DNA of 53,041 nucleotides from Muribaculaceae bacterium (GTDB lineage: Bacteria > Bacteroidota > Bacteroidia > Bacteroidales > Muribaculaceae). Made by a program: the position numbers and the translations under genes. The stretch is from positions 1 through 53,041 of the forward strand of contig JAIDSM010000135.1 in the NCBI GenBank assembly GCA_029061225.1, read 5' to 3'. The notes below the pieces were generated by a model, which had not been told where the DNA came from, did not search any database, and saw nothing but the letters and a program-made list of their open reading frames with translations. Position 1 is the stretch's first letter. Each line of letters opens with the position of its first letter. Below, one piece after another: positions 1 through 53,041 of the stretch.

Positions 1-50
1 TCTTTTTACCTGTATTTAATTGTTTTTATATTCTTGTTTTAATTTGTTTG

Positions 51-58
51 CAAATTTA
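51..58 (-). promoter_or_regulatory. Possible -7 element facing off the left edge
   Basis: Bases 51-58 read TAAATTTG on the minus strand, matching the Bacteroidetes -7 consensus TAnnTTTG. No TTTG lies at the usual 19-20 bp upstream; the nearest is only 12 bp away, so the match is half a promoter. It would drive a gene left of the window. The rest of 1-155 is AT-rich sequence with no ORF that I can support. Confidence 0.3.
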
Positions 59-155
59 TTAATATTTTTTCAAATATCCAATTGGTTGCACAATTATTTT
101 TATTTGTGTATTTTTATTGTTCTGTTTGATGTGGATTGGAAGTAAATATAAGAAG

Positions 156-187
156 AAACGGCCGCTTCCCTGAGAAAGCGGCCGTTT
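156..187 (-). terminator. Intrinsic terminator after the repeat lipoprotein gene
   Basis: A perfect 12-bp stem (AAACGGCCGCTT at 156-167 with its complement at 176-187) and an 8-nt loop lie 18 bp past the stop codon of the lipoprotein gene. On the minus strand the stem is followed by a T-rich stretch (TTTCTTCTTATATTT). It would end the TonB receptor-lipoprotein transcript. Confidence 0.75.
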
Positions 188-205
188 TGGAGTTAAATGG
201 AATGA

Positions 206-2527
206 TTATTCAGCTGCGAGCATGTAGAGCGAGGGGAGGAAGGAATTAGCCTGCTCGGCATCATAGCAGCCCCATGATGAATAACCGGATGAATACTGTA
301 TCCATTTGCCGCTGCCGACATTCTTAATGGTCCATAGTCCTTCACCATTGCATGTAGCAGTAAATATGTAGCTTGGATCGATTGAGCCGTCAGAAACCGC
401 AGGTGCGTCAGCCAGATTGAAAGAAGTGTATGTACCTGACATGTAGCTATAGCGTCCGTTTGAGTCAACGATGAAGAACTGGCCTTCGCCAAGCTTGTAT
501 TCTTTATCGCCGACTATGGCGCTGCTCGCAAATGTGAAGGCGTTGACTTCATTCTTCTCTTCAATTACGTTGCCGGTAATCTTGATCGGAGCGGTATACA
601 TGTAGCCATAGTTCTTGGAAGCAGCTGTTGGGATTGCGCAGATTCCTTCTGCTACCAAGAGATACTGACGGTCAAGGATAAGTTCGGTGGTATAGTTGAA
701 GTAAGCCTTGCCTACATATTTCACGAAGTTCCATTTGCCGTCCTTCTTGACGAACTGTGCGGTCTTGGTTTGGAGGTCATTGTTGTTGATTGTCCAGTTC
801 TGACCGTCATATACGAGTACGGAGCAAGCGCCATTGTTATATTCAACAGCCACCTGGTCTCCTTCTGCTGCATAGGGCAGGTTGTTCTTCACGAAGATCG
901 GGAGATAGAAAGACGCGTCGTCGAGCTTATTGTTGTCAAAGCCCATGGCTTCATAGTCGGCAGCATTGAGGGCGATGACATTTTCTGCCTGAACCCACTT
1001 GCTTCCGTCAAATTCATACACAGCGGTCATGGCGGAGGTGACGGGTGTGCCGGCTACGACCTTTGCAGGACGCGCTGCAGGGGTTGCCTCTGAGGAGGCG
1101 GCGTTGTATAGCTTTGGAAGGGCTCCCTTGGCTTCTGCATATGAACCCCAGCTGTTGTAGCCTCCGTCATATTGGATCCACTTAGCTGTCTCGCTGTTTG
1201 TGAGGGTAACGGCTCCGGTTGCATCAAATGTCAGACTCCATACAGCACCTGACTCAGGCTCTTCTTCAGAGACATTGAAACTGTTGTAGGTGCCTGTCTG
1301 ATAGACAAAGCGTCCGTAGCTATCCTTAATGTAATATCCTCCCTTGGTCAGTTCGAAGGTGAAAGCGTTCGATGGATCAGGTGAAACCACGATACCATTC
1401 TCTACATTCATATCCACGCTTGCAAGATAGCCATAAGTCTTGTTCGAAGCCAGAGGTCCTGCTCCATGGCCGTCTTCAGTCACGAGGTAGAATTTGGGAT
1501 CGGGTGCTTTGTAGAGTACAGGAAGAGAACCCTTGGCATCAGCGTATGAACCCCAGCTGCCGTAGCCGCCGTCATACTGAATCCACTTGCCCACTTCTGT
1601 GTTGGTGATTGTTGCCTGTCCATTGGATGCAACGTCCACTGTCCATACCGCACCTGATTCGGGTAGTGTAGCTGAGAAATTGAAACTGTTGTATGTACCC
1701 TGCTGATAAAGGAAACGGTTGTAGGAATCTTTAATGTAGTAGCCGCCTGCAGTTGGTATGAAGGTGAATGCATTTATCTCACTTGCATTTACTGTTCCGT
1801 TGGATACGCTCATATCCACTTTGGCGAGATAACCATAATTTTTGCTTGCAAGAGGACCTGCTCCATTGGCACCGTCAGCTACGAGAAAGAACGTGCCTCC
1901 TATGAATTCATCTGCATCGGAATCGGAGATGAATATAGGGTTGGCAGTGCTTTCGTTGTAGCTTACAATAGCGAATTCTCCGGCGGCAGCATTAGGATAG
2001 GCTTCCTTGAGGATTGCTGGAAGCTTGGCATCGGCGGGTGTCATCGGAGCGAAACCGGAGATGAAATCCGTTTCACTGCCCCATGCATTTACATAGTCTG
2101 CTTTGCTGACGGTGTATTTCTCTGCGCCGGCGATCTTCGCAATGATAGGATCGGTGACGCCGGTTTCGTTGAAAGTCACGTTTACTTTCGATCCTTCGGA
2201 TGCGAGGAAATAAGGAGCGTTGCTCGATGCCAGGAATGCGGGAAGGTATTCCTTGGCCGGTATTTCTGCTGAGAAGAGGCTGTTGTTGCCTACTGCTTTC
2301 AAAGCGTTGGCAGCGCCGGCCGATTCCGCGAGGGCCTTGTTTGTAGAGTTGGAAGCGACTGCCTTGTAGTCGGCGTCCGACATCGTGAACTCACCCTCAA
2401 TGGCGGCGTCGTAGTTTACGCCGGCCTCGAAGCCGTCCAGTTTGTCGTTCCAGGAGTTTTCGCCGCAGGAAGCCAGCATGGCCATCGCACCTAAGGCGAA
2501 AAATATGTTGTTTGCTGAAATCTTCAT
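206..2527 (-). CDS. Large outer-membrane/surface lipoprotein built of internal repeats
   Basis: This 773-residue protein starts with a lipoprotein signal peptide ending in the lipobox LASC, so Cys21 should be lipidated. Two repeat types are visible. Type B, about 130 residues, occurs at roughly 212-340, 345-474 and 640-770; each copy carries NYGYL or TYGYL, NAFTF, GTYNSFN or GTYTSFN, KWIQY and a SWG/LPxLY end. Type A, about 60 residues (x-ADY...LPxFL...GDxVxVxYN), occurs near 46-120, 137-190 and 540-605. I recognise no enzymatic motif. The gene starts 9 bp after the TonB receptor stop, so the two are surely co-transcribed and may form a receptor plus surface-lipoprotein pair, although the protein does not look like SusD. 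The ligand is unknown. Confidence 0.85.
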   Translation of the reverse strand: MKISANNIFFALGAMAMLASCGENSWNDKLDGFEAGVNYDAAIEGEFTMSDADYKAVASNSTNKALAESAGAANALKAVGNNSLFSAEIPAKEYLPAFLASSNAPYFLASEGSKVNVTFNETGVTDPIIAKIAGAEKYTVSKADYVNAWGSETDFISGFAPMTPADAKLPAILKEAYPNAAAGEFAIVSYNESTANPIFISDSDADEFIGGTFFLVADGANGAGPLASKNYGYLAKVDMSVSNGTVNASEINAFTFIPTAGGYYIKDSYNRFLYQQGTYNSFNFSATLPESGAVWTVDVASNGQATITNTEVGKWIQYDGGYGSWGSYADAKGSLPVLYKAPDPKFYLVTEDGHGAGPLASNKTYGYLASVDMNVENGIVVSPDPSNAFTFELTKGGYYIKDSYGRFVYQTGTYNSFNVSEEEPESGAVWSLTFDATGAVTLTNSETAKWIQYDGGYNSWGSYAEAKGALPKLYNAASSEATPAARPAKVVAGTPVTSAMTAVYEFDGSKWVQAENVIALNAADYEAMGFDNNKLDDASFYLPIFVKNNLPYAAEGDQVAVEYNNGACSVLVYDGQNWTINNNDLQTKTAQFVKKDGKWNFVKYVGKAYFNYTTELILDRQYLLVAEGICAIPTAASKNYGYMYTAPIKITGNVIEEKNEVNAFTFASSAIVGDKEYKLGEGQFFIVDSNGRYSYMSGTYTSFNLADAPAVSDGSIDPSYIFTATCNGEGLWTIKNVGSGKWIQYSSGYSSWGCYDAEQANSFLPSLYMLAAE

Positions 2528-2536
2528 ATCGATGTC

Positions 2537-5233
2537 TTAGAATGTGAGTTTGAGACGAAGTGAATAAGTGCGGCCGAAGCTATAGAATACACGGTAAGCG
2601 TTCTGCCATGTGCCATCGCTGGTAGCCGAGGTGTAGGCATCCATGATATAGTTGTAGTTGCAGAGGTTGTTGACGTTGCCGTAGACGGTGGCGTTAAGTC
2701 CTCCAAGCTTGAAGCTATAGCTTGCGCTCAGGTCGAGCTGGTTGCCCCATGGAATTTCCCATGGATTGCCGAGTTCCATTGTCTGGCCGGTGCTGAGGTT
2801 ATTGCCGGTGATTGTGTAGTCTGAATAGTTGCGCGCCGATGCTACCCAGTCCACTCCGATGCGCCAGCCCTTGAGAGGCTTGACCGTCATGCTGAGTGCA
2901 CCGGTAGTCTGTGCTGAACCACCTACCTTGCGGCCCTTGGTGTTAAGTTTTGCCCAAAGGTGGTCTTCAGCCATGATGCCGGAAGCGATTGCTCCTGTGC
3001 TGAGGTTGGCAAGAGGCTGAGACTCGGAGTTGTAGAAGTAGCCGATTGTGTTGGAGTCGTTGATCCAGTCGCCGTAGGAGAACATACCGGAGAACTCAAG
3101 CCAGTTGAAGGGCTTATAGGTAGCTGCTACCTCCACACCCATATGGCGGGAAGCAACGCCGCTCATGTTCATCACGTAGCGTGTGCCGTCCTGCATGGTG
3201 TTGGTCTTCACCATTGTCTGGTCCATCCAGCGTGTGAAGTATCCGTTGATCTGTGCTGTGAATTTGGGAGAGTGGAACTCATAGCCGATTTCAGCAGATA
3301 CGCACTTTTCATTGAGGGCGTTGGGGTTGGCTGCATTAGACACTTCTCTCGAAAGGAAGGCTGCCGACATGAATGGAGCGCGGCTGATGAAGCCACCGTT
3401 GGCAAACACGTTGTTGTGGCGGTCGATATTATAGTTGATACCTGCCTTTACGTTGCCTGCGAGGAAGTTCAGTGTTTCGGAACGCTGATGTGCCTTGTCA
3501 TAATAGAAGCGGTTGACGAGCCAGTCAGAATTGTTGTTGATGGAGCCTCCGAGGAAGACGTTGAGCTTATCGTCTTCAAGGCAGGTGTATTCGAGCTGGG
3601 CGTAAAGACCTTCCTGCGCTACATATCCAGTATAGTCGCGGTATACTATATCGCCCACGCCGAGCTTCTGATACTGCCAGTTTGGATCTGCGGCTGCGCT
3701 GTTGTTGGCGGGGAGCACGTTTTTGCGGGAAGAGTCGTCTACATAATACTGACCGTTGAAAAGGTCGCTGATCTTTGTCTGATGCAGGCCTGCATAGTAG
3801 CGAACGTCAAGACCGACGAGAAGGTTGAGGTGGTTTTCGATAAGCTCGTTCTTATAGGTTGATACAAGGCCTACCCAGGTGTGGTTGTTGATTGAGTGGG
3901 CCATCACCATGTTGGATCCTGTGGTCGATGCCGCGTTCATCTCTTCGATAGCGGCATAGTCGAATGTGCCGTCATCGCAACGCCATGTGTCTGAGAGCAC
4001 TCCGTTGCTTGCGCCATACCACTGGCTGCGATAGTCGGAAGTACGTCCCTGTCCGCTGGTGCCGTAACCGTTGGCGATGGAGAGATATACTGCGGTAGAG
4101 AGGCTTGACTTAAAGTCGATCTGCCAGATATGGTTAAGTGAGATCTGTGGTTTGTGGAAATGGTTCTGGTTTGAGACGTAAGCCTGTCCGTTGAGTCGGT
4201 AGCCGAATGTCGGGTTGTAGCGATACATGCTTTCGCCATCCATGTAGTTCTTTACGTTCTGCCATCCCTCGATGGTCAGACCATTGTTGGAGTCACGTTT
4301 CCAGTGATCCTGGGGAGATCCGAAAGCGGTAAGGCTCAGCTGATGGTTATCGTTGATCTTTTTAGAGATGTTGACAAACCATGTGAATGCATCGAAGCGG
4401 GTGCCCTGGATGTAACCGTCGCCCCACTTGCGGCTACCCATCAAAGTGATGGCCCAGCCGTTTTTCATAAGGCCTGTCGATGCGGAGAAGCCGATATGGT
4501 TCATATTGTCATTGCCCATTCCGTAGAAGACTGTGCCTCCTCTCTTGGCGTCAAGGCTCTTGGTGGTGATGTTGAGCGTACCTCCCACAGAAGGAGTGGA
4601 GATGATGGCAGCTCCAAGACCGCGCTGAGTCTGCATTGAGGAAGTCACATCGCTGAGGCCTGACCAGTTTGACCAGTACACGCCGCCCCATTCCATATCG
4701 TTGACGGGAACGCCGTTTACAAGCTGAGCGACATTGGTGCTCTTAAAACCACGCATGTTGATCTTGGCGTCGCCGTAACCGCCGCCGTCCTTAGTGGCCC
4801 AGACGCCGGGGGTCGTCTTCAGTACTTCAGGAAACTCCTGGCTGCCAAGCTTGGCTTCGATGAATGGAGCGTCGACAGTAGAAACGGCTACCGGTGTCTT
4901 GCGGGTCTTGGCAACCGACTGGGTGACCACGACGTCCTGGAGCATGGTGGTCTCACTGTCGAGCACTACGCGTCCTATTTCAGGCTGAGCCTTCACTGTC
5001 TTGTCCTGGAAACCTACGTAGGAGATCTTGAGATCCTTTGTGTTGTCAGGAACTGAGAGCGAGAAATTGCCGTCGATGTCGACTGCGGTTGCCGTCGATG
5101 TGCCGGGCACTGCGACGGTCGCTCCAATCAGGGGTTCTCCCTGCTTGTCAAAAACAGATCCGCGGCAGACGTAGTTGGCCCAGGCAGCTGAGCACAACAC
5201 CATGAGGGCGGATAAGAGAAACAGTCTCTTCAT
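2537..5233 (-). CDS. TonB-dependent outer-membrane receptor with carboxypeptidase-like N-terminal domain
   Basis: An 898-residue outer-membrane transporter. In order it has a signal peptide (about 1-19), a carboxypeptidase-regulatory-like beta-sandwich (about 22-92, with GEPLIGATV and the VDIDGNFSL turn), a plug domain (about 95-230, with INMRGF and QRGLGAAI) and a 22-strand-type barrel ending in the usual terminal Phe (LKLTF). Such receptors import ligands with energy from TonB-ExbBD. The fold and the preceding extension are the SusC-like/CarboxypepD_reg type, but no SusD-type partner follows; the partner is the repeat lipoprotein 9 bp downstream. It lies 42 bp after yitT with no clear promoter between, so read-through from yitT is possible. 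The substrate cannot be told from sequence. Confidence 0.93.
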   Translation of the reverse strand: MKRLFLLSALMVLCSAAWANYVCRGSVFDKQGEPLIGATVAVPGTSTATAVDIDGNFSLSVPDNTKDLKISYVGFQDKTVKAQPEIGRVVLDSETTMLQDVVVTQSVAKTRKTPVAVSTVDAPFIEAKLGSQEFPEVLKTTPGVWATKDGGGYGDAKINMRGFKSTNVAQLVNGVPVNDMEWGGVYWSNWSGLSDVTSSMQTQRGLGAAIISTPSVGGTLNITTKSLDAKRGGTVFYGMGNDNMNHIGFSASTGLMKNGWAITLMGSRKWGDGYIQGTRFDAFTWFVNISKKINDNHQLSLTAFGSPQDHWKRDSNNGLTIEGWQNVKNYMDGESMYRYNPTFGYRLNGQAYVSNQNHFHKPQISLNHIWQIDFKSSLSTAVYLSIANGYGTSGQGRTSDYRSQWYGASNGVLSDTWRCDDGTFDYAAIEEMNAASTTGSNMVMAHSINNHTWVGLVSTYKNELIENHLNLLVGLDVRYYAGLHQTKISDLFNGQYYVDDSSRKNVLPANNSAAADPNWQYQKLGVGDIVYRDYTGYVAQEGLYAQLEYTCLEDDKLNVFLGGSINNNSDWLVNRFYYDKAHQRSETLNFLAGNVKAGINYNIDRHNNVFANGGFISRAPFMSAAFLSREVSNAANPNALNEKCVSAEIGYEFHSPKFTAQINGYFTRWMDQTMVKTNTMQDGTRYVMNMSGVASRHMGVEVAATYKPFNWLEFSGMFSYGDWINDSNTIGYFYNSESQPLANLSTGAIASGIMAEDHLWAKLNTKGRKVGGSAQTTGALSMTVKPLKGWRIGVDWVASARNYSDYTITGNNLSTGQTMELGNPWEIPWGNQLDLSASYSFKLGGLNATVYGNVNNLCNYNYIMDAYTSATSDGTWQNAYRVFYSFGRTYSLRLKLTF

Positions 5234-5275
5234 AGTTTTTTAGTTGTTGGTTATTGTTTGTTATGATGGAAAAAT

Positions 5276-6265
5276 CTATCGCTGTCCGATTTGCTCCGCT
5301 GTGTCGGTCTGTAGCGTGGTGGTGTGATTCTTTTTCGATTTAATCTTCACTTTATACATGTCGAAGCCTTTGCCGAAGACACCGTTGACCGCTCCCTGAG
5401 TTATGAAAGCATCGTCGTCTATGCCCTTGACAAGACGCATTATTCCCGGTGCCTCTATCTTGCGGCACCACACCATAAGGATCTTTATCGGCTTCTTACT
5501 GTACCATCCCTCGCCGTCAAGAACTGTTACTCCTCGTTTGGCCTCGTTGTTGACTGCGTCGGCTATCGTCTGCCATTCCCTGCTGAAAATGATGAACTGG
5601 ACTGCCTGACGATTTCCTACCACAATCATATCTGCGCAGTATGATGCTACAAAAGTGACGACATAGCCGTAGACTATGATGGGGACACGTGCCTCAAGAC
5701 GCTCTCCGAAAGTTCCGTCAAACGGCAGGAAGATACTGCTTGAGACAATCACCATATCAGTTATCACCATGGCGCGTCCGATGCTGACGTTGCTGAGTTT
5801 ATTGACCATCGATGCAACGATGTCTGTGCCTCCAGTAGATCCGTTGTGTATCAAGACTGTGCCCACACCTAAACCGCAGATGATGGCGCCTAAGATGGCG
5901 CTAAGCGACATGTCTTCAAGTATAGGATGTCCAAGACTCATGAAGAAAGCCTCGCCTACACCGATGGAGAGCGATACAACCGTTGCTCCGAATATCGTAC
6001 GAATTACGAATGTCTTGCCTACGATGCGGAAGGCAAACGCAAGAAGCAGGAGGTTGAGGGCATATTGCGTGGCCGCCACAGGTATGGTCTCGTTCGTGGC
6101 AAAATATACAAGTGTGCCTACACCTGTCAGGCCGCCCATCACTATCTTGTGCGGAAGTATGAAGGCGCAAAAACCGAAAGCATACATAAAGATACCGACT
6201 ATAATCATTATATAATCGAATATCAGGCTTTTACGTGATATGCTGAATCCAAACATAGTTTTCAT
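5276..6265 (-). CDS. YitT family membrane protein (DUF161 + DUF2179)
   Basis: A 329-residue inner-membrane protein with about five to six hydrophobic segments in residues 15-205, including the family motifs GLTGVGTL and HNGSTGGTDIVA, followed by a soluble DUF2179-type domain (about 225-310; RGVTVLDGEGWYS, FITQGAVNGVFG). The family's function is not settled. A TAAATTTG -7 element ends only 5 bp before the first ATG, so translation from that ATG would be nearly leaderless. The second Met (codon 4, position 6256, followed by FGFS) is an equally good start. The C-terminal tail is polar and Lys-rich. Confidence 0.88.
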   Translation of the reverse strand: MKTMFGFSISRKSLIFDYIMIIVGIFMYAFGFCAFILPHKIVMGGLTGVGTLVYFATNETIPVAATQYALNLLLLAFAFRIVGKTFVIRTIFGATVVSLSIGVGEAFFMSLGHPILEDMSLSAILGAIICGLGVGTVLIHNGSTGGTDIVASMVNKLSNVSIGRAMVITDMVIVSSSIFLPFDGTFGERLEARVPIIVYGYVVTFVASYCADMIVVGNRQAVQFIIFSREWQTIADAVNNEAKRGVTVLDGEGWYSKKPIKILMVWCRKIEAPGIMRLVKGIDDDAFITQGAVNGVFGKGFDMYKVKIKSKKNHTTTLQTDTAEQIGQR

Positions 6266-6269
6266 GGTG

Positions 6270-6277
6270 CAAATTTA
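6270..6277 (-). promoter_or_regulatory. -7 promoter element for the yitT-type gene
   Basis: TAAATTTG on the minus strand matches the Bacteroidetes -7 consensus. No TTTG is found 19-20 bp upstream, so the -33 half is weak or absent. The predicted start of transcription falls about at 6266, directly against the first ATG at 6265. Confidence 0.5.
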
Positions 6278-6381
6278 CAAAAAAATAATTTAAAAATCAT
6301 TAAATCGACCGATTATTTATTGTGTGTTTTACAACATGTCAGTTTTTCCCTTTGCGCAGGGACTCAGAAGTGGCAAAAAGA

Positions 6382-6405
6382 AAGGCCTCCGAGTTTGGAG
6401 GCCTT
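6382..6405 (-). terminator. Intrinsic terminator after the M48 protease gene
   Basis: A perfect 9-bp stem AAGGCCTCC/GGAGGCCTT with a 6-nt loop is followed on the minus strand by TTTCTTTTT. It lies 21 bp after the protease stop codon. Confidence 0.85.
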
Positions 6406-6426
6406 ATGCATAGACAGTAGTCTTTG

Positions 6427-7227
6427 TTATTTTTGAGTAGCTTCCGGACGGGCAATTCCGTCTTTCTCACATCTCTTTGTCATCCTATCGATACGTTCCT
6501 TTGTATCGGGATGAGACGAAAACATTTTCTGGACTGTAGTAGACTTTACGTTGCCTTCCAGATTCTGCAGCTTTTCAAATGATTTCACCATTCCCCAGGG
6601 GTTGCGTCCGTTGGCGACGAGGAAGTCATATCCGCAGTCGTCTGCTTCCTTTTCCTGTTTCTGGGAATACTTTGCATTGATCAGAGACTCTCCGAGTGAG
6701 CCGAGCTGTGACTCGGTGAGAGCTGCGGCCTTTCCTCCGGTGGATGCCACGGCATCCTTGACGGCTCCTGTAAGAAGCTCGGTCTTGAAAGCGTTTTTAG
6801 AGTGGCGTTTCACCACATGGCCGATCTCATGCCCGATGATCCCCATTAGTTCATCATCGTCCATAATATCCATAAGGGCTGCGAACACGCGCACACTGCC
6901 GTCGGGACAAGCGAACGCATTGACGTCTACTACATTGTATACCTTGAAGTTCAAGGGAATGCCATCTGCATCTGTTATGCCTTCAACGAGTTTGTTGAGT
7001 CGCCGCGTGTAGGGATCATCGGCGGGGAGCACGGGATTGTTCTTGTCCATCCAGTCAACGGATTCCTTGACATAATCGGCCATCTGCTGGTCTGTGAGTG
7101 TAAAGGCCTGCACCGCTTTTGCGGCACTTCCTACGGCCTTCTTCAAATTGAACTGAGCGTAAGAGATGCCGGTGCCGGCAACTATAAGTGCTGCAGCCAT
7201 CAATGCTTTGATCAGGTAGTTTCTCAT
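6427..7227 (-). CDS. M48 family zinc metalloprotease, secreted
   Basis: The 266-residue product starts with a signal peptide (about 1-24, ending SYA before QFNLKK) and carries the zinc site HEIGH at 133-137 plus a downstream EKEAD segment that would supply the third ligand, as in M48/Oma1-like periplasmic proteases. A longer open frame extends to 7383. I reject it because the ATG at 7227 is where the signal peptide begins and the promoter's start site at about 7337 lies inside the extension. It is probably a periplasmic or lipid-anchored quality-control protease; the substrates are unknown. It is monocistronic: it has its own promoter and terminator. Confidence 0.9.
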   Translation of the reverse strand: MRNYLIKALMAAALIVAGTGISYAQFNLKKAVGSAAKAVQAFTLTDQQMADYVKESVDWMDKNNPVLPADDPYTRRLNKLVEGITDADGIPLNFKVYNVVDVNAFACPDGSVRVFAALMDIMDDDELMGIIGHEIGHVVKRHSKNAFKTELLTGAVKDAVASTGGKAAALTESQLGSLGESLINAKYSQKQEKEADDCGYDFLVANGRNPWGMVKSFEKLQNLEGNVKSTTVQKMFSSHPDTKERIDRMTKRCEKDGIARPEATQK

Positions 7228-7340
7228 ACTTTGTTTGACAGTTAATATAAATTTTATGAAATATTCGTTTACGCCGGATAATGGTAGGAGAGAACATGAT
7301 GAAACATCTATTCGGACTGATAAGTCGAACGAGCTAATTA

Positions 7341-7372
7341 CAAAATTAATAAATTCAGATAATCTATACAAA
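7341..7372 (-). promoter_or_regulatory. Bacteroidetes-type promoter for the M48 protease
   Basis: On the minus strand TTTG (7372-7369), a 20-bp spacer and TAATTTTG (7348-7341) match the consensus exactly. The predicted start is near 7337, giving a 5' UTR of about 110 nt before the ATG at 7227. Confidence 0.8.
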
Positions 7373-7389
7373 TAAATCTTCATAAAAAA

Positions 7390-7420
7390 TTCCGTAGACT
7401 GTCGGAGACAGTCTACGGAA
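7390..7420 (-). terminator. Intrinsic terminator after the 576-residue secreted protein gene
   Basis: A perfect 14-bp stem (TTCCGTAGACTGTC and its complement) with a 3-nt loop is followed on the minus strand by a run of six T. It lies 35 bp after the stop at 7456. Confidence 0.9.
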
Positions 7421-7455
7421 TATATAATGTTTATTCTCTTGATTATGTCAGCTAC

Positions 7456-9186
7456 TTACTTCCTGACGATCTTTTCAGTGCGGATGCTTCCGTCGCTCAT
7501 TGTGGTTCGCTTAAGAAGGATGCCACTTGCTGCGCGCCCCAATACTTTTCTGCCGTTAAGGTCGAATACTTCGGTGTGTATTTTCGATGGTATTGAGATT
7601 TCACCTGCCGAAACTGTTTGTCCCTGCGTATTGACTGTGACAATCTCGCTCTCGCCTCTGATATCGCCGTCGATGTAGAGTGCGCGTACACCGATGGTCT
7701 GTATATCCTTGCGCTTGAAAGCCACTCCGTGGTAGTTGCCACCTGAGTATATGTCGTCTCCTGCATTGAGCTGCACAGGAATGTCCGTGATTTCCTTGAT
7801 ACCTTCATCTGCAAGACTCGGATATTCCTCAGAGGTGAATGTGTAGAGTTCTCCGTTGAGGTAGATGTTGTAATAGATATTGGTATCCCATAATATCTGG
7901 CCTTCCTCGTTGTCGCCGAAGATATTGAACTCAAAGGCGTAGCTGTAGTCTGGATCCATGAATTCAATATCATTGACGGAGATGACTTCAGGCGCGATGG
8001 GAGCATAATCCTTGATAGGTCCTTGTGAATAGATGCGGTCGATGGCGTAATATTCGCATGGATATGTCTCTACGTTGCCGAAGTTGAAAATCACGTAGGC
8101 ATAGTCGTATCCTTCGGGTATTACGGGACGGAACACGTTTGTCTCGGGATCGTAGTTGAGCACGAGGGGTTCTTGTGAAACACCGAACGAATACATTTCC
8201 ATGCCCCAGTCTTCGTCAAACCATGTCTCTCCTTCTCCTGCCATCATAAAGATATAGTGGTTATAGTATTTTCCGAGGAACTGGTTGGAAGGAATTGTAA
8301 GGACGTTTTTCTCTTTATCGAAGGTGCCGTAGATGACGGCATCCGGCATGCCGCTTGCAAGCCCCGAGATGTAGGTCGTGCCGTCCTTCTCTCCGATTCC
8401 AAGTGGACGAAGTACGGTATGGTCCCATCCGGTGTATTCGTCGGCAAGGATATATGACCGGTCATATTCAATTCCTTCGGGAATTTTAGCTGGAGTTGCG
8501 TCGAAGGGAAGAAGTGTGAGGAACATTTCGCCGTATCCTTGCCATAGTCCGTTGCAGGTCACTCCGAGCATATTTTCGCTGTCCATCATGTAGCTTCCGT
8601 CTTCTCCTTTCGTAAAGACGATGCTTCTTGTTTCTTCGGAGGGGATGAATGTGTTGTAGTATCCATCAGGATGATTGGGGTCCTCTACCTCGGTGTATTC
8701 GAGCACATCGACATAAAGGTCAAAAGTCTCGTCCTCATATACCGATCTGTAGAGAGGCTGAGGGAAATCAAACTTTATGCCGTCATCCGTCACCGTGCCC
8801 TTGATGTAAGTGTCCCAGTCAAGCATGCTGACAGGATTCTTGAGATAGACTTCACCGTTGTCTGTCCATACTCCTTCGTAAGCGATGCCGTAGGTCTCAT
8901 CCATTTCTACTTCTTCGTAGTAGAGATAAAATGTGTTTGACGATCCGAGCATGGTCACTGTCGTTCCTTCCGGAGCCTCTGTAATCACGCCGAAATCATC
9001 TGCATCCGCTCTTGTCAGAGGTGTTTTTGCGACGATAGAGGGTGTCTTGAGTGTACCGAATTTATGCGTTTTCAATCCGGGGACACCGGGCTTTATGGCG
9101 CCGTTGTCTTTCGCAGGCACTTTCATTGCGCCGAAGGCCGACACTGTAAGTAAAGCTGTGGCCAGTGTGAGTAGAAGTTTCCTCAT
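7456..9186 (-). CDS. Secreted protein of unknown function with C-terminal sorting-like tail
   Basis: A 576-residue protein with a signal peptide (about 1-19, ending AFGA). The middle is rich in acidic and aromatic residues and looks all-beta; no catalytic motif is evident. The C-terminus (VFDLNGRKVL...GSIRTEKIVRK) resembles the short type A sorting/secretion tail of Bacteroidetes cell-surface proteins: a 'xxLxGRxV' strand, then a conserved turn and a basic end. The 530-residue protein at 22278-23870 has the same overall plan, so the two may be distant paralogues. It has its own -7 element and a strong terminator, so it is probably monocistronic. The function is not recognised. Confidence 0.8.
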   Translation of the reverse strand: MRKLLLTLATALLTVSAFGAMKVPAKDNGAIKPGVPGLKTHKFGTLKTPSIVAKTPLTRADADDFGVITEAPEGTTVTMLGSSNTFYLYYEEVEMDETYGIAYEGVWTDNGEVYLKNPVSMLDWDTYIKGTVTDDGIKFDFPQPLYRSVYEDETFDLYVDVLEYTEVEDPNHPDGYYNTFIPSEETRSIVFTKGEDGSYMMDSENMLGVTCNGLWQGYGEMFLTLLPFDATPAKIPEGIEYDRSYILADEYTGWDHTVLRPLGIGEKDGTTYISGLASGMPDAVIYGTFDKEKNVLTIPSNQFLGKYYNHYIFMMAGEGETWFDEDWGMEMYSFGVSQEPLVLNYDPETNVFRPVIPEGYDYAYVIFNFGNVETYPCEYYAIDRIYSQGPIKDYAPIAPEVISVNDIEFMDPDYSYAFEFNIFGDNEEGQILWDTNIYYNIYLNGELYTFTSEEYPSLADEGIKEITDIPVQLNAGDDIYSGGNYHGVAFKRKDIQTIGVRALYIDGDIRGESEIVTVNTQGQTVSAGEISIPSKIHTEVFDLNGRKVLGRAASGILLKRTTMSDGSIRTEKIVRK

Positions 9187-9241
9187 AAGCTTTATTGGTT
9201 ATTATTGAATAAAATTTGTCAATTGATGCGTTAATCAATTG

Positions 9242-9249
9242 CAAATATA
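9242..9249 (-). promoter_or_regulatory. -7 promoter element for the 576-residue secreted protein
   Basis: TATATTTG on the minus strand fits TAnnTTTG. No clear TTTG is present 19-20 bp upstream. The predicted start near 9238 gives a leader of about 50 nt. Confidence 0.5.
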
Positions 9250-9307
9250 ATCCTTTTTTCTACAATAATGCTTAATCTGGTTTAAGAAATGTGATTTTTA
9301 ACTAAAA

Positions 9308-9943
9308 TTACTTCTCTTTATGGCTTTCGCCGCGCTTAAGAAGCCGCCTTTTAAGTACGCTGAAATATTCCGAAGTAATCCCAAGATATGAGGCTATGAT
9401 CTTCTGTGACACCTTTTCAAGTATTACAGGACGATATTTGATCATGGCCTCGAAGCGTTCCTTAGCCGTGCCGTTGTTGATGGTGCTTTCCTTGAATTCA
9501 TGGCTGTAAAGTTCGCCGTAGGCATTATGAAGCATAAAGACGGCAAAGCTGGGGTCATCCTCTACGGTATGCCAGAAATCATTCTCCTTGATTCGCAGTA
9601 TGGTGGAAGGGCAGCATGTCTCAACCTGATAATATGATGGACCGTGCATCACAAACGAGTGCTTGGATTCGAATATCGTGCCCGGTAGTCCGAACCCGAA
9701 GGTGCGTTCCTTTGCACCGTCGAAATCCCATACCCGGATGATTCCATCCTTAAGGATATAGATGTCCGGACACGTCTTGCCCATTTCAATGACTACATAC
9801 TTGTCATCGACTCTGAGCCACTCGGCTGAGGTGAGCAGTCGGTCAAGCCCCGGTCCTGAAGGAAGGAAGCCGACTTCTTCCTTCAGAAGCAGCTTCATTT
9901 CCTCAATTTCCTTGGGATCTATGGGATTCTTCTCAATATTCAT
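9308..9943 (-). CDS. Crp/Fnr family transcriptional regulator
   Basis: A 211-residue protein with an N-terminal cyclic-nucleotide-binding-like jelly roll (about 30-145; DIYILKDGIIRVW, GTIFESKHSF) and a C-terminal helix-turn-helix (about 170-205; QKIIASYLGITSEYFSVLKRRL). The effector pocket lacks an obvious cAMP-binding phosphate cassette, as is common in Bacteroidetes members. It starts 5 bp after the stop of the PurF-like gene, so it is the last cistron of the pyr operon transcript. That position suggests, but does not show, a link to nucleotide status. No terminator is visible after it. The upstream Pro/Glu-rich start (MNIEKNPIDPKE) is accepted because it abuts the previous gene. Confidence 0.88.
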   Translation of the reverse strand: MNIEKNPIDPKEIEEMKLLLKEEVGFLPSGPGLDRLLTSAEWLRVDDKYVVIEMGKTCPDIYILKDGIIRVWDFDGAKERTFGFGLPGTIFESKHSFVMHGPSYYQVETCCPSTILRIKENDFWHTVEDDPSFAVFMLHNAYGELYSHEFKESTINNGTAKERFEAMIKYRPVILEKVSQKIIASYLGITSEYFSVLKRRLLKRGESHKEK

Positions 9944-9948
9944 CGGGT

Positions 9949-11847
9949 TTAGTTCCTTTTTGCAGTTTTTCCTTCATACCAGTCTATGTATGCCTGGTTT
10001 ACTCTTCTGATTCCACCCTGGGTAGGATAATCACCGGAGAAGTACCAGTCTCCCGGATGGTCGGGACATGCTTTGTGCAGCCCATCGATAGTCTGATAGA
10101 CTATCTCTACATCTATATCCACCGGCTTCACCATCTCTGCTATCCTGCGTGATATTTGCTCGTCGGTGAAGTGGGAGTATATGTTCTTGACGTGGTTTTT
10201 CAACTTTTCTCCGGGCTTTTTCTCCACTTCCTTACGGCATGCCGCATAAGTGGAGGCAAGCACATACTCCATGCCTCGTTCCTTCAGAAGGCTTACTGCC
10301 GCCTTGAACGCTATGAACTCATCCATACGGCTCATGTCGATTCCGTAATAATCCGGGTATCTGACCTGCGGCGAAGACGACACCACTACGATTTTTTTCG
10401 GTTCAAGACGGGAAAGCATGCTGAGGATCGACTGCCTGAGTGTCGTGCCCCTCACTATTGAGTCGTCTATCACAACCAGTGAATCCTTGCCTTCGCGAAG
10501 ACACCCGTAGGAGATGTCGTAGACGTGTGCAGCCAGGTCGTTGCGCACATCTCCTTCGGCTATGAAAGTACGCAGCTTTATGTCCTTGATGGCGGCTTTC
10601 TCTATCCTAACTTCGGCTTCCATGACTTTTCTGATCGATTCCCTGTTCAATTTGCCATCTGCCTGGAGTGCCAGAATGCGGTCGGTCTTATAGTTGTTGA
10701 GGTATTCTTCGATTCCTTCCACAAGTCCGTAGAATGCTACTTCTGCAGTATTGGGAATGTATGAAAATACCGTGCTGTCGATATTGCCTTCCACCGATTC
10801 CACCACTTTCGGCACCAGTAGTCGTCCCAGTTCCTTACGCTCGCGGTAGATGGCGGAATCACTGCCACGCGAGAAGTAGATGCGCTCGAAACTGCACTTC
10901 GAATTGGACTGCTGCGGCAAGATGCGTTCTACGCTTGGCGTCCCGTCGATTGAAATCAGCAGGGCTTCTCCGGGTTCAAGTTCATGAATGTTGTCACGTG
11001 GTACGCCGAAGACGGTCTGTATCTGCGGACGTTCGCTTGTGGCGATGATGATCTCATCGTCGATATAGTAGTAGGCAGGGCGTATCCCGTTGGGATCACG
11101 GAATACGAAGACATTTCCTGATCCTGTGGCTCCGCATATCACATATCCTCCGTCCCATTCCGGGGCCGAGGCTTTAAGCACGTTGCGGATATCGAGTTCT
11201 TCCTCTATTATTTCCTCAAGGTTCCTGTCTACGAAGTTTTCAGGGTCGAGGTCCCTGTGCTTTCTGTAAAGTCTATGGTTTTCTTTGTCGAGCGCATAGC
11301 CGAGCATCTCGAGCAGGATGATGGTGTCGCTGTGAAGCCGGGGATGCTGTCCGCGGCTCACGACAGACTCAAAGAGCTGGTCTACATTTGTCATGTTGAA
11401 GTTGCCGCACATCAGAAGATTTCGGCTTCGCCAGTTGTTGCGGCGCAGGAAGGGATGCACGTACTCCATGCCGCTTTTGCCGGTAGTGGAGTAGCGGAGA
11501 TGGCCTAAATAAATCTCACCTATCATAGGAGCCTCAGTCGCCGCTTGCTGAGGAGTCATACTTTCAAGTCCGACGTCAGAGAGACGTTTGCCGATTCTGT
11601 TGAATATCTCCTGGATAGCCTGTGGCCCAAGTTCGCGCTCACGCCATACGTATTCATGTCCGGGGTTTGCCTTGAGGTTGACGACACCTACACCGGCTCC
11701 TTCCTGACCGCGGTTGTGCTGCTTCTCCATCAGAAGGTATAATTTGTTGAGAGCGTATGCGTAGCTCCCGTATTTCTCTTTATAATAGCCTAAAGGTTTG
11801 CGGAGGCGAATCATGGCTATTCCGCATTCATGTTTCAGTGGTTCCAA
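9949..11847 (-). CDS. Amidophosphoribosyltransferase-like class II amidotransferase (PurF family, long form)
   Basis: A 632-residue protein with an N-terminal Ntn glutaminase domain followed by a phosphoribosyltransferase domain whose PRPP loop VVIDDSIVRGTT is at 458-469. The likely nucleophile is Cys8 in HECGIAM, so six or seven residues must be removed to expose it. I choose the TTG at 11847: the frame is open to 12186 but everything upstream overlaps pyrB out of frame, and family members I recall begin MEQLKHECG. The usual reaction is PRPP plus glutamine to phosphoribosylamine, the first purine step. It is about 130 residues longer than classical PurF (insertions near 90-130 and 190-230), so it may be a specialised paralogue. 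It sits at the end of the pyrimidine operon, followed 5 bp later by the Crp/Fnr gene. Confidence 0.88.
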   Translation of the reverse strand: MEPLKHECGIAMIRLRKPLGYYKEKYGSYAYALNKLYLLMEKQHNRGQEGAGVGVVNLKANPGHEYVWRERELGPQAIQEIFNRIGKRLSDVGLESMTPQQAATEAPMIGEIYLGHLRYSTTGKSGMEYVHPFLRRNNWRSRNLLMCGNFNMTNVDQLFESVVSRGQHPRLHSDTIILLEMLGYALDKENHRLYRKHRDLDPENFVDRNLEEIIEEELDIRNVLKASAPEWDGGYVICGATGSGNVFVFRDPNGIRPAYYYIDDEIIIATSERPQIQTVFGVPRDNIHELEPGEALLISIDGTPSVERILPQQSNSKCSFERIYFSRGSDSAIYRERKELGRLLVPKVVESVEGNIDSTVFSYIPNTAEVAFYGLVEGIEEYLNNYKTDRILALQADGKLNRESIRKVMEAEVRIEKAAIKDIKLRTFIAEGDVRNDLAAHVYDISYGCLREGKDSLVVIDDSIVRGTTLRQSILSMLSRLEPKKIVVVSSSPQVRYPDYYGIDMSRMDEFIAFKAAVSLLKERGMEYVLASTYAACRKEVEKKPGEKLKNHVKNIYSHFTDEQISRRIAEMVKPVDIDVEIVYQTIDGLHKACPDHPGDWYFSGDYPTQGGIRRVNQAYIDWYEGKTAKRN

Positions 11848-11877
11848 AATCTTTACCTGTTTTTTACTGTAGATAGT

Positions 11878-11907
11878 GTCCGCAGGCGGTTTCACGCGCC
11901 TGCGGAC
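11878..11907 (-). other. 11-8-11 hairpin with GTTTCACG octaloop, between pyrB and the PurF-like gene
   Basis: A perfect 11-bp stem (GTCCGCAGGCG with CGCCTGCGGAC) closes an 8-nt loop GTTTCACG on the plus strand, CGTGAAAC in the minus-strand transcript. No T run follows on either strand, so it is not a normal terminator. The same geometry and the same loop recur at 32816-32845 on a different stem. It could be an RNA processing or stability element, or a palindromic repeat. Confidence 0.7.
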
Positions 11908-11917
11908 TATTATGTAT

Positions 11918-12997
11918 TTATTTGAATTTGTGATCGCAATATCGGCAACGCAAGGAGCCGTCGGCCGATCGGTAGGCTCGTCGTGGTGATTTTTCGTTGC
12001 GCGTGATGCACTTCTTGTTTTCACAACGGAGATTGTCAGGAACATCCACTTCCTCCACTGCCGGCATGTTGTGCTTAACGTCGTCTTTCCAGTCAAGGAG
12101 ACTGGAGATAAGCGCCATACGCACGAACTTGCCGTTTTCCACCTGCCTGAAGTACGCGGCTCTCGGGTCGGCGTCGACTTCCTCAAGAATCTCGTTGACG
12201 CGGGGGAGCGGGTGGAGCACCGCCATCTTCTCCTTCGCGAGCTTCATTTTCTCGCAGTCGAGCACAAACGAGTCTTTGACGGCCTCGTATTCGTCCTCGT
12301 CAAGGAAACGCTCTTTCTGAACGCGGGTCATATAGAGGACGTCAAGCTCCGGCATTGCCTCCTCGAGAGTGTCGACCTCTTTATATTCAAGACCAAGTCG
12401 GTCGCAGACATCCTGCTTGATATAGTCCGGGAGTCTAAGCTGCGGGGGCGCAATCAGAACGATCTTAATGCCTTTCTGTCGCGACAGAGCCTTGATCAGG
12501 CTATGTACCGTACGTCCGAAACGCAGGTCGCCGCAGAAGCCGATTGTAAGGTCGTCAAGACGGCCGAGCTCACGGGTAATAGTGAGAAGGTCGGTCAGTG
12601 TCTGTGTAGGATGCGCGTGGCTGCCGTCGCCTGCATTGATGATAGGCACGCGGCTCACTTCTGTGCCGCCAAGCTGGGCACCTTCGATATGGTGGCGCAT
12701 CGCAATGATGTCGGCGAAGTTCTCCACAACGCGCACAGTGTCGCGTACTGTCTCGCCCTTGCTGACGGAGCTGCTTGCGGCGTCAGCGAAACCGAGCACA
12801 TTACCTCCGAGCTCCATCATAGCGGCAGTGAAACTCAGGCGGGTACGTGTGGAAGGTTCATAGAAGAGTGTGGCGAGTTTCTTTCCCTTGCATTTCTCCG
12901 AATATTTGGCACGGTTGGCGATGATATCGAGCGCGAGGTCGATGATCTCACGTGTTTCTTCCACCGTAAGGTCGGTCGGATCTATAAGATGTTTCAT
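11918..12997 (-). CDS. pyrB: Aspartate carbamoyltransferase with fused PyrI-like zinc tail
   Basis: It transfers the carbamoyl group of carbamoyl phosphate to aspartate in step 2 of UMP synthesis. The 359-residue protein carries the carbamoyl-phosphate loop PSTRTR (48-53), the HPLPR loop (262-266) and a complete catalytic domain ending near 308. After it comes a tail with C325-x4-C330 and C351-x2-C354, the spacing pattern of the zinc domain of the regulatory chain PyrI (Cys4, here with 20 residues between the pairs). The nucleotide-binding half of PyrI is missing. I see no pyrI in the operon. It lies 12 bp after pyrE. Confidence 0.94.
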   Translation of the reverse strand: MKHLIDPTDLTVEETREIIDLALDIIANRAKYSEKCKGKKLATLFYEPSTRTRLSFTAAMMELGGNVLGFADAASSSVSKGETVRDTVRVVENFADIIAMRHHIEGAQLGGTEVSRVPIINAGDGSHAHPTQTLTDLLTITRELGRLDDLTIGFCGDLRFGRTVHSLIKALSRQKGIKIVLIAPPQLRLPDYIKQDVCDRLGLEYKEVDTLEEAMPELDVLYMTRVQKERFLDEDEYEAVKDSFVLDCEKMKLAKEKMAVLHPLPRVNEILEEVDADPRAAYFRQVENGKFVRMALISSLLDWKDDVKHNMPAVEEVDVPDNLRCENKKCITRNEKSPRRAYRSADGSLRCRYCDHKFK

Positions 12998-13010
12998 CGT
13001 TCAGTCTTAT

Positions 13011-13643
13011 TTATGCTTCCATCCAGGAAGTATCGCTTGGATTGTCGCGGAATTTAAGGATACGGTTTTTCCAAACCGGCTCGATATAACCTTCCTCAGC
13101 GGCCACCTCTACGAGTGTGTCGAGGTTTGATAGTGAGTGGTTGGTGACGTTGGCTGCAGCCAGACGGTCGGTGGCCTTCTTCATGCCGTACGTGAAGATG
13201 CTGACGATACCGAGCACTTCAGCTCCTTCCTCGCGCAGAGCCTCAACTACCTCGATACAGCTGCCACCTGTAGAGATGAGGTCTTCTACTACAACGACCT
13301 TAGTCCCTGGTTCGCATTTACCTTCGATGCGGTTTCCACGGCCATGGTCTTTGGCGCCTCCGCGTACGTATCCCATCGGCTTATCGAGAAGCCAAGCCGT
13401 GATTGCAGCATGGGCTATACCTGCTGTCGAGGTTCCCATAAGAGACTCAGCCTCCGGATAGTATTTCTTAATGAGTTCAGCAAGCCCCTCTTCGATATCC
13501 TTGCGTACTGCCGGGTAGGAGAGAGTAAGACGGTTGTCGCAATACATCGGGCTCTTTATTCCTGAAGCCCAGGTGAAAAGTTCTTCAGGACGCAGGAATA
13601 CCGCGCCCACACTGAGAAGATCTTTAGCTATTTTCTTTTCCAT
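13011..13643 (-). CDS. pyrE: Orotate phosphoribosyltransferase
   Basis: It joins orotate and PRPP to give orotidine monophosphate. The 210-residue protein has the PRPP-binding motif VVVVEDLISTGGS near 115-127, GVKxxPxYCDNR-type substrate residues early (SPMYCDNRLTLSYP) and the usual family length. It lies in the pyr operon between pyrF and pyrB. The 123 bp upstream to pyrF holds AT-rich sequence with a small run of the 7-bp unit ATTATGC/ATTGTGC but no promoter that I can see. Confidence 0.95.
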   Translation of the reverse strand: MEKKIAKDLLSVGAVFLRPEELFTWASGIKSPMYCDNRLTLSYPAVRKDIEEGLAELIKKYYPEAESLMGTSTAGIAHAAITAWLLDKPMGYVRGGAKDHGRGNRIEGKCEPGTKVVVVEDLISTGGSCIEVVEALREEGAEVLGIVSIFTYGMKKATDRLAAANVTNHSLSNLDTLVEVAAEEGYIEPVWKNRILKFRDNPSDTSWMEA

Positions 13644-13766
13644 GATTTAATAGATTCATAAATCATAATGTATGATGCTTAATTATTTTCAGGCACCTGC
13701 AATATGAATATAATTTCATTGAATGTTTTCTTTTTTCGAATTGCGTAGGCAATTATGCATTGTGCA

Positions 13767-14468
13767 TTACTGGCCGAGGAACTCGCGGCAGCATCTTTCA
13801 TAGGCCGCTTTCGGATCCTCGGCTTTCGTAATAGGACGGCCCACGACTATATAGTCAGAACCGATCTCGCGCGCTTTGGCGGGAGTCATCACGCGCACCT
13901 GGTCGTCGGCGGCGGAGTCGGCGAATCTGATTCCCGGAGTGACAGTGACAAACTTATCGCCGCATGCTATCTTGACGATCGAAGCCTCGCGCGGCGAGCA
14001 TACCACACCGTCGAGCCCTGACATCTGGGCGTTCTTCGCATAGCTGGCCACCACTGCGTCAACTTCACCGGGGATGAGAAGGTCTTCGTTCATAAGTTCC
14101 TTGCTTGTGGATGTAAGCATCGTCACGGCGATCAGAAGGGGACGAGTTCCGTCGGGACGGGTCAGACCCTCGATGGCGGCTTCCATCATCTTGTGTCCAC
14201 CAAAGGCGTGAAGGTTGGTCATGTCGACGTCAAGGTGGGAGAGTACAGACATTGCGCTTTTTACCGTATTGGGTATGTCGCAGAGCTTAAGGTCAAGAAA
14301 AATCTTATGTCCCCTCTTCTTGATCTCCTTTATTATTTCCGGACCTGCGGCATAGAAAAGTTCCATACCGATCTTGACGTAGGGCTTCCTGTCGCCAAAC
14401 TTGTCAAGGAATTCGAGTGTCGCTTCCATCGAAGGGAAGTCACACGCTATGATCACATCTTTCGCCAT
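13767..14468 (-). CDS. pyrF: Orotidine 5'-phosphate decarboxylase
   Basis: It makes UMP, the last step of the pathway. The 233-residue protein shows the catalytic [10 protein letters not shown] stretch (about 59-68) containing the Asp-Lys-Asp network, a phosphate-gripper end ([12 protein letters not shown]) and normal length for the short bacterial form. Its start overlaps the end of the PyrK-PyrD gene by 16 bp, so the two are translationally linked. Confidence 0.95.
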
Positions 14469-16162
14469 GATATTCCTATTATGTCTTTTATGTTGTTTAT
14501 TTTCAGTTTCTTCAATACCTCAGGGAGTTCGTCGGCTATTTTCTTGCTTGCCAGCGGGTCGACCAGGTTGGCCGATCCTACCTGCACCGCGCTTGCTCCG
14601 GCCATCATCATCTCTACTACGTCTTCAGCCGAAGACACACCGCCGCAACCCATCACGGGGATGCTTACCGCCTGCGCCACCTGGTATACCATCCTTACGG
14701 CTACAGGGAATACTGCCGGGCCCGAGAATCCTCCCATTCGGTTGGCTATGACGGGAGCCCCGGTGTTGATGTTGATGCGCATTCCGAGCAGTGTGTTGAT
14801 CAGGGTCAGACCATCGGCTCCGGCGGCCTCGCAAGCCTTAGCTATGGAGACGATATCCGTCACATTGGGGGAGAGCTTGATGAAAACAGGTTTTTTGACA
14901 GCTGCCTTGACTGCCCGCGTCACTTCGGCTGCCTGTTCGGCTGAAGTTCCGAACGCCATGCCTCCGTTATGAACATTGGGGCAGCTGACGTTGACCTCGA
15001 TGATGTCCACTCCTTCGCATGCATCGGCCTTGCGGCAGGCTTCTACGTATTCTTCTATTGAGAAGCCGCTCACATTGGCGATCACGCATCCTGCGTAGAT
15101 CTTGCGTAGCTCCGGCACTTCATGAGAGTAGACGGTGTCGGCTCCGGGATTCTGGAGTCCCACGCTGTTTATCATGCCGTCGGGGGTCTCAGCGATACGC
15201 GGAGTTATGTTGCCGAAACGTGGATTGAGAGTCGTGCCTTTGATGGAAATGCCTCCAAGAGCGTTCAGTTCGTATATCTCGGAAAATTCCTGACCGAAAC
15301 CAAATGTGCCGCTGGCCGGAACCACAGGATTCTTCAGTTCGATACCGCAAAGCGAGGTTTTGACTGCGGGTTCTCCTTCGAGTCTGCGGTCGCGAGGCAG
15401 TGTCGGAGCAGGAGTGCCGTTCCCCTTGAAATGCTTCATCAGCTCTGCGCTGAATACCGGACCATCCTTGCAAACCCGTTTTGGTCCCCATGGAGTTTCG
15501 ATGGTGCATCCCATGCAGGCTCCGAATCCGCAGCCCATCCGTTCCTCCATGCTTACCTCTCCCTTGCCGCAGTCGAGTTCGCGGCCGAGTGCTGAGAGCA
15601 TCGGGAGCGGACCGCAGGCATACCAGAAGTCGAATCCCCGCATCTCCGGCTTGCGGATGGCATCCGTGACAAATCCCTTGGTTCCCGCACTTCCGTCTAC
15701 TGTCGCTACTTCCACCATGGCCCCGAGGTCGCGGAACTTATCGGCATAGAAAATCTCTTCGGCGGTATTGAAGCCGAGAGCCACTTTCACTTTCTTTCCA
15801 TCGGCCAGAAGTCTGCGAGCGAGTAGGTATAGCGGAGGTACACCTACGCCTCCACCGGCAAGAAGAGCTGTCTCACCGCATTTTGAAGTGTCGAAGCCGT
15901 TGCCGAGTCCTGTCAGAAGGTCGAGCTCAATGCCTGGAGCCATTTGAGCCAAAGCCTCGGTGCCTTTACCTACGGTCTTGAAGATGAGGGTCAGACGGTT
16001 TCCTTCTATATCGCATACGGAGATCGGGCGTCTCAGATAGAGACCGGGTATTGAAATCTCAACAAATTGCCCCGGCTTGGAGAATGCCGAGCAGTCGCCC
16101 CGGAGTGTCATCTCGAAGACTGTCTCCGTGAGTCGTGTAATTCCAGTTATTTCAAATTTCAT
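14453..16162 (-). CDS. Fused dihydroorotate dehydrogenase B: electron-transfer (PyrK) plus catalytic (PyrD) subunits
   Basis: A single 569-residue frame holds both halves of NAD-dependent dihydroorotate dehydrogenase. Residues 1-245 are PyrK: the FAD motif RRPISV (44-49), the NAD-binding glycine loop (GGGVGVPP, 103-110) and the [2Fe-2S] cysteines C211, C216, C219 and C231. After a linker rich in Pro and charged residues (about 246-266), residues 267-569 are class 1B PyrD with GTFGFG, NVSCPN (active-site Cys394), KLSPN and an FMN phosphate site near [11 protein letters not shown]. The two proteins are normally separate and form a heterotetramer. No stop or frameshift is visible at the joint. 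Confidence 0.95.
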
Positions 16163-16225
16163 GTCTATTTACCGTTCAGTCCTCAAAATTAACTGAATTA
16201 ATCCGAATTTCCAATTTTTTATAGA

Positions 16226-16323
16226 GAATTGTGAATTTAGAATTGTGAATTTTCATTCAGGTGGCTGAGTTCTTCCTTTCAGAGTCTAAATAATTCTCCA
16301 TTCTCAATTCTCCATTCTCAATT
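16226..16323. repeat. Inverted pair of 7-bp repeat arrays between carB and the pyrK-pyrD gene
   Basis: On the left are four units of GAATTGT/GAATTTA (16226-16253). On the right are four and a half units of ATTCTCC/ATTCTCA (16293-16323). The right-hand unit is close to the reverse complement of the left-hand unit, so the two arrays can pair across a 39-bp loop. The right array ends 2 bp before the carB stop codon. Together they fill most of the 162-bp gap inside the operon. Confidence 0.75.
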
Positions 16324-16324
16324 A

Positions 16325-19300
16325 TTATCGTGAAATCATACCGTTGCCTTTCCGGCCGTATTCCGCATCGATGGTGGATACCCCCATAGTGATCTCCTCG
16401 AGCACATCAAGAAGCACCCTTACGGTCTCCAGTGCCGTGAAGATCGTCACATTGTTTTCGATCGCTATGCGCCGTATGTCGTATCCGTCGAGGCGTGTGT
16501 TGTGCTGGTTGACGTCGATGGTGTTTATGACGTAGCTCACGTGGCCCTGACGCAGTGACCGCTCTATGTCGTTGCTTCCTTCGCTGAACTTGCCAAGGGT
16601 GCGGCAGCGTATTCCGTGGTCCTTGAGGTATTTTGCAGTGCCTCGTGTAGCTTCTACGTTAAAGCCGAGGTCATAGAATCGGCGTATCAAAGGAAGAGCC
16701 TTTTCCTTATCGTCGTTAGATACGGTCACCAACAGTGTTCCGTAGTTCAACACCTGCATTCCGGAGGCCTGCAGCGACTTGTAGAGGGCACGCGTTAGCA
16801 TGTCGTCATAGCCGATGGCCTCTCCGGTAGATTTCATCTCCGGGGAAAGATATGAGTCAACGCCCTTGATTTTCGAGAATGAAAAGGCGGGGGTCTTGAC
16901 AAACCAACGCTTACGGTCGGGGTAGAGGGTCATGTCGTAGCCCTGACTTTTAAGACTTTCGCCGAGCATGACTTTAGATGCGATCTTAGCCATGGGCACA
17001 CCGGTGGACTTGGAGAGGAAAGGAACAGTTCTGGAGCTACGGGGATTGACTTCGATTACGTATACGTTTTCGTCTTTATCAACGATAAACTGGATATTGT
17101 AAAGACCAACGATACCGATTGCCTTTCCGAGTCTCACGGTATAATCGACGATGGTCTGCCTTACATTCTCGCTTACGCTGAATGTTGGGTAGACGGATAT
17201 TGAGTCGCCGGAGTGAATGCCGGTCTTTTCAACGTGTTCCATGATACCCGGAATCAGCACGTCTGTGCCGTCGCATATTGCGTCTACCTCGAGTTCCTTA
17301 CCCATTATGTACTTGTCTACGAGCACAGGGCTATGGTCGGAGATGTCGACCGCGTTCTGCAGATAGTGTCGGAGTGCCTGCTCGTTGCCTACGATCTGCA
17401 TCGCGCGGCCTCCCAGCACAAAGCTCGGACGCACAAGCACCGGATATCCTATTCTCTCGGCTGCTTTCACTCCGCTTTCGATGTCGGTGACTGCTTCTGC
17501 ATCAGGTTGCGGGATTCCCGTCTCACGCATGATACGTTCGAAATGCTTGCGGTCCTCAGCCCTGTCTATGGCTTCGAGGCCGGTTCCGATAATAGGGACT
17601 CCGAGTTCAGCCAGAGGCGCGGCAAGGTTGATTGCCGTCTGCCCCCCGAGGGTCACAATTACTCCATGGGGTTTTTCAAGCCTGACTACGTTCATGACGT
17701 CTTCAACCGTGAGCGGTTCGAAATAGAGTTTGTCGGAGATGCTGTAGTCTGTAGATACGGTCTCAGGATTGTTGTTGATGATGATGGCTTCATAACCCTG
17801 CTCGCGGATCGTCTGGATGGCATGCACTGTTGAGTAGTCGAACTCAACACCCTGGCCTATACGGATAGGGCCGCTGCCAAGCACCAGTATCTTTCTGCGG
17901 TCGCTTACCTCTGACTCATTCTCCTCTTCATAGGTCGAGTAGAAATAGGGTACGTATGAATCGAACTCTCCCGAGCAAGTGTCGATCATCTTGTAGACCG
18001 GTGTTATGCCGAGAGATTCCCTCATCTCGCGAATATCAGCCTCTGTACGGTTGCGGAGTTTGGCAATGTATCGGTCGCTGAATCCCATGCGCTTTGCCTC
18101 GCGCAGCAGCCCGGCGTCAAGCGTGTCGGCGTCTTGAATTTCCCACTCCATCTTTATGATGTTGTTGAGTTTCTCAAGGAAGAAGAGGTCGATGCCGGTC
18201 TTTTCGTAGATATGCCAGAGAGCCACTTTCCTGCGGAGTAACTGTGCAATAGCGAGCAGACGGTCGTCTCGTCCGTCTTTGATATATTGAAGGATATCCT
18301 CCGTCGGCATATCCTCGAATTTTTTTGAATAGAGGTGATCCACGCCAGTCTCGAGCGAACGGATTCCTTTCAGAAGCGACTCTTCGAAAGTTCTGCCTAC
18401 GCTCATGATTTCTCCGGTAGCCTTCATCTGTGTGCCGAGAAGGTTTGATGCCTCGCTGAATTTGTCGAAGGGGAAACGTGCTATCTTCGTCACGACATAG
18501 TCGAGCGCAGGCTCGAAACTTGCCGGTGTGTTGGCTATCTGGATCTCGTCGAGCGTCATTCCGACTGCGATTTTCGCACTAACGCGGGCGATAGGATACC
18601 CCGTAGCCTTGGAGGCGAGCGCTGAACTGCGCGATACACGCGGATTGACCTCTATGATATAGTAATTGAAAGAGAGGGGGTCGAGGGCAAACTGAACGTT
18701 GCAGCCTCCTTCTATCTCAAGCGCACGGATGAGGCGCAGGGCTGAGTCACGCAGAAGCTGGTATTCCTTATTGGTGAGTGTCTGGCTCGGTGCCACTACC
18801 ACCGAGTCTCCGGTGTGTACGCCTACAGGGTCTACATTCTCCATGTTGCAGATGGTGATGGCCGTGTCGTTGCTGTCGCGCATCACCTCGTATTCGATTT
18901 CCTTATATCCTTTTATGGATTTCTCCACAAGCACCTGATGTACGGGAGAAAGGGTGAGCGCGTTGCGCATCAGTTCCCGAAGTTCATCCTCATTGTCAGC
19001 GAAACCGCCTCCTGTGCCTCCGAGAGTGAATGCCGGGCGTAAAACAACCGGATATCCAATCTTCTCTGCTACCTTCACGCCTTCGTCGATGCTGTTGACG
19101 ATTTCGGAGGGGAGTACCGGTTCACCGAGGCTGAGGCAAAGTTCCTTGAAGAGCTCCCGGTCTTCAGCTTGCTCTATGCTTTTGAAGGAGGTGCCGAGTA
19201 TTTCTACTCCGCATTCTTCGAGGATCCCCTTTTTTGCGAGCTGAACCGCTAAGTTGAGGCCTGTCTGTCCGCCGAGACCCGGGACTATGGCGTCGGGTCG

Positions 19301-19543
19301 TTCGAAACGGATGATCTTGGCGACGTATTCAAGCTTAAGTGGCTCCATATAGACTTTGTCGGCGATTCCGGTGTCGGTCATGATCGTCGCGGGATTGGAA
19401 TTGACGAGGATTACCTCGTAGCCCTCCTCCTTCAGTGCGAGGCAAGCTTGGGTGCCGGCGTAGTCGAACTCAGCTGCCTGTCCGATGATGATAGGGCCTG
19501 ATCCGATCACCATCACCTTCTTGATATCTTTTCTCTTAGGCAT
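16325..19543 (-). CDS. carB: Carbamoyl phosphate synthase, large subunit
   Basis: It makes carbamoyl phosphate from bicarbonate, ammonia (delivered by CarA) and two ATP. The 1072-residue protein has the expected duplicated layout: two ATP-grasp halves, each opening with a [18 protein letters not shown] loop (about 12 and 560), and each with an ExNPRxSRxxxL segment ([24 protein letters not shown]). A C-terminal MGS-like allosteric domain (about 930-1072) is where UMP and effectors bind in other bacteria. The length is normal. Its start overlaps the carA stop by 8 bp. Confidence 0.97.
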
Positions 19544-20645
19544 TTCTCACCTCCTTTTCTTTCTTATGTTCCTCCATGTCGCGGATGAAGACGTCGAAGA
19601 GATAGCCGCTGTCCTGCGGGCCCGGCGCGCTCTCCGGGTGATACTGTACTGAAAAAATGTGCTCTTCCTTGTTTCTCACTCCTTCTACGGTTCCGTCGAG
19701 AAGGTTGAGATGTGTTATTTCAAGGTCGGTGTCGCGTACGCTTTCGGGGCGAACCGCATAGTTATGGTTCTGGGAAGTGATCTCTATCTTGCCTGTGAGC
19801 ATATTCTTCACCGGATGGTTGGCGCCTCGGTGTCCGAACTTGAGTTTGTATGTCTTTGCTCCGAAGGCGAGAGATATGATTTGATGTCCCAGGCATATTC
19901 CGAAGATCGGGAGTTTCCCACGCAGTTTCTTCACGAGGTTTCTCACTTCCGGTACATCTTCAGGATCGCCTGGTCCATTGGAGATGAAGATGCCGTCGGG
20001 CTTGAAGGCCATGATCTGCTCGGCATCCATGTTGAAGGGAACGATGATCACGTTGCATCCTCGCTCGTTGAGTGACCGGATGATGTTGAACTTTATGCCG
20101 CAGTCTATGGCCACCACATTGAACTTCTGATTCTGCGTGCGCGAAAACCAACGCTTCTTGCAGCTTACTTTAGCTACTACCTTTTTGTCAATCGGGGTGT
20201 CGGCGATGAGCTTGAGAGCCTCTTCCGTAGGTGTGTCGACCGGAACGATTGCTGCGCGCATACATCCCTCGTCGCGTATGATTCGTGTCAGCTTGCGTGT
20301 GTCGATTCCGCTGATAGCCGGTATGTTGGCTTCTTCGAGAGTCTCGGTCATAGTCTTGGTGTAGCGGAAATTGGAGGGTGATTCGCAGCATTCTCGCATA
20401 ACCATTCCGCCGATTGTCGGCGATTTTGTCTCGAAGTCATCGTCTGTGATGCCGTAATTGCCTATTAGCGGGTAGGTCATCACGACAATCTGGTTCGTAT
20501 AGGAGGGGTCGGAGAGGATTTCCTGATAGCCTACCATCGAGGTGTTGAAGACTACCTCTCCGACTATGCTGCGACGTGCGCCGCAGCTTTGGCCCGGAAA
20601 TTCCTGTCCGTTTTCCAATACAAGTTTTACGTCTGCGTCTTTCAT
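19536..20645 (-). CDS. carA: Carbamoyl phosphate synthase, small (glutaminase) subunit
   Basis: It hydrolyses glutamine and channels ammonia to CarB. The 369-residue protein has the N-terminal CPSase small-chain domain ([14 protein letters not shown]) and a class I glutamine amidotransferase domain with nucleophile Cys251 in GICLGHQ and the His-Glu pair in YHPES. Position 2 of the operon, after pyrC. The 109-bp gap to pyrC contains one copy of the 27-bp palindromic repeat. Confidence 0.97.
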
Positions 20646-20712
20646 CTTATTATGTTGTCTGTAGAAACTGTTGTTGTCTTTGAATTTGAATGGCGGAAGT
20701 TTGATCGTTTAG

Positions 20713-20739
20713 GTAGGGACGCAAGGCTCGTGCGTCCGC
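20713..20739 (+). repeat. 27-bp palindromic interspersed repeat, copy 1
   Basis: The element reads GTAGGGACGCA, then a 7-base centre (AGGCTCG), then TGCGTCCGC. GGACGCA pairs with TGCGTCC. Copies 2 and 3 (43953-43979 and 46449-46475) differ at only one or two central positions. This copy sits inside the pyr operon, between pyrC and carA, and has an A that breaks the innermost pair. Confidence 0.8.
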
Positions 20740-20754
20740 ACGTCGATAAAAAAC

Positions 20755-22056
20755 TTACTGTCTGAGGTTCACTTGCAACCCATTATATAAAAGTGCTGTT
20801 GGTTTGCCCGTAAGTTCCATTCCTTCGAATGGAGTCGCTTTCCCCATCGATCTGAATTCGTTGCTGTCCACTGTCCACTCTCTTTCGAGGTCGAAAACCG
20901 AAAGATTGGCTTCTCCTTCCACTTCGAGTCTGAAAATGCGCCGTGGATTCAATGACATGAGCTCCACAAGCCTCTTGAGAGTGATTATGCCGGTTTTTAC
21001 CAGATGAGTGTAGCATACTCCGAACGCTGTCTCGAGTCCGACTACCCCCATGGCGCTTCCTTTGAGGCCTCGGCTTTTCTCGTCGGCTGTGTGAGGCGCA
21101 TGGTCGGTGGCGATGCAATCTATTGTGCCGTCTTTGATGCCTTCGATGAGGGCATCGCGGTCTTCTCGGCTTCTAATCGGCGGATTCATCTTGAAGCGCC
21201 CTTCATCCTTAAGGTCTTCGTCGCAGAATACAAGGTAGTGTGGGCCGGTTTCGCATGTGACTTTCACTCCGCGCGCTTTAGCCCGGCGTATTAGTTCCAC
21301 ACTTTCTTTAGTGGAGATGTGGCATACATGATAGCGGCACTCGGTCTCTTCAGCGAGTTTAAGGTCGCGCTCAATCTGTCCCCATTCGCTTTCCGAGCAG
21401 ATTCCCTTATGACCGTTGGCTTTGGCATATTCTCCATCATGGATATATCCTCCTTTTAGAAGATCGTTGACCTCACAGTGTGCGGCGATGATTACATCGA
21501 GTCTTGCGGCTTCCTTCATAGCTTCGCGCATCATCTCCTCGCTTTGCACACCGCTGCCGTCGTCGGAAAATGCTACAGCATATTGCTTGAGAGCTTCCAT
21601 GTCGACGAGTTGGCGCCCCTTGCGGTCGATTGTGATCGAGGCATAGGGATAGACGTTGATGGCGGCGTCTTCCTTTATGTGGTTCAGCTCTACGCCGATA
21701 TGCTCTACTGTGTCCGGGGTAGGGTTGAGGTTCGGCATCGCGCATATTGCAGTATATCCTCCCATCATGGCGGCTGTCGTTCCTGTATAGATTGTCTCCT
21801 TCGCCTCGAAGCCCGGCTGGCGAAGATGCACATGCACGTCGCAGAGGCCATAGGTTACGAGCCGGTTGTCCATATTATATTTAGATACATTCCGATCGGA
21901 AAGTTTGATATAGCCGCTCCGCTCGATTCGTAATATCTTGCTATCAAGAATCTCGATGTCGGTATGTTCCGAAGCTCCGTCCTTATCCACCCATAGGCAG
22001 TCATGCAGCACGTAGTGTTCCGGCATCTGCTCAGCCGGCAAATCATGATATGTCAT
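20755..22056 (-). CDS. pyrC: Dihydroorotase
   Basis: It cyclises carbamoyl aspartate to dihydroorotate. The 433-residue amidohydrolase has the metal motif HVHLR (H75, H77), a second-shell AHCE, a downstream HIST segment and the DHAPH motif. I choose the ATG at 22056, preceded by an AGAAGAAAAAG purine stretch, over an in-frame TTG at 22080. This is the first structural gene of the operon and the one placed directly behind the leader attenuator. The long form (over 430 residues) is the class I type common in Bacteroidetes. Confidence 0.95.
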   Translation of the reverse strand: MTYHDLPAEQMPEHYVLHDCLWVDKDGASEHTDIEILDSKILRIERSGYIKLSDRNVSKYNMDNRLVTYGLCDVHVHLRQPGFEAKETIYTGTTAAMMGGYTAICAMPNLNPTPDTVEHIGVELNHIKEDAAINVYPYASITIDRKGRQLVDMEALKQYAVAFSDDGSGVQSEEMMREAMKEAARLDVIIAAHCEVNDLLKGGYIHDGEYAKANGHKGICSESEWGQIERDLKLAEETECRYHVCHISTKESVELIRRAKARGVKVTCETGPHYLVFCDEDLKDEGRFKMNPPIRSREDRDALIEGIKDGTIDCIATDHAPHTADEKSRGLKGSAMGVVGLETAFGVCYTHLVKTGIITLKRLVELMSLNPRRIFRLEVEGEANLSVFDLEREWTVDSNEFRSMGKATPFEGMELTGKPTALLYNGLQVNLRQ

Positions 22057-22110
22057 AGTCTTCTTTTTCTTCTGATTCAACTTAATTTATCGAAAACCGG
22101 CAGATTAGGC

Positions 22111-22144
22111 AAAAAAAACACGCATCCCCTTTCGGGGTGCGTGT
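22111..22144 (-). terminator. Intrinsic terminator (putative attenuator) between the pyr promoter and pyrC
   Basis: On the minus strand an 11-bp stem (ACACGCACCCC with GGGG-A-TGCGTGT, one bulged base) and a GAAA tetraloop are followed by eight T. It lies about 60 nt downstream of the predicted start of transcription and 55 bp before the pyrC ATG. It therefore stands inside the operon's own leader, although it could also stop transcripts coming from the gene at 22278. Confidence 0.8.
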
Positions 22145-22147
22145 CCC

Positions 22148-22201
22148 TTACAGCACGTATGCCATATGTTTTCTTTCTATGTATTGCATCGTCGGTTTCA
22201 T
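22148..22201 (-). CDS. Putative 17-residue leader peptide of the pyr operon
   Basis: A short frame encodes MKPTMQYIERKHMAYVL and stops 3 bp before the 5' arm of the terminator hairpin. A ribosome finishing this peptide would cover the hairpin's first arm and could prevent termination, which is the geometry of translation-coupled attenuation known from enterobacterial pyrBI. The ATG is only about 5 nt from the predicted transcript start, so initiation could be leaderless, or could use the second (22189) or third ATG (22165, after a GAAAGAAAA stretch). Whether the peptide is made is an inference; composition gives no clue to the signal. Confidence 0.45.
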   Translation of the reverse strand: MKPTMQYIERKHMAYVL

Positions 22202-22209
22202 TTCGACTG

Positions 22210-22240
22210 CAAAATTACAACAAAAATCTAAGTTGTCAAA
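22210..22240 (-). promoter_or_regulatory. Promoter of the pyr operon
   Basis: On the minus strand TTTG (22240-22237), a 19-bp spacer and TAATTTTG (22217-22210) give a full consensus match. The predicted start is near 22206. The promoter lies between the upstream secreted-protein gene and pyrC. Confidence 0.82.
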
Positions 22241-22277
22241 ATTTTACAGCTATAAAATGAAATTGCTGATGGCGGAA

Positions 22278-23870
22278 TTATCTGATGACTTTTTTGACTA
22301 CCGATGAGCCATTGCGTTCGATGACCATTGTTCCCTTTGCAGGGGCGGTTACCTTTACGCCCTGTAAGTTGTAATATTCCTTGTTTTCGCTGTTGGCTGT
22401 AGTCATTGAGTCAACTGCGCTTCCCTCAGGTAGAGTGAGTGAAAGAGTGCCTGATCCGTTTCCGTAATACCATGTGCCGTCTTGTCCACCGAATATACTC
22501 ATGTTCTCACATGTAGTCAATACAGATTTGGCCGGGAAAGATATGATTCCGTCTTTAAATTTGCCGAATGTGCTTGCATTTGCAGTTGATCCCTGTATTT
22601 CCTCTAAGAAATAGCCGGTGTTGACAGCTATCCACCATTCTCCACCTGTATCGATTCCGAGATTGGTGGGCTTGAAGAAGACTTTGTCAGGATTCGTGGT
22701 GTCAAAGACGAGATATATGTCAAATCCTTCTGCCCTAAGTGAAAGTTCAGGATATGGACAGTTCAAACCATAAGGATTTACTACCCTGTAGAGCGACGGA
22801 TTGTCAATGTTTTGCTGCACTTCGACCTTGTATGCCGGAATGTTAATGTCAAATAGCGATTCGAACATATCCGTTTTGAATTCGCCTTCTCCAAGGGAAG
22901 TCCATCCTTCGCTTGAGGATGAGGTGAAGGTATATTCAGCGTAGTCCCATTCGAGAGGAGTCCCATTCGTGGCGAATGTGATTGCCACTATAGTATACAT
23001 TCCATTGCCTTCCTTGGCTGTCAGGTCTATTTTTCCAGCTTCATTGATTGATACCACTCCACTGTCGTTGTGTATGACTGCGTCTATCTTTTCCTGACTC
23101 ATGATGCCTTCGAAACAACCGTATCTGCACTCTGCTACAGAGGATGGGAATACAATGGTCGCCGACATATCTGAGATATCTTTGTAGAAAGCTTTCGCAT
23201 CCACTGTCACACTCATGTCTGCCACACCGTCGAATTGGAATGAACAGTCGGTTAAAGCTACGATATCCTCAATACCTTCGGTAATGTAACCCAGATAAAG
23301 ATAGAATCTTCCAAGTTCTGGGATGTAATAAGTGTAAGGAGCATATTCAGCCACAGTTTCTTCTATCTCTTCCGGGCTCATTCCCTGCCACTCTTCACCA
23401 TAGATTTCAAATACACTTGCCGCATCTACCACATCAAGGGGCATTCCGAATGCGTCGATGTTTGTGGGCTGAGGAAGCACCTTGCACAGTGAGGTGTTGG
23501 CGTCATAGTCGACTATTATTGTTGCGTCATTGTAGATACCTTCAAATTTGTATTGTTGAGAAGACGCATTTTCGGTGCTCGTCCTGTGATACACTTTGAT
23601 CCCTTCAAATGCACCAACCCAATCTTCAAGGCCTAAGAAGAGTTCAAGTCCATCATCAATGGTGAATGTGCCCGTACCTGCCGGTTGCCATTCTCCCCAA
23701 GTGATGGTTTCGTCTGTTTTAGCCGGAGCTTTTTTCTGTGACGAAGGCTTGGCAAGAGAAAGGCTTCGGTTTGCTGGAGCCGGAAGATCTTTCATCAAAG
23801 GCGAGGCAGCCTGTGTAGCCATTGTTGCCGACGCAAGAAGAGAGAGGGTCAATAAGTAGATCTTTTTCAT
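22278..23870 (-). CDS. Secreted protein of unknown function with C-terminal sorting-like tail
   Basis: A 530-residue protein with a signal peptide (about 1-21, ending TQA), a low-complexity Ser/Ala/Lys-Pro stretch to about residue 55, then beta-rich sequence with repeated 'W...G...F' units (WGEWQPAGTGTFTIDD; WTSLGEGEFKTDMF) that suggests two related domains of about 180 residues. The tail (YYNLQGVKVTAPAKG...VVKKVIR) is the short sorting/secretion signature typical of Bacteroidales surface proteins. It shares this plan with the protein at 7456-9186. It has its own promoter and no obvious terminator of its own except the pyr leader hairpin. The function is not recognised. Confidence 0.8.
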   Translation of the reverse strand: MKKIYLLTLSLLASATMATQAASPLMKDLPAPANRSLSLAKPSSQKKAPAKTDETITWGEWQPAGTGTFTIDDGLELFLGLEDWVGAFEGIKVYHRTSTENASSQQYKFEGIYNDATIIVDYDANTSLCKVLPQPTNIDAFGMPLDVVDAASVFEIYGEEWQGMSPEEIEETVAEYAPYTYYIPELGRFYLYLGYITEGIEDIVALTDCSFQFDGVADMSVTVDAKAFYKDISDMSATIVFPSSVAECRYGCFEGIMSQEKIDAVIHNDSGVVSINEAGKIDLTAKEGNGMYTIVAITFATNGTPLEWDYAEYTFTSSSSEGWTSLGEGEFKTDMFESLFDINIPAYKVEVQQNIDNPSLYRVVNPYGLNCPYPELSLRAEGFDIYLVFDTTNPDKVFFKPTNLGIDTGGEWWIAVNTGYFLEEIQGSTANASTFGKFKDGIISFPAKSVLTTCENMSIFGGQDGTWYYGNGSGTLSLTLPEGSAVDSMTTANSENKEYYNLQGVKVTAPAKGTMVIERNGSSVVKKVIR

Positions 23871-23932
23871 AAAGTGTTTGTTTATCTTGTCGATTCATAG
23901 TCTCACGAATCGACCGTTATAATTTGATTGTG

Positions 23933-23964
23933 CAAAATTAATCAAATTATATGATAGATGCAAA
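23933..23964 (-). promoter_or_regulatory. Promoter of the 530-residue secreted protein gene
   Basis: On the minus strand TTTG (23964-23961), a 20-bp spacer and TAATTTTG (23940-23933) match the consensus. The leader of about 58 nt contains a 6-bp hairpin CGATTC/GAATCG at 23891-23912. Confidence 0.8.
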
Positions 23965-24045
23965 CAATTGTTAGGAAAAGTGCTTGATGTTGTTGAATTT
24001 TGACATGAGGAGTACTTGTAAATTCAGGTGGGATGCTTTTAAATT

Positions 24046-24074
24046 AAGGCCCCGTCTCAAAAAGACAGGGCCTT
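24046..24074 (-). terminator. Terminator-like hairpin after the 103-residue gene
   Basis: A 12-bp stem AAGGCCCCGTCT/AGACAGGGCCTT with one mismatch and a 5-nt loop lies 10 bp past the stop at 24084. The T tract on the minus strand is poor (TAATTT), so termination may be weak. Confidence 0.6.
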
Positions 24075-24083
24075 GAATTACAG

Positions 24084-24395
24084 TCATGACTGCGGCTTTG
24101 GTATGACTTCGTCAGCGAGCAGAGTGTATGGTAGCTGAATGAAATAGCGTCCGCCAAGGTCTCGTTTCACTCGGTAGCGATTGTTCCGGCTTGCGACTTC
24201 CTGAAGATTCTGCCCCTCGGTCGGATAGAAGGTATGCATTGTGTCCCACGTGCCGTTATATATGAAGCGGCCGAGCCCCCGCAACTCTACTTCCATGCCC
24301 GTCTGGAGTTGCTCTTTCATCTGTTGCTGTCGATGGATTTCGTCCTCCGGAAGTGGTTGGTCCCAGCATGCCCGATAGATAGATTCTGATTTCAT
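24084..24395 (-). CDS. Hypothetical small cytosolic protein
   Basis: A 103-residue polar protein with no signal peptide or membrane segment. Its N-terminal half is helical and Gln/Glu-rich (DEIHRQQQMKEQLQ) and the C-terminal half looks beta-rich (VELRGLGRFIYNGTW, RYRVKRDLGGRYFIQLP). I do not recognise the family. Its ATG overlaps the stop of the PH-domain gene by one base (TAATG), so it is translationally coupled to it. The spacing suggests a partner of that membrane protein. Confidence 0.7.
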   Translation of the reverse strand: MKSESIYRACWDQPLPEDEIHRQQQMKEQLQTGMEVELRGLGRFIYNGTWDTMHTFYPTEGQNLQEVASRNNRYRVKRDLGGRYFIQLPYTLLADEVIPKPQS

Positions 24396-24913
24396 TATGA
24401 ATTTGTTTTTTTATTCCGGTTCAGTTGATCTGCGAGAGCTTCTGCCATTTCCCTGGAGTCGCGGCATCCGAGCATGTACTGATTCCCTGATTTAAGCCTA
24501 ATAAGGAAAGTCTGAGAGGCTTTTCCGTAGTAGGCGAAATACTTTCCGATGGATGGCTCTCTAAACCATCCCCAGTAGCCGAATGTGCAGCGGCTTCCTA
24601 ACACTCTCTTTTCAGCCATTGTCGGAGGACAGATCTTCACTGCCAGAATCTCATCAAGAGGAAAACTCTTGACTCTCAATGATGTCTCAACATTGAGCGA
24701 ATTATCCGTAAGCCTTACGTACATGGGGCTGAAGAAGAGTGTCAGGAACCCCCATAATATAATGAAACCAAGAAGCACCCAGACCCAGGCCTCAACTTCA
24801 GTGCGTTTAAACTGCAGAATACATGTGCATGTGACGCTCCCAACTGCCAAAATGGTGAAGATTGCGCCCCAGGTACTGATGTCAACTCTCTTTTTCATTA
24901 TTGTTTTATCCAT
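24395..24913 (-). CDS. Small membrane protein with bacterial PH-like domain
   Basis: A 172-residue protein with two transmembrane segments (about 15-35 and 42-65), then a soluble bacterial pleckstrin-homology-like domain (MYVRLTDNSLNVETSL, FPLDEILAVKIC, FLIRLKSGNQYMLGCRD) and a short C-terminal helix. I choose the ATG at 24913; the open frame runs to 25102 but overlaps the GH30 gene out of frame. It starts 22 bp after the GH30 stop, so it may be co-transcribed with it. No specific function is known for this kind of protein. Confidence 0.75.
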   Translation of the reverse strand: MDKTIMKKRVDISTWGAIFTILAVGSVTCTCILQFKRTEVEAWVWVLLGFIILWGFLTLFFSPMYVRLTDNSLNVETSLRVKSFPLDEILAVKICPPTMAEKRVLGSRCTFGYWGWFREPSIGKYFAYYGKASQTFLIRLKSGNQYMLGCRDSREMAEALADQLNRNKKTNS

Positions 24914-24935
24914 TATGCTTCTGCCATATATTCGT

Positions 24936-27431
24936 TTATGGTACGCGTACAAGTTGAGATGTATGCTTGGTGGTTCCCGTGTATATGACCGCATAGATGC
25001 CGCTTGCAAGCTCAATCGTAGCTTCGTCGGTGATAGAAGAGTAGACGATACGGCCATCAATCGATGTAACAACGACTTTTCCGACTTTTGAAGCGGATAC
25101 ATGAATCATCCCTTTGCTTACGTTGATGCTGACGTCTGAATTATCGGTTATCTCTGCTACTCCGTTCTGTTCAAGAGTGATATTGCTTCGTTTTGCTATA
25201 GGAAGGAAGCGCCACTGACGGTGTGTCGCGCTTGCCGGATCAGTGCCGTAATTCCACATTCCTACCTTAGTGCCTGCATTGCTGTTGTCACTTTCAAGGT
25301 CAAATGCCTTGCCTGAGGCCTCTATCTTGAAATACTGTTGTCCCACTGATGTCAAGGTAAAATATTCCGTTCCGCTCGGATTTTCCGAGCATGACAAGGC
25401 ATATCCGGTTCCGGCGTTCAGTGTTTCACCCTTTCTATTTGTGAATCTGACTTTTCCCTCTTTGATGGCAGCTTTCCATATCTGATTGTCCTCCATAGCG
25501 GCAGGTTGCAGAGTCGCTGTTCCGTCCGTTCCTGTGACTACACACGTCGCTGACCGACGCGGTAATATATAATAGTCGCTCCCGTCAGCCAGTTCGCTGG
25601 AGAGGGAACTTTCTACCGGAATCACAAATGTGGCTATAGTCAGTCCTTCAAGATCGAATGTCAGGTAGCTGTCCGTTATTTCATAGGCCATTTCCTGATT
25701 GTAGTTGTTGTTCTGGCTTTTGATGGCCGTGACGGGGAGTCCAATGCTCTCATACAGTCCAAGGTCGACAGAATACTTATTGCTTACGGCATCCGGATTG
25801 ACGACCACCAATACCAGTTCATTCCCCTTGGGATTTGTAGCTGCAAGGGTATTGTCGTTGGTAGAGGTCAAGATTGTGTATCCGGGTTTAATGAATTGTG
25901 TAAAATGTTGACGTACATAATAGTTGTTTACTCGTTTCATGGTCGCTTTTGAGAAGTTACCCTGCAGCAGACACCATTGGTCGTTGCCTTCCTCAAAGTA
26001 TTGCCAGTCACACCATACTAGCGGTTCTATGTAGCGCATATCCCGTATAAGACGGCATGCCATATTGAGGTTGCCTTGAATACCGCTGCCACCTGATCCT
26101 ACCTCGCTCATCCATAATGGAATCCCTTCAGCAGCGCAGAGTGCGCTAAGGGCGCAGCAATCCTGCACGCTTCCCTGATATGTATGTGTATTGATTTGTC
26201 CTAAAAAGCCTAAGGAACCGTCTTTCTTAAAATGTTTTACATCCGCTGTCTGCTGTCCGACAGCAGTTTCGTCGCATCCGGAGATAATTGTATTCAGACC
26301 GGAAGCTTTCAGTTTTGGATGGAGCACTTTTATGAAGTCTGACATCGACTGCATATCGAAATGGCACCCTTCCTGCACTCCGCTGGAATGCCAGAAATTG
26401 GTCATCGGTTCATTGAAAGGTGCGATGGTTGCGAATTCTATGCCTTCGGCTTCTTTGAAATGCACCATCACGTCTATGAGATAGTCGGCGAATGCTTCGT
26501 AGTATTCCGGTTTCAGATTGTCTTTCCCCCCTTCCTTAGCTCCCGAACAGCAACCGCTCTTTGTCATCCACCATGGCGCGGAGTTGCTGAACGCCTCGAA
26601 TATGGCGTCAGGTCTTCTCTCCTTTATCTTACGCATGATTTTGATCTGAGCTTCGTCTGCGGTCCAGTCATATTCGGAATCCTCATACAGCTTGAATCCC
26701 GGCATTTCGGCTCTTAATCCCTTGCCTTTGCCCATGTGGTGTTTGTCGCAGTTGGTGTTGTTGGGGTCGTCTCCTCCGCCGATATTATAGCGGAAGACGC
26801 TATAGTTAAGATTCTCAGGCAATACGAGCCAGTCGATGATGGTGTCGATTTTGTCCTCGGGCCAGCTTCCGCACATGTGAGCCCACCAGCAGAGGGATAT
26901 TCCCCAGCCGTCAAACACCTGACGCGGTGCTCCGGGATTGACCATAACGTCGTATTTTGTTTCCGGCATTTCACCGTTTACGTTATCCGCAAGATACCAT
27001 AGATGTTTGGAATTGCTGCCGTCTTTATCACAAAATATGGAACTGCCGTCCGTGACATCATCCACTCCAAGATATTTCCCTGACGCTTTGTTCTTGATCT
27101 TGAGGAACTGCCCGCTTTCTTCGAATTGAAAGAGCACTGCATCACCGCTATCGCTGGTTATGAAACCTGTGTTCCAAGCGTTGGCTCCGCTTTTAGCAAA
27201 GTACGAGCCGTCAGGAGCCTGGATACGGTAATATCCGTTTCCTGCTTCCGTGATGTTCATTATTTGTGGATTAGCTACCGTTGCGGACTCGAGGATTCCG
27301 CTTTTTGATGATTTGGCAAGATGCAGTCCACTCCCGTGCATTATGTAATGCTTGCCGGCGTATTGTGATTTTACGGCAAATGGCATGCATGTGCATAGTA
27401 CAAGCAGTAATAAGGTCAGTTTTGTTTTCAT
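24936..27431 (-). CDS. GH30 family glycoside hydrolase with lectin-like flanks, secreted
   Basis: An 831-residue exported enzyme. It has a signal peptide (about 1-22), an N-terminal beta-trefoil/ricin-like region (about 25-150; DGSYFAKSGANAW, KIKNKASGKYLGV), a GH30 (beta/alpha)8 catalytic domain with side beta-structure (about 160-610), a second trefoil-like region (about 615-755; QIWKAAIKEGKVRFTN) and a type A sorting tail (about 765-831). Expected catalytic residues are visible: acid/base Glu341 in APFNEP and nucleophile Glu443 in WMSEVGSGG. The GWGISLCWWA segment resembles the endo-beta-1,6-galactanase branch, so a plant arabinogalactan side chain is a possible substrate (inference). No SusC/D neighbours are present. 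Confidence 0.9.
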   Translation of the reverse strand: MKTKLTLLLLVLCTCMPFAVKSQYAGKHYIMHGSGLHLAKSSKSGILESATVANPQIMNITEAGNGYYRIQAPDGSYFAKSGANAWNTGFITSDSGDAVLFQFEESGQFLKIKNKASGKYLGVDDVTDGSSIFCDKDGSNSKHLWYLADNVNGEMPETKYDVMVNPGAPRQVFDGWGISLCWWAHMCGSWPEDKIDTIIDWLVLPENLNYSVFRYNIGGGDDPNNTNCDKHHMGKGKGLRAEMPGFKLYEDSEYDWTADEAQIKIMRKIKERRPDAIFEAFSNSAPWWMTKSGCCSGAKEGGKDNLKPEYYEAFADYLIDVMVHFKEAEGIEFATIAPFNEPMTNFWHSSGVQEGCHFDMQSMSDFIKVLHPKLKASGLNTIISGCDETAVGQQTADVKHFKKDGSLGFLGQINTHTYQGSVQDCCALSALCAAEGIPLWMSEVGSGGSGIQGNLNMACRLIRDMRYIEPLVWCDWQYFEEGNDQWCLLQGNFSKATMKRVNNYYVRQHFTQFIKPGYTILTSTNDNTLAATNPKGNELVLVVVNPDAVSNKYSVDLGLYESIGLPVTAIKSQNNNYNQEMAYEITDSYLTFDLEGLTIATFVIPVESSLSSELADGSDYYILPRRSATCVVTGTDGTATLQPAAMEDNQIWKAAIKEGKVRFTNRKGETLNAGTGYALSCSENPSGTEYFTLTSVGQQYFKIEASGKAFDLESDNSNAGTKVGMWNYGTDPASATHRQWRFLPIAKRSNITLEQNGVAEITDNSDVSINVSKGMIHVSASKVGKVVVTSIDGRIVYSSITDEATIELASGIYAVIYTGTTKHTSQLVRVP

Positions 27432-27454
27432 GGTATTGTTGTTTATTGTTTTTG

Positions 27455-27462
27455 CAAATTTA
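27455..27462 (-). promoter_or_regulatory. -7 promoter element for the GH30 gene
   Basis: TAAATTTG on the minus strand fits the consensus and gives a leader of about 20 nt. A TTTG lies 12 bp upstream rather than the usual 19-20, so the -33 half is doubtful. Confidence 0.5.
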
Positions 27463-27503
27463 ATACCTTTTTTGCAAATCTACAACCTTTCCCTGAAAAA
27501 ATG

Positions 27504-28733
27504 TCATCCCCAGAAAAGATATGCTATAAAGACGGCGGCTATGGCTCCGGTGATGTCGGCAAGCAACGCGTATCCGGCCGCGTAGCGGGTCTTCATTACG
27601 CCTACAGAGCCGAAATAGACGGCGAGAATGTAGAATGTGGTGTCCGTACTGCCCCTTACTACAGCCGCCAGCCGGCTTACGAAAGCATCCGCTCCCTCCG
27701 ACTTCATCACGTCGAGCATCATCGCGCAGCTGCCGCTTCCGCTCAGCGGTTTCATGAGCATGGTAGGCAATGCGCCTACCCATTGCGTGTCCATTCCGCA
27801 TGCCGACAACGCATAGGAGATTCCTCCGGTCAATGCGTCAAGAGCTCCGGAAGCCCTGAACATTCCTATGGCTACAAGAATTGCCACGAGATATGGAATA
27901 ATGCCGACTGCTGTCTTGAATCCTTCCTTAGCTCCCTCTATGAAGCAATCGTATACGTTTACCTTCTTTCTGATTCCTGCAAGTATGAAGATGATGATTA
28001 CACTGAAAAGAAGAAAATTGGCAGCGAAGGTGGAATAGATCTCAACCTTATTTGCCGGAAGCGCGGAAAACCACCAAGCCACGCCGCCTACCACTGCCGC
28101 AATCCCACCCAGCCAGCTCCAAAGCACAGCATCCATCCTGATGCGTTGCTTGAGGCAGAGCGCTATGAGACCTACAAGAGTCGCGATGGCGGTGGCTAAA
28201 AGAATAGGTATGAAAATATCTGTAGGGTTAGCTGCTCCTCCCTGCGCCCTATACATCATGATGCTTACCGGTATGAGACAGAGACCGCTGCTGTTGAGCA
28301 CTAAGAACATTATCATCGCATCTGTAGCTGTATCTTTTTGCTTGTTGAGGGTCTGCATTTCCTGCATCGCCCGCAGTCCCATGGGAGTAGCGGCATTGTC
28401 GAGTCCGAGCATATTGGCGGAAAGATTCATGAATATCGCCCCCATCGCCGGATGATCCTTGGGAATACCCGGAAACAGCCTCGAAAAAAAAGGACTGACA
28501 AGCTTTGCCATTCCGGTCGTCACTCCACCTTTTTCGCCGATCTTCATGATGCCCATCCAGAGGGAAAGCACGCCGGTCAGACCGAGTGAGATTTCGAATG
28601 CAAACGATGCCTGGGTGAACGAGGCATTCATGATGTCGCTCCATATTGTTGTGACTCCGGTAGTCAGCGAAGTGCCGACAGCCATAAGAAAAGCTACAAT
28701 AAGAAATCCTATCCAGATGTAGTTAAGTATCAT
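27504..28733 (-). CDS. Nucleoside-recognition (SpmA/SpmB-like) membrane protein
   Basis: A 409-residue integral membrane protein with two related halves: residues 1-190 resemble SpmA (GLTGVLSLWMGIMKIGEKGG, NMLGLDNAATPMGLRAM) and residues 210-409 resemble SpmB (FIEGAKEGFKTAVGIIPYLVAI, LMKPLSGSGSCAMMLDV). In endospore formers these two are separate spore-maturation proteins; Bacteroidetes have the fused form with no sporulation role, and the transported solute is unknown. About ten hydrophobic segments. It lies 40 bp after hepT with no visible promoter, so it may be read from the upstream toxin-antitoxin pair. Confidence 0.88.
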   Translation of the reverse strand: MILNYIWIGFLIVAFLMAVGTSLTTGVTTIWSDIMNASFTQASFAFEISLGLTGVLSLWMGIMKIGEKGGVTTGMAKLVSPFFSRLFPGIPKDHPAMGAIFMNLSANMLGLDNAATPMGLRAMQEMQTLNKQKDTATDAMIMFLVLNSSGLCLIPVSIMMYRAQGGAANPTDIFIPILLATAIATLVGLIALCLKQRIRMDAVLWSWLGGIAAVVGGVAWWFSALPANKVEIYSTFAANFLLFSVIIIFILAGIRKKVNVYDCFIEGAKEGFKTAVGIIPYLVAILVAIGMFRASGALDALTGGISYALSACGMDTQWVGALPTMLMKPLSGSGSCAMMLDVMKSEGADAFVSRLAAVVRGSTDTTFYILAVYFGSVGVMKTRYAAGYALLADITGAIAAVFIAYLFWG

Positions 28734-28773
28734 ATTTTTTATCGATCTATAATCCCGACTAAACTTTCACCTG

Positions 28774-29085
28774 TTAACTATCAAATTCCGATAAATAGTT
28801 TGATAACTGGATTCTTAGTTGAGGTAGGTTTTCCTTAATTGTTTTAAAGACATCCTGACGTTTTATTTGGTAATACCCATGTACGAGTATATGACGCATT
28901 GCTATCATATATTTCCAAGGAGTTTCAGGATGATTGTCTTTAAATTCTATTGTTAGCTTGTAGGCTGCTTCTCCAATTATCTCAAGAAGTTTGACAATGC
29001 CGAAATATTCAAGATCTTTTTCAGTCAGGGTTTCAAAATCTGATCTTGCTTGCGCTTGTGTAAGTTTATCTATGGCCTCGATCAT
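28774..29085 (-). CDS. HepT-like RNase toxin (DUF86)
   Basis: A 103-residue all-helical protein with the HEPN RNase motif R64-x4-H69-x-Y71 (RHILVHGY), typical of HepT, which cleaves RNA and is silenced by its MntA partner. The 5' end is odd. In-frame codons for KDPLRLEH, which resemble the usual family N-terminus, lie upstream of the only ATG, but no ATG, GTG or TTG precedes them before an in-frame stop; a CTG codon within them is the only near-cognate start. So the ATG at 29085 may give a slightly short product, or a non-standard start is used. Confidence 0.82.
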   Translation of the reverse strand: MIEAIDKLTQAQARSDFETLTEKDLEYFGIVKLLEIIGEAAYKLTIEFKDNHPETPWKYMIAMRHILVHGYYQIKRQDVFKTIKENLPQLRIQLSNYLSEFDS

Positions 29086-29107
29086 ATGTTCAAGTCGCAG
29101 AGGATCC

Positions 29108-29404
29108 TTAAGTGTTTATCTCATAAATTTGAATTTTTTCAGCATTAACCGTTTTAGCAACTCTGGAATATAAGGTGCCTTCTTCTACCAGGTCTACTTT
29201 TTTACCAAGTAGATTCTCAAGTTTATCAATTAGCTCTGCAATTCCGAAAAGTCCAAGGCAAGTATCTTTAGAGTACCTGACAAGAATATCAATATCACTT
29301 TCCGAAGTTTCTTCTCCCCGCGCGTAGGATCCAAAAACCCAAGCCTTCTCGACCGGTTCGGTTGAGAAAAAGTCTTTTAGCCTATCAATGATCTTTGGTG
29401 ACAT
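29108..29404 (-). CDS. MntA-like nucleotidyltransferase antitoxin
   Basis: A 98-residue minimal nucleotidyltransferase with the signature GSYARGE and S26-x10-D37-x-D39 (SDIDIL), the GSx10DxD motif of MNT proteins. In characterised MntA-HepT pairs it AMPylates the active-site Tyr of HepT and so neutralises it. It precedes the HepT gene, and its stop codon lies inside the HepT open frame. The pair sits between znuC and the SpmAB-like gene, in the place where a zinc permease gene might be expected. Base composition is more AT-rich than the neighbours, a hint of transfer. Confidence 0.85.
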   Translation of the reverse strand: MSPKIIDRLKDFFSTEPVEKAWVFGSYARGEETSESDIDILVRYSKDTCLGLFGIAELIDKLENLLGKKVDLVEEGTLYSRVAKTVNAEKIQIYEINT

Positions 29405-29442
29405 AGTTTCTAAATTAGTTTATTTACAAATTTGATTGGGTT

Positions 29443-30120
29443 TCAGTCATCACATTCCGTGAAGGAGTGATGATGGGAGGTACATTCGTGGATGCCGCGG
29501 TCTACGATGATGTGACGGTTAGCCATTCCTGAGATCACAGACATCTCGTGGCTTACAAGGACGATAGTGTGCTCCTTGGCGAGATCTTCCATCATCGAGT
29601 AGATCTGGCGCTCAAAAGTCTTGTCGACATAGCTTAGAGGTTCATCAAGCACGATGACTTCCGGATTGGAGACGAGAGCGCGGGCTAAGAGCGTCCGTTG
29701 TAGCTGACCTCCTGAAAGAACTCCGACAGTGCGGTCAAGATAATCGCTTACTCCGCAAAGTTCTACCACTCGCTCGAAATCTTCCTCATCCCGGGTGGTG
29801 CGGCGTGCGAAGATACTTTTGATTTGTCCTGACTTTATTGTTTCTCCAACAGTTATTGGAAAACGTGTGTCTATATTGCTTTTCTGGGGCAGATATCCGA
29901 TTTTCAGACGTTTTGTCTCTTCTCCGTCATGATAATATATTACCTTTCCTTCAGATGGCTTAAGAAGACGGAGCATCACGCGGAGGAGAGTCGTCTTTCC
30001 CCCCCCGTTGGGGCCGGTGATAGCCATAAAGTCTCCTTTATCCACACTTAGAGAGACCCGGTCGAGAATGGTCTTACCGTCGAATCTTACCGTTATGTCA
30101 TCAATTCCGATTAATTTCAT
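29443..30120 (-). CDS. znuC: Zinc/manganese ABC transporter ATPase (ZnuC-like)
   Basis: A 225-residue ABC ATPase with Walker A GPNGGGKTT (about 37-45), signature LSGGQLQR (about 139), Walker B VIVLDEP (about 160) and the H-loop VSHE (about 194). A short His-rich end (HECTSHHHS) fits a metal transporter. It overlaps the substrate-binding protein gene by 20 bp. The membrane subunit ZnuB is not found next to it. Confidence 0.9.
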   Translation of the reverse strand: MKLIGIDDITVRFDGKTILDRVSLSVDKGDFMAITGPNGGGKTTLLRVMLRLLKPSEGKVIYYHDGEETKRLKIGYLPQKSNIDTRFPITVGETIKSGQIKSIFARRTTRDEEDFERVVELCGVSDYLDRTVGVLSGGQLQRTLLARALVSNPEVIVLDEPLSYVDKTFERQIYSMMEDLAKEHTIVLVSHEMSVISGMANRHIIVDRGIHECTSHHHSFTECDD

Positions 30121-30964
30121 TTGCGGTCTTCATTAGGTCATCAAGCCAGTCTTTGGAGTTCAGCGACACTTCTATGGTATTGAGCCCGAGTTGCCCTGCC
30201 GTTTCCTCGTCTCCGACGGAAGCATGTTCTTTCTCCGTGATGAAGACTCTGGCGCCCGATTCCTTCATCTGATCCATCTGTCTGCTTATCTGAAGCGGTG
30301 ACGCTTCCTTTCCGTCAGACTGAAGAGCGATTTGATTCAGCCCATAGTCCCGTGCGAAATATGATAGTGAAGGATGTCTCATTGCAAAACTTTTCCCTTT
30401 TATATTCATTTTGCAGATGGAGTCGTCCATGGCTTTCATAAGTGCCTTAAGTTCTTCTCCTGCCCGTTGATATTCATCTGATTTTTCCGGATGAATTGTC
30501 ATCATATATCGGGTCATATTGTCAGCTATTTCGATGCTGTTTCTGATCGAAGCCAGCATATGTGGGTCGAATTCCTCGCTTTCGTGGTCCTGTCCGTCAC
30601 CGTCGTGATGGCCATGAGTGCCTGTGATCTTTTCCACTCCTGCAGTACAGTCCACTACCTTCAGGTCCGGAAAATTGGATGCTATGCTTTGTGTTAGTGA
30701 CTTTTCGAATCCGTCAGTGCCGAGTGTGAAGAAAGCCTCCGCTTTCCCCACATCCTTCATTGTGCTGATTGATGGTTGATAAGTCTCTGGGTCGCTTCCC
30801 GCAGGAAGGAGTGTCACAATGTCGAAGTCATCGCCTGCGATTTGCTTCAGCATCCATGCTTGTGGCTCGAAACTGACAGCGATTGCAGGGCGGTCTGAAG
30901 TATGACCGCCGCCGCAACCGCTAAGTATTATCAGCAGTATGCTGAAAAGGGAGAAAAGTCTCAT
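30101..30964 (-). CDS. znuA: Zinc ABC transporter substrate-binding lipoprotein (ZnuA-like)
   Basis: A 287-residue cluster A-I metal-binding protein. The lipobox LSGC places the lipidated Cys at residue 17. It carries the His/Asp-rich flexible loop (HGHHDGDGQDHE, about 116-127) between the two lobes, which is diagnostic for zinc over manganese, a conserved DPH afterwards, the GKSFAMRHPSLSYFARDYGL segment and a late ITEKEHAS. It captures Zn(II) in the periplasm. It starts inside the trpS stop (ATGA overlap, 4 bp), so expression follows trpS rather than a private Zur-controlled promoter. Confidence 0.9.
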   Translation of the reverse strand: MRLFSLFSILLIILSGCGGGHTSDRPAIAVSFEPQAWMLKQIAGDDFDIVTLLPAGSDPETYQPSISTMKDVGKAEAFFTLGTDGFEKSLTQSIASNFPDLKVVDCTAGVEKITGTHGHHDGDGQDHESEEFDPHMLASIRNSIEIADNMTRYMMTIHPEKSDEYQRAGEELKALMKAMDDSICKMNIKGKSFAMRHPSLSYFARDYGLNQIALQSDGKEASPLQISRQMDQMKESGARVFITEKEHASVGDEETAGQLGLNTIEVSLNSKDWLDDLMKTANEINRN

Positions 30965-32073
30965 ATTTTTCTGATACCCATTATCTCGCGAACATCCTTA
31001 AGAGTCTTCGCGGCGTATTCACGCGTGCGTTCGGCACCCTGCTTCACGATCTTAGAGAGATATTCATCATTGTCGCGGATGTCCAGAATACGTTGGCGGA
31101 TAGGAAGTGTGACCTTTAGCAGGTCTTCGGCAAGCTGCTTCTTGAGGTCGCCGTAGCGGATACTGCAGTCTGCGTATTTTTCACGGAAATGATCTGTGGT
31201 GTCCTTTCCGCTTACGAGATCCATAAGAGTGAAGAGGTTTTCAACAGGCTGAGAAACCGGAGAGTTCGGTTCAGTCGGACCTGCATCCGTCACTGCCCGC
31301 ATCACTTTCTTGCGAAGCGTCTTCTCGTCGTCGATAAGATATATGCAGTTTCCTTCGCTCTTTCCCATCTTCCCGCTTCCGTCAAGCCCTGGAACCTTGA
31401 TGGCCTCTCCTCCGAAGTTGAAGTTGACTGGCTCCTTGAAGTAGTCTACTCCATAGAATGAGTTAAATCGGCGTCCGAAACGTCGGGTCAGCTCAAGGTG
31501 CTGCTCCTGATCTTTGCCGACGGGAACGTAATCGGCATGATGGATGAGTATATCCACAGCCATTAGAGTGGGATAGGTGAGGAGTCCCGCATTGACACGT
31601 GCGTTGTTGTTCTGGTTGCCGATGATTTCCTTCTCGATCTCATCGCCGTCGGTGGTTATGCCGAGAGCCTTGCGTGCCTTGTCCTTGAATGAGGCCGTAC
31701 GCATGAGTTCCCCGATGCCGACGTGCATGTTCATAAGCAGATACATTTCAGAGATCTCCGGTATGTCACTCTGCACGTATAGAATGTTCTTGTCCGGATC
31801 AAGTCCCGCTGCGAGGTATTCTGCGAGTATCTGTTTGACACTTTCGTGGAGAGCCTTCGGGTCCGGGTTTGTAGTCAAGGCATGTAGGTCGGCGATGAAG
31901 TATCGGCTGTCATAGTCGTCCTGCATCCTTACGAATTTCTGGAGAGCACCGTAGTAGTTGCCGAGGTGCAGGTTGCCCGTAGAGCGGATACCGCTTAGCA
32001 CAACTTTCTTGCTTCCGTCAGGCCGGAGATTGCTATTCTGTTCTGCAGTCGCAGATGTCTTTTCTGAATCCAT
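30961..32073 (-). CDS. trpS: Tryptophan--tRNA ligase
   Basis: A 370-residue class I aminoacyl-tRNA synthetase. It charges tRNA-Trp. The HIGH-type motif is HLGN (about 37-40; GIRSTGNLHLGNYYGAL) and the KMSKS-type loop is KMGKSEGN (about 233). A polar extension of about 22 residues precedes the core, but the ATG at 32073 is well supported by the promoter 35 bp upstream. First gene of a trpS-znuA-znuC unit. Confidence 0.95.
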   Translation of the reverse strand: MDSEKTSATAEQNSNLRPDGSKKVVLSGIRSTGNLHLGNYYGALQKFVRMQDDYDSRYFIADLHALTTNPDPKALHESVKQILAEYLAAGLDPDKNILYVQSDIPEISEMYLLMNMHVGIGELMRTASFKDKARKALGITTDGDEIEKEIIGNQNNNARVNAGLLTYPTLMAVDILIHHADYVPVGKDQEQHLELTRRFGRRFNSFYGVDYFKEPVNFNFGGEAIKVPGLDGSGKMGKSEGNCIYLIDDEKTLRKKVMRAVTDAGPTEPNSPVSQPVENLFTLMDLVSGKDTTDHFREKYADCSIRYGDLKKQLAEDLLKVTLPIRQRILDIRDNDEYLSKIVKQGAERTREYAAKTLKDVREIMGIRKI

Positions 32074-32108
32074 ATGGTGTAAAAAGAGGTAAAAGTTTTA
32101 TTTTTATG

Positions 32109-32140
32109 CAAATTTAATCATTATTCCCCATTTGAGCAAA
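32109..32140 (-). promoter_or_regulatory. Promoter of trpS-znuA-znuC
   Basis: On the minus strand TTTG (32140-32137), a 20-bp spacer and TAAATTTG (32116-32109) match the consensus. The TTTG is the end of the T run of the upstream terminator, so the two signals share bases. The leader is about 32 nt. Confidence 0.8.
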
Positions 32141-32175
32141 AAAAATTGCGTTTCCTGCAGGAAACGCAATTTTTT
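32141..32175 (-). terminator. Intrinsic terminator after the Gly/Pro-rich protein gene
   Basis: A perfect palindrome, TTGCGTTTCC-TGCA-GGAAACGCAA, is flanked by A and T runs, so it could work on both strands. On the minus strand eight T follow the stem. Confidence 0.85.
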
Positions 32176-32186
32176 ATCATAATTTT

Positions 32187-32228
32187 AATTCTCAATTCCC
32201 AATTCTCAATTCTCAATTCCCAATTATA
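32187..32228. repeat. 7-bp tandem repeat array (AATTCTC/AATTCCC)
   Basis: Six consecutive 7-bp units: AATTCTC, AATTCCC, AATTCTC, AATTCTC, AATTCCC, AATTATA. The last unit runs over the stop codon of the gene at 32224. Confidence 0.85.
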
Positions 32229-32781
32229 AATTGAAATAGTAAGTGCCTGTGGATAGATTCGCATACCATGAGTAGGGAACACCGCGAAGAGTATATGAAG
32301 TCTGGAAAGCGGGGATGTCAAGTCCGCTTCCTTCCCACATCTGTGTCCAGGGATTCCAAGCGTTTTGTACTGTCACGTCATAGAAGAAGCCGTTCCAGTC
32401 CCAGCTTACCACCATCGGAATCGTTTCCCATACTCCTTGAGCGTCATAACCTACTGCTATTACTTTCGATTGCCCATAGTTGTATCCTGGTCCATTGTTG
32501 TATGGGCCTGAGAAAGAGCCGGGTCCCCAAGGGCCTCCGTTCATCATGGAGTTGCTTGTACCCCACATCGGGACATTCGGGCCAAACCCTGCGCCCGGGC
32601 CGGGACCCATAGGTACGTTGGGTGTGAAAGCTCCTCCTGCTCCCGGTGCTGGGGCGCTGTTGCCTGTATTTGGAGTGAACGCACCTCCCGACCCTGGAGC
32701 CGGAGCGCTGTTCTGTGCAGATACTGTGCTTATCGATACGATAGCGGCTGCTATCAAAGTGAAGATTCTGTGTGCTTTCAT
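32224..32781 (-). CDS. Gly/Pro-rich secreted protein of unknown function
   Basis: A 185-residue exported protein with a signal peptide (about 1-22, ending VSA). Two near-identical tandem units of about 17 residues (NSAPAPG-x-GGAFTPN) follow, then Gly/Pro/Asn-rich sequence to about residue 105, then a compact aromatic-rich domain (about 106-185; VWETIPMVVSWDWNGFFYDVTV) with many Trp and Tyr. I do not recognise the family. The N-terminal part looks like a spacer or wall-crossing stalk. The stop codon lies within a 7-bp repeat array. No promoter of the usual form is visible; a conserved-loop hairpin lies 35 bp upstream. Confidence 0.75.
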   Translation of the reverse strand: MKAHRIFTLIAAAIVSISTVSAQNSAPAPGSGGAFTPNTGNSAPAPGAGGAFTPNVPMGPGPGAGFGPNVPMWGTSNSMMNGGPWGPGSFSGPYNNGPGYNYGQSKVIAVGYDAQGVWETIPMVVSWDWNGFFYDVTVQNAWNPWTQMWEGSGLDIPAFQTSYTLRGVPYSWYANLSTGTYYFNL

Positions 32782-32815
32782 AGTTTTAGTCTTTAGTGGA
32801 TGTGTATTTCTTTGT

Positions 32816-32845
32816 TATGTGGATGCGTTTCACGGCATCCACATA
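32816..32845 (-). other. 11-8-11 hairpin with GTTTCACG octaloop, between mdh and the Gly/Pro-rich gene
   Basis: A perfect 11-bp stem TATGTGGATGC/GCATCCACATA closes the 8-nt loop GTTTCACG. The geometry and loop are identical to the hairpin at 11878-11907 but the stem is unrelated. No T run follows. It may belong to the 3' end of the mdh transcript or to the leader of the next gene. Confidence 0.7.
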
Positions 32846-32923
32846 TTATATTTTATCTATAAAACACGATTACCAATGACCATGTTCAATTTGCAATAAA
32901 AATTTAATTATTGATTTCTCATT

Positions 32924-32965
32924 ATTAATCATTAATAATTGATCATTGATAATTCATCATTAGTT
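32924..32965. repeat. 7-bp tandem repeat array (ATTAATC/ATTGATC)
   Basis: Six consecutive units: ATTAATC, ATTAATA, ATTGATC, ATTGATA, ATTCATC, ATTAGTT. The array runs up to the mdh stop codon. Confidence 0.8.
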
Positions 32966-33963
32966 TACAGGTTCGGATTGATCTTGCTCCATTCGGAGAT
33001 AGGAGGCATGATTCCGAGCTGGATCACCTCGTCTCTTAGGGCGCATAGATGCTTGTAGCTCTGCTCAAGTTCCTTTTCCTCTTCCGGAGTTCCGGTCACT
33101 GGCTGCACTGTCACTCCTTCCTTGTCGATTGTTGTCTCCATAGCCATCATGATGTGGCTGAAACGGTCGTTGTTGACATAGGTGCCAACCGGCCAGCGGA
33201 ACATTGCGCCTCCCATAGCAGCCTCGATCATTTCGATAGATAGGTAAGCCGGGCTCTGGAACGAGCTTCTGCCCCTAAGCTCGATGATTCTCTTTCCTCC
33301 CTGGATCACACGCTGCTTCAGGTCTTCCCATGCCTCTTTTGTGAGAGGTTCTGTTCCGATGAAATCTACAAGAGGTTTGCCATTGACCTTGGCTGTTGAA
33401 GCGAATACCGCCATCTGTTCTCCATGTCCACCATATGTGCGGCAGTTGACGATGTTGTCCGGTTCTACATTGAGCTGCTTTGAAAGCTCGTTGCGCAGAC
33501 GGGTGCTGTCTAATGCCGCTAGAGTCGATACCTGGCTTGGCTTAAGACCGCTGTAGAGAAGCGTGATAAGGCCTGTGATGTCGGCCGGGTTGAAGATGAC
33601 AACGATATGCTTTACGTCAGGACAGTATTTCTTGACGTTCTTACCGAATTCCTCTGCGATTTCAGCGTTGCCTTTGAGAAGGTCTTCGCGCGTCATGCCG
33701 GCCTTGCGGGCCGCACCGCCTGAATTCACGATATATTTGGCATCCTTGAGGGCTTCTGCCACATCAGTGGTGTATGTAAGGTTAAGACCCTCGAAGCCAC
33801 ACTGTTTAAGCTCTTCCGCCACACCCTCAAGTCCCGGTCCGTATGGATCGTAAAGACATATGTTAGGGGTGAGTTTCTTCATGATGGCTGTCTGTGCCAT
33901 GTTGCTGCCGATCATGCCGGCGGCTCCGATAATGACGAGTTTGTCATTCGAAAGATAATCCAT
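32965..33963 (-). CDS. mdh: Malate dehydrogenase
   Basis: A 332-residue NAD-dependent dehydrogenase of the Bacteroidetes lactate/malate type, which interconverts malate and oxaloacetate in the fermentative/fumarate branch. The Rossmann start is GAAGMIGSN (13-21), followed by GGAARKAGMTREDLLKGNA with the substrate-binding Arg residues, and the catalytic His in YGGHGEQM. The length is normal for the group. The coenzyme-site acidic residue (LYDPYG) fits NAD. Confidence 0.92.
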   Translation of the reverse strand: MDYLSNDKLVIIGAAGMIGSNMAQTAIMKKLTPNICLYDPYGPGLEGVAEELKQCGFEGLNLTYTTDVAEALKDAKYIVNSGGAARKAGMTREDLLKGNAEIAEEFGKNVKKYCPDVKHIVVIFNPADITGLITLLYSGLKPSQVSTLAALDSTRLRNELSKQLNVEPDNIVNCRTYGGHGEQMAVFASTAKVNGKPLVDFIGTEPLTKEAWEDLKQRVIQGGKRIIELRGRSSFQSPAYLSIEMIEAAMGGAMFRWPVGTYVNNDRFSHIMMAMETTIDKEGVTVQPVTGTPEEEKELEQSYKHLCALRDEVIQLGIMPPISEWSKINPNL

Positions 33964-34058
33964 AGTTAAGAGATTTTTATTTTGTTATGCTTTTATAGGT
34001 TTATGCTTACTTATCCAACAAATCAATCTCACTGCAGGTTCACATATCGCGTATCTGC

Positions 34059-34087
34059 AAAAAAAATGCAGGCCATCACGGCCTGCA
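34059..34087 (-). terminator. Intrinsic terminator after the OPT transporter gene
   Basis: Perfect 8-bp stem TGCAGGCC/GGCCTGCA with a 5-nt loop, followed on the minus strand by eight T. It lies 31 bp after the stop at 34119. Confidence 0.88.
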
Positions 34088-34118
34088 CTCATTATTCTCA
34101 GATTGTTTTTTGTTGGAA

Positions 34119-36092
34119 TTAGCGTAAAGGTTTCGCACGGCAGCTGTCCCATATGAGATAGCAGATGAGCGCGGCGTAAGCCACACATCCGAGTATCTGC
34201 GTTGTCTCCATGCCGAGGGGATTCTGATACTCAAAGCCGCAGAATCGTGTGATTGCCGCAAACACTCCGAAGAGAGCACCGCCGGCTATCAGGCCGGACG
34301 AGAGCAGAGTGCCGCGGTCGCGACGGGCATTGTTGATTTTTTCGTCTTTCGATGAGTTGCTTACGTAGTAGGCGATGGCACCGCCTACGAGCATCGGTGT
34401 ATTGAGCGAGAGAGGAATGAACATACCGAGGCAGAAGGCGAGTGCCGGAACACCCAGCCAGTTGAGGATGCAAGCGAGTATCGCGCCTACCATATACAGT
34501 ATCCAGGGAGTGTCACCTCCCATCATGAGTGGCTCTATCACTTTTGCCATCGCATTCGCCTGAGGTGCTACGAGGGCATTGTCGCCTGTAAATCCGTACA
34601 CCTGGTTGAGCACCATGATCACGCCGCCTACAGTGGCTGCGGAGACAAGTGTACCGAGAAATTTCCAGCTCTCCTGCTTCTTCGGAGTGGAGCCGAGCCA
34701 GTAACCGATCTTGAGGTCAGTCACAAATCCCCCTGCCATTGATAAGGCTGTACACACCACGCCGCCGATCACCATGGCAGCCACGATACCGCTTGTTCCG
34801 TTAAGTCCTATACCGACGAATATTGCTGAGGCGATGATGAGTGTCATAAGCGTCATTCCGGACACTGGGTTGCTTCCCACGATAGCAATCGCGTTTGCTG
34901 CTACGGTAGTGAAGAGGAAGGCTATTATGACTACTACTGCGAATGCTACCAGAGCCTGCCAGAATGTATGGATAACTCCAAACCAGAAAAACAATAGCAC
35001 GGCCACTAGAGCGATAGCGATGAAAAATACAATGTGCTTCATGGAAATATCTGTCTGCCAGCGTACTTCCTTCACAGCTGAGGATTTTCCTTTGAGTTCC
35101 CTGCTTGCCAGTCCGACTGCCTGGGTTATGATGCCCCACGACTTGATGATGCCGATGACGCCTGCCATCGCTATGCCGCCGATGCCTATCATTCGTGCGT
35201 AACCGCTGAAGATATCGGCCGGATCCATTGCCTGGAATTCAGGGCTGCCGTATGTGCCCAGCAGTGGGATGATGATCCACCATACGAATATCGAACCTGC
35301 GAAAATGACAAATGCGTACTTAAGGCCAACGATATAACCAAGGCCCAACAGTGCTGCTCCGGTATTGCAGCTCAAGACGAGTTTCGTCTTCTCCATGAGG
35401 GTGTGTCCTGCAGATGACGCGACGGAAGTGACGGTTTCGGCCCACCATCCGAATGTGGCGACTATATAGTCGTAGATGCCGCCGATAAGTGATGCGATGA
35501 TGAGGGTCTTGGCCTGTCCTCCTTCCTCGCTGTCGGCCTGCTGGCTGGAGATGAGCACCTGGGTGGTGGCTGTAGCCTCAGGGAAGGGATACTTGCCGTG
35601 CATGTCCTTCACGAAGTATTTCCGGAAGGGGATGAAGAAGAGTATGCCTAAGATGCCGCCGAGCAGGGAGCTGAGGAATATCTGATAAAATTGTACTGTG
35701 ATCTCCGGATATTTGGCCTGGAGTATGAAGAGAGCTGGCAGCGTGAAGATAGCGCCTGCTACGATCACTCCGGAGCAGGCTCCGATCGACTGTATGATTA
35801 CGTTCTGTCCGAGGGCGTTCTTTTTGCCGAGGGCGTTTGAGAGGCCTACCGCTATGATGGCGATAGGGATAGCTGCCTCAAACACCTGGCCTACCTTTAG
35901 TCCCAGGTAGGCTGCCGCTGCTGAGAAAATCACAGCCATGATAAGTCCCATTCCCACTGAATAGGGGGTAGCCTCCTGCTGGTCGTGGGCAGGATGCATC
36001 ACAGGGGTAAACTGCTCGTCGGCCGCCAGTTCTCTGAAGGCGTTCTCCGGCAGTCCCGTCCCTGTCGTAAGGTTCTCTTCTTGTTCTTTCAT
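34119..36092 (-). CDS. OPT family oligopeptide transporter
   Basis: A 657-residue membrane transporter with about 14-16 hydrophobic segments and a hydrophilic N-terminus of about 45 residues. Family marks include AAAYLGLKVGQVFEAAIPIAI, FPEATATTQVL and the late GTPxx-like GVPALAFCLGMFIPLSLNTP. OPT members import small peptides or metal-chelate conjugates by proton symport; the substrate of this bacterial branch is not known. It is monocistronic, with its own terminator. The upstream gap holds the longest 7-bp array of the window. Confidence 0.92.
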   Translation of the reverse strand: MKEQEENLTTGTGLPENAFRELAADEQFTPVMHPAHDQQEATPYSVGMGLIMAVIFSAAAAYLGLKVGQVFEAAIPIAIIAVGLSNALGKKNALGQNVIIQSIGACSGVIVAGAIFTLPALFILQAKYPEITVQFYQIFLSSLLGGILGILFFIPFRKYFVKDMHGKYPFPEATATTQVLISSQQADSEEGGQAKTLIIASLIGGIYDYIVATFGWWAETVTSVASSAGHTLMEKTKLVLSCNTGAALLGLGYIVGLKYAFVIFAGSIFVWWIIIPLLGTYGSPEFQAMDPADIFSGYARMIGIGGIAMAGVIGIIKSWGIITQAVGLASRELKGKSSAVKEVRWQTDISMKHIVFFIAIALVAVLLFFWFGVIHTFWQALVAFAVVVIIAFLFTTVAANAIAIVGSNPVSGMTLMTLIIASAIFVGIGLNGTSGIVAAMVIGGVVCTALSMAGGFVTDLKIGYWLGSTPKKQESWKFLGTLVSAATVGGVIMVLNQVYGFTGDNALVAPQANAMAKVIEPLMMGGDTPWILYMVGAILACILNWLGVPALAFCLGMFIPLSLNTPMLVGGAIAYYVSNSSKDEKINNARRDRGTLLSSGLIAGGALFGVFAAITRFCGFEYQNPLGMETTQILGCVAYAALICYLIWDSCRAKPLR

Positions 36093-36193
36093 AATCTATT
36101 GAGTTGTCAGGTTGTAAGAATTATTCAAGATAAATCATGATGCATCATCAGATATCATGATCAATCATTATTCAATGATCTTAATTAATAATC

Positions 36194-36270
36194 ATTGATC
36201 ATTAATCATTGATCATTAATCATTAATCATTGATAATTGATCATTAATCATTGATCATTAATCATTAAAT
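36194..36270. repeat. Longest 7-bp tandem repeat array (ATTAATC/ATTGATC, 11 units)
   Basis: Eleven consecutive units, alternating ATTGATC and ATTAATC with one ATTGATA and an end unit ATTAAAT, fill most of the gap between the OPT gene and the DAHP synthase gene. The array ends 2 bp before the DAHP synthase stop codon. TGATCA and TTAA make the array partly self-complementary. Further degenerate units extend left to about 36120. Confidence 0.88.
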
Positions 36271-36271
36271 C

Positions 36272-37330
36272 TCAGAGCTGTCTCTTGACGCTCTCTTCAT
36301 GAATGGCGCTCATGATCCTCCCTACGAATTCCTTCGGAAGACCGAGTTTCTCCCCCATTTCGGTTCTCTCCTTCATGATCTTGTCATGGCGTCCGAGCTG
36401 CACCACCATCATGTTGTGCTCTTTCTTATATTCTCCAATTTTCTTCGATACGGCCATTCTCTTGGCCAGGAGGTCGATCAGCTCTGCGTCTATCTGGTCT
36501 ATTTCACTTCGCAGCGCATCAAGTTCAGGGGTGCCGGTCGGTTTTTCCCTCACTTTCAACTCCTTCACGAGACTTACCAGTTCGGAGGGGAGCAGTTGCT
36601 GTTTCGCATCGCTGAGGGCGCACCGAGGGTTGCAGTGGCTTTCTATCATGAGGCCGTCAAATCCCATGTCGAGGGCATGGCGGCTCAGGGGGGCCACAAG
36701 GTCGTGCTCTCCGCTTATATGGCTTGGATCGCAGAATACAGGTATCTGGGGAAACCTCCTTGCGAATTCAAAGGGGAGTCCCCACATGGGCTGATTGCGG
36801 TATATGTGCTTGCCGTAGCTGCTGAATCCTCTGTGTATCACACCGATTCGCCTTATACCTGCGTTGTATATACGCTTGACTGCTCCTATCCAGAGGTCGA
36901 GGTCGGGATTCACGGGATTCTTTATCAGTACCGGTATGTCGCGTCCCATTTCCTGAAGAGTGTCAGCTATTTCCTGCATTGCGAAAGGATTCGCAGTCGT
37001 TCGCGCGCCAATCCAGATAATGTCCACTCCGGCCGACAACGCGCTTATTACATGGCTCTTGTTGGCGACTTCGGTGCCAACCTTCATTCCGGTCTCTTCT
37101 TTCACCTTAATAAGCCATGGCAGTCCGGCAAGCCCGACGCCCTCGAAGCTTCCGGGCATAGTGCGGGGCTTCCAGATTCCGGCACGGAATATCTTGACTC
37201 CGCCGCCGGCCAGTTCCCTCGCGGTGTCGAGCACCTGCTGTTCGCTTTCCGCAGAGCATGGGCCTCCTATAATTATCGGCTCCTTTACAATATATTCCTC
37301 ATCGAATAGAGGTTTTATATCTTCCATCAT
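36272..37330 (-). CDS. DAHP synthase fused to chorismate mutase
   Basis: A 352-residue bifunctional enzyme. Residues about 15-255 are a type I-beta 3-deoxy-7-phosphoheptulonate synthase (GGPCSAES, KPRTMPGSFEG, CDPSHISGEHD), the first shikimate-pathway step. Residues about 268-352 are an AroQ-type chorismate mutase (LDALRSEIDQIDAELIDLLAKRM, with the usual Arg, Lys and Gln/Glu active-site residues). The mutase domain probably also makes the synthase sensitive to prephenate. It lies 39 bp after prephenate dehydratase, so the two form an aromatic amino acid unit; the aminotransferase and prephenate dehydrogenase that often accompany them in Bacteroidetes are absent here. Confidence 0.93.
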   Translation of the reverse strand: MMEDIKPLFDEEYIVKEPIIIGGPCSAESEQQVLDTARELAGGGVKIFRAGIWKPRTMPGSFEGVGLAGLPWLIKVKEETGMKVGTEVANKSHVISALSAGVDIIWIGARTTANPFAMQEIADTLQEMGRDIPVLIKNPVNPDLDLWIGAVKRIYNAGIRRIGVIHRGFSSYGKHIYRNQPMWGLPFEFARRFPQIPVFCDPSHISGEHDLVAPLSRHALDMGFDGLMIESHCNPRCALSDAKQQLLPSELVSLVKELKVREKPTGTPELDALRSEIDQIDAELIDLLAKRMAVSKKIGEYKKEHNMMVVQLGRHDKIMKERTEMGEKLGLPKEFVGRIMSAIHEESVKRQL

Positions 37331-37369
37331 ATATATAGTAGATTCTGATTGTTTGTTGTTTGGTTGATT

Positions 37370-38212
37370 CTATATTTTATATTGCCTGTATGTGCCGAGG
37401 ATCTTGAAGTCGCTCGTGAGGGGTCTTACTGCTGTAAGTGCCTGCTCGCACCTTTCTCTGTCGTCAAACGTTAGATCGGCGTAAAACCTGTATTCCCATT
37501 CATGTCCCACCACAGGCATAGACTGAAGCATCGTAAGGTTGATGTCGTAGAATGTAAGGATGGTCAGCACTTTCGACAGGGCTCCTTTCTCGTGGGGCAC
37601 TGTGAATGCCACCGATATCTTATCCGCGTCTTCAGGGGTAGGGGAATCCTCCGGTCCTATTATAAGGAAGCGGGTGAAATTGCGGTTGTCATCTTCTATC
37701 CCTTCAGCCAGCACTTCGAGACCATACAGGCGTGCGGCATATGCAGGCGAGATAGCTGCGGTCCCGGCCATCTGCTCCTCCGCTACCTTCCTTGCGCATC
37801 CTGCCGTATCGAAATCTTCCCTCTTCTTGATATGGGGGTGGAGTGAAAGAAACTGTCGGCATTGGAGTAGAGCCATATAATGGGAGCGGACTTCCTTTAT
37901 ATCCTCTATCGGTGTGCCCGGGAGGGCGCAGAGTGAATGTGAGACTCTGATCCGGCATTCGCCGATTACTTTACGCCCGCTCTTCCGTATGTATTCGAAA
38001 TTCTGTAGGAGGGCCCCTGCTATGGTGTTTTCTATAGCTACAGCCGCCATCATCTCCCTGTCGGCGTCAAGAGCCGTGAACATTTCTTCGAAAGAACCGA
38101 ATCCTATTGTCTCGATATCCTCTTCCGAAAACCATTCGTGGGCGGCGATGTCGTGGAAACACCCGGGTATTCCCTGTATGCCTACCTTTTTCGTTTTATG
38201 CATATTTCTCAT
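37370..38212 (-). CDS. pheA: Prephenate dehydratase
   Basis: It makes phenylpyruvate for phenylalanine synthesis. The 280-residue protein has a periplasmic-binding-like catalytic domain (about 8-188; GIQGIPGCFHDIAA, NTIAGALLQN, and DNRNFTRF with the catalytic Thr) and a C-terminal ACT domain (about 198-275; VPHEKGALSKVLTIL) for phenylalanine feedback. No chorismate mutase is attached; that activity is on the neighbour. A -7 element ends only 8 bp before the first ATG, so the second Met (38203, MHKTKK) may be the true start. The chosen coordinate is the longer form. Confidence 0.92.
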   Translation of the reverse strand: MRNMHKTKKVGIQGIPGCFHDIAAHEWFSEEDIETIGFGSFEEMFTALDADREMMAAVAIENTIAGALLQNFEYIRKSGRKVIGECRIRVSHSLCALPGTPIEDIKEVRSHYMALLQCRQFLSLHPHIKKREDFDTAGCARKVAEEQMAGTAAISPAYAARLYGLEVLAEGIEDDNRNFTRFLIIGPEDSPTPEDADKISVAFTVPHEKGALSKVLTILTFYDINLTMLQSMPVVGHEWEYRFYADLTFDDRERCEQALTAVRPLTSDFKILGTYRQYKI

Positions 38213-38220
38213 TTAAAAGG

Positions 38221-38228
38221 CAAAATTA
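38221..38228 (-). promoter_or_regulatory. -7 promoter element for pheA
   Basis: TAATTTTG on the minus strand fits the consensus. The predicted start at about 38217 leaves only about 5 nt before the first ATG. No clear TTTG is found 19-20 bp upstream. Confidence 0.5.
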
Positions 38229-38334
38229 GCAAAAAAAATCGAAAAATCTCCTCTCATCTTTATATAAATTGAAAAAATAACCCTCCGAGAGATGAAAAAT
38301 ATGTAAATCCTCCCGAAGTTTGAAAAAAAATGAT

Positions 38335-38342
38335 TAAATTTG
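38335..38342 (+). promoter_or_regulatory. -7 promoter element for glyS
   Basis: TAAATTTG on the plus strand gives a leader of about 46 nt before the glyS ATG. The only nearby TTTG is 12 bp upstream, not 19-20. The 179-bp pheA-glyS gap therefore carries divergent promoters. Confidence 0.55.
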
Positions 38343-38391
38343 CATCTTAAACGTACAATAGAAACAACCGCATAAAATACTGCATAGAAAT

Positions 38392-39936
38392 ATGGCAAAA
38401 CAGGAAGATGTCTTCAAGACGATAGTGGCACATGCCAAGGAATACGGTTTTGTATTCCAGTCATCGGAAATCTACGACGGCCTCAGCGCCGTATACGACT
38501 ACGGCCAGAACGGCGTGGAACTCAAAAACAATATCAAGCGCTACTGGTGGGAGTCCATGACAATGCTCCACGACAACATAGTAGGCATCGACTCCGCGAT
38601 CTTCATGCACCCGACCATCTGGAAGGCTTCAGGACACGTCGATGCTTTCAACGATCCCCTTATCGATAACCGCGACTCGAAGAAACGTTATCGTGCCGAT
38701 GTCCTCATCGAGGATGAGATCGCCAAGATCGACGATAAGATTAACAAAGAGGTGGCTAAAGCCGCAAAACGTTTTGGCGATGCTTTCGACGAAGCTCAGT
38801 TCCGAGCTACCAACGCACGAGTGCTTGAGCATCAGAAAAAACGCGACGAGCTTCACCAGCGTTTCTCCGACGCCATGAACGCCAACGACCTCGCAGAACT
38901 CAAGCAGATCATACTCGACTATGAGATCGTAGATCCGATCAGCGGCACTAAGAACTGGACCGACGTGCGTCAGTTCAACCTCATGTTCAAGACTGAGATG
39001 GGCTCTACTGCCGACGGCGCAATGGACGTATATCTTCGTCCGGAGACCGCTCAGGGTATATTTGTCAACTATCTCAACGTGCAGAAGACCGGCCGCATGC
39101 GTATCCCGTTCGGTATCGCTCAGATCGGAAAGGCATTCCGCAATGAGATTGTGGCGCGTCAGTTCATATTCCGTATGCGTGAGTTTGAGCAGATGGAGAT
39201 GCAGTTCTTCGTTCGTCCGGGAGAGGAGATGAAGTGGTTCGACTATTGGCGTGCGACACGTCTCAAATGGCATAAGGCTCTTGGCCTCGGCGACTCCAAG
39301 TACCGCTACCATGACCATGAGAAATTGGCTCACTACGCCAATGCGGCTACCGACATCGAGTTCCAGATGCCGTTCGGATTCAAGGAAGTGGAGGGTATCC
39401 ATTCCCGCACCAACTTCGACCTTAGCCAGCATGAGAAGTTCTCAGGGAAGAAGATTCAGTATTTTGATCCTGAACTCAACCAGAGCTATGTTCCTTACGT
39501 GATTGAGACTTCAATCGGTGTAGACCGTATGTTCCTCAGCGTGCTCTGCAGCTGCTATGAGGATCAGGACCTCGGCAACGGCGACCGTCGCGTAGTACTT
39601 CATTTCCCCGCCCCGATCGCTCCCGTGAAGTGTGCGGTGCTTCCCCTCGTGAAGAAAGATGGTCTTCCGGAGAAGGCACGTGAGATTCAGCATCGTCTAC
39701 GTTTCGACTTCACATGCCAGGTGGATGAGAAGGATTCCATCGGTAAACGTTACCGTCGTCAGGATGCGATCGGTACTCCGTTCTGCATCACCGTCGACCA
39801 CCAGACCCTCGAAGACAACACAGTCACCCTCCGTCATCGCGACTCCATGGAGCAGGAGCGTGTCAACATCGACGATCTTGAGAAGATCCTTGCAGAGAAG
39901 GTATCACTCAATTCACTTCTCCGCAAACTCCTCTGA
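38392..39936 (+). CDS. glyS: Glycine--tRNA ligase, single-chain type
   Basis: A 514-residue class II synthetase of the eukaryote/archaea-like single-chain homodimer type, not the alpha2-beta2 GlyQS form. Visible parts are the N-terminal core (YGFVFQSSEIYDGLSAVYDYG), motif 2 (FRNEIVARQFIFRMREFEQMEMQFF), motif 3 (ETSIGVDRMFL) and a C-terminal anticodon-binding domain (about 410-510; APIAPVKCAVLPL). Residues 100-170 hold the usual insertion. First gene of the plus-strand block. Confidence 0.95.
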   Translation: MAKQEDVFKTIVAHAKEYGFVFQSSEIYDGLSAVYDYGQNGVELKNNIKRYWWESMTMLHDNIVGIDSAIFMHPTIWKASGHVDAFNDPLIDNRDSKKRYRADVLIEDEIAKIDDKINKEVAKAAKRFGDAFDEAQFRATNARVLEHQKKRDELHQRFSDAMNANDLAELKQIILDYEIVDPISGTKNWTDVRQFNLMFKTEMGSTADGAMDVYLRPETAQGIFVNYLNVQKTGRMRIPFGIAQIGKAFRNEIVARQFIFRMREFEQMEMQFFVRPGEEMKWFDYWRATRLKWHKALGLGDSKYRYHDHEKLAHYANAATDIEFQMPFGFKEVEGIHSRTNFDLSQHEKFSGKKIQYFDPELNQSYVPYVIETSIGVDRMFLSVLCSCYEDQDLGNGDRRVVLHFPAPIAPVKCAVLPLVKKDGLPEKAREIQHRLRFDFTCQVDEKDSIGKRYRRQDAIGTPFCITVDHQTLEDNTVTLRHRDSMEQERVNIDDLEKILAEKVSLNSLLRKLL

Positions 39937-39949
39937 TTGCTTCGTCAAG

Positions 39950-39990
39950 GGTCCTTAAAGTCCTTAAGGACCTTAAAGACTTTAAGGACC
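39950..39990 (+). repeat. 9-bp period palindromic repeat after glyS
   Basis: Units GTCCTTAAA, GTCCTTAAG, GACCTTAAA, GACTTTAAG form a 20-bp inverted repeat (39950-39969 with 39971-39990, one G-T mismatch). It lies 13 bp after the glyS stop. There is no T run, so it may be a weak terminator or an RNA-stabilising hairpin. The 9-bp period differs from the 7-bp arrays elsewhere. Confidence 0.7.
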
Positions 39991-40012
39991 TTATTCAATA
40001 AAGAATCAAGTC

Positions 40013-40612
40013 ATGAAGAAAATTTTAAGCAAGATAGCGATGGCTGTCATAGCTCTCATCGCGCTTTCGACGCTTTCAAGCTGCAACTACAACTCCCTCG
40101 TGGAGAAGGAGCAGACTGTCGACCAGGCTTGGGCTCAGGTTGAGAACCAATACCAGCGTCGGGCCGACCTTATCCCTAATCTTGTAAATACGGTAAAGGG
40201 ATATTCGGAGCATGAGAGCGAGACATTCATAAAGGTGACGCAGGCCCGTGCCGGTCTTTCCGAAGCCTATCAGGCGGCAGAATCGGTCGAGAATCCTCAG
40301 CAGAACATCCAGCAGTATCAGGAAGCTCAGAGCAAACTCAAGGGTGCCCTTGATATTTATGTGAATGCTGTGAAGGAAGCGTATCCCGACCTTAAGGCCA
40401 ACCAGAATTTCATAGATCTCCAGACTCAGCTTGAGGGTACCGAAAACCGCATCGCCACCGAGCGTGAACGCTATACACAGGCTGTGAAGGAATACAACAC
40501 CTCGATCAAGAAGTTCCCCACTACTATCTACGCCGGATGGTTCGGATTCAAGGAGAAGGAGCAGTTCAAGGCCGAGGCTGGCGCCAACAAGGCTCCAAAG
40601 GTGGAATTCTAA
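40013..40612 (+). CDS. LemA family lipoprotein
   Basis: A 199-residue protein with a lipoprotein signal ending in LSSC (lipidated Cys24), then the LemA core: long helices with VEKEQTVDQAWAQVENQYQRRADLIPNLVNTVKGY, the family signature, and a late AGWFGFKEKEQF. LemA proteins are membrane-anchored helical bundles of poorly known function, often paired with TPM-domain proteins; none is present here. It stands alone between glyS and the FKBP gene. Confidence 0.9.
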   Translation: MKKILSKIAMAVIALIALSTLSSCNYNSLVEKEQTVDQAWAQVENQYQRRADLIPNLVNTVKGYSEHESETFIKVTQARAGLSEAYQAAESVENPQQNIQQYQEAQSKLKGALDIYVNAVKEAYPDLKANQNFIDLQTQLEGTENRIATERERYTQAVKEYNTSIKKFPTTIYAGWFGFKEKEQFKAEAGANKAPKVEF

Positions 40613-40622
40613 ATAATTCAAC

Positions 40623-40766
40623 TTTCGCAGGCGATAGTTGAGGGTTTTAAGGTTATCGGGTTAAAGGTTATGTGGATAATATAAAATTGTTATTCTGAAC
40701 TATTCTAATCAGAGTCAAATCTTACCCTATAGCCATTTAACCAACCCTTAAGTTGAGCTTGCGAAA
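40623..40766. other. Gap with imperfect terminal inverted repeats
   Basis: The 200-bp gap between lemA and the FKBP gene contains TTTCGCAGGC at 40623-40632 and its near complement GCTTGCGAAA at 40757-40766, with further loosely complementary GGGTT/AACCC stretches inside. The 144-bp unit could be a degraded miniature element or a large structured 3' UTR. No promoter of the usual form is visible. Confidence 0.35.
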
Positions 40767-40812
40767 CATAAATATCAACGATTAACTCAAAACGTAGAAC
40801 CTAAATACGTAA

Positions 40813-41373
40813 ATGAATATTCAGAGATTTATAATACCCACTGCTCTATCCCTGATGGTGGCTGCCGGTCTCACTTCCTGCCTCAATGACGACAACGACA
40901 AAAATTCGTTTGATCTTGACGCGTGGAAGTTTCAGAATGAGACTTACTTTACAAGGATGCAGGATACCATTGGGGCTGACGGAAATAATGTCTACGAAAA
41001 GATTGAGCCGGTGTGGGCTCCGGGTGTTTCCATTCTTGCTCAGTGGCACAATGACCGAAGCCAGACTGCATCGAATCTTGTCCCGATGGATAATTCCACT
41101 GTGGAAGTTAAATACGAAGGCAGATATATAAATGGCACTGTGTTTCAAAATAGCTACTCTTTGGCCGACAGCGTATATTCCTGCAAGCCCAGCAGCCTGA
41201 TTGTTGGTTTCTGGACGGTGCTTACGACTATGCATGTAGGTGACTCAGTGACATGTGTGATCCCGACCAATGCGGGATATGGCACCATAAGTTCAAGTAT
41301 TATTCCGTATTCTACACTGATATTTGATATAAAGCTTAAGTCCATTAAGGCCTACGAAACTTCCGGTAAATAA
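40813..41373 (+). CDS. FKBP-type peptidyl-prolyl isomerase lipoprotein
   Basis: A 186-residue lipoprotein (lipobox LTSC, Cys23) with a spacer and one FKBP domain (about 95-182: VEVKYEGRYINGTVFQNS, VGFWTVLTTMHVGDSVTCVIP, AGYG, LIFDIKLKSI). It catalyses proline cis-trans isomerisation in the periplasm or at the outer membrane. Several aromatic pocket residues of strong FKBPs are replaced, so activity may be low. It ends 11 bp before the S9 peptidase gene and is probably co-transcribed with it. Confidence 0.9.
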   Translation: MNIQRFIIPTALSLMVAAGLTSCLNDDNDKNSFDLDAWKFQNETYFTRMQDTIGADGNNVYEKIEPVWAPGVSILAQWHNDRSQTASNLVPMDNSTVEVKYEGRYINGTVFQNSYSLADSVYSCKPSSLIVGFWTVLTTMHVGDSVTCVIPTNAGYGTISSSIIPYSTLIFDIKLKSIKAYETSGK

Positions 41374-41384
41374 AGATTAGACCT

Positions 41385-43931
41385 ATGATTAATAAACTGA
41401 CAGCAGCTATGACTGCGTCTGCCATCGCCCTATCATTCTTTACGATGAGGGGCGATGACGCATCTGTAAGGTTTGATGCCTACAAGGTGTCGCCTTCCGT
41501 CGGCCTGCGACTTCCGGTGATTCCCGCCGACTCCGTTTTTTCCTCTAAAAATGCCTTCAGCAATGACATGCTTCTTTCCGTGGCCAACCGGAAGCTTGAG
41601 AAGCCGGGTGCCGACTGGATGGATGCCGCAGCAGACACAGCTTTCTCTGTTGCGTTCCCCAAGGCTGTCGGCGACCCGGTTTTGCGTACGCTTGCCACAC
41701 GACTTCGTCCTTCTCGCTACGTCAGCGGCAAGCTACGTCTGAAGTCTAATGTGATGGCTCAGCTTTACAACGGTTCGTCGAGTCTGCTGAAGGTAACGTC
41801 TGCTGACTCCGTAGGTAGCTGGAAGGATGTTGATATCGAACTTGAACCGGCGGAGACTGCCGATCTTTTTGTGACATTTATATCATTTCCGGAAGATCCT
41901 GCCGATCCGGCAATCGCGCTCGAGTTTGTGCCTGATGCGGAGTTCGGGGATGTGGAATTCTCTCATGGACCCTCGATAAAGAAACGCTTCCGCATCGATG
42001 AGTCTGCTCTCGGGGAGCGAGTACGCAGTGTCTCTGTATCTCCGGATGGCAGATTCATGGTGGTCCGCTATTATAATATGTATGGAGAGGGAAAGTATAA
42101 GTCGTGGGCTGTCCTTCAGGAGTGCGCCTCGGGAAAGACCGTAAGCGTGAATATTCCCATGAACTCTTTCTGGATGGATAAAGGGAGCAGGCTTTGCTAT
42201 ACTGAGTCTACAGATGACACATACTCCCTGTACTCACTCGATGCCTCCACCATGCGGCAGACCCTCTTGGCCAAGGATCTCCCGGAGAGCAGTTTCTTCA
42301 TGAGCCCCGACGAGAGTTTCCTTATCTTCCACAAGTATGTGGAAGGTACCAAAGACAGCGGTCCGCTGCTGCGCCTCCGTAATCCGGACGATCGCCTCAG
42401 AGGTCATCGTGACAGATACTATCTTGAGCGTTATGATCTGAAGACAGGTATCCGTCAACCCCTTACTTATGCCGGCAACTCGACTACTGTATATGACGTT
42501 TCTCCCGACAGCAGGAAACTCATATATGGATCTGTCACCGAGAAAATGGATGTCTTCCCCTTCTATTTTCAGGATATCATGCAGCTCGACCTTCAGACGC
42601 TTGCCGTGGACACTCTTGTGAAGGCGGATCCTTATCTACGGTCGGTGACTTATTCTCCGGATGGAAAGCGTCTTTTCATCACGGGAGGACCTGAGTCATT
42701 GAATGGTGTAGGAAAGAACAACGGCGGACATAAATACAGCAACGATTACGATGTGCAGGGTTTCATACTCGATATCGCCGACAAGTCAGTGCGTCCTATG
42801 ACCCGCGATTTCAATCCTTCCATAGAAGGAGAACCTGTATGGAATCGGGCTGATGGCCAGGTGTATTTCCGTGCTTCGGATGGGTTTGACCTCAACGTGT
42901 ACTCCATGAATCCGAATTCCGGTAAAATATCTAAGTTTGATTTCGGAATGCCTTACATCAACGGTTTCTCAATCGGTCTCGACGAATCGAGATGGATAGC
43001 GGCTGTCGGATCGGATTATCATTACGCAGGTCGTGCCGAGATGTTGGATGCGAAGAATGGTAAATTGCGCATTATTGATGATCCTTACACGGCGGAATTC
43101 CCCGATCTTCAGCCCGGAGAGGCTTCCTCATGGACGTTTAAGGCTTCTGACGGCACAACTATCGACTGCATGCAGGTGCTTCCTCCGGACTTCGACCCCA
43201 AGAAGAAGTATCCGATGATAGTTTACTATTATGGAGGTTGCTCGCCAAGCCAGCGATATGTCAGCGTCTACGATCCGCAGATATTCGCATCGCGCGGCTA
43301 TGTCACTCTGGTGATGAATCCTTCCGGCGCCTACGGTTATGGTCAGGAGTTTTCAGCCCGCCATGCCAACGCATGGGGTAAGCGTACGGCAGAAGATATA
43401 ATCGAAGGTGTCAAGGAATACTGCAGGACTCACGACTTCGTCGACGATAAGAAAATCGGTTGTCTTGGTGCCAGCTACGGAGGATTCATGACCCAGTATC
43501 TCCAGACTCTTACGGATATCTTTGCTGCAGCCGTATCTCATGCCGGCATCTCCGACGTGACTTCATATTGGGGCGAGGGCAACTGGGGGTATTCCTACAA
43601 TACTACCGCAGCTCCCGAATCATATCCATGGAATAATCCCGACCTCTTCACCAAGCAGGGTTCCCTTTTCAACGCCGATAAGATCCATACTCCCATTCTC
43701 CTCCTTCATGGAAACGCTGATACCAATGTGCCGATTGGAGAGAGCATTCAGCTCTTCAACGCGCTCCGTATCCTCGGACGTGACGTGGAGTTCATTCAGG
43801 TGGATGGCGAAAACCACTATATTTCCGACTACGACAAGCGTCAGCCCTGGCATGCTGCCATTATGGCTTGGTTTGCCAAGTATCTGCAGGATGCACCCCA
43901 GTGGTGGGACTCAATGTATCCCGACAACTGA
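41385..43931 (+). CDS. S9 family prolyl oligopeptidase / dipeptidyl-peptidase IV-like, exported
   Basis: An 848-residue exported serine peptidase. It has an N-terminal hydrophobic segment (about 5-21), a beta-propeller region (about 190-570) and a C-terminal alpha/beta hydrolase domain (about 590-848). The catalytic triad is visible: Ser697 in GASYGGF, Asp779 in NADTNV and His811 in GENHYI. Such enzymes remove dipeptides after proline or alanine, or act as acylaminoacyl peptidases, supporting amino acid scavenging. The signal peptide is atypical (ends near MRGDDA), and the N-terminal 150 residues have no match that I recognise. Confidence 0.92.
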   Translation: MINKLTAAMTASAIALSFFTMRGDDASVRFDAYKVSPSVGLRLPVIPADSVFSSKNAFSNDMLLSVANRKLEKPGADWMDAAADTAFSVAFPKAVGDPVLRTLATRLRPSRYVSGKLRLKSNVMAQLYNGSSSLLKVTSADSVGSWKDVDIELEPAETADLFVTFISFPEDPADPAIALEFVPDAEFGDVEFSHGPSIKKRFRIDESALGERVRSVSVSPDGRFMVVRYYNMYGEGKYKSWAVLQECASGKTVSVNIPMNSFWMDKGSRLCYTESTDDTYSLYSLDASTMRQTLLAKDLPESSFFMSPDESFLIFHKYVEGTKDSGPLLRLRNPDDRLRGHRDRYYLERYDLKTGIRQPLTYAGNSTTVYDVSPDSRKLIYGSVTEKMDVFPFYFQDIMQLDLQTLAVDTLVKADPYLRSVTYSPDGKRLFITGGPESLNGVGKNNGGHKYSNDYDVQGFILDIADKSVRPMTRDFNPSIEGEPVWNRADGQVYFRASDGFDLNVYSMNPNSGKISKFDFGMPYINGFSIGLDESRWIAAVGSDYHYAGRAEMLDAKNGKLRIIDDPYTAEFPDLQPGEASSWTFKASDGTTIDCMQVLPPDFDPKKKYPMIVYYYGGCSPSQRYVSVYDPQIFASRGYVTLVMNPSGAYGYGQEFSARHANAWGKRTAEDIIEGVKEYCRTHDFVDDKKIGCLGASYGGFMTQYLQTLTDIFAAAVSHAGISDVTSYWGEGNWGYSYNTTAAPESYPWNNPDLFTKQGSLFNADKIHTPILLLHGNADTNVPIGESIQLFNALRILGRDVEFIQVDGENHYISDYDKRQPWHAAIMAWFAKYLQDAPQWWDSMYPDN

Positions 43932-43952
43932 TAATGTTTTTCAAATGACTTG

Positions 43953-43979
43953 GTAGGGACGCACGGTTCGTGCGTCCGC
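43953..43979 (+). repeat. 27-bp palindromic interspersed repeat, copy 2
   Basis: GTAGGGACGCA, CGGTTCG, TGCGTCCGC; GGACGCACG can pair with CGTGCGTCC. It lies in the 87-bp gap between the S9 peptidase and the GHL10 gene. Confidence 0.85.
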
Positions 43980-44018
43980 TACTGTATTTTTTACTGAACA
44001 GTCTTTGTGTATTTGTCT

Positions 44019-45515
44019 ATGAAACTACGATTGATTCTATTTTCGATTCTCCTTCCCTTTCTTGCCTCTGCCGCCTCCAATCCCAAACGAGAATTTCGGG
44101 GAGCATGGCTGCATATCATCGGACAGACCCAATATATGAATACCCAGAAGAAGGGTACGGCTCAGTTGAAGGCTTATATCGCCGACCAGATTGACCGGCT
44201 TCACCGCGCAGGATGCAACGCGATTATATTTCAGGTGCGTCCTACAGCAGATGCAGCGTATATCAGTGATATAGAACCATGGTCGAGCTGGATTACAGGG
44301 AAAAGGGGAGTGGCCCCTGCTCCTCTTTGGGATCCCCTTGAATTCGCCATAGAAGAAGCCCACAAGCGGGGCATGGAGCTTCATGCATGGCTAAATCCAT
44401 ATCGTGTGACGTCATCTCCGAAAGAGGTGCTTCCTGCAGATCACATATCCAATAAGTATCCCGAACGCTTTTTCAAGTATGACGGTAAGGTGTTCTTCGA
44501 TCCGGCTTATCAGGAAAACCGCGATTATATATGCGAGGTTGTGAAAGACATCACCTCCCGCTATGATGTGGATGCCATACATATCGATGACTATTTCTAC
44601 CCGTACCCGACCGCTGGAGTAAATATTCCCGACGATGCCTCCTACGCTAAGTTTGGAGGAGGCATGAATAGGGCCGACTGGCGCCGTCATAATGTCGACC
44701 TTCTCATAGAGCAGATGAACAATACTATAAAGGAAACTAAACCATGGGTTCGTTTCGGTGTAAGTCCTTTCGGTATATGGCGCAATAAGAAGACCGATCC
44801 GCGAGGTTCGGATTCCAATGGCCTTCAGAACTACGACGGACTCTATGCCGACGTCCTTCTGTGGGCTAAGAACGGATGGGTCGACTATCTTGCCCCGCAG
44901 CTCTATTGGACACTCGATTTCAAGGCTGCTCCGAGTCGCCACCTGGCTCATTGGTGGAATGATAACTCTTATGGAGTCGATGTATTCATAGGGCAGGATG
45001 TGCAGCGCACCATGAACACGGCCGATCCCAAAGCTGGCGACTCCAATGAACTCGCCACAAAAGTGAAGCTTTCACGCGATCTTCCGAATATCAAGGGTAA
45101 TGTATGGTGGCATGGCTATTGGGTGACTGGCAATATGAAGGGAGTAGCGGATTCGCTCGCCTACGTGCATCAGAACACGGTCGCCCTTCCTCCCGCGTAT
45201 GGCGATCAGAAAGTTAAGCCGTCCCCTGTAAGCAATCTCCGACTCACTAAGAAGGATGGTAAGGCTTATCTTGAGTGGGATGCCGCTGCCAAGTCGCAGA
45301 AAGCTACTGATCCGGTTCGATTCGTAGTCTATTCTTTTCTTGATGATGAAGAGACCGACATCGACAATGTAGAGGCGATAATGCTGATGACTCCGCGCAA
45401 GGAGTATCTTGTGGCAGATGAAGATGATGACTCGCTTGTCAAGGGCATGCGTTTTGCAGTCACTGCTCTTGATCGTTTCAACCGGGAATCAAAACCCGTC
45501 GAAATCACCTTCTGA
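44019..45515 (+). CDS. GHL10 family glycoside hydrolase-like protein (DUF187), secreted
   Basis: A 498-residue exported protein with a signal peptide (about 1-18, ending ASAAS), a TIM-barrel GHL10 domain (about 24-330: FRGAWLHIIG, NAIIFQVRPTADAAY, HAWLNPYR, DAIHIDDYFYPYP, WVDYLAPQLYW) and a C-terminal fibronectin type III-like domain (about 395-498). YngK-like members act on or bind peptidoglycan or other glycans; the conserved Asp pair in HIDDYFYP is the likely catalytic site. I choose the ATG at 44019, directly before the signal peptide, over an in-frame GTG at 44007. Confidence 0.9.
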   Translation: MKLRLILFSILLPFLASAASNPKREFRGAWLHIIGQTQYMNTQKKGTAQLKAYIADQIDRLHRAGCNAIIFQVRPTADAAYISDIEPWSSWITGKRGVAPAPLWDPLEFAIEEAHKRGMELHAWLNPYRVTSSPKEVLPADHISNKYPERFFKYDGKVFFDPAYQENRDYICEVVKDITSRYDVDAIHIDDYFYPYPTAGVNIPDDASYAKFGGGMNRADWRRHNVDLLIEQMNNTIKETKPWVRFGVSPFGIWRNKKTDPRGSDSNGLQNYDGLYADVLLWAKNGWVDYLAPQLYWTLDFKAAPSRHLAHWWNDNSYGVDVFIGQDVQRTMNTADPKAGDSNELATKVKLSRDLPNIKGNVWWHGYWVTGNMKGVADSLAYVHQNTVALPPAYGDQKVKPSPVSNLRLTKKDGKAYLEWDAAAKSQKATDPVRFVVYSFLDDEETDIDNVEAIMLMTPRKEYLVADEDDDSLVKGMRFAVTALDRFNRESKPVEITF

Positions 45516-45594
45516 TCCTCACCCCCTAAGTTGTTATTCAAATTAAATACATAATTTCATAAATGTTTTATCTTCTGAATTCCAGAGACTAACA

Positions 45595-45678
45595 ATTATG
45601 CATTATGAATTATGCATTCCTACTTAACCCTTAACTCTTAACCCTTAACTCTTAACCCTTAACCCTTAACCCTTAAAT
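45595..45678. repeat. 7-bp tandem repeats abutting a start codon (ATTATGC x3, CTTAACC/T x8)
   Basis: Three units ATTATGC/ATTATGA (45595-45615) are followed by eight consecutive units (45623-45678): CTTAACC and CTTAACT alternating, three CTTAACC in a row, and a last CTTAAAT whose final AT belongs to the ATG of the next gene. The repeat thus forms the whole ribosome-landing region of the DUF2400 gene. Confidence 0.9.
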
Positions 45679-46432
45679 GAAACAGTTTCTTGATGAGCAG
45701 GCTGCCCTTATCAATCGTCCGGAGTTTATTCCTGAGGATCCGGTGCAGTTTCCGAGAAGATTCGATAAGCTGCAGGATATAGAGATCGTCTCTCTGCTTG
45801 CTTCCTTGATAGCATGGGGCAAGCGGAGCATGATATGCCGCGACGCCGAAAGGCTGATCTCCCTTATGGAGCATGACCCTTATAACTACGTGATGGATGA
45901 AGGTTATCTTGACCTTGATCCTGCTCAGAACATCCACCGCACTTTCTTCGCCCGCGATCTTCAGCATCTCCTGACCGGTCTTCGCGAGATCTATCGCCGC
46001 TATCCTTCGCTTGATGCGTTCAGTGCGGCTGTGAATGCGGCGGATGATCCCGCTCCTGCATGGAAACTTGTAGGAGAGATGCAGAAGATCATCACCGATG
46101 CTAATGGGGGAGTGGTCTCTAAGCGTGGTCTACCCAACAATCTGAAGCAGACTGCCCTGAAACGGGTAAATATGGCTCTTCGATGGCTCGTCCGCGACGA
46201 TGGCATTGTCGACATGGGAGTATGGAGTTCCATACCCAAGTCAAAGCTCTATATCCCGCTTGACGTTCACGTCGGCAATACAGCCCGGGATCTTGGCCTC
46301 CTCACTCGGAAACAGGATGACCGAAAAGCCGTGGAAGAACTTACGGAAGTGCTCCGAAAGTTCCGTCCCGACGATCCGTCATATTATGACTATGCCCTTT
46401 TCGGCATCGGAGTCAACGGCAAAAAAATTTAA
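45677..46432 (+). CDS. DUF2400 / TIGR02757 family protein
   Basis: A 251-residue cytosolic protein. Landmarks of the family are IEIVSLLASLIAWGKR, KRVNMALRWLVRDD, PLDVHVGNTARDLGL and DDPSYYDYALFGIGV near the C-terminus. The last two segments resemble the helix-hairpin-helix/glycosylase fold (the V-x-V-D-x-H-V layout), so a DNA-repair role has been guessed for the family, but none is established as far as I know. The ATG is formed by the end of a 7-bp repeat array. The downstream neighbour is convergent. Confidence 0.85.
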   Translation: MKQFLDEQAALINRPEFIPEDPVQFPRRFDKLQDIEIVSLLASLIAWGKRSMICRDAERLISLMEHDPYNYVMDEGYLDLDPAQNIHRTFFARDLQHLLTGLREIYRRYPSLDAFSAAVNAADDPAPAWKLVGEMQKIITDANGGVVSKRGLPNNLKQTALKRVNMALRWLVRDDGIVDMGVWSSIPKSKLYIPLDVHVGNTARDLGLLTRKQDDRKAVEELTEVLRKFRPDDPSYYDYALFGIGVNGKKI

Positions 46433-46448
46433 GTTTTTCGTTTGATTT

Positions 46449-46475
46449 GTAGGGACGCACGGCTCGTGCGTCCGC
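46449..46475 (+). repeat. 27-bp palindromic interspersed repeat, copy 3
   Basis: GTAGGGACGCA, CGGCTCG, TGCGTCCGC, with a 9-bp stem GGACGCACG/CGTGCGTCC and loop GCT. It lies between the convergent DUF2400 and phosphopantetheinyl transferase genes, where it could act as a bidirectional 3'-end hairpin. Confidence 0.85.
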
Positions 46476-46489
46476 AATCGCGTGTGTTA

Positions 46490-47170
46490 TTATAGTGGAT
46501 ACCTGGCTATTTTTCCTGAAAAAGCCAATGTAACGATGTGACCCTCAAATTCCCAAGAGCTGAGCAACATCTCCATGTCACCATCGGCAGTTTTAATCAA
46601 CCCCCTTCCGTATTTATTGGATGAGGCAGACTTAATGCTGGAAGCGATGAGTGGTAGTTTCGTTATCCTATAGTCCTCCTTCCAATCCCTTGCATTCCCC
46701 ATATCCGCTTTGTATAGGGCTTCCTTGCATGTCCAGGCAAGGATGTGGGTCATTACGTCCCGCTCTGTCGCATTGTCGATGTCCTTTACCTCCGGCAGCA
46801 ATGATTTTTCATTATCTGAAAGGAACTTGTCTCGTATTTTAAGAACCTGGCTTCTGTCCTTTTTCTCAAGATCGATTCCGAGTGCCGTACGCGCGTTGAC
46901 GCATGTCAGATCTATGTCCGGAGTCTTGGGGAGTGACGCTATCACCATGCAGTGAGGGGTATGTGATATTGATATTCGCTGTGCGATTCCGTCAAGCACC
47001 GGAGCACCGCACTCCAGATGCTCTATCGACCGGTAATCTCCTTCAGCCTCAGAGAAAATCTGCAACGCGAAGAGTTTCCATACCTTTGCCGATTTTTCAT
47101 CAGCACCGTATATCGTTTCCACGGCTACGCCGCTGGGAGCCGTCTCCCTCTCATACATGAAATCCTCCAT
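46490..47170 (-). CDS. 4'-phosphopantetheinyl transferase superfamily protein
   Basis: A 226-residue Sfp-type enzyme that moves the phosphopantetheine arm of CoA onto acyl or peptidyl carrier proteins. The two metal/CoA motifs are visible: ALGIDLEK (about 112-119) and the WTCKEALYK motif (about 160-168). An AcpS is not in the window, so this could be the housekeeping or a specialised transferase. It lies downstream of gldE, an arrangement common in Bacteroidetes. Confidence 0.87.
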   Translation of the reverse strand: MEDFMYERETAPSGVAVETIYGADEKSAKVWKLFALQIFSEAEGDYRSIEHLECGAPVLDGIAQRISISHTPHCMVIASLPKTPDIDLTCVNARTALGIDLEKKDRSQVLKIRDKFLSDNEKSLLPEVKDIDNATERDVMTHILAWTCKEALYKADMGNARDWKEDYRITKLPLIASSIKSASSNKYGRGLIKTADGDMEMLLSSWEFEGHIVTLAFSGKIARYPL

Positions 47171-47234
47171 GGTATAATATTTGAGAATTTAAAGTAATCA
47201 ACTTGAATTATTACTCACCCCTTTCCCCTTATCT

Positions 47235-47269
47235 CTTAACTCTTAACCCTTAACTCTTAACTCTTAACT
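47235..47269. repeat. 7-bp tandem repeat array (CTTAACT/CTTAACC) entering the gldE stop
   Basis: Five units (CTTAACT, CTTAACC, CTTAACT, CTTAACT, CTTAACT) overlap the 3' end of gldE. The stop codon and the last codons (KVKS) are made of repeat sequence. It is the same unit as at 45623-45678, in the same plus-strand orientation. Confidence 0.85.
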
Positions 47270-48603
47270 TTAGACGCTCTGATCTTAGTGATGCGGTGCT
47301 TCTCCATCTGCATGATGAGGAAGCGGAACGGTCCTCGTTGCAGCGACTCCTTGTTTTCGGGGAAGTCACCCTTGATTTCCAGCATAAGACCCGCAAGGGT
47401 CTCGGCATCGCCGATGTCGCCCAGTTCCTCCTCCTCTGTTTCCGTCACGCGGCAGAAGTCGCTTATAGGTATCTTTGCGTCAAACACGTAGGTATCCGGC
47501 GATATCTTTCGGTAGAGGTTTTGGCTTTCATCATACTCGTCGTCGATTTCGCCTACGATCTCTTCAATGACGTCTTCGAGTGTCACGATTCCCTGAGTGT
47601 CGCCGTATTCGTCAATGACGATTGCCATATGGATCTTTTTTGTACGGAAATCCTCGAGCAGGTCATCAAGTGACCTGGATTCAGGTACGAAATAGGCATC
47701 CCTTATCAGAGCCTGCCATCTGAATTTCTCATCCTGTGTTCCGATATAGGGGAGAAGGTCTTTTGAATAGAGTATGCCCTTGATCGTGTCTTGTGTTCGG
47801 TCGTATACCGGAATGCGGCTGTAACCCGACTTTACGATTACGTCAAGAACTTCCTTGAAGTCAGCGTGATACTCGATATCTGTCACGTCTACTCGGGAGA
47901 TCATTATCTCGCTCGCTCCCTTCTCTCCGAAAGTCAGGATTCCCTCAAGCATCTCCTTGTCCTGCCCTTCCTGAAGGTCGGATATCTCAAGAGCCTTTTC
48001 AAGCTCGTCTGTGGTGAGGTTCTCCTGTTTCTTCGCGACTACCTTGTTGATGATGGTAGAAGACTTCACGAGCATTGCAGAGAGAGGAGTGAACAGGCTT
48101 GAGAAAAAGCCTATTCCGGATGCGGCCATGAGAGCCCACTTCATGCTGCGTCCCCTTGCTACGAGTTTCGGAAATATTTCACCGAAAAGAAGGAGAAGGA
48201 ATGTCAGCAATACGGTCTGCAGAAGAAATCCGACTACTGCCGAGTGAAACGTTACAGCCTGGTTGATTGCAAACGTCAGAAGCACTACCATCGTGATGTT
48301 TACAAGATTGTTTGCTATGAGGATGGTGGCGAGCAGTTTCTCCGGATTTTTAAGGAGTTTCAAGGCCTTCTTTGCCGAGGGATTGTCATCCTCCTCGAGT
48401 TCTTCGATGTCTGACTGAGAAAGACCGAAATAAGAAATTTCACTCCCCGACACGAAAGCGGAAAGGCAAAGGCAGATAAGGGCTATCAATACTATGACGC
48501 TCCAAGACGTCCAGTCTTCCGGAGCATGCAGTGATATTGCGGTAGATGCAAGCTGACTCGAGGCCAGCAGCGGACTGTGTGCAGGTAAAGGGTCTGTATC
48601 CAA
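47257..48603 (-). CDS. gldE: GldE-like CBS-domain membrane protein (CNNM/CorC/hemolysin family)
   Basis: A 448-residue protein with a CNNM-type membrane domain (about 35-185, four hydrophobic segments), paired CBS domains (about 200-330; ISRVDVTDIEYH, YSRIPVYD, MAIVIDEYGDTQGIVTLEDVIEEIVGEI) and a CorC_HlyC C-terminal domain (about 350-440). GldE supports GldD in gliding/type 9 secretion in flavobacteria; the wider family handles Mg(II) or Co(II). I choose the TTG at 48603 (MDTDP): the frame is open to 48660, but a full promoter at 48630-48661 lies inside that extension. The last codons come from the 7-bp repeat. Confidence 0.9.
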   Translation of the reverse strand: MDTDPLPAHSPLLASSQLASTAISLHAPEDWTSWSVIVLIALICLCLSAFVSGSEISYFGLSQSDIEELEEDDNPSAKKALKLLKNPEKLLATILIANNLVNITMVVLLTFAINQAVTFHSAVVGFLLQTVLLTFLLLLFGEIFPKLVARGRSMKWALMAASGIGFFSSLFTPLSAMLVKSSTIINKVVAKKQENLTTDELEKALEISDLQEGQDKEMLEGILTFGEKGASEIMISRVDVTDIEYHADFKEVLDVIVKSGYSRIPVYDRTQDTIKGILYSKDLLPYIGTQDEKFRWQALIRDAYFVPESRSLDDLLEDFRTKKIHMAIVIDEYGDTQGIVTLEDVIEEIVGEIDDEYDESQNLYRKISPDTYVFDAKIPISDFCRVTETEEEELGDIGDAETLAGLMLEIKGDFPENKESLQRGPFRFLIMQMEKHRITKIRASKVKS

Positions 48604-48629
48604 TTTTCTGTAATAGTTGGTTATGGATG

Positions 48630-48661
48630 CAAAATTACTATTTTTTGACCATTCTACCAAA
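48630..48661 (-). promoter_or_regulatory. Promoter of gldE
   Basis: On the minus strand TTTG (48661-48658), a 20-bp spacer and TAATTTTG (48637-48630) match the consensus. The predicted start near 48626 is 23 nt before the TTG start codon, and it rules out the longer gldE frame. Confidence 0.82.
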
Positions 48662-48711
48662 TATCCATCCTAAAATCTTCAATAATCGCGGGTATCAGCT
48701 GCGTACGGTCT

Positions 48712-48742
48712 ATTATGAATTATGCATTATGCATTATGAATT
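48712..48742. repeat. 7-bp tandem repeat array (ATTATGA/ATTATGC)
   Basis: Four and a half units: ATTATGA, ATTATGC, ATTATGC, ATTATGA, ATT. The same unit occurs at 45595-45615. It lies directly next to the T tract of the small-RNA terminator. Confidence 0.8.
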
Positions 48743-48859
48743 AAAAAAACGGCCGCCATTTTCACAAATGACTGCCGTTAAGTGCTTTCCATAATACATT
48801 TTACTAACCTAACATCATGAAACTAATTTCTTACTTTATACCATTAGAACAAAGTAAAC
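48743..48859 (-). ncRNA. Putative small RNA of about 117 nt
   Basis: The 322-bp gap between gldE and gluQ has no convincing gene but contains a minus-strand transcription unit: a promoter-like TTG-N20-AACCTTTG, a body with a long stem TTACTTT/AAAGTAA, and a terminator (AACGGC/GCCGTT plus CATTT/AAATG, loop TCAC) followed by seven T at 48749-48743. The body segment from about 48805 to 48860 looks like a sequence that I recall recurring in Bacteroides genomes, but I cannot name it. No ORF over a few codons lies on this strand. On the plus strand an 18-codon ORF begins at 48818 (MKLISYF...). Confidence 0.5.
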
Positions 48860-48862
48860 CCA

Positions 48863-48894
48863 CAAAGGTTTAAAATGAGTGTAATTTTTACAAT
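48863..48894 (-). promoter_or_regulatory. Promoter-like site for the putative small RNA
   Basis: ATTG (48894-48891), a 20-bp spacer and AACCTTTG (48870-48863) on the minus strand resemble the Bacteroidetes promoter with one mismatch in the -7 box. Confidence 0.45.
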
Positions 48895-48945
48895 TTTTAA
48901 TACTCCTTGTCCGTTCCTTATTCACATGGTCAATCATGATTGATC

Positions 48946-48980
48946 ATTAATCTTTAATCTTTAATCTTTAATATTTAATC
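48946..48980. repeat. 7-bp tandem repeat array (TTTAATC) before gluQ
   Basis: Five units: ATTAATC, TTTAATC, TTTAATC, TTTAATA, TTTAATC. It ends 2 bp before the TTG start codon of gluQ and so forms its translation-initiation region. Confidence 0.85.
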
Positions 48981-48982
48981 TT

Positions 48983-49915
48983 TTGAAGAATATAGTCGGC
49001 CGCTTTGCCCCATCACCCTCCGGGCGCATGCATCTTGGCAATATATACACAGCTCTTCTGTCATGGCTCTCCGTCAAGTCGCGAGGAGGAAAGTGGATTC
49101 TCCGCATAGAGGATCTCGATCCTCAGCGTTCAAAGTTGGAGCATGTCCGAATGATAGAAGATGACCTTCATTGGCTCGGTCTCGAATGGGATGAAGGAGG
49201 CCTTGACGGAAAAGGACCCAATGGTCCGTATGTGCAGAGCCGGCGCCATCATTTCTATGAAGAGGCTTTGGAGCGTCTGAAAGCTTCCGGCCTCTGCTAT
49301 CCTTGCACCTGTACTCGCGCAGACATCCTCGCAACGCAGGCTCCTCATGAATCGGATGGGAGAGTGGTTTATAAAGGTACATGCCGTCCGGCACTACTTC
49401 CTTCACCTTTCGTGGAGCGACCCGGGGCGGCAGTTCGTCTTGCAGTCCCGGACGAAGAGATTTCTTTTGCAGACAGAATCAAAGGACCGCAGACGGTTAA
49501 TCTGGCCCGTCACTGTGGCGACTTCATAGTGCGCCGTGGCGACGGAGCCTGGTCGTATCAGCTCGCGGTGGTCGTCGACGATGCTTTTATGGGTGTGACG
49601 GAAGTCATGCGTGGCGACGACCTGCTCCTTTCAGCCGCCCAGCAGATATATCTGTATCGTCTTCTTGGATACGATCCTCCCGAATTCGCCCATGTGCCGC
49701 TTGTCTGCAACGAAGCCGGTATCCGTCTGTCAAAACGGGACCGGTCACTTTCGATGGAATATCTCCGCGCTCACCATTCTCCGGAGGAAATTCTCGGCAT
49801 GGCCGCCCACCGCGCCTCCCTCATCCCATCTCCCCGCGCCATGTCTCTTCAAGAACTGATGGCAGAATTTGAGAATTCGGCCTATTTCAAGTACAATCTC
49901 AGCTCGGAGAGCTGA
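48983..49915 (+). CDS. gluQ: Glutamyl-Q tRNA(Asp) synthetase
   Basis: A 310-residue paralogue of the GluRS catalytic core without an anticodon-binding domain. It attaches glutamate to the queuosine base of tRNA-Asp. Visible are the HIGH-type motif MHLGN after GRFAPSPSGR, LRIEDLDP, a zinc-binding set (CYPCTCTR and the later GTCRP), and a degenerate KMSKS as LSKRDRS. The start is TTG at 48983, because the next in-frame Met falls inside the HLGN motif. The codons before it are a 7-bp repeat array with no purine-rich ribosome site. Confidence 0.92.
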   Translation: MKNIVGRFAPSPSGRMHLGNIYTALLSWLSVKSRGGKWILRIEDLDPQRSKLEHVRMIEDDLHWLGLEWDEGGLDGKGPNGPYVQSRRHHFYEEALERLKASGLCYPCTCTRADILATQAPHESDGRVVYKGTCRPALLPSPFVERPGAAVRLAVPDEEISFADRIKGPQTVNLARHCGDFIVRRGDGAWSYQLAVVVDDAFMGVTEVMRGDDLLLSAAQQIYLYRLLGYDPPEFAHVPLVCNEAGIRLSKRDRSLSMEYLRAHHSPEEILGMAAHRASLIPSPRAMSLQELMAEFENSAYFKYNLSSES

Positions 49916-49928
49916 CATCGTGTAGAAA

Positions 49929-49982
49929 CCTCAGGCTTCAGCCTGAGGAGATGATACTAAGTCTCAGTAGCCTCGGAGAGGC
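49929..49982 (+). other. Two hairpins after gluQ
   Basis: CCTCAGGC-TTCA-GCCTGAGG (49929-49948, 8-bp perfect stem) and GCCTC-GGA-GAGGC (49970-49982, 5-bp stem) lie 13 and 54 bp after the gluQ stop. Neither has a T run. They could end the gluQ transcript with Rho or be REP-like palindromes. Confidence 0.55.
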
Positions 49983-50013
49983 GATTTGTATAGTTGATTT
50001 CAATTTAAACTTA

Positions 50014-50101
50014 AATTCTCAATTCTCAATTATTCTCAATTCCCAATTCCCAATTCTCAATTAATTAAAATTCTCAATTCTCAATTCCCAATTCTCAATT
50101 A
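50014..50101. repeat. 7-bp tandem repeat region (AATTCTC/AATTCCC) before valS
   Basis: About ten units of AATTCTC and AATTCCC in two blocks (50014-50065 and about 50070-50101) with small phase slips. The array ends 8 bp before the valS -7 element, so the -33 region of that promoter lies within repeat sequence. Confidence 0.88.
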
Positions 50102-50108
50102 TTTTTAC

Positions 50109-50116
50109 TAATTTTG
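50109..50116 (+). promoter_or_regulatory. -7 promoter element for valS
   Basis: TAATTTTG on the plus strand, about 25-30 bp before the valS ATG. No TTTG is found 19-20 bp upstream; that interval is filled by 7-bp repeats. Confidence 0.6.
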
Positions 50117-50144
50117 CACTTTAAAAGCAAAATAAGTAAAAGAT

Positions 50145-52778
50145 ATGAGTGAATTAGCCACCAAATACAACCCGCATGAGGTTGAAGACAAATGGTATGA
50201 GTACTGGGAGCGTCACAAGATGTTCCATTCCGTACCTGACGAGCGTGAGCCATACTGCATCGTGATTCCGCCACCAAATGTGACCGGAGTCCTTCATATG
50301 GGCCATATGCTCAACAACACCATTCAGGATATCCTCATTCGTCGTGCGCGCATGATGGGAAAGAACGCCCTCTGGGTGCCCGGCACAGACCATGCCGCAA
50401 TCGCCACGGAGACAAAGGTTATTCAGAAACTCGCCGAGCAGGGCATAAAGAAGACCGACCTTACCCGTGAGGAGTTTCTCGAACATGCGTGGGATTGGAC
50501 ACATACCCACGGCGGCATCATCCTTCAGCAGCTCCGTAAGCTCGGCGCCTCATGCGACTGGGACCGCACTGCGTTCACCATGGATGAGCTTCGCTCAAAG
50601 AGCGTGACGAAGGTATTCTGCGATCTCTATGATAAAGGCCTTATCTATCGCGGACTGCGTATGGTCAACTGGGATCCGAAAAACCGCACCGCAATCTCCG
50701 ACGATGAGGTGAACTTCGTGCAGGAGCATTCCAAGCTCTACTATCTGCGCTATTATGTGGCCGATGATCCGGAAGGTCGTTATGCTGTGGTAGCGACCAC
50801 ACGTCCCGAGACAATCATGGGAGACACTGCCATGTGTATCAATCCCAAAGATCCTAAAAATGAATGGCTCAAGGGAAAGAAAGTGATCGTTCCCCTCGTA
50901 GGGCGGGAGATTCCCGTCATCGAAGACCGCTATGTGGAGATAGATTTCGGTACCGGTTGCCTCAAGGTGACTCCGGCTCATGACAAGAACGACTACATGC
51001 TCGGAAAGACTCACAATCTCGAGACCATCGATATCTTCAACGAAGACGCTACCCTCAACGAGCATGGCGGTAAATATGCGGGTATGGATCGTTTCGAGGT
51101 TCGCAAGCAGATAGCCAAGGATCTCGAGGAAGCCGGTCTGATGGAAAAGGTGGAGGATTACACCAATAATGTCGGCTACTCTGAGCGCACCAAAGTGGCT
51201 ATCGAACCCCGTCTGTCTCTGCAGTGGTTTATCAATATGCGCCACTTTGCCGAGATTTCCCTCGCTCCTGTGATGGAGGATTATATCAAGTTCGTGCCCG
51301 AAAAGTACAAGACCACCTATCGCCTTTGGCTTGAAAACATCCAGGATTGGTGTATCAGCCGTCAGCTCTGGTGGGGACATCGTATCCCGGCATACTACTA
51401 TGATGTGGACGGTGAGACTCGTATCGCCGTGGGTGAGACAAAGGAGCAGGCCCTCGAAAAGGCGCGTAAGGAGAGTGGACTCGACCTTCAGCTCGACGAT
51501 CTTGTTCAGGATGAAGGCGCGCTCGACACTTGGTTCAGTTCCTGGCTCTGGCCCATCACCCTTTTCAACGGTATCCTCGATCCTGACAACGAGGAACTCA
51601 AATACTATTATCCCACGGCAACACTCGTGACGGGCCCGGACATCATCTTCTTCTGGGTGGCCCGAATGATTATGGCCGGATACGAATACGTCGGAGACAA
51701 ACCTTTCAGCAACGTTTATTTCACCGGCATCGTGCGCGACAAGATAGGCCGCAAGATGAGCAAGTCGCTCGGAAACTCACCCGACCCCCTCGAGTTAATC
51801 GACAAATTCGGAGCCGACGGCGTCCGTATGGGCCTCATGCTGTCAGCTCCTGCCGGCAACGACATCATGTACGACGATGCTCTCGTTGAGCAGGGCCGTA
51901 ACTTCGCTAACAAGATCTGGAACGCCTTCCGCCTCATTCAGGGCTGGAGCGTAGATGATGCAATTCCGCAACCGGAAAGTTCGAAGATTGCCGTCGATTG
52001 GTTCCGCTCACAGCTTTACAAGACCATGAATGAGGTGGAAGACCTGATGGGCAAGTTCCGTATTTCGGAGGCTCTGATGGCAGTCTACAAACTCTTCTGG
52101 GATGAATTCTCAAGCTGGTATCTCGAGGTCATTAAGCCGGCATATGGCAGTCCCATCGACGGAAAGACCTATGCTGAGACCATGAAGTTCTTCGAGACGC
52201 TTCTTCAGCTTCTCCATCCCTTCATGCCCTTCATCACCGAGGAACTCTGGCAGCATCTCGCAGAGCGCAAGGACGGCGACAGCATCATGAACACCACCCT
52301 CCCTGCCGCCGGAGAGGTGGACGAGGCTCTGCTTGCCAAATTCGAGACTCTGAAAGAGATTATCACCGGCCTGCGCGCCATCCGCAAGCAGCGCCAGATC
52401 GCCAACAAGGAGGAGATTTCCGTAGAGGTTAAGGGTCAGCACGACGGCAGTCTCGACTCAGTGCTTCTGAAGATGGGCAATGTGAAAGACATTACTCCCA
52501 TCGAAGAGAAGGGCGCTACATCTGTAGCATTCCTGGTCGGCCCGGTAGAATACAGCGTGCCTCTCGCCGACAAGATCAATGTCGAGGAAGAACTTGCCAA
52601 GCTGGAGAAAGAACTCAAACGCTACGAAGGCTTCCTTGCCGGAGTAGAGAAGAAACTCTCCAACGAGCGCTTCGTGGCCAACGCCCCCGAGCAGGTCATC
52701 GCCCTGGAGCGAAAGAAGCAGAGCGACGCCACCGAAAAGATCGCCGCCATCAAGGCCTCCATCGCCGCCCTGAAGTAA
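50145..52778 (+). CDS. valS: Valine--tRNA ligase
   Basis: An 877-residue class I synthetase that charges tRNA-Val and edits mischarged threonine. The HIGH motif is HMGH ([15 protein letters not shown], about 43-57) and the KMSKS motif is [12 protein letters not shown] (about 540). The CP1 editing domain spans about 190-350 ([13 protein letters not shown]). An anticodon-binding domain follows 600-750, and a C-terminal coiled-coil arm (about 810-877, many Lys/Glu) ends the protein. The length is normal for Bacteroidetes. Confidence 0.97.
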
Positions 52779-52800
52779 TCTATAATAGAAATAATTTAAA

Positions 52801-52836
52801 GCAAAATCGGCTCCTTTCTTCCGGAGCCGATTTTGC
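52801..52836 (+). terminator. Intrinsic terminator of valS
   Basis: A perfect 14-bp stem GCAAAATCGGCTCC/GGAGCCGATTTTGC with an 8-nt loop lies 22 bp after the valS stop. The T-rich 3' arm and following TTGTT serve as the tract; the flanking A run makes it potentially bidirectional. Confidence 0.88.
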
Positions 52837-52917
52837 TTGTTAATTGAAAGACCAAGTCCATTTTACAGTTCTTATATGCATAAGATAGTGTTTTTTTTTA
52901 TAAAAATCTTAAATTTT

Positions 52918-52949
52918 TTTGCGGATTTAAAAAAATAACGTTACTTTTG
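52918..52949 (+). promoter_or_regulatory. Promoter at the right end of the window
   Basis: TTTG (52918-52921), a 20-bp spacer and TACTTTTG (52942-52949) match the consensus. Transcription should begin near 52953 and run off the window. Confidence 0.8.
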
Positions 52950-52952
52950 CAA

Positions 52953-53041
52953 CCGAATCCGCGCCGTTGGGCAGTCTAAGAGTAGACAGTGATGTCTGGC
53001 GGCGGGAATTTTAGACATATTGAATAAAAGCGTGTATTGAC
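52953..53041 (+). ncRNA. Structured leader or small RNA, cut by the window end
   Basis: The first 50 nt of the predicted transcript contain a hairpin GTCTA-AGAG-TAGAC (52974-52987) and a competing one AGAC-AGTGAT-GTCT (52984-52997) that shares bases 52984-52987. Both are enclosed by CGCCG (52962-52966) and CGGCG (53000-53004). No start codon with a long frame appears before the window ends. It could be a cis-regulatory leader or a small RNA; I do not recognise the class. Confidence 0.4.

Follow-up and report, generated by a model that had tools for sequence, protein, structure and literature searches.

A short leader precedes a complete UMP operon

The window (the whole stretch of Muribaculaceae DNA that we analyzed, 53,041 nt) carries on its minus strand pyrC, followed by carA, carB, a pyrK-pyrD fusion, pyrF, pyrE and pyrB, which together make up the full UMP pathway. 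Judging from gene order and strand, a single transcript would run across all of them. Upstream of pyrC, whose ATG is at 22056, lies a short leader. The features of the locus, all on the minus strand, are:

22210-22240, minus: putative promoter, TTTG (22240-22237), 19 nt, and TAATTTTG (22217-22210); TAATTTTG is present in 14/14 copies
22205, minus: predicted transcription start, 4 nt 5' of the ATG, with the TAATTTTG box assumed to lie at -12 to -5
22148-22201, minus: leader ORF of 17 sense codons and TAA, MKPTMQYIERKHMAYVL; ATG, length and TAA or TAG in 14/14 copies
22149-22166, minus: P2, a 7-bp hairpin and putative pause hairpin, which ends inside the stop codon
22134-22137, minus: C-run, a putative CTP-sensitive pause site that starts 11 nt past P2 and lies within the terminator 5' arm
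22111-22144, minus: intrinsic terminator (hairpin 22144-22118, T-run 22118-22111), 3 nt after the ORF stop
20755-22056, minus: pyrC, dihydroorotase, first gene of the operon (TIGR00857, 389.7 bits; cut-off 279.05)
19536-20645, minus: carA
16325-19543, minus: carB
14453-16162, minus: pyrK-pyrD fusion, 569 aa
13767-14468, minus: pyrF
13011-13643, minus: pyrE
11918-12997, minus: pyrB

An earlier note on this DNA, made from the letters alone, had reported the promoter, the 17-codon ORF and the terminator, and all three lie where it had placed them; it had mentioned neither the P2 hairpin nor the completeness of the operon downstream. The two upstream boxes would act as a promoter by the Bacteroidetes consensus, as given in the available part of its source (PMC9723704). 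The terminator hairpin (-19.3 kcal/mol in the window) has a stem of 7 + 4 bp with a single bulged A, closed by a GAAA loop, the first T of the T-run (22118) pairs within its stem, and the 168-nt leader stretch folds better than 200 of 200 shuffles (z -4.0). Both the promoter and the hairpin are absent from the output of a simple promoter/hairpin scan, because the consensus of that scan is sigma-70 and it allows no bulge.

At E 0.001, no NCBIfam family matches the 530-aa product of the gene on the 5' side of the promoter (22278-23870, minus). Within the PyrK-PyrD fusion, residues 9-240 form the electron-transfer part and residues 267-566 the dehydrogenase. The C-terminus of PyrB (residues 314-358) weakly matches the end of PyrI (TIGR00240, 21.5 bits, far below the cut-off).

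The leader is shared by a group of related genomes

We built a covariance model of this leader, which we call type A, from 12 copies and found it before pyrC in 16 of the 111 genomes of the genus; 14 copies are full-length (E 9e-15 or better) and two are truncated where their contigs end (E 3e-6 and 0.011). The 16 carriers, all uncultured gut bacteria, are exactly the genomes with a pyrC at least 72% identical to that of the window, the other matches listed being at most 67% identical. In a family sample of 297 genomes, the model matched six carriers that were already known and, weakly, one genome of another genus (G040, E 0.009). The search of the genus had also given weak matches, in G204, G350 and G366 (E 0.04-0.05). 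Since the genus and family searches used the stricter filters that apply to sets of more than 40 genomes, diverged copies may have been missed. In nine of the 16 type A genomes, a single contig carries pyrC and, downstream on the same strand, pyrB; in the other seven, the best pyrB match is on a separate contig of a fragmented assembly.

TTTG (the -33 element) is kept 18-21 nt from TAATTTTG in 10 of the 14 full copies, the remaining four having TTG only, and the predicted 5' UTR is 3-5 nt in all 14, which makes the ATG nearly leaderless.

The ORF is conserved in position and length, but its peptide is not

In all 14 full copies, an ATG is followed by 51 nt to a stop codon (TAA or TAG) with no indel, then by 3 nt and the terminator hairpin, which bears out the earlier claim that the ORF stops 3 nt before the hairpin. 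One copy, L038, has an additional in-frame TGA two codons ahead of the usual stop. Taken alone, the window ORF is at chance level, as 54% of 1000 dinucleotide shuffles hold an ORF under the same loose rule; the leader stands out from chance by the conservation of the whole unit, whereas an ORF in one sequence proves little. Across the 13 distinct leaders among the 14, the loose rule is satisfied by 13, compared to 6.2 expected. Moreover, the frame of the ORF is open in 12 of the 13 distinct bodies, compared to 3 and 7 in the other two frames, and shuffled columns reach 12 open bodies with P 0.027. These counts support a real ORF, although not strongly.

In contrast, the sequence of the peptide is not conserved. 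Among 462 codon pairs with a single difference, 22 are synonymous and 440 non-synonymous (4.8% synonymous), whereas column shuffles average 22% and 99.85% of them are at or above the observed value. Synonymous changes are thus rarer than in shuffled columns, which points to constraint on the nucleotides themselves. The earlier note had proposed to look in relatives for a conserved short ORF followed by a hairpin with a synonymous bias: ORF and hairpin are there in 14/14, but the bias is missing. Its absence argues against control through the peptide sequence, but not against a mechanism like that of pyrL.

A hairpin, a C-run and a terminator follow in fixed order

P2 is present in all 14 full copies and overlaps the last codons of the ORF. 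Counted over 12 sequences, pairing is retained in 96.4% of its cells, and it varies in ways that keep pairing: one pair occurs as GC, GU or AU, and another as UG, CG or UA. For the whole structure, the number of paired cells and the covariation score were each reached by 1 of 500 shuffles, values that relatedness alone can produce. Covariation is thin, as the two pairs that changed on both sides were equalled in 329 of 500 shuffles. The terminator hairpin ranges from -11.8 to -19.3 kcal/mol across the 14 copies, and 4 of 12 sequences have a compensatory change from a C-G to a U-A pair.

A run of four to six C lies exactly 11 nt past P2 in all 14 copies, compared to 0.21 of 14 expected when the part before the terminator was shuffled, a figure that is only descriptive because the test was devised after the pattern had been seen and because the sequences are related. 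Four or more C are retained in this run in 14/14, while the 3' arm departs from GGGG just before the bulge in L036, L038 and L007; in L039 the 3' arm has an extra A but keeps GGGG. This may be a weak hint that the C-run is retained for more than pairing.

A hairpin at the 5' end, around the AUG (GTCG..CGAC, ATTCCG..CGGAAT), was considered and rejected: by eye, L036 and L007 lack it or retain about two of its pairs, and transcription from the predicted start would truncate its 5' arm.

On balance, we favor the reading that the leader is a ribosome-operated transcription attenuator of the complete UMP operon. The alternative that survives best, which we consider rather unlikely but take seriously, is that P2 and the terminator belong to a structured RNA, riboswitch-like or protein-binding, within which the ORF is incidental and untranslated. 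Such an RNA would go well with the conservation of both hairpins and with a pattern of change that is unlike that of a selected peptide and reflects constraint at the nucleotide level, and an ORF of this length is common by chance. Against this, ATG, length and stop are fixed in 14/14 copies even though the loop and the 5' end of the leader vary in length, the two hairpins are compatible rather than mutually exclusive, and the window has no Rfam match. Furthermore, a different class of pyrC leader in the genus (class B, below) has a long ORF that reaches or crosses its terminator in 16 of 16 cases, compared to 2.25 expected from shuffles.

The leader travels with pyrC

Mean pairwise identity among the 14 copies is 0.79 within the leader, compared to 0.31 upstream of the promoter box and 0.35 over the first 50 nt past the T-run. 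Promoter, ORF and terminator thus travel as a single unit with pyrC, between flanks that are not conserved. No second promoter box lies within 110 nt past the T-run in any of the 14 full copies. We considered that the hairpin might instead be the terminator of the upstream gene, or that the leader yields a small RNA, and that pyrC is not controlled in either case. A gene on the same strand does end at 22278 in the window, just as the former idea would have it, but the terminator lies past the promoter and follows pyrC rather than the flanks from genome to genome, and with no promoter box behind it in 14/14 copies, both versions are improbable. We hold with high confidence that the leader is a transcription attenuator of the complete UMP operon. 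The proposal of a pyrBI-like attenuator of a pyrimidine operon in Bacteroidales, made in the earlier note, gains from this linkage and spacing, as well as from sister leaders that combine a longer ORF with a U-run.

A ribosome on the ORF could control the terminator

In the mechanism that we propose, RNA polymerase would start about 4 nt 5' of the AUG, and P2 would fold behind it and, by analogy to hairpin pauses, slow it on the C-run 11 nt further on. When the nucleotide is plentiful, the pause would be brief, no ribosome would be near, and the terminator would fold and end transcription. When the needed pyrimidine nucleotide is scarce, the pause would be longer, such that a ribosome on the 17-codon ORF could catch up and open P2; once at the stop codon, which ends 3 nt short of the hairpin, it would cover the lower 5' arm, and the operon would be transcribed.

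Several measurements in E. coli bear on this scheme, each taken from the available part of one study (PMC4824070). Ribosomes repress a terminator almost completely when it lies 5-6 nt past a stop codon, while one more than about 30 nt past it escapes; about 10 nt are protected beyond the ribosomal A site; and a ribosome is unlikely to reach RNA polymerase within the first 100 bp unless pause sites couple the two. With the stop 3 nt from the hairpin and the end of the T-run about 95 nt past the predicted start, both the position of the terminator and the need for a pause fit what that part of the study describes. By the same ~10 nt of protection, simple arithmetic has a ribosome at the stop covering 22147-22138, which comprises GGG and the lower 5' arm. 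We consider ribosome coupling of the attenuator likely.

It counts against the mechanism that a nearly leaderless mRNA needs fast initiation. Ribosomes of Bacteroidota mostly work without Shine-Dalgarno pairing. To our knowledge, coupling of transcription and translation has been little studied in this phylum.

The leader resembles pyrL but has a C-run in place of the U-run

The type A leader shares with the E. coli pyrBI leader (pyrL) the order of promoter, short ORF, hairpin, about 10 nt, homopyrimidine run, terminator and first pyr gene, as well as a peptide whose sequence is apparently unimportant. Our analysis of pyrL as a positive control recovered a hairpin followed after 10 nt by UUUUU, compared to 11 nt in type A. 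The two differ in that type A has a C-run, located inside the terminator arm, where pyrL has a U-run; in that its ORF has 17 codons (44 in pyrL), starts nearly leaderless and ends before the terminator; and in that it would control a whole UMP operon beginning with pyrC. Because the U-tract is missing, we describe type A as working like pyrBI without filing it as a member.

In pyrL, scarce UTP makes polymerase pause where the template requires U, according to the part of PMC10135430 available to us. The response to UTP suggested in the earlier note finds no anatomical support in type A: U makes up 14-23% of the leader and the longest U-run is 1-2 nt in all 14 copies, with the C-run instead. 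In comparison, U averages 29% in 14 class B leaders (L147 excluded) and 34.5% in pyrL from ATG to terminator. Since the C-run stands where pyrL and many sister leaders have a U-run, we tentatively propose CTP as the nucleotide sensed. It fits type A better than UTP, but we keep this hypothesis at a low standing because the role of the C-run in the terminator would also explain its conservation. CTP is also thought to be the signal of the Gram-positive pyrG attenuator, which answers it by repeated addition of G at the 5' end. The initial G-run of that system is absent from the predicted starts of type A leaders, with 5' ends such as CGAAATG.

Classical attenuation by amino acids is another way to use a leader ORF: stalling at particular codons would let the 3' arm of P2 pair with the 5' arm of the terminator as an antiterminator. 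This pairing (UGCYGU with ACGCA) is indeed the minimum-energy form of the transcript lacking the 3' arm in 3 of the 14 copies, the window included, but it is not in the other 11. Moreover, the ORF has neither a run of one codon nor conserved residues, the hallmark of trp- and his-type leaders, and the genes of the operon make pyrimidines; we consider this reading very improbable.

Reports from the same phylum involve short 5' ORFs as well. In the available parts of two studies, leader-peptide attenuation was suggested for amino-acid operons of Flavobacterium psychrophilum (PMC9723704), and short 5' ORFs resembling leader peptides were suggested to attenuate in B. thetaiotaomicron, in which 3.7% of 5' UTRs are shorter than 10 nt (PMC7366714). 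Unlike the type A leader, these cases, as far as those parts go, concern amino-acid operons or a hypothetical protein rather than pyrimidine genes. Attenuation of pyrimidine genes in Bacteroidota did not come up in the literature searched, which was covered by title and the start of the abstract and had most subscription papers outside its reach.

Sister species have other pyrC leaders

Sister species of the genus have different pyrC leaders, in several classes that we assigned by eye. The largest, class B, is pyrBI-like with U-runs. Like type A, it lies before pyrC in the same genus and has an ORF that runs to or through a terminator; in contrast to type A, with which it is not alignable by eye, its ORF is longer, its terminator is its own, and a U-run is located 14-23 nt before the terminator. 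By the rule used for the ORFs of class B, an ORF reaches the terminator in three of six class C leaders, none of two class D leaders and the single class G leader, which comes from a Bacteroidales contig found in the search for pyrC relatives. Overall, 5 of the 25 sister leaders tested lack such an ORF; these were 25 of 32 leaders, with L015, L144, L154, L020 and three of class E left out. In the class E leaders (L162, L164, L167), only 30 nt separate the promoter box from the terminator hairpin; no ORF precedes this hairpin, which itself contains an ATG in frame with pyrC.

A hairpin followed after 9-11 nt by a U-run is found in 9 of 15 class B leaders. Without L147, whose shuffle rate of 1.0 is an artifact of which run was held fixed, this geometry occurs in 8 of 14, compared to 1.0 expected. 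A clear synonymous bias is likewise lacking in the peptides of class B, with frame 0 (57 to 132 and 51 to 118) being close to frame 1.

We also asked how often a promoter is followed by a terminator ahead of a gene. Such a leader was found at 10 of 10 type A loci tested (from the 16) and at 22 of the 44 non-type-A pyrC genes that had 100 nt or more of upstream sequence, compared to 1 of 124 control genes from 20 stretches of 20 kb in genomes of the genus. The non-type-A set was drawn from 66 of 68 matches (L013 and L019, cut by contig ends, were left out), 22 of which had less than 100 nt upstream. The gene-calling threshold was 120 aa for control genes and 100 aa for pyrC loci, the rule being otherwise equal, and upstream genes could be missed for L134-L178 because at most ~600-750 nt of upstream sequence was at hand.

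Some sister leaders have further peculiarities. Six of class B (L010, L016, L134, L139, L140, L143) start with ATGAAATGA, an ORF of just two codons that overlaps, through its stop, the beginning of the leader ORF. At L015, a tRNA-Cys gene (L015:2905-2978, minus) is located between the putative promoter box and the class B pyrC terminator. L015 and L154 (G175:C50:135418-138509) are two divergent pyrC copies of one genome, each with a class B-like terminator upstream.

Origin of the operon and lack of a detectable PyrR

Outside the family, the best 80 of 276 pyrC relatives, found by a search that works from short patterns, are mostly from Clostridia, up to 66% identical, with some from other Bacteroidales, and the gene order presumably resembles that of Bacillus. 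We infer, from these relatives rather than from a tree, that a Clostridia-like UMP operon was acquired. PyrR (NF003549) exceeded the cut-off in 6 of 14 control genomes but in none of 41 relatives; sub-threshold matches occur in 31 of the 41, which are probably other phosphoribosyltransferases, and the source assembly itself is 86% complete. A PyrR-dependent attenuator of the Bacillus kind would suit the gene order and the Clostridia among those best 80 relatives, but given a PyrR count of 0/41 and a window in which Rfam finds no match, we give it almost no credence. Rfam also had no match at 20 of the best 80 loci, from Clostridia and similar bacteria, which says little because pyrC need not come first there.

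Returning to the ribosome-operated attenuator, type A could be a compact, CTP-sensing form of the pyrBI switch, in which polymerase would undergo a hairpin pause at a C-run that doubles as the terminator 5' arm, and the stop codon of the nearly leaderless ORF would park the ribosome on that arm. The leaders of the genus would then have diversified into several classes, with UTP and a U-run in some and CTP and a C-run in type A, once leader control had been imposed, with no PyrR, on a Clostridia-like operon; we regard this scenario as possible but doubtful. If the leader does work through a ribosome, the ribosome-coupled nucleotide attenuation of enteric bacteria would exist in Bacteroidota too, and would show how a UMP operon is regulated with no detectable PyrR. 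Natural leaders of one gene with U-runs and with C-runs allow a direct test of the nucleotide sensed.

By eye, the canonical pyrB genes of 15 genomes of the genus have no promoter-then-terminator leader, and the hairpins upstream of canonical pyrB in L209 and L212 precede the nearest promoter box. In Paludibacteraceae and related Bacteroidales (L073, L079, L081, L082, L086, L087, L090, L092, L093, L102; L101), pyrC begins a few nucleotides past a hairpin located where the mRNA is predicted to start, seen by eye as GCAAATT..AATTTGC, GCAATTTT..AAAATTGC or, in L101, AGAGT..ACTCT. These 5'-end hairpins recall the start-site switch of enteric pyrC.
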